Of a stretch of DNA of 36,076 nucleotides, positions 1 to 36,076 are shown one piece after another; the stretch's first letter is position 1, and every line of letters starts with the position of its first letter. The stretch covers positions 1-36,076 of the forward strand of contig JAIQFY010000054.1 in NCBI GenBank assembly GCA_020072965.1. Reading direction: 5' to 3'. The position numbers and the translations under genes were made by a program. The notes beneath the pieces were generated by a model that saw only the letters and a program-made list of their open reading frames with translations, did not search any database and was not told where the DNA came from. Origin of the DNA: Terriglobia bacterium. Lineage in GTDB: Bacteria > Acidobacteriota > Terriglobia > JAIQFV01.

Positions 1-147
1 CTTCGCCTGCTTCTTCAGCGCGCTCTCGGTCGTCTTCACCCGCCCTTCCGTCATCTCGTCCCCCACGCCCGCCAGCCCACAATAGTGGCTTTCCTTGTCC
101 CCCAAATCTAATCCAATCACCCGCCCTGCTTTGTTATAATCCGTCAT
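1..147 (-). CDS. IS110-family transposase, N-terminal part (runs off window)
   Basis: Only the first 49 residues are in the window. Reading down from the ATG at 145-147, the protein starts MTDYNKAGRV and continues IGLDLGDKES, which matches the start of the DEDD (RuvC-like) domain of IS110-family transposases; the D in GLDLG is the first catalytic aspartate of that family. These enzymes move their element with the help of a structured RNA encoded in a non-coding end. The frame is open to the edge of the window, so intactness cannot be judged. Family assignment rests on this short N-terminus. Confidence 0.75.
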   Translation of the reverse strand, partial: MTDYNKAGRVIGLDLGDKESHYCGLAGVGDEMTEGRVKTTESALKKQAK

Positions 148-349
148 GGCCAATCTCCTCTCTCTGGGCTTCCAAGCCCGGGTTGATTTTTTTCCTTGGA
201 GACCATTGTACCGGTACTCCGCGGAGATTGGCCTTCTCATCCTATCTACACTCTTTCGGTCCTTCGGACCTAATTCGGCCCTTTTTCAATTCCTGACTTG
301 GATTGAACCCCCTGCCGCCTATGAGCCGCCTTCAATTCCAGAATCGAGC
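148..349 (-). other. Leader/left end of IS110-type element; possible bridge-RNA region
   Basis: No gene is supported here. The 10-bp sequence GGCCAATCTC at 148-157, touching the transposase start codon, is repeated in perfect inverted orientation at 224-233, so the intervening RNA could fold. In IS110 elements the non-coding stretch upstream of the transposase can encode the guide (bridge/seek) RNA. The outer boundary of the element is not visible. The IS reading is inference; the inverted repeat is seen directly. Confidence 0.35.
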
Positions 350-1102
350 TCAATGCTTTGCATGAAGCCCTGTCCCCAGGTTCACCAGGGTTTCCACAAT
401 GACCGTCGATGCGACGAGGATCATGAAGAGGAGAGCAAAGGTTCTCAATTTCTCCTTTGGGGTCACCTTCATGAGCTTCCCCAAAATCCCATACATGACT
501 ACCATCGCAAGAAACCCCATGGCCACCGCATCAAAATATTTGAACCCGTTGTACTCGCCCGAAAAAATAAACATCCCGAGAGTCACTAAATAAAGAACCA
601 GAAAATACCCTGTGAGGGCGGCCTTGATCTCCCCGCCCGATTTCGCGGAAGAATAGTAGTAAATCACGACGGGAGGCCCACTCATGCTCGACCAGCTGTT
701 CAACAGCCCGCTCAGAACGCCGGTGATACCCAGGTTGATCCTGTTGTGACGGATTTCCTTACCCTTCCCGAGGAACATCAGGGTCGCCGCGATCACACAC
801 AGCATCGATGTCAGTATGATGAGCGGGGTGGGAACGAAACGCATGATCACGAGCCCGCAATAGGCGCCAAAGATGGCATAAGCCTTCAATAGCATGGAGT
901 CCAGAATCCTCAGTTGCTTTCGATACTGGTAAGTCATCAGGATTCCAGTGCCGACTTCAAGAATCACCGCCAGGTTGACGACGGTTCGAAAGTCAAGAAT
1001 CATCGAGCCCAGCGGAACAAACAGCATTGAGAACCCAAACCCCAGCAAATACCTGAAGTAGAAGGCAACCATGATAATGAGCACAATCAAAACTGTCTGC
1101 AT
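350..1102 (-). CDS. TauE/SafE family membrane permease
   Basis: A 250-residue, strongly hydrophobic protein with about seven to eight predicted membrane segments, the usual length for the TauE/SafE (DUF81) family of sulfite, sulfoacetate or other organic anion exporters in the inner membrane. Family signs are the N-terminal half with GFGFSMLFVPLG and the second half with GVLSGLLNSWSSMSGPPVV, where the repeated G-x-G-x-(S/G)-x-(S/G)-GPP pattern is typical. Substrate cannot be read from sequence. It stands alone between an IS110 end and a small exported protein. The ATG at 1102 has only a weak ribosome binding site (GTGAG). Confidence 0.85.
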   Translation of the reverse strand: MQTVLIVLIIMVAFYFRYLLGFGFSMLFVPLGSMILDFRTVVNLAVILEVGTGILMTYQYRKQLRILDSMLLKAYAIFGAYCGLVIMRFVPTPLIILTSMLCVIAATLMFLGKGKEIRHNRINLGITGVLSGLLNSWSSMSGPPVVIYYYSSAKSGGEIKAALTGYFLVLYLVTLGMFIFSGEYNGFKYFDAVAMGFLAMVVMYGILGKLMKVTPKEKLRTFALLFMILVASTVIVETLVNLGTGLHAKH

Positions 1103-1219
1103 CTCACGAAATTCTGCGCGCTCCGCGTCTCGGCGGTGAGCCCTAATGTTTTTAATTGAAGAGTATTAGGGACAAGCCGAATTTCTCAGGCACGCGCCCC
1201 CCCCACGCCCATCGGTTGT

Positions 1220-1678
1220 TCATTGCTTATCAAACACGGCCACCGCCCTGACCTGTCTACCGGTGGCGTCGGTCCCATGATAGGTGCCGGTCATGGTCAT
1301 GCCATCGGGTGAAACTACTACCGTCTCGCGCAAAATCACTTTGCCGTCTTTCTTGGCGACGCCCTTCACGGTGCGGCTGTTGAGGCGCTGGTAGGCGACC
1401 GTGTCGGCCGAGGGCGCCCCGACGATGGGATAGTCCTTCCCATCAAACTTGGCATCGACAGTGATGGTCATGCGCTCGCCCTTGTCGTTGATGATTTCTT
1501 CGCGGACCTGGATGTGCGTGGCGTCGGCCTCGATGTAGGAGACCTGGCTTTGAGGAAGGGGCGGCGGAAGTTTGGATTTCGAGGGATTCAGTTTCCATTG
1601 GCCCGAGAAGGGGTCTTCGGCGGCGAATACACAGAGGGAAACGCAGCAGAGCACAACAGCCAGTTTCCATCGCGACAT
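1220..1678 (-). CDS. Small exported protein of unknown function
   Basis: The product is 152 residues. I chose the ATG at 1676-1678 because it is preceded by AAAGGAGA at good spacing and starts a clear signal peptide (MSRWKLAVVLCCVSLCVFA, cleavage probably before or after AED). A longer frame to 1792 adds 38 residues without export character. The mature part begins DPFSGQWKLNPSKSK and is rich in beta-strand patterns; proteins starting with this 'GxWKLNxxKSK' pattern are frequent in acidobacterial genomes and are annotated as hypothetical. No catalytic motif was recognised. Probably periplasmic or secreted. Confidence 0.7.
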   Translation of the reverse strand: MSRWKLAVVLCCVSLCVFAAEDPFSGQWKLNPSKSKLPPPLPQSQVSYIEADATHIQVREEIINDKGERMTITVDAKFDGKDYPIVGAPSADTVAYQRLNSRTVKGVAKKDGKVILRETVVVSPDGMTMTGTYHGTDATGRQVRAVAVFDKQ

Positions 1679-2095
1679 TCGAGGGTCTCCTTTGTTAATT
1701 GTTGGATCGCCGTTGGCCAAGGGCATCTGATTCACTATTCCATCCATTGAAGACGCAGGGTGCCGCATGCCCCGACCCATCTGGGCTGGCATTTCCTCTC
1801 AGAGGCCCGGAGGGCCGCTGCGCCGCGGCGCATAGCCCTGTTTGTCGAAGATCCGCCGCGGCGGGAGCCCCGCTTAGGCCCGGAGGGCCTCCCGAGTGTA
1901 GCCCCACCCGAAGCGCCGCGTTCTTATGCGGAGCGAGGGAGGGGTGTGGATTTTAGAAAATGATGTGAGCCCCCGAGGGGCGAATGAATCGCTTCATTAA
2001 CTCAACGGACAATCCCAACTCTCGTTCTATTTCGACCGCACTCACCAGGTGCTTTGTCCTACGAACTTCGACACCAAAAAGCGAGGATCTGCATC
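1679..2095. repeat. GC-rich hairpin cluster in a gene-free stretch
   Basis: This 417-bp gap holds no convincing gene. At 1800-1905 several short palindromes lie in a row: AGGCCCGGAGGGCC appears near 1802 and again at 1876-1890, with GCGCCGCGGCGC-type and CCGCCGCGGCGGG hairpins (near 1819 and 1853) between them. The composition differs from that of nearby coding DNA, and several weak ORFs on both strands arise from it. It could act as a transcription terminator or be a REP-like element; function is not visible. Confidence 0.5.
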
Positions 2096-2302
2096 CTATC
2101 GCTTTCTCTTGTTCCACGCCTTCGTCGCCTCTTCTTCGTTGATCCTCTCCGGTCCCGCCGCCTGACAGGTGAGGCAATACACGGTGTACATTCCGGCATC
2201 ATCCTGAGAAATCAAGATCTCCTCGTCCTCTTGTTTCGCGCCGCAAAAGGGGCAGTTCCGGAGGACCCATTTCTTTCCGGAAAATGCCTCGCTGAATATC
2301 AT
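2096..2302 (-). CDS. Lar-like zinc-finger protein (restriction alleviation family)
   Basis: A 68-residue protein with two CxxC pairs, CPFC at residues 17-20 and CLTC at 43-46, followed by an acidic-to-aromatic tail EEEATKAWNKRKR. This layout (CPFCG ... V-x-C-x-x-C ... EEA-x-x-AWN-x-R) is that of the Lar restriction-alleviation family, small zinc proteins mostly found in phages and prophages; Rac-prophage Lar modulates type I restriction. No other phage gene is nearby, so it may be a stray acquisition. An AGGAAAGGAAG stretch lies upstream of the ATG, slightly further away than usual. Confidence 0.7.
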   Translation of the reverse strand: MIFSEAFSGKKWVLRNCPFCGAKQEDEEILISQDDAGMYTVYCLTCQAAGPERINEEEATKAWNKRKR

Positions 2303-2437
2303 GGGGCCACTTCCTTTCCTCGAACCCGCAAAGCAAATATTGGGATCCCAAAACCACCCTTCTCAATTCCCGGGCGACTGTCGCTGAATCAGGTTTAAGT
2401 ATATACAAAGCTCTCCACAACTGAACAGACAATCGTC

Positions 2438-2554
2438 TTTTGGAGTGCGGCCCGCCGCGGCGGGCCGCTTTGGGTCGGCTTGCTGTGCCGGGAAATGCGT
2501 GTCAAGCCAGCATCGCGCAGTGAAAGCGGTCCGCCAAGCGGACCGCGCTCCAAA
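2438..2554. repeat. Modular palindromic element, copy 1
   Basis: The ends TTTTGGAGTGC and GCGCTCCAAA are inverted repeats of each other. Inside, a fixed framework (GCTTTGGGTCGGC, GCCGGGAAATGCG, CGCAGTGAAAGC) alternates with separate insert segments, the clearest being perfect hairpins at 2449-2466 (CCCGCCGCGGCGGG core) and 2528-2544 (GGTCCGCC/GGCGGACC type). The framework blocks also pair (GCTTT with AAAGC). The same framework recurs at 3832-3989 with different hairpins. The remainder of the 2303-2836 gap holds nothing I can support as a gene. Confidence 0.7.
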
Positions 2555-2836
2555 TCATCTCATGGGAGAGACCTCAATCTCGGTCCTCATCTCCGGGGAA
2601 TACAAACATTTACTTGACCCTCGAACCGATTCCAACCCGTACACTCTGCCGCGAAGTGAGCGACGATGAAGATCAGGGCAAGGGCTTTGCATTCCGTCAA
2701 ATTTGCACAGTGGACCGGTGTCAGCCCAGACACAACGCGCGGAATTGCCGGCCGCCTTGGCGGCGAATCCCGCCGCCCGCTCACTTCTCTTTTCTTTTAA
2801 CGAGTGAGGAAAAATTTAGAAACGAGGAGGACCGTC

Positions 2837-3817
2837 ATGAAGTATATCGCAGTTGTCGCAGTTTTTCTGATGGTGAGCTCTCTTTCAGCGCAGAGACCCG
2901 AAGACTGCCCCCTGCACGCTCAACACATGCAGGCAATGCAACACGATAAACAGGCCCAGGGCGACAACCCTTCAGCCGGGGTCATAAATCGCGGCGAGAA
3001 GGGGATGGGCTTCAGCCAGACCGCGACCAATCACCATTTTCTGATTACCGAGGATGGCGGAGTGATCCAGGTCGAGGTGAATGACCCCCAGGATGTGAAG
3101 GGTCGTGATCAGATACGCACACATCTGCAAGGGATCGCGAAGGCTTTCGCCGGCGGAGATTTCAGCATCCCCGCCTTCGTCCATGATCGGACGGTGCCGG
3201 GCGTGCCCGCCCTTGAGCGGCTCAAGTCGGAGATCAGGTACGAGTATGCCCAAACAACCGCCGGGGGCAAGGTGCAAATCAGCAGCCGCAATCCGGAGGC
3301 GGTCGCCGCCATCCATGACTTCATGACTTTCCAAATCCAGGAACACCACACCCGTGATCCCATCACCAAGCCGGCTGGGGCGGCTCAAGTCAAAACCCTC
3401 GCCCCGGAACAGGTGCAAAGCTTGCTCGGAGGCGAAGGCATGGGGATGGCCAAGGCGGCAGAACTCAACCATTATCCCGGCCCCAGGCATGTGCTTGATC
3501 TGGCTTCAACCTTGCAACTTTCCAAAGATCAAATCGCGCAAAGCCAGGCCATATACGATGAGATGCACCAGAAGGCGGTCGCCCTGGGAGAGCAGATCCT
3601 CCGACAGGAACGTGCCCTGGACCACCTCTTTGAAGTGCAGGATGTTTCGCCGGACCGTGTTCGGACCCTGGTGGCTGACATTGCGGCCTTGCAAGGGCAA
3701 TTGAGAAGTGTGCATCTTCTCGCCCATGTGGCGGAGAAGCAGTTGCTCAACCCTGAACAAGTGGATCGTTACGTGGAATTGCGTACAAACTCTGGGCCAA
3801 CGGGTCACTCGCACTGA
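2837..3817 (+). CDS. Exported protein with C-terminal CpxP/Spy-like (LTxxQ) region
   Basis: 326 residues. The ATG at 2837 is chosen because GAGGAGG lies just upstream and it opens a signal peptide (MKYIAVVAVFLMVSSLSAQ). The middle part is acidic and beta-rich, with an ITEDGGVIQVEV stretch. From about residue 215 the protein becomes helical, with LDLASTLQLSKDQIAQ, which resembles the LTxxQ-type repeat of periplasmic CpxP, Spy and ZraP metal-stress chaperones, then a second helix pair ending in a His-containing tail (GHSH). The likely role is periplasmic chaperone or metal sensor-like protein; this is inference from the C-terminus. The gene is flanked by both copies of the modular palindrome. 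Confidence 0.65.
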   Translation: MKYIAVVAVFLMVSSLSAQRPEDCPLHAQHMQAMQHDKQAQGDNPSAGVINRGEKGMGFSQTATNHHFLITEDGGVIQVEVNDPQDVKGRDQIRTHLQGIAKAFAGGDFSIPAFVHDRTVPGVPALERLKSEIRYEYAQTTAGGKVQISSRNPEAVAAIHDFMTFQIQEHHTRDPITKPAGAAQVKTLAPEQVQSLLGGEGMGMAKAAELNHYPGPRHVLDLASTLQLSKDQIAQSQAIYDEMHQKAVALGEQILRQERALDHLFEVQDVSPDRVRTLVADIAALQGQLRSVHLLAHVAEKQLLNPEQVDRYVELRTNSGPTGHSH

Positions 3818-3831
3818 CACACTGGCCGACC

Positions 3832-3989
3832 TTTTGGAGTGCGCAAGTTTGCTTGCGCTTTGGTGTGGCACAAGCCTTGGAGTGCGCAAGCTTGCTTGCG
3901 CTTTAGTTCGGCGCAGTTTGCTGCGCCGGGGGAATGCGGGCGAAGCCAACTTCGCCCTGCGAAAGCGGGAGCAAGCTCCCGCACTCCAA
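3832..3989. repeat. Modular palindromic element, copy 2 (left arm duplicated)
   Basis: Same framework as at 2438-2554: TTTTGGAGTGC at 3832, GCTTT, GGCGC...GCGCC, AATGCG, GCGAAAGC and GCACTCCAA at 3981-3989. The hairpins in the slots differ: GCAAGTTTGCTTGC, GCAGTTTGCTGC, GGCGAAGCCAACTTCGCC and GGGAGCAAGCTCCC. The left arm with its first hairpin occurs twice in tandem (3832-3876 and 3877-3907). It lies 14 bp after the stop of the gene ending at 3817 and before the convergent gene ending at 4037, so it could serve as a bidirectional terminator. Confidence 0.75.
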
Positions 3990-4036
3990 GGGCTGCCCGC
4001 TGCGCCCTCGGCGTCTCCGCGATGAATGATTTTGTT

Positions 4037-7000
4037 TTACGTCGCTGGCGGCAGGTACAACGCCGGGACGTTCTTACTCTTTATGAGCTCATTAAACCGC
4101 GGGACATCGGTCGACAGGATCTGCTTCCACGCCTCCAGTTGCTGGTCCAACTGTCCGCGCAGCATCTTGAAAACCTCGTACTGCTGCTTCGTCGGGACGC
4201 CGTCGCCCGCCATGACGCTGTAACTGAAGCTGTCGAACTGCTCATTGAGCATGTTCGGGAAGGCCAGGTTTCCCTCTGACCCCTTCATATCCACCTGGAT
4301 CAGCCCCTCTTCCACCGGCGTCATCTTTTTGTCCAGCGCCTCGGCCTGTTCCAGCAACGTCTTCAAGCCGGCGTCGTTTGCAAAGCGCTGCTTTATGGTC
4401 TTGAGATCAGCTCGCAACGCCCGAAGCTGGTTGACCGCACGATGCAGGTCCGTATTCGCGTCGCGCACCTGCATGGCCAGCTCAAATTGTTTGTGCAGAT
4501 CATCGGCGCTCACACCCTTGACGCGGGGGTCCATGACAATCTCCAGCGACTGAGTCCGGCTCTGGCCTCCAACCGTCAGCTTGACGCTGTACTGGCCCGG
4601 TAGAACCCTCGGGCCTTGCGGACCCACACCGGAGTAGAACGCTCCCGGAATTTTCACCGGCGGCTCCCAACGCAGGTTCCAGGCGTACCTGTTCATACCC
4701 TCCAGTGCAGGGATAGTGGTGACTTCTCTCACCTGGTCGGGCCATTCCGGGGGCTGCTCGAATTCTTTCTTCTCCTTGCTCGAAAGGCTGCGCACCAACT
4801 TGCCGGCACTGTCAAAAATCTCCAGCTTCACCTCATCCGTGGGCGCCGTCTTAAAATAATAATCGATGATGACGCCGGGGGGAGGGTTTTCGCCCACCGG
4901 TCCGCGGCGGTCGACATTGTCGGGCAGATGCACGCGCACCGCCCTCTGCGGCTTGTAGAGCATCATCTCCGAGGCGGCTGCGCCGGCGTCAATCTGCCGC
5001 AGTGGAATGATGTCATCCAGCACCCAGAACGAGCGTCCATGCGTCGCCACCACCAGATCATCCTCATGGATATTCAGATCGTGAATCGGGACCACGGGCA
5101 GGTTGAGTTGGAGTGGCTGCCAGTGCCCGCCGTCATCGAGCGAGAAGAAGACGCCCGTTTCCGTTCCGGCGAAGAGCAGCCCTTTGCGTTTGGGATCTTC
5201 ACGCACCGCGCGGACATAAGCGCCTTCCGGGATGCCGCCGGCCATCAAGGTCCAGTTCTTTCCGTAATCGGCCGTGCGATAAATGAACGGCCGGAAGTCA
5301 TCCAGCTTATGCCGGTCCACGGCGATGTAAGCGGTGCCCGGATCGTAGTGCGAGGCCTCAACGATGCTGATCAAGCTCCACTCCGGCAGCTCCCGGGGAG
5401 TGACGTTCGTCCAACGCTCGCCGCCGTCGGTGGTGAGCTGGACCAGGCCGTCGTCGGTCCCCGCCCAGATCGTGTCTTTCTTCAGCGGCGACTCGGCCAC
5501 CGCAAAGATCGTGTCGTAATACTCAACGCTGGTAATGTCGAGGGTGATCCGTCCCCCTGAGGGCTTCTGCTTCGACTTATCGTTGCGCGTGAGGTCGGGG
5601 CTTATGGCCGTCCAGCTTTGCCCGCCGTCGCGCGATTTGAACAGCCTCTCCGCGGCAGAATAGAGCGTGTTGGGATCATGCGGTGAGATCAACAGCGGCG
5701 AAGTCCACTGAAAGCGGTGCTTCAGCTTTTCCGCGCCGTTGCCCGATACATCGAGCGGCCACACCGAAATATCCACCACCTGCTCGGTGCGCTTGTCGAA
5801 ACGCGTGATGTAACCTTCGGCCCCGGCGAAAACGATGTTGGGATCCGGCGGATAGGGAGCAATGTAGCCCTGCTCGCCGCCACCCACCGGATACCAGTCC
5901 TGGCGGCCAATCACGCCGTCGTCATCGTAGCTGCTGATGGCGATGGTCGAGTTGTCCTGTTGGGCCCCGTAGATGTAATACGGCCAGCGATTGTCGGTGA
6001 TCACGTGATAGAACTGGGCGGTGGGCTGGTTGTACTGCGTGGACCAGGTGCTGCCTCCGTCGGTGGACACCGTGGCGCCGCCGTCATCGCCGTTGATCAT
6101 GCGCTGAGGATTGTCGGGATCGATCCACAGACCGTGGTGGTCGCCATGCGGCGCGGGCAGCAGGTTAAAGGTCCGGCCGGCGTCGGTGGAGCGGAACATT
6201 CCCGTGTTGAGAACATAGACCGTGTCGGCCGACTTCGGATCTGCATAGACGTGGCTGAAATACCAGGCGCGCTGGCGCAGGCGGCCGTCTTCGTTGATGC
6301 GGATCCAATTTTCACCGCCGTCGTCGGAGCGGTACAGCCCTCCTTCCTTCGACTCAATCATGGCGTAGACGCGGTTGGAATCGGCGCCCGAGACCGAGAC
6401 GGCGACGCGGCCCATGATGCCCGCGGGGAGACCGTGTCCTTCGAGCCGGGTCCAGGTGCTGCCGCCATCGGTTGACTTATAGAGGCCGCTGCCGGGACCC
6501 CCGCTGTTCAAGCTCCAGGGCGTCCGGTAAACCTCCCACAGCGCGGCAAACAGGGTATGGGAATTGTGGGGATCAAACACAACGTCAATCGCTCCGGTCC
6601 GGGTATCCTTATAGAGGACCTTCTGCCAGGTGGCGCCGCCGTCGGTTGTGCGGAAGACGCCGCGTTCCTCGTTGGGACCATAGGCATGGCCCAGGGCGGC
6701 CACAAAAACGATGTTGGGGTTGCGGGGATCAATGATCACGGCGCCGATGTGCCGGCTGTCTTTTAGACCGATGTTGCGCCACGTCTTGCCCGCGTCCATC
6801 GATTTATAGACGCCGTTGCCGTAGGAGATATTGCCGCGGATGCAGGCCTCCCCCGATCCGGCATAGATAACGTTGTGGTCCGACGGCGCAACGGCAATCG
6901 CGCCAATCGACGCCATAATGGATGGGGTCGATGGGGACTGCGAGAAAAATGGGGACTGTCCCGCTCCTTTGGGACTGTCCCCATTTTTCCCCGCGGACTG

Positions 7001-7441
7001 TCCAGAAGATGGGGGCTGTCCAAAAACTGGGGACTGTCCCGTTCTCCCAGCAGTAGATGGGGACTGTCCCGCTTTCCAGGGGCTGTCCCCATCTTTTGGC
7101 TGCTTATCTGATATCGGCCTCCAATTCGCCCCCGCATCCGTCGTCTTCCAGATGCCGCCTGAAGCTGCGCCAAAATAAAACACGTTCGGCTCGCCCTCGA
7201 CGCCGGTCACCGCCAGCACGCGCCCTCCGCGAAACGGCCCCACCTGCCGCCACCGCATGGCCCCAAACAATTTTTCATCAACTGGGCCCGCTGAGTGGGG
7301 ACTGTCCCGCTCTCCAGGGACTGTCCCCACTTTTTGCGGTGAGCCAGCTTGCGTCGTCGCCGTGCGCGCTTTTGTCTGCCCAAACGAAAGACAACTCAAT
7401 CCGAACATCAAGATGACAACCCAGCGGCTTCTCGAGATCAT
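4037..7441 (-). CDS. Exported sortilin/VPS10-like BNR-repeat protein
   Basis: 1134 residues with a signal peptide (MISRSRWVVILMFGLSCLSFG). The body is a beta-propeller built of BNR/Asp-box repeats: TTDGGATW, STDGGSTW, SDDGGENW, SRDGGQSW, TTDGGERW and similar. This is the VPS10/sortilin-like, glycosyl-hydrolase-like family that is abundant and usually multi-copy in Acidobacteria and Bacteroidetes. The C-terminal third has the family's NRYAWNLRWEPP and PGQYSVKLTVGG beta domain and a helical tail. Function is unknown; it is probably periplasmic or secreted and binds or degrades polymers. Two stretches, about residues 33-52 and 114-174, do not fit the propeller. They are rich in GDSP and GQSP and are encoded by GGGGACTGTCCC repeats that have invaded the gene in frame. 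Confidence 0.88.
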   Translation of the reverse strand: MISRSRWVVILMFGLSCLSFGQTKARTATTQAGSPQKVGTVPGERDSPHSAGPVDEKLFGAMRWRQVGPFRGGRVLAVTGVEGEPNVFYFGAASGGIWKTTDAGANWRPISDKQPKDGDSPWKAGQSPSTAGRTGQSPVFGQPPSSGQSAGKNGDSPKGAGQSPFFSQSPSTPSIMASIGAIAVAPSDHNVIYAGSGEACIRGNISYGNGVYKSMDAGKTWRNIGLKDSRHIGAVIIDPRNPNIVFVAALGHAYGPNEERGVFRTTDGGATWQKVLYKDTRTGAIDVVFDPHNSHTLFAALWEVYRTPWSLNSGGPGSGLYKSTDGGSTWTRLEGHGLPAGIMGRVAVSVSGADSNRVYAMIESKEGGLYRSDDGGENWIRINEDGRLRQRAWYFSHVYADPKSADTVYVLNTGMFRSTDAGRTFNLLPAPHGDHHGLWIDPDNPQRMINGDDGGATVSTDGGSTWSTQYNQPTAQFYHVITDNRWPYYIYGAQQDNSTIAISSYDDDGVIGRQDWYPVGGGEQGYIAPYPPDPNIVFAGAEGYITRFDKRTEQVVDISVWPLDVSGNGAEKLKHRFQWTSPLLISPHDPNTLYSAAERLFKSRDGGQSWTAISPDLTRNDKSKQKPSGGRITLDITSVEYYDTIFAVAESPLKKDTIWAGTDDGLVQLTTDGGERWTNVTPRELPEWSLISIVEASHYDPGTAYIAVDRHKLDDFRPFIYRTADYGKNWTLMAGGIPEGAYVRAVREDPKRKGLLFAGTETGVFFSLDDGGHWQPLQLNLPVVPIHDLNIHEDDLVVATHGRSFWVLDDIIPLRQIDAGAAASEMMLYKPQRAVRVHLPDNVDRRGPVGENPPPGVIIDYYFKTAPTDEVKLEIFDSAGKLVRSLSSKEKKEFEQPPEWPDQVREVTTIPALEGMNRYAWNLRWEPPVKIPGAFYSGVGPQGPRVLPGQYSVKLTVGGQSRTQSLEIVMDPRVKGVSADDLHKQFELAMQVRDANTDLHRAVNQLRALRADLKTIKQRFANDAGLKTLLEQAEALDKKMTPVEEGLIQVDMKGSEGNLAFPNMLNEQFDSFSYSVMAGDGVPTKQQYEVFKMLRGQLDQQLEAWKQILSTDVPRFNELIKSKNVPALYLPPAT
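6931..7094. repeat. GGGGACTGTCCCC repeat cluster inside the BNR gene
   Basis: The 13-bp palindrome GGGGACTGTCCCC and degenerate forms (GGGACTGTCCCC, GGGGCTGTCC, GGACTGTCC) occur about nine times in both orientations, separated by short CGCTC/TTTCC or AAAAA/TTTTT spacers. They encode roughly 60 residues of low-complexity GDSP/GQSP sequence between two Asp-box repeats of the host protein without breaking the frame. Confidence 0.8.
7296..7341. repeat. Second GGGGACTGTCCC repeat pair in the same gene
   Basis: One inverted pair, GTGGGGACTGTCCC then GGGACTGTCCCCAC, with a short spacer, close to the 5' end of the BNR gene. It encodes the segment VGTVPGERDSPHS just after the signal peptide. The frame is kept. 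Confidence 0.75.
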
Positions 7442-7460
7442 GGTAGATGCGTCTCCTTGG

Positions 7461-7553
7461 ATTCTGACTTCCGATTTCCGACTTCTGATTTATGGCTTCC
7501 GTCCTCTAGTTTCCGGCCTCTGACTTCTGACCTCCGACTTCTGACTTCGGTAT
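7461..7553. repeat. Degenerate tandem repeat (GACTTCTGACTTCC-like)
   Basis: A pyrimidine-rich run of about twelve imperfect 7-14-bp units of the type TTCTGACTTCCGA, directly upstream of the BNR gene start at 7441. It would lie in the promoter or leader of that gene. Slipped-strand length change is plausible. No other feature is seen in 7554-7660. Confidence 0.65.
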
Positions 7554-7737
7554 CCTGAACACGAGTCCGTTGCGACATTTGGTAGGAAATGCGTTGCGGA
7601 TTGTAATCGAATTTTCCGCACGCGTCACGATATTCAATAACAATCAATTGGAATGAGATCGGGACATACGATCTGACCCCCACGATTTCACTGCGACTCC
7701 GCGCCACCGCGGTGAACAATATTCTCAATTCTGGACA

Positions 7738-7791
7738 GTAAGTCAAATGCCAGATTTGTCCCGGCAGATCATGCCGATGCGCTCTCGCCAT
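7738..7791 (-). pseudogene. RAYT (Y1 transposase) remnant, 5' end of a second family
   Basis: The 18 residues MARAHRHDLPGQIWHLTY from the ATG at 7789-7791 match the usual start of a second REP-associated Y1 transposase family (MARxHRHxLPGxxWHxTxR). After that the similarity stops and the frame continues in unrelated sequence. The ATCTGACCCC motif that ends other RAYT elements in this window is present at 7671-7680. This is a deletion remnant. Confidence 0.55.
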
Positions 7792-7955
7792 TGCAGGTTT
7801 CCTTGCTTATCCAATGTTGCCAAATGGGGGATTATTTCGGGGGCAAAAAACAGCTTCTAAGGCCTAAATACCACCCTTTTTTCCGATGATCCACAAGAAT
7901 TTCAATGGGTTGACTTGGTCCGACCCCAAGCGAATTCCCCTGCGACGCAAGTCCG

Positions 7956-8285
7956 GTGCCCATAGAAAAGGCTGGGACCTCGATTGTGGTCACAGACCTT
8001 CATCGGGAGGTGAAGATAAGGCTGAATGATGGGACGGTGGAATCAACGTTGCGAAAAGCTGTTGGCCAGAGCTATCCAATCTTTCACGATACCCTTGTTA
8101 GGGTTAAGGTGAATGATCTCGAAGTGGAAAAGAATGATATACCCTTCGGTGGCTCAAGTGAAGTTGAACCCGGGATCGAGACGTTCGAAGAGCAAGGCGT
8201 CAAGGTTACTCTGCTAGCCACACTTGCGCCGAAGGAGCAACGTGCCATTCGGGACAGTCCCGAATTTAAGCTTTTCTGTACGTAG
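7956..8285 (+). pseudogene. Short ORF, possible C-terminal fragment of a GHKL-type ATPase
   Basis: 109 residues from a GTG; the frame is open only from 7914 and there is no clear ribosome binding site. The pattern GTSIVVTDLHREV followed by a helical stretch and VRVKVNDLEVEKNDIPF resembles the segment after the ATP-binding domain of GHKL (MORC/Hsp90/MutL-like) ATPases, where 'G-T-x-I-x-V-x-D-L' precedes the transducer strand 'I-x-V-N-x-x-x-V-x-P'. The ATP-binding N-terminus is absent, so if this is right the gene is a remnant. It converges on the defence operon. It could instead be a real small gene of unknown function. Confidence 0.35.
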
Positions 8286-8308
8286 AGAATCAAGGCCATA
8301 TTATCGGG

Positions 8309-9256
8309 CTACGGCGTTAGGGGAAGCATTCCACCAAAAAGGCGTCGGCCGAGAGCCTCAACGATGCTTATGGCCGAATTAACTTCGTCGTGACTGACGC
8401 GGATCTTGCGACCTGCAACTGCCCCTGGATCGTTTGCTTTTTGGAGATACTCCTCATCTATAACGCCCATCTTGTGCGCCAAGAGATGACGTTTCTGGAA
8501 AACTCGGCAGGCACAGCCCCATTCATCAGAGCTAAGAGAATCGGCAAAATCGAATCCAAACGTCTCTTGCACTCTGCGCCTGGCCCCCGCAATATTTTGA
8601 AAGTGAATATCAGCCGCCTTCTGCAAGCAGATTTCCCGCCCGAAACCGTCGAAGGTAGAGACCACATTTTCCAATGCGTCTCCGATCAAATGATTGGCCA
8701 ACTCCGTGTCTGCCGATCTGGCCAGCGTTAGCTCCTTACTCGCAAGCTCAAGATTCTTGATCAGAATTTGAAGTGAATTGTGGACCCCACAGTCAGGGCA
8801 CCACCCGAATACGCCGTATATGGCGTACCGCAGCGTGCAGTTGTCGCAGACGACCTCGGTTTCGAGTTGCTTTTCTCGGTAGTACCGGATGGGCAAAGGC
8901 GATGATTCTTGCAACTTCATGCTGAAGCCGATGCCGAACAGGCCTTGTGGTTTGTACTCGAACTCAAGAGACTTCAGATCTTTGCGAATGGCGTCGGTCA
9001 CTTTTCGCAATACGACTGACCGAGCGTATTCCATTTGCTCCTGAGTAAAGAAAGTTCTGTTCTCACCACTGTGGCCGCAATAGGGACAATGGCAAGGAGC
9101 GGGGCCCTTCACGCCGGTACCAGGTGTAATCTTGAAGTATCCGAGGCATTCCTTCACAGGACACTCCCTGCCCAAATAGCCGTCCTCGTCCGCGCTGATC
9201 GGAATGCTGAACTGCGTGCCGAGGTTTTGGAGATGGTTCATACTAAATCGTCGCAT
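8309..9256 (-). CDS. Double zinc-ribbon protein with HEPN-type C-terminal domain
   Basis: 315 residues. Two zinc ribbons are visible: C32/C37 with C57/C60, and C137/C140 with C153/C156. The C-terminal half is helical and contains RHLLAHKMGVIDEEYL, an R256-x4-H261 motif of the kind that marks the RNase active site of HEPN domains, in the usual setting 'RH-x-x-x-H-x-x-G-x-x-D'. HEPN proteins are metal-independent RNases common in defence and toxin-antitoxin systems. The gene lies 36 bp after the Cap4-like gene on the same strand and is probably the last gene of the CBASS-like operon. An internal ATG (residue 6) is an alternative start. Domain call is by motif only; function in the system is inferred. 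Confidence 0.65.
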   Translation of the reverse strand: MRRFSMNHLQNLGTQFSIPISADEDGYLGRECPVKECLGYFKITPGTGVKGPAPCHCPYCGHSGENRTFFTQEQMEYARSVVLRKVTDAIRKDLKSLEFEYKPQGLFGIGFSMKLQESSPLPIRYYREKQLETEVVCDNCTLRYAIYGVFGWCPDCGVHNSLQILIKNLELASKELTLARSADTELANHLIGDALENVVSTFDGFGREICLQKAADIHFQNIAGARRRVQETFGFDFADSLSSDEWGCACRVFQKRHLLAHKMGVIDEEYLQKANDPGAVAGRKIRVSHDEVNSAISIVEALGRRLFGGMLPLTP

Positions 9257-9292
9257 TGAAGTTCTTCGTAGATATAGTTAATCCTACCGGGG

Positions 9293-10768
9293 CTATGTCC
9301 GCAGAGAGCAGCTCGGAATATACCCAGGGTCCTGATACTCGAATAGCTGAATTTCGCCAACCGAGGTCAACTGCTGTCCGAGAAACACGGCAAGAGCAAA
9401 AGGACCGTAGAAGAAAATGCGGGTCTTGAGAAACTGGTGCGTCTTCAGGATCTGGCCAAGGTGATCGCGCATCGCTCGCGTAAAAGCGCAGGCATCCCCT
9501 GCCCCTCCAATTGACTGCGCTCCTTGGGATGGTGGCGACATGAATACGAATATCTTCGGTCGGTTGCACGTGCCTTCCACATAGCGCATGACATCCCCGC
9601 GACCGTCGCCTTTGATGTTCAATCCAAGAACCAGATCCGCACCCCCGAGGCTGCCGTCGATAACCTCAACCCGCAGATCATATGGGCTGGTCGCCGGAGC
9701 ATCGGATCTCCAGTCGTCCTTCGAGGGTGGCTGCGGTATCTCGAATACCCAGCCGCCCACTGCAGGGAAAACGGCTCCCATCGCGATGCCGGTCGATAAA
9801 GCACATTTCCCCCGAAAGCGAATTACGCGCTCCTTTCGTTCCGCAACAATCCTCTTCTGAAGAGAACTTAACTCTGACAGTAGCTCAGCATTCCACACCT
9901 CCTGCGACGGTACACGGCGCGAAGCGCGGTCAAAATGCGAAGACCAGTCCAAAGCATAGTCTGCTGGCGGATCAAAAGATTCCTTTGTCCAGTTCTGAAC
10001 CCAGAGCGTGATGCTCTTCTTGCCAATTAGGCCCGTCGCTACTGCGGATCGCAAGATTCCCTCGATCGCAGCTCGTTCAAGAACGACGCCCTTGCTTGCC
10101 GTAATCGCCCTCATTATTTCGGAAAATGCCGGCTGCACCATAGACCGGAGTTTTCCGGAATACTCTGGGTGGCTCAGCAGGCGCGCGATGAATAGTTCCA
10201 CAGCGCGGTCATCGTGACACAAATCCCCATGGCCTACGTCGATGAAGACCTTCGAGTGAATGAAGTCTATGAGGTCGTCGAGGCTCCTCTTGCGTAACCG
10301 TTCGTCGAGGTCCTGCTTTGTGGAGGCTAGGGCCCCAGGCGCATCGTCATAAAACGGCGTGGCTCCCCGCAACCGGGCGAGGCCCGTCTCAATGGGTCGA
10401 AGCGTTGCGGACAGAGACGGGGACGCTAGTGTGAACCGCTCATAGACTTCCGGAAAATCGGAATCAAGGCGCTGGAAATGCTCCACTACAGATTTGAATT
10501 CGGCGGGCGCAACCTCGTGGTCTTTAACTTGAATGTGAATCCGGGACGATTTGCCTTCGCTTGTGAAGCGAATGTCGATGTCGCCGGTGCCCTCAAAGAA
10601 TAGTTGATGAAACGAACCCTCCAGCAGCCATAGCGGCAAATGACATGCTGCATAGCGCGTCTGGAAATCGTAACCTTTTCCTCCTGTGATTCCTCCTATG
10701 GCCTCTGGGGAGAGCAGGGAACCACGGCTGGCACCTGATTTGCGTGAACGCTCTTCGGAATCGGTCAT
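9293..10768 (-). CDS. cap4: Cap4-like effector: DUF4297 nuclease fused to SAVED domain
   Basis: 491 residues from the ATG at 10766-10768, which follows the CD-NTase stop by 7 bp; the frame open to 10969 would overlap the CD-NTase and lacks homology-like sequence. The N-terminus has GGKGYDFQTRYA, then acidic D63/D65 and Q80-V-K82 (HIQVKDH), matching the PD-(D/E)xK-type DUF4297 double-strand DNA nuclease of Cap4. The C-terminus (about 290-491) has the SAVED pattern: FFYGPFALAVFLGQQL, GEIQLFEY and YIPSCSL. In known Cap4 proteins, the SAVED domain binds a cyclic oligonucleotide made by the neighbouring CD-NTase, which activates non-specific DNA cutting. That role is very likely here. Confidence 0.85.
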   Translation of the reverse strand: MTDSEERSRKSGASRGSLLSPEAIGGITGGKGYDFQTRYAACHLPLWLLEGSFHQLFFEGTGDIDIRFTSEGKSSRIHIQVKDHEVAPAEFKSVVEHFQRLDSDFPEVYERFTLASPSLSATLRPIETGLARLRGATPFYDDAPGALASTKQDLDERLRKRSLDDLIDFIHSKVFIDVGHGDLCHDDRAVELFIARLLSHPEYSGKLRSMVQPAFSEIMRAITASKGVVLERAAIEGILRSAVATGLIGKKSITLWVQNWTKESFDPPADYALDWSSHFDRASRRVPSQEVWNAELLSELSSLQKRIVAERKERVIRFRGKCALSTGIAMGAVFPAVGGWVFEIPQPPSKDDWRSDAPATSPYDLRVEVIDGSLGGADLVLGLNIKGDGRGDVMRYVEGTCNRPKIFVFMSPPSQGAQSIGGAGDACAFTRAMRDHLGQILKTHQFLKTRIFFYGPFALAVFLGQQLTSVGEIQLFEYQDPGYIPSCSLRT

Positions 10769-10775
10769 TGTCGCC

Positions 10776-11648
10776 TCATTGGCCGAATTGCGAACCAAAT
10801 AGTTGACGCCACAGCCTACGGCTCGCTGTCTCGTCGGAGCTACTGAATGCGTTGCGGGACGTGGTAGCAGCGGATTTGACCTGCACCATGAAATCGTTGA
10901 ACTCCTTCGCTGGCCAGCGCTTTGCCACGTTGACTGATGAATATCCCGGATCGGAAATACTGGGCACACTGTTGGTATTGCGATAATTGCCGTAGCTGTG
11001 CTCGATGCCTTCGAACACGTTTACGATTGCATTTGCATGCGAGGACGGGCTCCCGATAGTCTGATGAATGAGCGTCTCAAGAATGTACGACTTGAGCTGA
11101 CAGGATTCGGTCGGTAACCTGTCCCGCCAGGACTTGAGCAGCTTCACCGTTTGCACGAAATACCCGTTGGTGGTTTTGTTTTTGTTGAGTCCGGCAGCAA
11201 TCTGGCCTTTCGGATGAGTCTGCACCCATTGATGGGCATCCCTGTCGGGTATCCACAATGGCCCGTCCTCGGCCGATACTGGTGTAGCCGGAACGATGTC
11301 CAGCCAAACGTCCTTAGCAGCATTAGCGCCCACCGATCGGCCTTGAGGCCTCGGCTCCTTGTAATACCTAGCGAGCACGCTTTGAATCCAAGCCAGAACA
11401 ACCTCAGGAATCGTGATCATCTGGTCGATGTCCAATATACAGATGACGTCAACATCGTTGATATCGTTGATCGCTGTGTGCCGGGCGTAGGAACCCGAAA
11501 GAAACGTATCCTTGTGCGCATCTTTCGATTCGCTATCGGTTCGCAATTGGTCGCGAACTTTTTCATGCGCAGCCTTGGCGGCTGCCACATCTTCGTCGCC
11601 CGGCTGAAGCGAAGTGAGAAACGTACTGAAATCGCCTGCCAGTTCCAT
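10776..11648 (-). CDS. CD-NTase (cGAS/DncV-like nucleotidyltransferase), CBASS signal synthase
   Basis: 290 residues, slightly short for the family. The polymerase-beta-type signature is complete: GSYARHTAINDINDVDVI, with G52-S53 and catalytic D65 and D67, then the third acidic residue D117 in VWLDIVPA. These enzymes make cyclic di- or trinucleotides when a phage infects. It starts 6 bp after the E1 gene and is followed 7 bp later by the SAVED effector, so it is the centre of the operon. The C-terminus reads GSQFGQ. In type II CBASS the very C-terminus of the CD-NTase is what the E1/E2 machinery conjugates, and here the glycine is followed by one Gln. Product nucleotide cannot be deduced. Confidence 0.9.
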   Translation of the reverse strand: MELAGDFSTFLTSLQPGDEDVAAAKAAHEKVRDQLRTDSESKDAHKDTFLSGSYARHTAINDINDVDVICILDIDQMITIPEVVLAWIQSVLARYYKEPRPQGRSVGANAAKDVWLDIVPATPVSAEDGPLWIPDRDAHQWVQTHPKGQIAAGLNKNKTTNGYFVQTVKLLKSWRDRLPTESCQLKSYILETLIHQTIGSPSSHANAIVNVFEGIEHSYGNYRNTNSVPSISDPGYSSVNVAKRWPAKEFNDFMVQVKSAATTSRNAFSSSDETASRRLWRQLFGSQFGQ

Positions 11649-11654
11649 GATGCG

Positions 11655-13124
11655 TTAGTCCTTTGTGGGTGAAGACGGGAGCGTCCCAAGGGAGGCTAAG
11701 TCGAGACCATATGAGGCAGCGATAGTCGAGATGAAATCGCCACAGACGGGGCAGGCTGCATCGCGCTCGAAGTAGATCCCATACCATCGATTAATTGTCA
11801 TTTCGTCACTGCTCTCGCTCAAAGGCGGCCAGTTGGCGTATTGAGTACCGGGTTCAGGCCTGTTTAGCCAAAGATACCAAGGTGCGTCGAAATCCCTGTT
11901 CAGAACACTTAGCGAAGTAGGCTTGTCTGCCAGAAGCTCCAACAACGCCAACTTTGTGAGCATGTTTGCGATCGGCAAGACATCCAATGACAAACCTGGT
12001 TCAACGGCTACTGGTTGATCAGAGTAGGCGATATCGTTGGCGTCAGAAGCGGAGGAGACCTCGACATCTGAAGCTTCCTCCGGCATCGCAGCCACAAAGC
12101 ACTCGTGGCAAGGTGATCGTTTTGGGCGCACCCGGAGAATCTGCCCGCCATAAGCCCGTCGAAAGGCACCGCCGTAAACCGCGACAACATTAGCCTCGAC
12201 ACACAGCTGGTTAACCAGCAGCTTACTCGGGCGATTATCTGTGCCGCAGATCACCACACTGGCTTGGGCAATAAGTTGCTTGAGAGTCTCTCTGTTTTCA
12301 TAAGTCAACTTAATGGGATACGTTAGCACTTGGGCATCCGGGTTCTTTTCGTGAATTAGATCGCGCACGACATTCACTTTGAAGCGGCCAACCTGTGAAA
12401 TGCCGCCAGGATGACGAGCCACATTTCCGACGGATAGCCTGTCCTGATCAACAAGTGTGAAACGGCCCACGCCGCACTTTGCTAGTTCAATTGCTGCATG
12501 TGCACCGCCGGTTCCGAGACCAATACAAAGTACGGACTTGTCGCTAAGGACGGTGGTTTCGAGAATACATGAGCGGCGAGTCGCGAGCTCCGGTTGTACA
12601 TCGGCGAAGACTGCGGTAACCGCTTCGTCAGCGTTGTTGACCGTTCGCCATGCTACGGCACGATGGGCAGAGCCGTCCGGTGCAGTGAACGTTGACGGAT
12701 CAGATCTGGAATCCTCGACCGGCGAAAGGAGAACACATAATTGAGTTCCGTCCGGCGGCGTCGTTCCATGGCCTAGCAATACTGCGCCCTGAATGATTGA
12801 CGACGATGCCTGTGCGCCGAGACAGCACTGCGTGAATGCATCACCTTCATCCCAAAAGTTAAAGAGCGATGAGACCATGCGATCGCGCGTAATCTGATGC
12901 CATTGTTCTCGGAACCACCGGCTTGACAAGGTGACCACGGCAAACATATCTGCGTCGTCAGCCGTGATGTTCAGCGCCCGCGGCGTCTGAGCACCCTCGG
13001 CGACGGCAACAATTGTGCGCCTGGTTTTGTCATAGACGAGCTTGGTGCGACCTGGCTTGCGCTCAGCAATTGCCTTCATTGCATCTCGGATCATTTGCTG
13101 CTGTTGTGGGTCATTTGTACTCAC
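11655..13124 (-). CDS. ThiF/E1-like adenylating enzyme (E1 half of a Cap2-type system)
   Basis: 489 residues. The Rossmann nucleotide-binding motif GLGTGG is at 202-207 in VLCIGLGTGGAHAAIELAK, followed by the ThiF/MoeB pattern VDQDRLSVGNVARH and the strand-end VICGTDNRPSK. Two CxxC pairs, C339/C342 (CHEC) and C458/C461 (CPVC), could hold the structural zinc of E1 enzymes. The first 190 residues form a separate domain that I do not recognise. No E2 domain is attached; that is encoded by the preceding gene, whose stop overlaps this start by 4 bp. Expected role is to adenylate a protein C-terminus (the CD-NTase by analogy with Cap2) and hand it to the E2. Confidence 0.87.
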   Translation of the reverse strand: MSTNDPQQQQMIRDAMKAIAERKPGRTKLVYDKTRRTIVAVAEGAQTPRALNITADDADMFAVVTLSSRWFREQWHQITRDRMVSSLFNFWDEGDAFTQCCLGAQASSSIIQGAVLLGHGTTPPDGTQLCVLLSPVEDSRSDPSTFTAPDGSAHRAVAWRTVNNADEAVTAVFADVQPELATRRSCILETTVLSDKSVLCIGLGTGGAHAAIELAKCGVGRFTLVDQDRLSVGNVARHPGGISQVGRFKVNVVRDLIHEKNPDAQVLTYPIKLTYENRETLKQLIAQASVVICGTDNRPSKLLVNQLCVEANVVAVYGGAFRRAYGGQILRVRPKRSPCHECFVAAMPEEASDVEVSSASDANDIAYSDQPVAVEPGLSLDVLPIANMLTKLALLELLADKPTSLSVLNRDFDAPWYLWLNRPEPGTQYANWPPLSESSDEMTINRWYGIYFERDAACPVCGDFISTIAASYGLDLASLGTLPSSPTKD

Positions 13125-13585
13125 AATGTTTCTCCCATTGTTCGAACGAATTCTGCCAGCGGGCGACCTGTGTCAATGTGTTGCTCGTAAGCCTCAATCC
13201 AGATAAGGCCCTTTAGAAATACTTTCTGAAGAAGAATGCTTGAATGCCATCGGGCATCTCGCCAGTGGCAAACCTGGACCATCCCATTTGAGGACGGAGC
13301 TAGGGTGTGCATCTGATGCGAAACTCCCAATCTTGAAAGCGGGGTGCCATCCGCCATCAGGAGCGGGAGCGGCTCGGTGATGTACATAGGCGGACGTTGG
13401 TACGGGAACCCGGACGGAATGGGAATGTGGAGGCGGTACCGATATCCGGCGTTGGAAAGGGTCACGCCAGACGCAAAATATGTATCCGCCGCCCTGTCTT
13501 GGTAGACGCTGAATTGCGTGAACCCTTCTCTCTGAAGGATTTCGTGCTCCAGCAGGAGTCTCTGACGCTGCTCAGCTGTCCACAT
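13121..13585 (-). CDS. Stand-alone E2-like (UBC-fold) conjugating protein
   Basis: 154 residues. The core YRLHIPIPSGFPYQRPPMYI (residues 50-69, in short) is the beta-meander and proline-rich 'P-x-x-Y/F-P-x-x-x-P' segment of E2 ubiquitin-conjugating folds. It is followed by H92 (SHQMHTL) and a single well-placed Cys106 in VQVCHW, the probable thioester cysteine, and then a helical tail. In most type II CBASS loci this domain is fused to E1 as Cap2; here it is separate. It overlaps the upstream HTH-JAB gene by 14 bp and the downstream E1 by 4 bp, indicating translational coupling. Confidence 0.82.
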   Translation of the reverse strand: MWTAEQRQRLLLEHEILQREGFTQFSVYQDRAADTYFASGVTLSNAGYRYRLHIPIPSGFPYQRPPMYITEPLPLLMADGTPLSRLGVSHQMHTLAPSSNGMVQVCHWRDARWHSSILLQKVFLKGLIWIEAYEQHIDTGRPLAEFVRTMGETL

Positions 13586-14846
13586 GGCTGCTCCGCTTCT
13601 CGTTCGCCTTCGCGGCTCGAAAGATTTCGAGGATGCCCGGTATGTCTGGCGCTACCAAGCCGCCTGGCGTCTTAATGAGCTCAGCCGTACCAGCGTCACG
13701 ATTGAGGCGGTGTACCTCCAGGACTGTCATCGGCCATGCGGTACCGAGAGCGAATGCAAGGTAGTTCTGTTCCTCAAGGTTTGCCACGACGACACAGCCG
13801 AATCCGGTCGTGTGATGCTCCACAGCACTCCCGCTTTCATTTTGCAAAGCTTCGGCAAGCTGAGAAAGCGTTCTTTCTCGTGTTGTTGCATCAACGTCGG
13901 ATGCGGGCTCCAAATTCGGCGGTGCAGCATCAGATCCGATCCGAATTCGCTGCAATGAGATCTTTTCCCACGCGAAGAACTCCTGCTCGGGGAGTACTCG
14001 TCTCGCCAGCAGCGCTTGCCGAACCGGACTCAAACCTGGCGATACTTTGACACGCAACGGGAGGGGGCCACTGTTTTGGCTCGAAAGGTCGTAAAGCCAG
14101 GGATGAATCCTGATCGTAGGCTCACCACGGGTGTCTTCCAAGGTGACGATGATCTCCGCCATTCCAGTGAATTGGTTGCGACCTGCAATGCTGAGAATGC
14201 GTTTTCGGTCGCCACCGCTAGGGGCGGACAGGCCTAGTCTGTGGTGAGAGTGCCAGTCACCGAAATACCGCAAAGCCCAATCGGACGCGAGAGTTTCACT
14301 GAACTGCCGGAGGTAATCAACATCCAGACGAAAGTGTGCGTTATTCCGCTGCGCATTTGGTCCAGCCTTTGTCGCGAGAAGGATAGTTGGAATATCATGC
14401 CAACGGCCGAACAGATCGCCTCCCGTCTCGATGGACCACGCCGAGGCTTCTGCTGCGATCGCACGCAACTCCGATTCCCATGTGACCAGAAAGCCGCGCG
14501 GTATTTTGGGCGGTGACCGCCGGTTGAGAAATTTGGTTAGGCGTTGGATCAGCATATCGGACTCGGGCGAAGCACGAAGTGAACGGAGGAGAGTAATGAG
14601 GTGTGGGCGTTCTTCGATCCACTCCCTCAGGTTGGGAGACAGACGGTTATCTGCGGCCTCAAGTTCTTCCGGTGGAATCTCAAGGACCGATGATATGCGC
14701 TGTCTTAAGTCCGCGCTTGGAAGACGTCGGTTCGCTTCGATGTCAGCAACGTACGCGGGCGTTACGCCGATCTCCCCCCCTAGTCGGCGAAGCGACCAGT
14801 TACGGGCTAAACGCCTGTTCTTGATGAATTCTCCCAGCTCGGCCAT
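13572..14846 (-). CDS. XRE-type HTH fused to JAB/JAMM isopeptidase (Cap3-like)
   Basis: 424 residues from the ATG at 14844-14846. The N-terminus (residues 1-60) is an XRE/Cro helix-turn-helix: LGEFIKNRRLARNWSLRRL, GVTPAYVADIEANRR. Residues about 120-260 form a JAB/MPN metalloprotease with the full JAMM set: E140 in SIETGGDLFG, H199-S-H201 in GDWHSHHRLG, then S210 and D213. The last ~100 residues are an extra alpha/beta domain that I do not recognise. Cap3 in type II CBASS removes the conjugate made by Cap2; the HTH fusion suggests the same protein also represses or senses for the operon. I reject the ATG at 14882 because it lies inside the -35 box of the promoter and adds only a hydrophobic 12-residue tail. 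Confidence 0.87.
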   Translation of the reverse strand: MAELGEFIKNRRLARNWSLRRLGGEIGVTPAYVADIEANRRLPSADLRQRISSVLEIPPEELEAADNRLSPNLREWIEERPHLITLLRSLRASPESDMLIQRLTKFLNRRSPPKIPRGFLVTWESELRAIAAEASAWSIETGGDLFGRWHDIPTILLATKAGPNAQRNNAHFRLDVDYLRQFSETLASDWALRYFGDWHSHHRLGLSAPSGGDRKRILSIAGRNQFTGMAEIIVTLEDTRGEPTIRIHPWLYDLSSQNSGPLPLRVKVSPGLSPVRQALLARRVLPEQEFFAWEKISLQRIRIGSDAAPPNLEPASDVDATTRERTLSQLAEALQNESGSAVEHHTTGFGCVVVANLEEQNYLAFALGTAWPMTVLEVHRLNRDAGTAELIKTPGGLVAPDIPGILEIFRAAKANEKRSSHVDS

Positions 14847-14853
14847 ACAGCTG

Positions 14854-14882
14854 ATTATGATAATATATGCATATATTGTCAA
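14854..14882 (-). promoter_or_regulatory. Sigma70-type promoter of the defence operon with palindromic operator
   Basis: Read on the minus strand: TTGACA (14877-14882), a 17-bp spacer, CATAAT (14854-14859). The perfect 16-bp palindrome AATATATGCATATATT (14862-14877) fills the spacer and is a natural operator for the XRE domain encoded immediately downstream. Only 7 bp separate the -10 box from the ATG of the HTH-JAB gene, so the transcript should start at or very near the A of the ATG: a leaderless mRNA. Confidence 0.7.
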
Positions 14883-15797
14883 TATCTTTGTAAATATTTC
14901 TGCATCAGCTTGTTAGGCCGCTTGCATCGGTTAATCCGATGTCAGTGGACAAGCCTTCCGGCATTACACGAATGGAGAACAATGGGCGAATACGATTGAG
15001 CCTAATATGACGTGGTGATGAGGACGGGAACGTACCCGGCCATTTCTATTATTTGGAAAAACGCGGAGCAACAGCATCGAGTCGGACCAAGCTATGTTGC
15101 ATTGGGATAGGAGAACAATTGCGAAAACCGGGTATTCTCGAGGCTTGAGGGGCTCTTTTCGCCCTCAAAATTATCCCCATAAGCCGCTTCGTCCTCCCGC
15201 AACTGGCAACCCGGTTCGACGGGCATCACGTCCCTTCCTCTGGCTCTCAGTCCCAACTGCTTCCGTTGTAGGGCCTCTTCGATGTGCTCGCGGCAGGCTT
15301 GCTGCAACTGTTCTGATGTTATGGGCGCCTCTGTGTCCGATTACCGGTCGTCTGCAATTTGTTCTTGACTCATGCTGGGTCGGGGAATAAACTTTCGTCC
15401 TGTTGGAGGCTTTAAGCATCGCGATGCGCTGTGCGATTGAAAACAGGCACCCGCTAGTGCTTGATACCCTATAGATTCTAAATCTCCCGAAGACCTTTCC
15501 CATTGGGTTACAAAGGACGTCGAGATTGCTTTTTGGCTGGCACATCTCCACGTAGCTTAAAAGTTTTGGCTGCCGCGGCAATCTGTGATTTCGGCTGGCG
15601 AATTTTCACTGGGCTTTTGCAGAGTTGTCAGAAAAGAATCTCGGTCTTAAGAAACATTTTAGAACTTGCAACCTGATCTTTCGATTGCGCCGCCACGGAG
15701 GAAGGGCTGCCCTCTAACAGAAGCTCCGTTCTTCAGCGGCGCTGAAACAGCGGCCGATTATCTCCCTCAAGATCTTCCTGGATAAGAGGAAGCCCCC
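14883..15797. other. Gene-free stretch upstream of the defence operon
   Basis: About 900 bp between the divergent HTH-JAB and HerA/TraG-like genes. The first 30 bp are very AT-rich and contain a second imperfect AATAT...ATATT dyad next to the promoter. The only open frames (minus strand about 15092-15335 and 15171-15581) lack a ribosome binding site and family features; a short helical stretch near 15210-15330 could be the scrap of a decayed gene. No RNA gene seen. Confidence 0.4.
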
Positions 15798-18344
15798 ATG
15801 CCATCTTGGACTACAATTACCGTCCCCGACCTTTCGGGCTTCCTTACTTTTTCCGGAATTCGGATTCGACGCATCCTTTCGACCGAACTCTTCTACGAAC
15901 TGGTAGGGGCTTCGTCCAGGTTCGAAAGCGGCAAAACTGGGCTCGCCGCCCAATGCCGTGTCCGTTGGACCGATTTGGCTGACACGCTGGCCGCGCTCCC
16001 GGAACCCGCCGAAATGATCGCCATTTTTGGCAGCCATCCCGATACTTCCAAAGACACCCGTGAGGTATTCGTTGGATTCCTATCCATCGGACGGGGCCCC
16101 AGCGGCGCCGAAGCCGAAAAACGCTGTGTCGAAGCACAGAGAAACCTCTGGGTCCTGGTCGAAACCATCCTCGACTATGCCGAATTGGAACCCATCGACA
16201 AGGAGGATGACCTGCGGACCATTGTTGGTTTCTTCCGGCAATCTGCCGTTACTGAAGTGCAACGCCGCTATGAAACCGTCCGTATCAGTCAAGGCGTTTT
16301 TGTTCGCGAATCTCTGGGATTTGAAACGAGGAAGGAAGAAGCGCCGGAATCAGGAGACCAACAATACATCGAGCCTCAACTCGCTCATCTCTATCCTTGG
16401 GTTCCTAGTGACGACACTTGGAGGCGACTCCTCGAAGCGCTGAGTAAGGAACCCGTGCCCACGGCCTTGGTGGTTCATCTTCGCGGCTGGCAACAGGCGC
16501 CCGAGGCCTGCCGCAGAGAAGCGAGCCGGGCCCTGGTGGTGGCGGAAAAGATTGCCAGGTACGATGTGGGAACCGAGGGAGGGACCGTTCCGCAATTGCA
16601 AGCCGATGTCCTTCGACACGAAGCCTTGCGCCGGCTTTCTGTCCTAGAAGGGCGTGTTCTGGCCGCTCGAGTCTTCATTTCTGCAGGACAAGCGCCCTCC
16701 TCGGCCCTGGTGGGAACCGTCATCAGTTGTCTCGATGATGCATCCATCCGGCCCGGACAAAGCGGTGCGGAATCCATGTTTCGTGGCGGCGCAAAGCTCC
16801 TGCCGGCGCGCAGTTCCGACATCCTCGCCCCGCTCGATGAGCCAGCTCTAAACATGCTCTTCGGGCCCTGTGAATCCAGCGCCTTTCTCCGTACTCCCAT
16901 GCCCACGGACGTTGAATTGCCAAGTCTCCCGATCAATCGTGCTCGAACAGCTGCGATTGTGGGTTATTCGGGAGATGATGTCCCCCTGGGCTCTAATGTC
17001 CACCGCGGCTCCAGGGTGCCCGTGACTTTGGACGGGCCGATGCGCTTTCGTCACACCTACATTGTTGGGCAAACGGGGACCGGCAAATCCACGTTGCTTC
17101 TTCACATGATCCTGCACGACATAGATAAAGGTCGTGGGGTGGCGGTCCTCGATCCGCATGGAAGCCTGATCGACCAGGTTCTTCTTCACTATCCCGCCCA
17201 CAGGGACAATGATCTCATCATCGTGGACGTGACCGACATCGAACGCCCGGTGGGATTCAATGTGCTCTCCATCGATGAAAAAGACCCCCTCCAATACCGC
17301 CTGGTGCGCGACCGGGTGATTGACGATCTGTTCTCCTTTCTCGAACGCACCTATGACATGAGGCGGATTGGGGGACCAATGTTTGAAATGCATTTTCGGG
17401 GTATGCTGGGGCTCCTGTTGGGGCTCGACGTGCAGAAGCCTCCATTCATCCCCAATTTGCTCATCTTCAAGCTGCTCTATGCGAACAAACACCTCCGCTC
17501 CAAGTTGGTTGAGAGGATTCGCGATAAAGATCTCCTGTTGAACGATTTTGTGGAAGAGGCCCTTGCGGTGTCTGGGGAAACTTCCTTGCAAAACATGGCA
17601 CCCTATATCACCAGTAAATTCAACCGCTTTATTTCCGACTTGACCTTACGCAACATCACCTGCCAGAACTCCATGTTGGATCTGGATGACATCGTCAACA
17701 ATGGTAGAGTGGTTCTCTTTTACTCGGGAAAGGGGCGATTTGGGGACCAGGCCGCGGGCCTGCTGGCCTCGCAGTTCATCTCGCGGTTGCGTTGGGCGGT
17801 AATGAAGCGGGGAGCGCAGAAAAACGTTCGGCCGTTCTATTTGTACGCCGATGAGTTTCAGCTTTTCGCAGACAATCGATTTACGGAGATGCTGGCGGAG
17901 GCGCGCAAGTTCCAGCTGTCGCTGACGCTCGCGCACCAATATGCCCGACAAATTCCCGAGGAGGTGCTACTGGGAGTTTTGGGGAATGTCGGAACCACGG
18001 TGATATTTCGCGTTGGCGCATCGGATGGCGCCGTGTTTGATCCTCTTTTCAAACCCACGTTCAACGAACGCGATCTCGCCTCGTTGCCGAACTTTCGCGC
18101 CTACGTCCGTAGTTTCGGATCCCTCGGCAATACACCGTTCAGCGTCGAGACAGAGCCTCCCCCTTCTGGCGGCGACCCTGGACGGGCCAGGACTTTGAGG
18201 CAGCAATCAAGTGAGAAATACGGACGCCCCCGCATCATCGTGGAACAGGAGATCGAGGCCACCTATAAGGCCTATAAGAAGATGGATTTCGATGGAACAC
18301 GGGTGTTGGAATTCGAGGAAGAGAAAACAGCGGCAGAGAAATGA
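15798..18344 (+). CDS. HerA/TraG-like (type IV secretion coupling-type) DNA-pump ATPase
   Basis: 848 residues; the ATG follows AGAGGAAG at good spacing. The N-terminal ~380 residues are soluble and of unknown fold. The motor domain begins near 415 with Walker A GQTGTGKS (424-431), then GVAVLDPHGSLIDQVL, and Walker B FYLYADEFQLF (D685, E686), ending with the LAHQYARQIP and TTVIFRVGASDG segments typical of VirD4/TraG/HerA-type ATPases with a TraM-recognition domain. It lacks N-terminal membrane helices, which argues for a soluble HerA-like or DUF87-type protein. No relaxase, pilus or nuclease partner is next to it, so role is open: DNA translocation in defence, repair or mobile-element transfer. 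Confidence 0.83.
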   Translation: MPSWTTITVPDLSGFLTFSGIRIRRILSTELFYELVGASSRFESGKTGLAAQCRVRWTDLADTLAALPEPAEMIAIFGSHPDTSKDTREVFVGFLSIGRGPSGAEAEKRCVEAQRNLWVLVETILDYAELEPIDKEDDLRTIVGFFRQSAVTEVQRRYETVRISQGVFVRESLGFETRKEEAPESGDQQYIEPQLAHLYPWVPSDDTWRRLLEALSKEPVPTALVVHLRGWQQAPEACRREASRALVVAEKIARYDVGTEGGTVPQLQADVLRHEALRRLSVLEGRVLAARVFISAGQAPSSALVGTVISCLDDASIRPGQSGAESMFRGGAKLLPARSSDILAPLDEPALNMLFGPCESSAFLRTPMPTDVELPSLPINRARTAAIVGYSGDDVPLGSNVHRGSRVPVTLDGPMRFRHTYIVGQTGTGKSTLLLHMILHDIDKGRGVAVLDPHGSLIDQVLLHYPAHRDNDLIIVDVTDIERPVGFNVLSIDEKDPLQYRLVRDRVIDDLFSFLERTYDMRRIGGPMFEMHFRGMLGLLLGLDVQKPPFIPNLLIFKLLYANKHLRSKLVERIRDKDLLLNDFVEEALAVSGETSLQNMAPYITSKFNRFISDLTLRNITCQNSMLDLDDIVNNGRVVLFYSGKGRFGDQAAGLLASQFISRLRWAVMKRGAQKNVRPFYLYADEFQLFADNRFTEMLAEARKFQLSLTLAHQYARQIPEEVLLGVLGNVGTTVIFRVGASDGAVFDPLFKPTFNERDLASLPNFRAYVRSFGSLGNTPFSVETEPPPSGGDPGRARTLRQQSSEKYGRPRIIVEQEIEATYKAYKKMDFDGTRVLEFEEEKTAAEK

Positions 18345-18713
18345 TATTGAACGCTCGAAGGTGGCAGCAAGAATAAATTGAGGTCGGATCTGGACAAACC
18401 ACATAGCTCACACTTTCTCCGGTTTGTCCTATGTCCCGATCTGATATACATCTCAAAGTTATGGAGTGAGTTTATCGCTTTTGGGCAAAGGAAATCCCCA
18501 GAAAGGCGTACCATGCGGGCCGGCACCGGGAGGATAGGGCCACGCTGAAGAGCGACCTGAGCGCCGCGGTGCCGGCGGGGAAAATCCCCGAAGGCGGGCC
18601 TTCCAGCTCGGGCCCGCCCCAATCATTTCTCCAAATCGAATGACGCAATTAGATTTGAGGGAGCTAGACATCTCGATGAAGTATCCCTACCACTAGAGGA
18701 GGGCTATGTATTT
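18345..18713. repeat. Gene-free stretch with nested GC-rich inverted repeats
   Basis: The 10-bp arm GCCGGCACCG at 18519-18528 is matched by its perfect inverse at 18567-18576. Next to it are GGGGAAAATCCCC (18577-18589) and the stem GGCGGGCC/GGCCCGCC at 18594-18619. This compact set of hairpins stands at the boundary where the AT-richer block begins and could terminate transcription from the ATPase gene. No gene supported. Confidence 0.55.
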
Positions 18714-19271
18714 ATGAATGATCACATGAGTTTAGGCATGGTTCTCATCCTTAATTATGCTATCGGTTGGTTCAAAACCTATAGTGAATTCTATCACGAT
18801 TGGTGTGGAATCCGTTTACTTCCCAGAGTCCTTGCCCTCCAACTTCCCTCTATGATTATAATTGTTGCTATATACGTAGACATCATTCACTTCGCCCAAA
18901 TTACGTTCTTACGGCATTATTTCTTCTTGATTTCCTTGGTGGCAGCCCAGGCAGCGGATTTAATCACCAGGCATTTGTTGCGTAGTCAATCTCACGGGAG
19001 ATCATCGAAGGTGAATACAAACTATACATTCGCTGTAAGTGTTCAAACAGCAATCGCAATGAAAAAAATACAGATTGTTGATTGTCTCTCCCAAAGACCC
19101 AACCCCAGAGACATTTTAATTGATGCCCTGAAAGCCTCTGGTATTTCGCCCCGAAAGGTAGACCCCCTTATCTGCAAAATCAATACTCCTCCGACTAGAG
19201 AGCAGATGTTTGACGTTGTAAATACACTGGGTGTGGCCATGGCAAAAACCCTCGTAAAAAGTTGTAAATGA
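18714..19271 (+). CDS. Small membrane protein of unknown function
   Basis: 185 residues. GAGGAGGG lies upstream of the ATG; an ATG nine bases earlier runs into a stop after three codons. Two or three hydrophobic segments are visible (about 5-17, LPSMIIIVAIYVDIIHFA near 43-60, and FFLISLVAAQAADLI near 70-84), followed by a soluble C-terminal domain of about 100 residues with KKIQIVDCLSQRPNPRDILIDAL. No known family was recognised. It is the first gene of an AT-richer co-directional block. Confidence 0.6.
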   Translation: MNDHMSLGMVLILNYAIGWFKTYSEFYHDWCGIRLLPRVLALQLPSMIIIVAIYVDIIHFAQITFLRHYFFLISLVAAQAADLITRHLLRSQSHGRSSKVNTNYTFAVSVQTAIAMKKIQIVDCLSQRPNPRDILIDALKASGISPRKVDPLICKINTPPTREQMFDVVNTLGVAMAKTLVKSCK

Positions 19272-19318
19272 ATTAAGGCTGATCATGGTAAGAGCCCTGG
19301 TACCAAAAGGAGTCCAAA

Positions 19319-20986
19319 GTGAATACAGACTCAAATCTAACTTTTAGGCAAGTGCGAAACGTATCTGGCTTCAGTCGGCCAATGTCCGTTACTGACGCTT
19401 TTATTTATAATTTTCTTGCCATGGGCATTATCTTTCCTTGGACATATTTATGGGGCCCGGCTAGTTTTCCTGGCAGTAACATAGAACTGGGGATATGGTT
19501 GACCCTGCTTGCTCAAATTCCAATTTCCTTGGCATACTGCTTCCTCGCAACAGTATTGCCCGTAAATGGAGGAGATTACATTTATCAAACGCGGGCATTT
19601 GGAAAGTGGGGTTACATTTTTGTTTTAAGCGGTTTCGTAATCTGGATTTTACAGTGGGTAGCCCTGTCAGGATGGCTATTTGCCACCCTAGGAGTTGCTC
19701 CTTGGCTGTTGTCCGTGGGAGTAATTTCAAACAATCAGACATTGTGCGCATGGGGTTTGGCGGTTCAAACTCCAGGCGGAGTATTTGCAATATCCATCGC
19801 TCTTGCGCTTGTTACTACGCTTTTCTTGATTCGCGGGCTTCGTCTTTACGTTCGAGCGCAGCGTTTTCTTTTCGTTGCAACGATAACTTCAGTGCTAGTT
19901 GTAATTTATGTGTTTATTTCTAAACAAGCTACTTTTTCCACCGACCTAAATGCCTTCGTAAACACCTTAACGAATCTTTCGGGCTTGAAAACTTCCCCCT
20001 TACTTTCAAGAGACTTCTTTACGTTTATTCAAAGCGATGTTACCAAGGCGGGGTTTAATATATCTCCTACATTTAGCTTTTTGGCAACACTAGGGATAAT
20101 TCCAATTGCATGGACCAGCCTCCAGTGGGCTACCTATAGTGTGGAACAGAACACCGAGATTTCCGAGGCGGACCATTTCTGGAAACAATTGTACATTCTT
20201 ATGGGCTCAGCTGTTTTGGTCACTATATTTCTCTGGCTAATTGCTCATTTTGAACACATAGCTACAACAAAGAGTTTTATGGTTGCTGCTTCAGCAGCAT
20301 ACTGGCTGCAGATCGGCTCACCCGATACAGTATCTACTGTTAAGACAGTGGTGCAGCCATTTCCAAATATCTTGGCGATGGCGGCTTGCAAGAGCCTTGT
20401 CCTTACAAGCCTCATTGCGTTAGGATTTCTCGCAAATGCCTTTCAAGTGGCATGCAATTGCTTCATAGGAGCAACTCGGATTCTTGTGGCTATGGGAACT
20501 GATGGATTTCACAGACCTTTGCATCTTGAAAAAGTTAATCCAGTCTGGCATGCTCCCCTTAGGGCGCATTGGTTTTATTTCTTTGCCAGCATACCATTTA
20601 TTGTTGCGTATAATTTCCTTCCCAATTGGGTTACATATTCTCTTGGCGTGACATTTGCTTGCGGATATGTGTTTACAGTCTCCTCTTTGGCGGCGACTCG
20701 AATCCCTAGCAAGCTACGCTCGGCATGGATTACATCTGATATCCATAACTTTAAACCTTGGATCATTAAAACGGTAGGATATGTTGGATTCGGATCTGGT
20801 GCCACAATGGTTCTATCCTATTTGATATTTCCGCAATTAGGAATTACGGGGACAGTACCTTATTTGATAGTTTTTGGAATCGGGGTTTTTGCATACGCTG
20901 TTTATGTTATTTCGAAGGCAAGGTCCCCATTGATTGAAAAAACGATGGAGCAAGTTCCAGACGAGGTCGACGATTTCTACCGATAA
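19319..20986 (+). CDS. APC-superfamily amino-acid permease-like transporter
   Basis: 555 residues from a GTG with AAAAGGAG upstream. About twelve membrane segments are visible. The first part, MSVTDAFIYNFLAMGIIFPWTYLW, then PVNGGDYIYQTRAFGKWGYIFVLSGF, has the layout of amino acid-polyamine-organocation permeases (TM1 with an unwound glycine-rich stretch and a conserved P-x-x-GG(D/E)YIY motif in TM2-3). A long extracytoplasmic-type loop separates TM8 and TM9. Substrate unknown. Codon use is AT-richer than in surrounding regions. Confidence 0.85.
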   Translation: MNTDSNLTFRQVRNVSGFSRPMSVTDAFIYNFLAMGIIFPWTYLWGPASFPGSNIELGIWLTLLAQIPISLAYCFLATVLPVNGGDYIYQTRAFGKWGYIFVLSGFVIWILQWVALSGWLFATLGVAPWLLSVGVISNNQTLCAWGLAVQTPGGVFAISIALALVTTLFLIRGLRLYVRAQRFLFVATITSVLVVIYVFISKQATFSTDLNAFVNTLTNLSGLKTSPLLSRDFFTFIQSDVTKAGFNISPTFSFLATLGIIPIAWTSLQWATYSVEQNTEISEADHFWKQLYILMGSAVLVTIFLWLIAHFEHIATTKSFMVAASAAYWLQIGSPDTVSTVKTVVQPFPNILAMAACKSLVLTSLIALGFLANAFQVACNCFIGATRILVAMGTDGFHRPLHLEKVNPVWHAPLRAHWFYFFASIPFIVAYNFLPNWVTYSLGVTFACGYVFTVSSLAATRIPSKLRSAWITSDIHNFKPWIIKTVGYVGFGSGATMVLSYLIFPQLGITGTVPYLIVFGIGVFAYAVYVISKARSPLIEKTMEQVPDEVDDFYR

Positions 20987-20999
20987 CATTACTCTCCCG

Positions 21000-21707
21000 A
21001 TGAAACTTCAAAAGGAAGCGGTTTTGATCGTGGAGAATGCGCAAGCCCATAATATCGAAGTGCGGATTCTGGGCTCCGTTGCCATTGCTACCTATGTGGG
21101 CGCGGAGATTGCCAGCCGACCGTCACCGATAAAAGATATTGATCTGATTACGAGACATGAGGCAAGGACTGTTTTTCAAGGTATTCTCTATAATTCGGGG
21201 TGGAGGGTAGTTGAAGAGTTGTTGCTCCTTTCAGAGGACCGCGAAACATACCAGCATCCAGCGCAGGAATATACTGTAGATGTCTATTTCGATGTAGTAG
21301 ACGGCAATCATCCGATACACCTCAGGGATCGCTTGGGGCTCAGCTTCCCGGCAATATCGGCGACGGATCTTCTAATGACAAAACTTCAGAGGAGATTTCC
21401 GAGACAAACAGACACTTGGGATTGTTGTGCTCTATTTACCCATGGCATTGCCTCAATGGAAGTTGAGTATTTTGTCCGAGTGATGGGAAAGGATTGGGGA
21501 TTGTATACGACTGCATTGGACAATTTGAGAAATCTCATCGTCAGTTGCCCAAGGGCGCGCGAGGGCATCCGTCGGCTGATGGCAGATGCTGAACGAGGGG
21601 CGAAGAGTTGGCAGTGGTATGTTAGATCCGTGCTGGGTCGTAGGCTCAAATGGTGGAATGACGTTTTTGATACCAAAATCTCAGAAAAAAGGAGAGGGAG
21701 CCTGTGA
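21000..21707 (+). CDS. Nucleotidyltransferase-fold protein (AbiEii/MenA-like layout)
   Basis: 235 residues from the ATG at 21000, 14 bp after the permease stop; an upstream ATG at 20934 would overlap the permease by 53 bp and adds only basic residues. The NTase core is clear: RILGSVAIATYVG (G25-S26), KDIDLI with D46 and D48, and a third acidic site near EYTVDVYFD (D94). This is the minimal polymerase-beta fold found in antitoxin/toxin NTases and in uncharacterised nucleotidyltransferases. The C-terminal half is helical. Its stop overlaps the start of the phosphoesterase by 4 bp, so the two are translationally coupled. Confidence 0.7.
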   Translation: MKLQKEAVLIVENAQAHNIEVRILGSVAIATYVGAEIASRPSPIKDIDLITRHEARTVFQGILYNSGWRVVEELLLLSEDRETYQHPAQEYTVDVYFDVVDGNHPIHLRDRLGLSFPAISATDLLMTKLQRRFPRQTDTWDCCALFTHGIASMEVEYFVRVMGKDWGLYTTALDNLRNLIVSCPRAREGIRRLMADAERGAKSWQWYVRSVLGRRLKWWNDVFDTKISEKRRGSL

Positions 21708-22660
21708 GAATTTTGTTCATCACCGACCTGCACGGATCGACGCTTCTATTTAAGAAGGCTCTTCGTGTTGTAAACGATTTTGAAATTGATGCCATGATAC
21801 TGGGAGGAGATCTGAGTGGTAAGAGGCTACTGGCCATAGCCCCGAATTTGGATGGTGGTTATGTTACGTCTGAGGTTTATAAGAAGAAGGATGATACTGG
21901 GAAGGCAGTGGAAATGACGATTCCAAAGACAGTAGGCAAAGCAGAATTAGATAACTATTTGAAGCGATTGGAGGCTAAGGGTATCTACTGGCATATTGCA
22001 GAGCGCGGCGAAATCGAGGAGTTAAATGAGAATGTCAGGAAACTTCAAGTGTTGTCTCTCAAGAAGATTTACGACCGGCTTGTTGAGTGGGCAAAGCTCG
22101 CCTCAGAAAGACTACCGGAAGGAGTTAAATGCTTTTGGACAGGGGGCAATGATGACGACCAAGAAATGCTTGAGCAACTATCAATGGAGGATTTGGGACG
22201 CTTTTTGTATGTAGAAGATCAAGTAGTTGATCTATTTGGATACCAGGTCTTATCAATGGGATTTAGCAACAAGACTCCATTTAATACAGACCGAGAACTC
22301 GAAGAGGAAGAAATTTCCAACCGATTAATGCGGTTGGCAGACAATGCGAAGTCTACGGAAAAAATGATCCTTAATGTTCATGTTCCACCGTATAATTGTG
22401 GGACAATTGACTTGGTTACGAACTTGAAAGATCCTTCGCGGTCAGTCCATGTTGGAAGTAAAGGCGTTAGAACATTTATTGAAAACATTCAGCCCTTGGC
22501 AGACTTTGCTGGCCACGTGCATGAAGGCACGGGAACCGCAAAAATAGGGCGCACCCAAGTTTTTAATCCGGGCAGTGACTATTATGCTGGGATCCTTCAA
22601 GGCTATGTGGTAGATATCTTAGATTCACGAATTGGTGATTTTGCTCATTTTACGAGGTGA
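21704..22660 (+). CDS. Calcineurin-like metallophosphoesterase
   Basis: 318 residues from a GTG overlapping the previous stop (GTGA). The five metal-binding blocks are present in order: D8-x-H10 in FITDLHG, D36 in GGDLSG, N149-D in WTGGNDD, H226 in NVHVPP, and H271-x-H273 in AGHVHEG. An inserted, helical segment of about 90 residues lies between blocks II and III. Family members hydrolyse phosphodiesters or nucleotides. Coupled expression with an NTase suggests the pair makes and removes the same nucleotidyl modification or messenger; that is inference. Confidence 0.82.
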   Translation: MRILFITDLHGSTLLFKKALRVVNDFEIDAMILGGDLSGKRLLAIAPNLDGGYVTSEVYKKKDDTGKAVEMTIPKTVGKAELDNYLKRLEAKGIYWHIAERGEIEELNENVRKLQVLSLKKIYDRLVEWAKLASERLPEGVKCFWTGGNDDDQEMLEQLSMEDLGRFLYVEDQVVDLFGYQVLSMGFSNKTPFNTDRELEEEEISNRLMRLADNAKSTEKMILNVHVPPYNCGTIDLVTNLKDPSRSVHVGSKGVRTFIENIQPLADFAGHVHEGTGTAKIGRTQVFNPGSDYYAGILQGYVVDILDSRIGDFAHFTR

Positions 22661-22699
22661 CTCCTTGCGTGCCCAGGGTCACACATCTCAACAAATGTG

Positions 22700-23938
22700 A
22701 GGGTCAGATCGGGACTTTGGACAATTGCGAGTTCGCGAGTGCAAGGAGTTCCCTCAGTTCGGGATCTTTCTCTAATCGCGCTTCGAAGCGGAGGATGCCC
22801 TTGCTGACTGCCCAGGAGTCCAACGAGTCTGCCCGCTCTCCCAACTGTTTGAGGGTCATTCCGCCCGCCACGGCGGGGCGAGCCAAAAAAAAGACCATAT
22901 CTCGCCCCCAGTCCCCGTGCCGATTGGAGAATTGATCCCATCCTTCTCGCTTTATCCGCTCTACGACTTCCAGCACGGCACCAAACTCCAGTCTTCTTTT
23001 CAATTGCCGCAGACTCGATTGCTCGTGCTCACCCCGTGCGCTTTGAGTGCTAGGCTCCGGATGAAAGCCTCATCCCTCAGGGCCACTTGCGCCTGCAACT
23101 GATCCCACGGGGTCTGGATCAGGCCCTCCCGCGCGGCCGACTCTACATACTCGCGATATGCCTCTGGGCGCTGCTCCTCCTCTCCCCCCACCCAGCCCAG
23201 CACGGCCTGGGTGGTTTTAACCATGCTGGCGCCGGCTCCAGGCCAATGTAGGCGCGATAGGAACTCCACCGGTAGTTCCTCAAAAACTCAATGCGATCTT
23301 TCCACACCGCAGTCGCCAGTTCCCTCCCTACTCCCGCTTGATTTCGTCGCCGACTCTGTTTGTTCAATCCGAAGCGTTCGACGCGAATGGGGTTGAGGTG
23401 CACATAACGGCTCAGCTCCAACCCCCAGCGTCGCGGCTCCACCCGCCGCGGCGGGGCTTTGAATCGACCCTGCAGCAGGTGCCCCGCTCGTTGATATCGC
23501 CCATTGAACCAGCTGCTGTACCCACTATTCAACCATTGCCCGCCACGGCGGGCCCGGCTGAGGTTCGCTTCCAACGTTTCCAGCAACCCATGCCAATGAT
23601 TGTCCATGAGGGTGTAGACATGCAGCTGAAGGCGATACCGCTCCGTCATTTCGCTGAGCCGGCCCAGAAATTCGCGGCGGTCCTGGTCATCACGAAAAAT
23701 CGGCTGCCGCTCATTTCCTCTCGAAGTAATATGATACCATCCCCCTTCGCACTGAATGCCTAACGGCCTGACCATGGGAACTCCGCCTCGGGGGAAGGTT
23801 GGCTAGTAGTAGATCGTCTCCGTGCTGGGGGTACTGACGCATTATACCGCGTTCAAATGGGGGAGGATCAATAAATGCGCTTCGGATTGGTTGGGCGGTT
23901 GCCGATCCACGGAATGTCCAAAGTCCCGATCTGACCCT
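22700..23938 (-). mobile_element. Decayed RAYT element with 24-bp perfect terminal inverted repeats
   Basis: The sequence AGGGTCAGATCGGGACTT plus TGGACA at 22700-22723 is found perfectly inverted at 23915-23938. The ends enclose a broken Y1 transposase. Total length about 1.24 kb. The stop codon of the transposase lies inside the left terminus. Confidence 0.8.
22704..23775 (-). pseudogene. REP-associated Y1 transposase, frameshifted
   Basis: The reading starts at 23775 (MVRPLGIQCEGGWYHITSRG, with the HUH-like motif MDNHWHGLLE), shifts frame near 23230 to the frame covering 23000-23269, and shifts again near 23000 to the frame ending at 22704. Alignment by eye to the intact copy at 30727-31770 covers nearly the whole protein. 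Three places carry extra GC-rich palindromes of the CCCGCCRCGGCGGG type (near 22863, 23442 and 23539) that change length by 6, 6 and 9 bases compared with the intact copy. The two frameshifts make a functional product unlikely. Confidence 0.85.
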
Positions 23939-24835
23939 GGGATTTTATGGTTTCGACTTTACATGACAATCTACATGACAATCGACACCTGGCATTTCCC
24001 CCCACGGCCCCTTCGATTATTGTGCAATCCCCTCTACCCAACGCTGCAAATTTTTCTGAATTCGGGTATCAAAGGATTGCTTCACCACAACGATGCAGCC
24101 ACGCTTATCTAATGTGCTTCCAGAGGTAAATTAGAAGGCCTTTTCACGTTGATGGATCTAATTCAGTGAGGATCGAGTCCCCTCAAGGGTGCTTCCACCA
24201 AAATTACATTTGCTCTCTCAATCGCGCAAGATTCTTGCGGCTTGGGGTTGAGTCAGGTTGTGAAAGGATTCTCTATTCTTGCATTTGGTTTCTGATTGTG
24301 GTACTGACCAATCAGTTTGGAGGGCTAACATTCTCGGGGTTGTGCTCGCAACTCAGTTGCGATGCACTTGAACCAACCAACACCGGCGTTCTGATCACTA
24401 GGAGTGTCGAAATTTTCCCCGCCTTGGACCACCCGGGTCCGGTTGCTGCTATTAGCCGATAGGCATCTCACACCGCAGCGTTTTCACGTCAAGCCAGGAA
24501 TCATCGCAATCCCGCCATTTCGGAACCGTTAGCGAATTAGGAACGACAGCGAAACGGGTACCGAGAAGACATCCAGTGAGGAGAAGCGTCAATGGACGAG
24601 CCCGATCCGATCTTCTGGGAGGAGGCGATTTCGCGTTCGACATTCACGGGCCGGGGGAGCGGCATCCCGCGGCCTCAAGGTATAACCTTTAACCTGATTC
24701 AGGAGAGTGCCTGCACAAGGAGGTAGCAAATACCTGCTTATGCAACAACGTAGTTGCGAAGAAATCAGGGTTGCCAGTTCCAGGGACCGCGAGCCGAGTA
24801 CCCTTCACAAAATATTTGAATCAGGGAGGATTACC
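23939..24835. other. Gene-free stretch between RAYT element and three-gene cluster
   Basis: About 900 bp. One small plus-strand frame, 24593-24724 (43 residues, MDEPDPIFWEEAISRS...), has a GAGGAG eight bases upstream of its ATG but resembles nothing I recognise. The minus-strand frame 24452-24643 with VPKWRDCDDSWLDVKTL is equally unassigned. Neither is called as a gene. The rest holds no visible structure. Confidence 0.35.
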
Positions 24836-26104
24836 ATGCCGGAAAACGATGCGAAAAGAGCGAGACGAGTCATGAATGCTCCACTAAACAAGCTGAGCAA
24901 CGCATCGGGAAGAATAGGGAGCCCACCTCCCAAACCTGCTACTGACAACACTCAGGACACTTTGAGGTCGGGACTCAACAAAGCATTTCTCGATGATAAG
25001 ACGGTAAGACAAGCCTTTGCCACCAATTTGAAAGAACGTGGCATTATCTCAAGAGATTTTGCCGAACGCTCCAGGAAGGTTTTCGCCAACTTCAGACCCA
25101 CCGCACCCGTATCTGCCAAGCGGCCACACCCGAACTTTGTGAAACCGGGGGACAATCTGCTAGATGTTCAGCAAACCAACATGGCAAAGGGCATTGAGCT
25201 TATAAAGAGAAATGCTCCGAAACACTCGGCTAGGTTTGCCGCCAGTGAAGAACTGAACAAGATGGTGAAGAAAAGCCGCAGAATAGAGCCCGGCGATAAA
25301 CCGGTGCAATGGATGGGGACGATAAGTGGGGCGGACATCTACGCCCGACTCAAGGAATTGAACAAAGGACCCGAGATTTTCGCGACAAATACCCTGGTTA
25401 CGAGTTGCGAAGCTGAGCAAGAGGCCAACAGAAGGATGCAGCAGATTACGAGTCAGGGCAATACTTCTACTGGAGCCTCAGGCAGCACGTCAACAAGCAG
25501 TCAGGCGGACACTGCCGGAGCGCCCTTATACCCGGACGCGGCGCACATCACTCCGACGAAAATGGTAAAGGAGAACGTGTATCTTCAGATGCACACGGCC
25601 ACGTCGCCTGAATCCACATTGAGTTATGACAACATACCCGAGCATTCGAACCAGATGAAAGACTCTCATGACAAGCCCACCTTTGAGCTCAGAGCAGGCC
25701 CCACGGATGTCACCGCCTACCACGACTTTCATAGCTTGCAGATCGCCTTTGAAAACGTCTGGGAGGAGATGTTCGATGCTCAACTCGCCTCTCTCGGCCA
25801 ACAGCTGTACCAAGAATATGTGAAGCTGAAGGATTTCAGCGGCATGGATGACAGCTCAGACCCCATGGTCAGTACGGTTGACGAATTGAGAGAACTCATG
25901 GCAGAGGTGAAGAGCTTTACCCAGCAGACTGTGCAAAATCTTGCGCCCGTATTTGATGCCGGTAGCAGCGACGGAAAGGGCACCGGCGGTTACGGGGCAA
26001 ACACGGGGAGCGCACCGAACTCCTTTGAGCAGACCGCCGCCCAGGTAGCCCTGGGATTCGCGACCGGTGGCATCTCCCCCCTGCTAAAACTCTTTGGACT
26101 TTAG
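24836..26104 (+). CDS. Unrecognised protein A of a three-gene cluster
   Basis: 422 residues. The ATG at 24836 follows GGGAGGATTACC; an upstream frame from 24707 adds 43 residues without support. The N-terminus is basic and proline-rich (KRARRV, GSPPPKP), residues 50-200 are helical and charged, and residues about 207-228 are a Ser/Thr/Gly linker (NTSTGASGSTSTSS). A second helical part follows, and the last ~20 residues are a glycine-rich hydrophobic tail, VALGFATGGISPLLKLFGL. No signal peptide, no known domain. The linker and hydrophobic end suggest a structural or secreted-machine component; this is a guess. It is 40 bp before gene B. Confidence 0.6.
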   Translation: MPENDAKRARRVMNAPLNKLSNASGRIGSPPPKPATDNTQDTLRSGLNKAFLDDKTVRQAFATNLKERGIISRDFAERSRKVFANFRPTAPVSAKRPHPNFVKPGDNLLDVQQTNMAKGIELIKRNAPKHSARFAASEELNKMVKKSRRIEPGDKPVQWMGTISGADIYARLKELNKGPEIFATNTLVTSCEAEQEANRRMQQITSQGNTSTGASGSTSTSSQADTAGAPLYPDAAHITPTKMVKENVYLQMHTATSPESTLSYDNIPEHSNQMKDSHDKPTFELRAGPTDVTAYHDFHSLQIAFENVWEEMFDAQLASLGQQLYQEYVKLKDFSGMDDSSDPMVSTVDELRELMAEVKSFTQQTVQNLAPVFDAGSSDGKGTGGYGANTGSAPNSFEQTAAQVALGFATGGISPLLKLFGL

Positions 26105-26144
26105 CTAGCGCGGCCTGCAGCTTCTTGAAAGGAGAGAAGAAGTT

Positions 26145-28595
26145 ATGAGCGAACCAACCAAGATCACGTGGGACTCTTTTCAGGGTGTTCTTCCGGATGA
26201 TTGCGATGTTATCAACGTCAAGTTTGAGCCCAATGCTGTGCATGAGGTTTCCGTGGAACTGGTGTTACAGAGCGACATGGATGCCTGGAAACAGATGACG
26301 TTCAGCATTGATACGGGGGGTGGCAATATCGGCTTTGAGCCTCGGGTGGTATACACCGAGGGCACCAAAAGGTCAGCGACCATGTACATGGACCCGGAAA
26401 CTATCGCCAACAGCACCGCGAAGATACTGTTCTCGAAGGTCAAATCAGGCCTTGTCCAAACTGATGTTTACTTGCTTGACCGTCTTGCTGATAAGATCAA
26501 GCCCGGCATGCGGGTCACTTTCCACTGGAGGAAGGATAGCTGTGCTTACAACGCGTCTGGCACAAATGGCAAGCGTTCCCAGGCTACTGATATTGTCGTG
26601 GGTGACGCAGTAGGTAGCGCGGGCAGGCTGTTCTATCTGTTAGGCGGGCTGGAAAAATTGCTTTCTGAAAAGTACGCTTTTGATGTCTTTGCCGCCAACT
26701 CGGTGAATTTTGGCATTCTAGTGACCTACCGGCAAAAGTGGCAGCCGGTGAACTACCAGGTGGGAGACCTTGTTTCAACCATCCCTCTGGCCCCGAAAGA
26801 GGTGAGAAGGTATACCACGAAGACGGTCACCAAAAAAACCAGGGCCCGCAAAGAGATGGAGGACTCCCTGAAAATCAGGAAACTGGACTCCACCGATACC
26901 TTCAGGGTAGATGCGGAAATCACCAAAGACGCATTCAACAAAACGAGTTTTGACGTAACCGCGAACGAGTCGTTTGGAAAAAAAGACCTGTATAACGTTA
27001 ACCTGACCGAGACGTCTAATCAGCAGCAGTCCAACACTTCTCATCAGGTCAAGAAGACCTTCCACGAAAATGTGCTCAAGAGCGCCCAGGAGTACCGGGA
27101 TGAACACAAAGTAGAGATTGACACGAGTGAGAGCGAGGAAACGGAAAGCACGGTTTTCCACGAAATCCAGAACCCCAATGATGAGCTGGCGGTAACCTAC
27201 CTGTTTTATGAGCTGCAAAGGACATACCGGATAAGCGAGAAGATACACAAGCTCACCCCGGTTATCCTGGTGGCCAATGACGTTCCGTCACCCCACGAAA
27301 TAGACGACGCCTGGTTGTTGAAGCACAGCTGGATATTGAACCGGGTGATACTCGATGACTCGTTACGGCCCGCATTGGAATATTTGTCAAAGAGCTTCGC
27401 GGGCGCCGAGATAAACATCCGGGTACTTGCCGACAGCGCCACGATGCAGAAGAACCTGGTCGACCGGCTGGGCCTGGAGATACAAGGCCTTGGCATGGTG
27501 CTATCGAGGTCCTTGCAGGATGTAAAGAACGCCGTCATGGCCTCGGCGCAGAGCCAGCAGCAGAAGGACTTCTTTGACACCGTCAAGTCTGTGTTTGATC
27601 CGCTGGGACTGATAAAGGGAGACCCTGCGGCAACAGACGCCGCGCAGACGATTGTGGACTACACTAAAGAGACGCTTGACAGGACGGAAAAAGAGAAGGA
27701 GAAGCTGGAATCTCAGTTAGAGGCTGCTGTGTCGGCGCTGCAGACGGCGGTGGATAAACTGGCCAGCGCGATAAAAGAACATTTTGATAAGCTCACGGAA
27801 ATCGACAAGCTGCGCATCCATGTTAAAGACAACATACTGTATTACATGCAGGCAATATGGGACCACGAGCCGCCGGACCAGAGATTCTTCAGATTGTACA
27901 AACAAATTGACGTGCCAGTGATCACGCCGAAGACACTTAAAGATGTGGCTGATGTCTACAAGGCAGAATCAGCGGCGGATGCTCTGAGCGGTTCGTCGGG
28001 TGTTGATATATCCATACCGATGCCGGACGTCACCTTCGAAACCAAGAAACTCGTTGATGTTGCCGATATTGACAATCTCCTGGGCTACAAAGGCAATTAC
28101 ATGATATTCCCGCTCAAGGACAACAACTACCTTACCCTGCACATGATGCAGGACTACCTCAATATCGGCGACGTAGTGACGCTCCGGGATCCGGACGAAC
28201 TCGGCAGTTATACTCTGGATGAAATCCAGGAACTGGCTGCTTGTGTGTACCGCAAAGACAAGGACACCTTCCTGAAGTTCGAGAACGACTTCAAAAAACT
28301 GATGATAGACCGCCTCACCTCCTCGCCACCTGATGACAACCTGGTAATCGTTCCCACCAATTCGCTCTACATCGAAGCACTGGTGGGCACTCATCCGTTG
28401 CTGGAAGACTTCAAGCTGATTCACCGTGCTCTCGATGTGAAGAAAGTGCAGGCTGAAGTGCGCCATGCGGAGCTGGAAAACATCCGGCTGGCATCGAGAG
28501 ACTTGAAAGGCAAGGATGAGGACCCCGACATCGAAAAGAAGGTCGTCGTTGAGACGAACAACCAGAACATCACCGTAGAAGCGGACGGAGGCTGA
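26145..28595 (+). CDS. Unrecognised large protein B of a three-gene cluster
   Basis: 816 residues after AAGGAGAGAAG. The first ~210 residues are beta-rich, ending in YRQKWQPVNYQVGDLVSTIPLAP. A charged linker (KEVRRYTTKTVTKKTRARKEMEDS) leads to a long helical region with NPNDELAVTYLFYELQRTYRISE and PHEIDDAWLLKHSWIL. Around 505-560 there is a strong heptad-like coiled coil (EKEKEKLESQLEAAVSALQT), then a mixed domain and an acidic, charged C-terminus with a second coil. No signal peptide or catalytic motif was seen. It looks like a structural or scaffold protein. I do not recognise the family. Confidence 0.65.
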   Translation: MSEPTKITWDSFQGVLPDDCDVINVKFEPNAVHEVSVELVLQSDMDAWKQMTFSIDTGGGNIGFEPRVVYTEGTKRSATMYMDPETIANSTAKILFSKVKSGLVQTDVYLLDRLADKIKPGMRVTFHWRKDSCAYNASGTNGKRSQATDIVVGDAVGSAGRLFYLLGGLEKLLSEKYAFDVFAANSVNFGILVTYRQKWQPVNYQVGDLVSTIPLAPKEVRRYTTKTVTKKTRARKEMEDSLKIRKLDSTDTFRVDAEITKDAFNKTSFDVTANESFGKKDLYNVNLTETSNQQQSNTSHQVKKTFHENVLKSAQEYRDEHKVEIDTSESEETESTVFHEIQNPNDELAVTYLFYELQRTYRISEKIHKLTPVILVANDVPSPHEIDDAWLLKHSWILNRVILDDSLRPALEYLSKSFAGAEINIRVLADSATMQKNLVDRLGLEIQGLGMVLSRSLQDVKNAVMASAQSQQQKDFFDTVKSVFDPLGLIKGDPAATDAAQTIVDYTKETLDRTEKEKEKLESQLEAAVSALQTAVDKLASAIKEHFDKLTEIDKLRIHVKDNILYYMQAIWDHEPPDQRFFRLYKQIDVPVITPKTLKDVADVYKAESAADALSGSSGVDISIPMPDVTFETKKLVDVADIDNLLGYKGNYMIFPLKDNNYLTLHMMQDYLNIGDVVTLRDPDELGSYTLDEIQELAACVYRKDKDTFLKFENDFKKLMIDRLTSSPPDDNLVIVPTNSLYIEALVGTHPLLEDFKLIHRALDVKKVQAEVRHAELENIRLASRDLKGKDEDPDIEKKVVVETNNQNITVEADGG

Positions 28596-28609
28596 CGGCG
28601 GAGTAAGCT

Positions 28610-30499
28610 ATGGAGGCCACAACGTCTCAAAAATCCGGCACTCCTAAACCCGGACAAGCCGCCAGCCCAACCATGGTCGAGGCTGCTGCCCGCCTTGGCT
28701 CGGTCTACATCGAGCTCACGAATTTGGGGCAAAGCCTAGATGTGAAGACTCTGCCGTCTTGGCTGCAGCCACCTCGTCTGAATCCTTTCGGGGGAAGATT
28801 TCAACTCGGGATGGAGATCCAAGCGGCGCTTTCAAACTCGCCGTTATACCACGCCTTGCGCTCTCCCGGCGAGGGCATTGAGGCCAGCCTGAGGCTATAT
28901 GAGAAAGACCTGCAGGTCTTCGTCCCGCTACTCAAAGGGAAGCTTGGGCCCGTCACAGAGCAAAGCCTCATCGGCCATATCCTGCAGCTTCAACAGCTTT
29001 CCGTCCGTTTCAGCAAACCGGGCATTGAAGACTTGCTCTATAAGAGCGTGTGGCGAATGCTGCTCAGGGACCGACCTAAAAATTTCTGGGAGTCTCAATC
29101 TTCCTTGGTCTATTCGGAGATTGCCGAGCGGCGCAAATGGTTGAAGAGAATAAAGACCGAACGGGACGTACTCATTCGCGAGCCTACACAAGGTAAGGTG
29201 GGTGCCGGAGATAAGCCGGGCAATTCTGTCGAAGTCTCGGAACTTCTCGCTTGCATCGCCGTCCATCCGAATCCGGGCAAGCTGATCTGGGCCTACTCCG
29301 AGTCGCCGCGCTACGGGACGGAGCTAACAAATGGCGAGCTTCCGCCCGCGATTAGGGCAACCATCAACTTGGTCTCGAGGCTAACGAACCCCAAGACGGC
29401 TGATGAGGCCCTGGGCTACGCACCCTTAGTAGTCGGCGCGGTGGCGCAGCTTGGGCTCCAGGAAGTTCCCGGCCTTCCGGAGTTTGCCGTGGCGATGGGT
29501 CGTCTCCTCGCGATGCACATGTCAGGATTCGAGGTTGGTGTCAGTGCGGCGTGGACACTCATGATAGGACTCAGTTTGGTCTTTACCGGGCCGGTGGGAG
29601 CCGTGGCGGTGGGTTCTCTGGACCTGGCCCTTTCCGGCATGGGCGTGGGAATAAATCTGCTTCGGGAGCATGAGCAGGAGATTGCGGCCACCGCCAGCAA
29701 TTTCGTTCCTGAAGAACAAAAACTGGCCGAGCACCCCAGCGGGGCGGATACCGCGTTAAGCCTTGCCGGAGCTCTGATGTCAGCCATTGCGCTGACCGGT
29801 GCGATTACGAGCCTCAAGGCACAGCGGTTACTGAAGACGAAACCGAGGTCGCCAGACGTGGTGAAAGCGACCAGAGTCGAGCCACAAGAAGTCCAGTCTG
29901 CCAGGCGGAGCACAATGCCTGCCGCCAAAGACGATGCAGCGCGAGGAATTGCCAAGGATAGCCAGCAAATAGGAGACAGACTTGCTGGGGCAAGGGCGGG
30001 GAAATCGGAAACGAAGCCGTTGGCGCCGATCTCAGAAGAGCCAAATCGAGCGGTCTCGCAAAGGGCCATCGCACCTCGTGCTCGAAGATCTACCAAAGGG
30101 AAACCGCCCAAAGGTGAGCCTCCAATCGGCGAGTATACAGTCACTGAATTAAGACGCTTCGGTGTCAAAGGAAGGGTCGGTGACCCTTGGGAAGGTCACG
30201 AAGTGCTGCTCAACTCCTGGCTCGAGCGACAAGGTCTTATAACGCGGCGAGGCAGCGGCTTGTCGCGATTCAATTCCGCTATCGCACTTAGCACTGAAGA
30301 GCACGCGACTATCTCTGCCATGCAGCGAGCGCGCGGCCTCTACAATGAGGCAGTATTGGGAAAAATGACAGCTCGGGAAGTCATTGAGGCCAATGCTCAG
30401 ATATTACTTGACGCAGGATTGCCGGAGGAACGCGTTATCAGAGTCGTTGACGACACTTTGGAGCTACTAACTGGTATAGGCGGCAAGGCACCCCTGTGA
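28610..30499 (+). CDS. Protein C of the cluster: membrane-like core and toxin-like C-terminal domain
   Basis: 629 residues, start ATG at 28610 with GGAG upstream, 14 bp after gene B. The first ~280 residues are soluble and helical. Residues about 310-350 contain LMIGLSLVFTGPVGAVAVG and further glycine-rich hydrophobic stretches, and a second one (LAGALMSAIALTGAI) follows near 385. Then comes a long low-complexity, basic and proline-rich linker (about 400-506). The last ~120 residues form a separate domain: EGHEVLLNSWLERQG (H530, N535), SRFNSAIAL (N555) and EEH565, which resembles the 'GHH/GHE ... N ... H' layout of HNH/endonuclease VII-type polymorphic toxins. No immunity gene follows. Confidence 0.6.
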   Translation: MEATTSQKSGTPKPGQAASPTMVEAAARLGSVYIELTNLGQSLDVKTLPSWLQPPRLNPFGGRFQLGMEIQAALSNSPLYHALRSPGEGIEASLRLYEKDLQVFVPLLKGKLGPVTEQSLIGHILQLQQLSVRFSKPGIEDLLYKSVWRMLLRDRPKNFWESQSSLVYSEIAERRKWLKRIKTERDVLIREPTQGKVGAGDKPGNSVEVSELLACIAVHPNPGKLIWAYSESPRYGTELTNGELPPAIRATINLVSRLTNPKTADEALGYAPLVVGAVAQLGLQEVPGLPEFAVAMGRLLAMHMSGFEVGVSAAWTLMIGLSLVFTGPVGAVAVGSLDLALSGMGVGINLLREHEQEIAATASNFVPEEQKLAEHPSGADTALSLAGALMSAIALTGAITSLKAQRLLKTKPRSPDVVKATRVEPQEVQSARRSTMPAAKDDAARGIAKDSQQIGDRLAGARAGKSETKPLAPISEEPNRAVSQRAIAPRARRSTKGKPPKGEPPIGEYTVTELRRFGVKGRVGDPWEGHEVLLNSWLERQGLITRRGSGLSRFNSAIALSTEEHATISAMQRARGLYNEAVLGKMTAREVIEANAQILLDAGLPEERVIRVVDDTLELLTGIGGKAPL

Positions 30500-30608
30500 A
30501 GGCGCTGATCAAATAATGACAATCCACCCGCCGCGGCGCGAGCGTTTCCTTGAGGATTCCGTTCTGGGGTTCCCGCACTCTTTCGTTCGAGCGTAGTGTG
30601 AATTGCCC

Positions 30609-31780
30609 AGGGTCAGATCTATTTATTTTTCAATTGCAAACTCCAGCGACTTTGTAATGGTATAATCGCGTTGTAATTCCCCCCTAACATTCAGCATCTT
30701 TCAATCACCCCCGGACTGGAGTCACCATGGCTCGGCCTCTGCGTATCCAGTGGGAGGGGGCTTGGTACCATATCACCTCGCGCGGTCAGGAGCGAGGGGC
30801 CATCTTTTGGGATGATGAGGATCGACGCCGTTTCTTGGCGAGGCTGGCTCGGATGCCGGAACGCTTTCATACCCGTCTCCACAACTATGTGCTGATGGAC
30901 AACCATTACCATCTCGTGATGGAGACGGGGGAAGCGAATCTCAGCTTAGGCCTTCAGTGGCTCAATGGAGGTTACAGCCAAGCGTTCAACAAGCGCCATC
31001 ACCGCAGCGGGCATCTCTTGGAAGGGCGGTTCAAAGCGATTATCGTGGAGCCGCAGCGATGGGGGTTAGAGCTGAGCCGGTACGTGCATTTGAATCCCGT
31101 TCGCGTCGGGCGATTTGCGTTGGACAAAGGGACGCAGAGTCGGAACCGTCGAGGAACAGGCATCGAACACGGAAGCGACCTGTGGCAGGCCCGCATCAAT
31201 TACCTGAGGGAGTACCCGTGGAGCTCCTATCGCGCTTACATCGGGCTGGAGCCATCACCTGACTGGCTAGTGTGTGAGACCGTGTTGAGTTGGATGAGAG
31301 GATCGGAGGAAGACCCCCGCACGGCGTATCAGCGGTACGTGGAGGAAGCGGTTCGAGAGGGGATCCGTCAAACGCCCTGGGACCAACTGGCGGCCCAGGT
31401 AGTTTTGGGAAGCCAAGAGTTTGTGGACAGTCTTCGGGACCGGGTGCGCGGCAACGAGCGGGAACAGCGCGAGTTGCTCGGCCTCGCTCAGCGGCCTGAT
31501 TTCCTGCAGGTCATCGGCGCCGTGGAGCGATGGAAGGGGGAACGCTGGCAGGCGTTCGTGAATCGTCACGGGGACTGGGGGCGAGATCTGGCGCTGTCTT
31601 TGGCTTACGAGTATTGCGGACTGACGCTCCAACAACTCGGTGCCTTGGTCGACGGATTGGATTATGTGTCCGTCTCCGGAGCGGTCCGTCGCTTTCGACA
31701 ACGCATTGAGCGCGATCCGACCCTGGCACAGGCCTTCCAACAGATTAGCTGCCAATTGAAAAATAAATAGACCTGGCCCC
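30609..31780 (+). mobile_element. Intact-looking RAYT element with imperfect terminal inverted repeats
   Basis: The left end (30609-30637, AGGGTCAGATCTATTTA then TTTTTCAATTGC) and the right end (about 31752-31780) are inverted copies that differ at two positions over 27 bp. The right end contains the transposase stop codon. A conserved leader (TAATGGTATAAT ... GTAATT-poly(C) ... GACTGGAGTCACC) runs from the left end to the ATG and is shared with the remnant at 35727. Confidence 0.8.
30727..31770 (+). CDS. REP-associated tyrosine transposase (Y1_Tnp, RAYT)
   Basis: 347 residues. The Y1/HUH-like core is complete: MARPLRIQWEGAWYHITSRG, MDNHYHLVME with H60 and H62, and the catalytic Tyr83 in LNGGYSQAFNKRH, then LLEGRFKAI and ELSRYVHLNPVRV. 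After residue ~190 there is a DnaA-like or chromosomal replication-type helical C-terminal extension (VEEAVREGIRQTPWD, GDWGRDLALSLAYEYCGLTLQQLG) often seen with this branch. These enzymes cut and join single-stranded DNA at palindromic REP sequences. GGACTGGAGTCACC precedes the ATG. It is the only complete copy of at least four related sequences in the window. Confidence 0.9.
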   Translation: MARPLRIQWEGAWYHITSRGQERGAIFWDDEDRRRFLARLARMPERFHTRLHNYVLMDNHYHLVMETGEANLSLGLQWLNGGYSQAFNKRHHRSGHLLEGRFKAIIVEPQRWGLELSRYVHLNPVRVGRFALDKGTQSRNRRGTGIEHGSDLWQARINYLREYPWSSYRAYIGLEPSPDWLVCETVLSWMRGSEEDPRTAYQRYVEEAVREGIRQTPWDQLAAQVVLGSQEFVDSLRDRVRGNEREQRELLGLAQRPDFLQVIGAVERWKGERWQAFVNRHGDWGRDLALSLAYEYCGLTLQQLGALVDGLDYVSVSGAVRRFRQRIERDPTLAQAFQQISCQLKNK

Positions 31781-32083
31781 CGATTTTAATGGCCAGAACA
31801 TCTGCCGGTTCCAGGTCGTCCGCAGCAGCATCGCGTGGAGGCCCATCTATGGGAGTTGCTCCCCTTCGGTCAGTCGGCTTTTTGTAACGCATCTCTGTTA
31901 CCTCATCTTTGTGGGCGGGAGCCCGGGGCTAACCCGCCGTACTTGGAGCTAGCTGCCCAAGGCGGGACGCGCCGTCGGTAACGCGTCGGCCCGGGCGCGA
32001 TTGGAGATGAACTTCAGTTGGACGTTCGTCTCCATCAAGTCGGGGATTTGACAGGATATCAACGAAGCCAGCAAAACGGATTT
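31781..32083. other. Gene-free stretch after the RAYT element
   Basis: About 300 bp without a supported gene. A GC-rich piece at 31910-32010 has several small inverted repeats (GGCGGGA..., CCCGCC...). Short ORFs here lack ribosome binding sites and family features. Confidence 0.4.
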
Positions 32084-32185
32084 GGGGGCAGACCTTTTCA
32101 ATTGTCAATTCTGATGAGACGTTAAACCCAGACTCGTAGAGGGACCTTTTCGAAAGCAAAAATAAAATTGAAAAGATCTGACCCC
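32084..32185. mobile_element. Miniature (MITE-like) element related to RAYT termini
   Basis: 102 bp bounded by 20-bp inverted repeats matching at 18 positions: GGGGGCAGACCTTTTCAATT at 32084-32103 and the inverse of GGGGTCAGATCTTTTCAATT at 32166-32185. These combine the GGGTCAGATC and CAATT modules of the RAYT ends with no coding content between, so it is probably mobilised by a RAYT enzyme in trans. Confidence 0.65.
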
Positions 32186-32212
32186 GCGATTGCTAGGGGC
32201 GCGCCGCTCCTA

Positions 32213-33097
32213 TTAGTCGGGCCGGCTCCGGAGAAAGGCGTGCGTCTTCCCTTTGGAGTCTGTGTAGTTCCCAACAATATCGCCACCCGGATTAATCCCA
32301 AAGGCCTGCGTGACAATGGCCCCTGGGAAATCAATGGTCGCGAATCCGCCGTGAGCGGCTCGCAGGAAACCGTGAACCTTGCCCGCGGTATCTCGGAACA
32401 CCCCCACAACATCGCCAGCGGGATTGATGTCCCAGGCCTGCGTGAAATTGCTATTGGGCACATCGAAGGGCGCGAAGCTGCCGTTCTCGACGAAGTAGCC
32501 GTGCGTGAGGCCGGTCGCCAGGTCGTCGAACAGGCCGACGATCGTGCTTCCGTCTGGAGTCGCGCCATTGTGCATGGAAGATGGGACGTCAATGGCAGCG
32601 AAGCTGCCGTCCGCGTTCCGCACGAAGCCGAACATGGTTGGGTTGTCAAGAGGCTCTGTGTCGTGGTAGCAGCCGTAGATGCTTCCGCTGGGCGAGATTC
32701 GCTGAAGGATCGAACCTGGGTGCCCCGGGAACAGCACGGTCGAGAAGGTGCCCTGGCTCAGCAGAAAGCCATGGAGGGAGGCCGGCTGTGTCCCCCCCGG
32801 AGCCCTATAGTTTCCCACAATGTCCCCGCCCGGGTTGATCCCCCGCGGCTGGGTGGCCAAGGCACCAGGGAAATTAATCGCGGAAAAGTTTCCGCCGCTC
32901 ATCAAGAACCCGTGATTCACCCCGGCGGTGTCTCGGTAAGACCCGACGATGTCGCCGCCAGGATTGATACCGAAAGCGGTCGTGGACACGGCGTTTGGGA
33001 AATCAAAGCTGGTGAATTGAAAAGGCCCCCCAGGGCTTGCGGCGCCCAGCAGCAGCGCCGCGACAACGATGATCCAGAAAGGTGAGTATTGTCGCAT
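32213..33097 (-). CDS. Exported HAF-repeat protein
   Basis: 294 residues from the ATG at 33095-33097, which has GGAGGTG upstream and opens a signal peptide (MRQYSPFWIIVVAALLLGAAS). The mature protein is made of about seven repeats of roughly 40 residues with the pattern GINPGGDIVGxYxD...HGFL...F..I.FPGA, the HAF-repeat family found in many copies in Acidobacteria and related soil bacteria. It probably folds as a beta-propeller outside the cell. Function is not known. A long antisense frame on the plus strand (32168-33085) is a shadow of the repeat codons. Confidence 0.85.
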   Translation of the reverse strand: MRQYSPFWIIVVAALLLGAASPGGPFQFTSFDFPNAVSTTAFGINPGGDIVGSYRDTAGVNHGFLMSGGNFSAINFPGALATQPRGINPGGDIVGNYRAPGGTQPASLHGFLLSQGTFSTVLFPGHPGSILQRISPSGSIYGCYHDTEPLDNPTMFGFVRNADGSFAAIDVPSSMHNGATPDGSTIVGLFDDLATGLTHGYFVENGSFAPFDVPNSNFTQAWDINPAGDVVGVFRDTAGKVHGFLRAAHGGFATIDFPGAIVTQAFGINPGGDIVGNYTDSKGKTHAFLRSRPD

Positions 33098-33424
33098 TGT
33101 CGCACCTCCGTAGAAAGTTCGCCTTGCCGAAGCAAGGCTTCCCTGTTTGCTCAACAGCAGCCATCGATTCGGATCGGTCGAGGGGGGAAAATTTGAAGGA
33201 ACTAATGGTCAGAATTCATGCGCGAACAGGTTTGAGCACGTCGAGTGAATTGAGGCCACAACCCCAAGCATGCTATCCCTTCGAACTGTGCGATGAGTAT
33301 CACAAACGCTACCCAAACGCAATAACTGGGAAATATTTCACATGCGAGCATGCGAGGGCATGCGAGGGTCAGATCGGGACTTTGGGTGTGCTGAGCAGCG
33401 CGTTGTTCAGGAGGGTTAAAGTCC

Positions 33425-33615
33425 CTCTGGCGCTCGGATGAGGGGCGCCATATCCAAAAGCGGGAGTAATGCCTCGCTGGCCGGAGAGTGATTGGCGGTT
33501 CTCCGGAGGGCAGGGTGTCCACCGTGAGGTGGAATCCGAAGGGCATGAGGAGAAGTACCGGGCCGTAATCAATGGGGGCGACCCCGACGATGAACCGGTC
33601 GGCCAAAGGTGGGGA
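33425..33615 (+). ncRNA. Structured non-coding segment, possibly a group II intron scrap
   Basis: Non-coding on both strands by eye, with several local hairpins (GGCCGGAGAGTG...; TCCACC/GGTGGA; GGGGGCGACCCCGACG; ACCGGTCGGCC ... GGACCGGTC). The order TGGAATCCGAAGGGCA ... GACGATGAACCGGT recalls domain I of bacterial group II introns. No reverse transcriptase or domain V was found, so this can be at most a fragment. A low-confidence call made by recollection of intron sequences, not by alignment. Confidence 0.2.
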
Positions 33616-33634
33616 CCGGTCGAGCCTGCCTGAC

Positions 33635-33750
33635 ATTGGATTATGCGTCCGTCTCCGGAGCGGCCCGTCGGGCGCGACAACGCATGGAGCGCTATCCGAC
33701 CCTGGCGCAGGCCTTCCAACAGATTAGCTGCCAATTGAGAATCGAATAGA
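33635..33750 (+). pseudogene. RAYT 3' remnant
   Basis: The plus-strand translation aligns with the end of the intact copy (DYVSVSGAVRRFRQRIERDP then TLAQAFQQISCQL), with several substitutions. It stops in the shared terminal repeat. All catalytic parts are missing. Confidence 0.75.
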
Positions 33751-33958
33751 TCTGTCCCTCAGTTCTTAAGTTAAGTGGACACCATTATCCAACCCGCAGA
33801 TAATTCTTCCATTTTCTCCTTGACTTCACTATGCTGCAAGGCACAAAATTTACGCGTTCGTAGGCGTACGAACAAATCTAAATACTAATAAGAGAATTCG
33901 GTTGCTGACGGCTACCGAAACTTCAATCTAGGACACCTTCAGTCCAAGGAGAATTGCC

Positions 33959-34201
33959 ATGAGTACACCTCGTGCCCTGCCGCAAGACCCAGTTCCACTG
34001 CGCCGCGTGAACATTTATGTAACCCGGGACGTCGCTTTCAACATTAAAAAGATGAATCAAATCACCGACAGCGTGTTGAAAAGACTTGGCTGTGATGGAT
34101 GTCATTCGGGCCGCGTTCTCGACTACCATATCATCGAGGATTTTGTTGTGAACCCACAGTCGCTCGAAATCACTGAACTTCCCGGCGGCGGCCGGTTCTG
34201 A
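33959..34201 (+). CDS. Putative RiPP precursor peptide (substrate of the MNIO enzyme)
   Basis: 80 residues after AAGGAGAA with ideal spacing. The N-terminal half (RRVNIYVTRDVAFNIKKMNQ) looks like a leader that forms a strand and a helix. The single cysteine pair lies in LKRLGCDGCHSGRVLDY, near residues 44-47, followed by an acidic C-terminal part ending in ITELPGGGRF. It is placed 9 bp before a DUF692/MNIO gene. MNIO enzymes use iron to oxidise cysteines (or C-terminal residues) of small peptides encoded beside them. That this is the substrate is inferred from size, cysteines and position; a small structural role is the alternative. Confidence 0.65.
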   Translation: MSTPRALPQDPVPLRRVNIYVTRDVAFNIKKMNQITDSVLKRLGCDGCHSGRVLDYHIIEDFVVNPQSLEITELPGGGRF

Positions 34202-34210
34202 GGCACTGCA

Positions 34211-35647
34211 ATGCGTCGGCTTGGAGTGGGTCTGGTTTACTTTTCGGAACTCGATCCGCTGTTCCGGGAGGATAATCCAGACCTCTCTGTACTTGAGCTC
34301 GAGCCGGAAACATTTTGGGAGAAGATCCACCCGGTCGGTTCGGTCGACGGCGAGACCTATTTGCCGAATGCACAAGCCATGGCGAAGATCTCGGCGCTGC
34401 CGCAGCACAAACTTGTCCACAGCGTCGGGTTTCCGGTGGGCGGATCCGTTCGCCATGACGGCCACTACGTCACGCCACTTGTCGATACCGTGACCGCGCT
34501 GGGCGCGCCTTGGGCGAGCGAACATCTCAGTTTCAACGCCATCCAAACTGGGAGCGGTGTCGAACAGATCGGTTTCCTGTTGCCGCCACGGCAGACGCAC
34601 GCAGGTGTCAACATGGCGGTCTGCAACATCCGGCGCCTTGCCTCGCAGTTACCTGTCCCATTTGCATTTGAAACCGGCGTCAACTATCTGCAACCTCGCA
34701 GTGACGAATTGAGCGATGGCAAATTTTTCTCGCTAATTGCGGAGGAGGCGGACTGCGGAATTCTCCTCGATCTCCACAACCTCTGGGTGAACGAGCGGAA
34801 TGGACGGCAGCCGGTAGACGAGGCAATTGCCGAGTTGCCGCTTGAACGCGTCTGGGAGATACACCTTGCTGGCGGCATGATGCTCGGGGATTACTACCTC
34901 GATTCGCATTCGGATGCCATTCCCGATCTGTTGTTAGATATCGCCGCCCAGGTGATTCCGCGATTGCCGAATCTAGGGGCGCTGATTTTCGAAATGCTTC
35001 CGGGCTATGTGCCGCAACTGGGACTTGACGGAGTCAAGCAACAGCTGACGCGGCTCAACGAGTTATGGCGCCTGAGGCCAGCGGAGTCCATTTACGTGCC
35101 ACGACGTCCGGTTGTTTCCGCAGATCGGCTGGACGGACCCTGCGATGTCGTCGAATGGGAACGAACCCTAGGAACGCTTGCCCTCGGGCACAGTCAAACT
35201 CCTGCCGATAGCAATCAACATGCGCTCGCTGGCGATACAGGCGTGAAGATTCTGCAGACTTTGGTCGGCGAATTTCGCGATGGACGAATTTCGCGCGCGA
35301 TGCGCTTCACGATAACCCTGATGCTGGCCCACTTGGGGCCTGCTGCCGTGCATGATCTGCTCAACGATTATCACATCAGTACATTTCCGGAAGACTTCGC
35401 GAGCGGCGAGGCCGATCGATTCGCGCAGTACCTGCGCGGTCGTCTGGCGACGCTGCCGCCGGTACCGTTTCTGGCCAACGTGCTGGACTTCGAGCATGCC
35501 CTCATTCGCGCGGCGCTTTACGGGGCGACGAGCCGCATCGAGTGGAGTGTTGATCCAGCCGAGCTCTTCAGCGCACTAGAAGCTGGACGGCTTCCCTCCT
35601 CTACGCGCACGACCCGTATCATTATGGACATCGTTCCGGAAGGATGA
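34211..35647 (+). CDS. MNIO (DUF692) multinuclear iron oxidase fused to a partner-like domain
   Basis: 478 residues; DUF692 enzymes are usually about 280. Residues 1-290 form the TIM barrel with the conserved metal and active-site positions: H70 (LVHSVGFP), E104-H105 (SEHLSFN), E154 (FETGVNYL), D187-x-H189-N190 (LDLHNLWVN), E217-x-H219 (WEIHLAGG), H233-x-D235 and E261. The remaining ~190 residues, with FAQYLRGRLATLPPVPFLANVLDFEHALIRAALYG in two pieces, resemble the helical and C-terminal parts of DUF2063/HvfC-type partner proteins that deliver the peptide to the enzyme, here fused. The gene starts 9 bp after the precursor; no strong ribosome binding site, so it is probably coupled. Confidence 0.82.
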   Translation: MRRLGVGLVYFSELDPLFREDNPDLSVLELEPETFWEKIHPVGSVDGETYLPNAQAMAKISALPQHKLVHSVGFPVGGSVRHDGHYVTPLVDTVTALGAPWASEHLSFNAIQTGSGVEQIGFLLPPRQTHAGVNMAVCNIRRLASQLPVPFAFETGVNYLQPRSDELSDGKFFSLIAEEADCGILLDLHNLWVNERNGRQPVDEAIAELPLERVWEIHLAGGMMLGDYYLDSHSDAIPDLLLDIAAQVIPRLPNLGALIFEMLPGYVPQLGLDGVKQQLTRLNELWRLRPAESIYVPRRPVVSADRLDGPCDVVEWERTLGTLALGHSQTPADSNQHALAGDTGVKILQTLVGEFRDGRISRAMRFTITLMLAHLGPAAVHDLLNDYHISTFPEDFASGEADRFAQYLRGRLATLPPVPFLANVLDFEHALIRAALYGATSRIEWSVDPAELFSALEAGRLPSSTRTTRIIMDIVPEG

Positions 35648-35726
35648 GCGGAGACCCCGTGTGACTGGAGGGGGCGGGTGTCGCAGGTTTCGCGCCACGG
35701 ATTCTACGGTAGGAAACAAAACGTCC

Positions 35727-35881
35727 AGGGTCAGATCGATTTATTCTTCAATTGCCGACGGCATGGGCCATGTAATGGTATAATGCAGTTGTAATTTCCC
35801 CCCAACATTCAGCATTTTTTGATCCCCCCGGACTGGAGTCACCATGGCTCGGCCACTGCGTATCCTGTGGGAGGGGACCTG
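35727..35881 (+). mobile_element. RAYT element 5' remnant, cut by an IS110-type element
   Basis: The left terminus (AGGGTCAGATCGATTTATT at 35727), the leader with GTAATGGTATAAT and GACTGGAGTCACC, and the first 12 codons of the transposase (MARPLRILWEGT from 35844) match the intact copy at 30609-30760. Homology stops at about 35881 (GGGACCTG), where unrelated sequence begins. Confidence 0.8.
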
Positions 35882-36029
35882 TTTAGGTTATAGGTATTGG
35901 GTGAAAGGGAGTAGGGAAAAGCAGTTCAAAGTTCAAGCTGAAACTGTGACAACACGGGCCTCACAGAGTGGAATACACTGATTGTGGTTGTCGAAAACAC
36001 AATCGGTGAAACCACAAAGGAGACCCACG
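35882..36029 (+). other. Left end/leader of second IS110-type element; possible bridge-RNA region
   Basis: 148 bp between the RAYT break and the transposase ATG. A stem-loop GATTGTG...CACAATC lies at about 35980-36004, a second possible stem CAGTTCAAAG...CTGAAACTG near 35920-35947, and the partly overlapping GTGGTT...AACCAC further on. Size and position fit an IS110 left end that encodes the guide RNA. The inverted repeats are seen; the RNA is inferred. Confidence 0.4.
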
Positions 36030-36076
36030 ATGAAATATATCGGATTGGACCTTGGTCGTGCAACTACGGATGCGGT
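36030..36076 (+). CDS. Probable IS110-family transposase, first 15 codons (runs off window)
   Basis: ATG at 36030 after AAAGGAG. The visible residues MKYIGLDLGRATTDA start like IS110-family DEDD transposases (IGLDL with the first catalytic Asp). It differs from the copy at the left edge, so two different IS110-type elements flank the window. The piece is too short for certainty. Confidence 0.55.
   Translation, partial: MKYIGLDLGRATTDA

Follow-up and report, generated by a model that had tools for sequence, protein, structure and literature searches.

MNIO enzymes normally need a separate helper protein. Toward one end of the window, the whole 36,076-nt stretch of DNA analyzed here, we found a 478-aa protein that, judged by its profile and its TglH/MbnB-type three-iron ligand set, is an MNIO (DUF692). 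Its C-terminal ~190 aa are identified by well-supported homology as a fused partner, related to partners that other loci encode separately. Directly upstream lies the gene for an 80-aa peptide. As read from the sequences, the pairing of peptide and enzyme is more than chance, since the same two-gene order occurs at six loci and the peptides are homologous to one another. What we rate as new is that an MNIO and its partner are naturally fused and accompanied by a peptide family of their own; we do not regard this as a new kind of system. The explanation we favor, with slightly more confidence than doubt, is a minimal cassette in which a one-chain MNIO-partner holoenzyme would oxidize the CxxCxSG loop of a peptide substrate, most likely at Cys48.

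Organization of the locus

The two forward-strand ORFs that an earlier note on this DNA had described were confirmed. The peptide gene, encoding a putative MNIO substrate, reads from its ATG as an 80-aa ORF (33959-34201), with AAGGAG, by its sequence a likely ribosome-binding site, on the same strand 7 nt ahead of the ATG (33946-33951). After a gap of 9 nt, the 478-aa enzyme ORF (34211-35647) divides into an MNIO TIM-barrel domain (residues 1-288, 34211-35074) and a partner-like fused domain (residues 289-478, 35075-35647). Contig and window are the same, and only 429 nt remain 3′ of the enzyme gene, which bounds the downstream view behind the earlier note's statement that the locus has no transporter. 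Two of the 27 window ORFs scanned with Pfam were transporter-like, an amino-acid-permease-like ORF (19319-20986) and a TauE/SafE ORF (350-1102), and these lie 13 and 33 kb off. No protease or exporter gene belonging to the unit was seen in the window or in eight related loci, which are cut at contig ends. Because no protease, exporter or signal peptide of the unit was seen, the product probably stays in the cytoplasm.

Neighboring ORFs of ≥90 aa, a length that most of the peptides fall below, were compared across the final 11 kb of the window and eight related loci, with less than 1 kb on one side in genome G692 and with G730 left out. Among the 60 best ORF pairs, enzyme and partner recurred across the group, and the long peptides of loci L004 and L005 matched one another. 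The other recurring pairs among these 60 lay kilobases away: a 311-332-aa ORF at two loci, two ORF families at three loci each (~30%), and two large ORFs of G334 resembling one in G376.

The MNIO barrel and its ligands

The enzyme matched Pfam PF05114 (DUF692) at E = 5.2e-36 (124.7 bits, cut-off 25). This match was confined to residues 67-259, leaving the last ~190 aa as an extension. It also aligned to the solved TglH chain 8hci (E = 6.9e-14; 1.6e-26 in a profile search). The ligands described for TglH in passages of PMC10880893 (H71, H107, E151, D184, N187, H216, D229, H231 and E258) all have counterparts in the window enzyme (H70, H105, E154, D187, N190, H218, D231, H233 and E261), the eight from H70 to H233 being placed by the 8hci alignment and E261 by the profile alignment, which reached 8hci residue 258. 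The assertion of the earlier note that all barrel ligands are present thus holds at nine of nine TglH positions, and these positions were identical in all 21 aligned enzymes of a wider group defined below. Among NCBIfam models, MNIO_BufB scored best (99 bits, cut-off 310), followed by ApyH (78 bits), HvfB (74 bits, cut-off 360) and MNIO_ChrH (46 bits, cut-off 600). AlphaFold single-sequence models had low confidence, with a mean pLDDT of 38 for the enzyme and 43.5 for the peptide.

The fused partner domain

The earlier note had likened the C-terminal extension to an MNIO partner, and profile comparisons bear this out. At split loci (L007, L010-L013, L035 and L037), the order is peptide, MNIO of ~300 aa, and a separate protein of ~205-235 aa. 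In hhalign, a profile built from four fused C-terminal regions matched the separate partners at 98.6% (E = 1.1e-15), compared with a maximum of 1.8% for 60 column-shuffled alignments and 0.2% for a reversed alignment. The fused-region profile matched the separate partners of L007 (2.7e-13) and L013 (3e-10), also those of L012 and L035, and that of L037 at 0.0026; the L010 and L011 partners, at 0.014 and 0.14, did not outscore the top decoys (0.0056 and 0.073). Searching in the opposite direction, from split partners to fused enzymes, recovered L004 (7.9e-15), L005, the window (1.1e-5) and L006 (0.012), with the best decoy at 0.41. By these comparisons, the fused domain is homologous to partners encoded separately after MNIO genes.

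We call the domain PME-type-2-like because it is weakly linked to the canonical DUF2063 family. The window domain had no Pfam match and fell below the cut-off for DUF2063 (PF09836). Against the full DUF2063 model, the L007 partner scored 5.2e-5 (23.9 bits, below the gathering score of 27.2); the L013 partner scored 0.16 against DUF2063, and a profile comparison of the fused domain with three canonical partners gave 26%. PME-type 2 partners are described without a DUF2063 signature in passages of PMC12452194. A profile search of solved structures in the PDB with the partner domain returned three matches only, all unrelated (E 0.5-1.5). We infer from the sequence that the domain comprises a DUF2063-like helical part and a short, partial RRE-like end. 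The window chain terminates soon after the DPAELFSALEAGRLP stretch, which makes a full RRE unlikely.

The upstream peptide and its linkage to MNIO genes

The peptide contains exactly two Cys, at residues 45 and 48 in GCDGCHSG, and so they stand mid-sequence, as the earlier note had said; the CDGCHSG motif spans residues 45-51 of 80 (34091-34111, forward strand), and the C-terminus is GGGRF. The peptide gave no Pfam match and no significant NCBIfam match, and a PHROGs search returned one match (0.006) to a family of unknown function. No hydrophobic N-terminus was seen by eye, and the peptide contains no EGKC motif. Among 13 peptide units searched with NCBIfam, two matched at 0.05 and 0.23, neither significantly.

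Each of the six enzymes in the fused clade described below has a homologous peptide gene directly 5′ of it, in the same order of peptide then enzyme. When a profile was built from any five of these six peptides, it retrieved the remaining one (2e-8 to 1.5e-25, the best among 1000 shuffles reaching 0.12), which upholds the link between peptide and fused MNIO genes drawn in the earlier note. The eight peptides of the split group with L078 were likewise mutually recovered, the weakest being L007 (2.9e-4). In the wider group, every one of the 21 enzymes is immediately preceded by a short ORF on the same strand, peptides in this group having been chosen by that position and partly by eye.

Between groups the picture was less uniform. 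In single-profile searches between fused-clade and split-group peptides, the window peptide scored 0.005 and most gave no match. Profile-profile comparison yielded 47% for fused versus split (81% when the two Cys-less peptides were left out) and 92.5% for fused versus the "other" group, with none of 100 shuffles as high in either case, and 6.4% for split versus other, where shuffles reached 5.8%. These values suggest homology between fused-clade and split-group peptides. We dropped the claim that all 21 peptides form one family with a decaying CxxC because homology between the groups is partly unproven.

We then considered the peptide across larger genome sets. Among 61 genomes, the own genome included, the peptide was present only in its own genome, which had one enzyme match and one peptide match. 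A 13-unit profile searched against 299 genomes of the class gave eight matches, seven of which (five of six genomes) adjoin an MNIO gene, the peptides of those five genomes being themselves part of the profile. The eighth, in G129 (E = 0.005), covers 15 of 74 positions in a long reading frame lying opposite a different type of ORF. In a set of 13 chosen genomes, at least four of which also belong to the set of 299, all 13 matches (11 genomes) lay directly upstream of an MNIO gene, only the G721 peptide being outside the profile. The alignment A3 profile at E 0.01 missed the Cys-less peptides and left two genomes matchless; the Cys-less peptides were located by position and then confirmed with fused-clade peptide profiles. 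The sole match in G663 (2.7e-4) was a multiheme cytochrome, as was the one confirmed hit of a contig pattern scan with the peptide, which lay away from MNIO genes. The earlier note had named peptide homologs without linkage to MNIO genes as the counter-evidence to look for, and the search for them turned up only cytochromes or the one weak 15-position match. No plasmid with the L035 peptide and no viral contig with the fused alignment was found, and a CxSG peptide was absent upstream at the Nonomuraea locus L033.

The cytochrome hits bear on a reading of CDGCH as a c-type heme site (CxxCH), with the peptide as a tiny cytochrome. The window peptide does contain CxxCH, but relatives, or peptides in the equivalent place, have Phe, Tyr, Lys, Leu, Thr or Arg instead of the His, and a hydrophobic export signal is absent by eye. 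We rejected the heme site because the His is not conserved in relatives, and put its probability at close to nil.

The sister MNIO groups L008, L016, L022, L009, L014, L015 and L036 have short upstream peptides and other partner proteins, most of the peptides carrying motifs such as GCTTCGLGG, GCRTCGLMG, GGCNCGLTG or GCDKCGR. It is these peptides that, in the profile comparisons given above, scored 92.5% with the fused clade and 6.4% with the split group.

Variation of the cysteine loop

All 13 units of alignment A3 share the C-x-S-G pattern, which is absent from L076 and L077. Within the fused clade, the window, L004 and L005 have CxxC (3/6). In L006 the motif is HxxC, with His at the first position and only the second motif Cys kept, and L076 and L077 have no motif Cys, the L076 peptide lacking Cys altogether and that of L077 having one at residue 7. 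Across the wider group, CxxC occurs in 16 of the 21 peptides (8/8 in the split group with L078, 3/6 in the fused clade and 5/7 in the rest), and 19 carry a Cys at the motif's second position, L014 and L016 having been placed by eye. The earlier note had suggested that the product could be a new cysteine-derived modification. The two clade peptides without a motif Cys, together with the His at the first position in L006, speak against this as a rule for the whole clade.

The peptide genes of L004 (1043-1480) and L005 (2881-3309, minus strand) consist of two tandem units, possibly a double substrate, the first unit carrying GCPNCFSG or GCPKCFSG and the second ACPCHSG (CxC).

The Cys-less peptides are true homologs (2.4e-9 and 1.1e-8, where the best of 4000 shuffles reached 1.3), and their enzymes retain all nine ligand positions. 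No CxxC peptide was found elsewhere in the L076 and L077 genomes (95% and 69% complete). Pairs without motif Cys but with all ligands imply that the target varies between lineages or is not Cys. We weighed a reading in which the enzyme does act on the peptide, though at a residue other than Cys, for example the Asp or Asn of a [DN]P dipeptide, and the CxxC loop serves as a metal or disulfide site absent from some lineages. The dipeptide (Asn65-Pro66 in the window peptide, 34151-34156, forward strand) is present in all six fused-clade peptides and six of seven in the "other" group, both Cys-less peptides included, with a per-peptide chance of 0.10-0.65 in shuffles. The flanks of the loop are conserved even in the Cys-less peptides, as a pN of 0.34 against a pS of 0.71 shows for the L076/L077 pair, whose synonymous sites are nearly saturated, and MNIOs acting on Asp, Asn and Phe are published (passages of PMC12636315 and PMC12452194). 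On the other side, [DN]P is absent from the later part of the peptide in all eight members of the split group with L078, where CxxC is present in eight of eight, and the dipeptide may be a turn or a recognition element. We consider this reading rather unlikely. A fuller version, which we hold to be unlikely, is a natural single-chain enzyme acting on a small, possibly folded cytoplasmic protein with no leader removal or export; since one lineage has a substrate without motif Cys and keeps the enzyme and the flanks, its reaction would not be Cys chemistry and might fall, for example, on [DN]P, in which case it would count as a new class of MNIO reaction.

Conserved flanks around a loop without Cys would also fit a peptide that is a small subunit or chaperone, the true substrate being encoded elsewhere. 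The order peptide-MNIO-partner is, however, the usual one of precursor, enzyme and partner in passages of PMC12452194, and we regard this alternative as very unlikely.

Distribution and origin of the fusion

The fused family is rare and patchy, as few full-length matches were obtained at any rank searched; each of these searches covered a sample of its group, and only part of the candidates were scored. In the class, 130 of 399 genomes had an MNIO match at 1e-15, and residues 3-465 were covered in four of them: the own genome (G000), G294, G241 and G214. Among 250 genomes of the G294 family, four had a full-length match at 1e-40 (G294, G214, G692 and G730), and in G721 the match extended over the barrel. 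Full-length enzymes were found in two of 62 genomes of G294's genus and in both genomes of G692's genus. In the phylum, 47 of 297 genomes matched at 1e-25, only the own genome at full length. Plasmid records matching the window enzyme numbered 274, and in no case did the match reach 80% coverage of the enzyme. For the L035 and L015 enzymes, 355 and 354 records matched, and five of eight inspected carry a DUF2282 or Cys-rich bufferin-like ORF near the MNIO, calls that rest on annotation or eye.

We built a tree from 38 of 69 MNIO domains, chosen by hand. Six fused enzymes, including that of the window, formed one clade (support 100/99) within a wider group of 21 enzymes (100/98). A seventh fusion, L078, grouped with six split enzymes (99/93), and L007 stood next to them (86/94). 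L078 is a 563-aa ORF in which the barrel is joined to a partner whose start, MSLLTFQ, is still inside; against three split partners, its partner half aligns at 33-36% across 186-198 aa. Judged from this tree, the fusion arose at least twice in the sampled group, with the caveat that the L078 fusion could be a sequencing error hiding a stop, since it comes from one incomplete assembly (76%). A partial match in G324 (L110, minus strand) was rejected as a fusion. It consists of an MNIO-like ORF, one in-frame stop and then a partner-like ORF, separate ORFs in frame with a single stop between them, which shows how close such pairs come to fusion. The MNIO-like ORF of L110 has unusual sequence near ligand positions (LLLDLPHIW, WIAPTQPT).

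Proposed reaction

In the explanation we favor, the 80-aa peptide would be the substrate and the 478-aa chain a complete holoenzyme, an iron-binding TIM barrel followed by the PME-type-2-like partner domain. The fused domain would hold the substrate and keep the iron cluster active, with the flanks of the peptide loop as the recognition part. The mid-sequence CxxCxSG loop would enter the barrel and be oxidized there by O2 and iron; Cys48, the most likely target, may bind iron through its thiolate. The product would be an intact modified mini-protein in the cytoplasm. Passages of PMC13419390 describe MNIO partners as binding the precursor, HvfC as needed for the active mixed-valent diiron state, and an engineered HvfB-HvfC chain without a linker as active, with a product yield above that of co-expressed HvfB and HvfC.

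Little is understood about the partner proteins of MNIO systems. According to passages of the same 2026 preprint (PMC13419390), HvfB and HvfC were fused by hand to obtain a stoichiometric, highly active enzyme. With natural fusions having apparently arisen at least twice, the window enzyme would be a ready-made single-chain holoenzyme for structural and spectroscopic work. The natural series of CxxC, single Cys and no Cys beside the same ligand set permits a direct test of Cys dependence.

Comparison with known MNIO systems

We compared the cassette with published systems as they are described in passages of the respective papers. In TglH-TglI (pearlin/3-thiaglutamate), the barrel shares the nine ligand positions with the window enzyme, and TglI, an N-terminal helical domain plus a C-terminal RRE needed for substrate binding, is separate, unlike the fused partner of the window (PMC10880893). 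The target of TglH is a C-terminal Cys appended to the peptide rather than encoded in its gene, whereas the window Cys lie mid-sequence; TglH-type excision was rejected because the Cys is not terminal. BufB-BufC and HvfB-HvfC (bufferins, oxazolins) combine an MNIO with a DUF2063-type partner, much as the window enzyme joins a barrel to a partner-like domain, and BufB was the best NCBIfam score, but the enzyme stayed below both the BufB and the HvfB cut-off. Their substrates carry Sec signals and EGKC or DUF2282 motifs (PMC12452194), which the window peptide is without, and we rejected bufferin membership on the scores and the lack of a Sec signal by eye. The HvfB-HvfC fusion is man-made (PMC13419390), whereas that of the window is natural.

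MovX resembles the window enzyme in architecture, with a fused C-terminal RRE/winged-helix and no separate partner needed (PMC13419390, PMC12452194). It acts on a C-terminal Asn, whereas the window peptide ends in GGGRF, and its built-in domain is described as RRE/wHTH and not as a PME-type-2 partner. PflD (MNIO-nitroreductase), from a RiPP cluster, is likewise a naturally occurring MNIO fusion (PMC12636437), joined to a second catalytic domain where the window enzyme is joined to a partner. The putative adjamnio-1, -2 and -7 precursors are, by their text description, like the window peptide in lacking a signal peptide and lying beside an MNIO; adjamnio-1 and -2 adjoin PME-type 2 genes, adjamnio-7 has a CxxC, as does the window peptide, and the passages of that paper mention no MNIO-PME fusion for adjamnio (PMC12452194).

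ChrH, DybH and MelH-MelHc have a C-terminal helical domain that is fused in most and separate in Cyanobacteriota (PMC12636315), a fused/split parallel likened by description. A ChrH-like reading would join both Cys of CxxCxxG in a macrocycle with hydantoin, a change of -4 Da without methylation. The spacing of CDGCHSG equals that of CPxCGxG, and L008 of the wider group has CTTCGLG. Yet the ChrH score was the lowest of the four given above and far short of its cut-off. The CPxCGxG motif stands at the peptide end, whereas that of the window is mid-sequence, with no Pro and with no Gly after the second Cys; moreover, L006 is without the first Cys and the second unit of L004 and L005 is CxC. A ChrH family search gave no match in 217 genomes, but 14 controls were equally silent. 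We judge this reading quite unlikely.

MNIOs with an extra domain are thus in print (MovX, ChrH and PflD; passages of PMC13419390, PMC12636315 and PMC12636437). This weakens the contrast that the earlier note drew between the fused enzyme and MNIOs working with a separate partner protein. In the titles, abstract beginnings and passages covered, no natural fusion of an MNIO to a PME accompanied by a peptide of this sort came up, and no paper joining MNIO with Acidobacteri- was found.

Surroundings of the cassette

The cassette is flanked by remnants of a REP-type transposase element, a whole copy of which lies at 30607-31779: a 3′-end remnant at 33635-33758 (88% identity) and a 5′-end remnant at 35725-35881 (81-93% identity). 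Lying between these two truncated element copies, the cassette could alternatively be a decaying passenger, unexpressed or non-functional, and the one other genome of the genus searched (G001) gave no enzyme or peptide match. Against decay, both frames are open, all ligands are kept, and the enzyme shares 42-43% whole-length identity with L004 and L005 of another family; we consider decay highly improbable.

Several other features of the window were observed. Just upstream on the opposite strand is a HAF-repeat protein (TIGR02913; 32213-33154, minus strand), with no known link to the cassette. The region 19000-23000 is low in GC (43-48% versus 54% overall) and contains the amino-acid-permease-like ORF, an NTP_transf_5 nucleotidyltransferase (just below cut-off) and a metallophosphoesterase. 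A CBASS-like defense locus at 9293-13124 (minus strand) encodes a Cap4 nuclease with a SAVED sensor, a SMODS nucleotidyltransferase and a ThiF-type protein, and is followed by an HTH protein (13572-14882).
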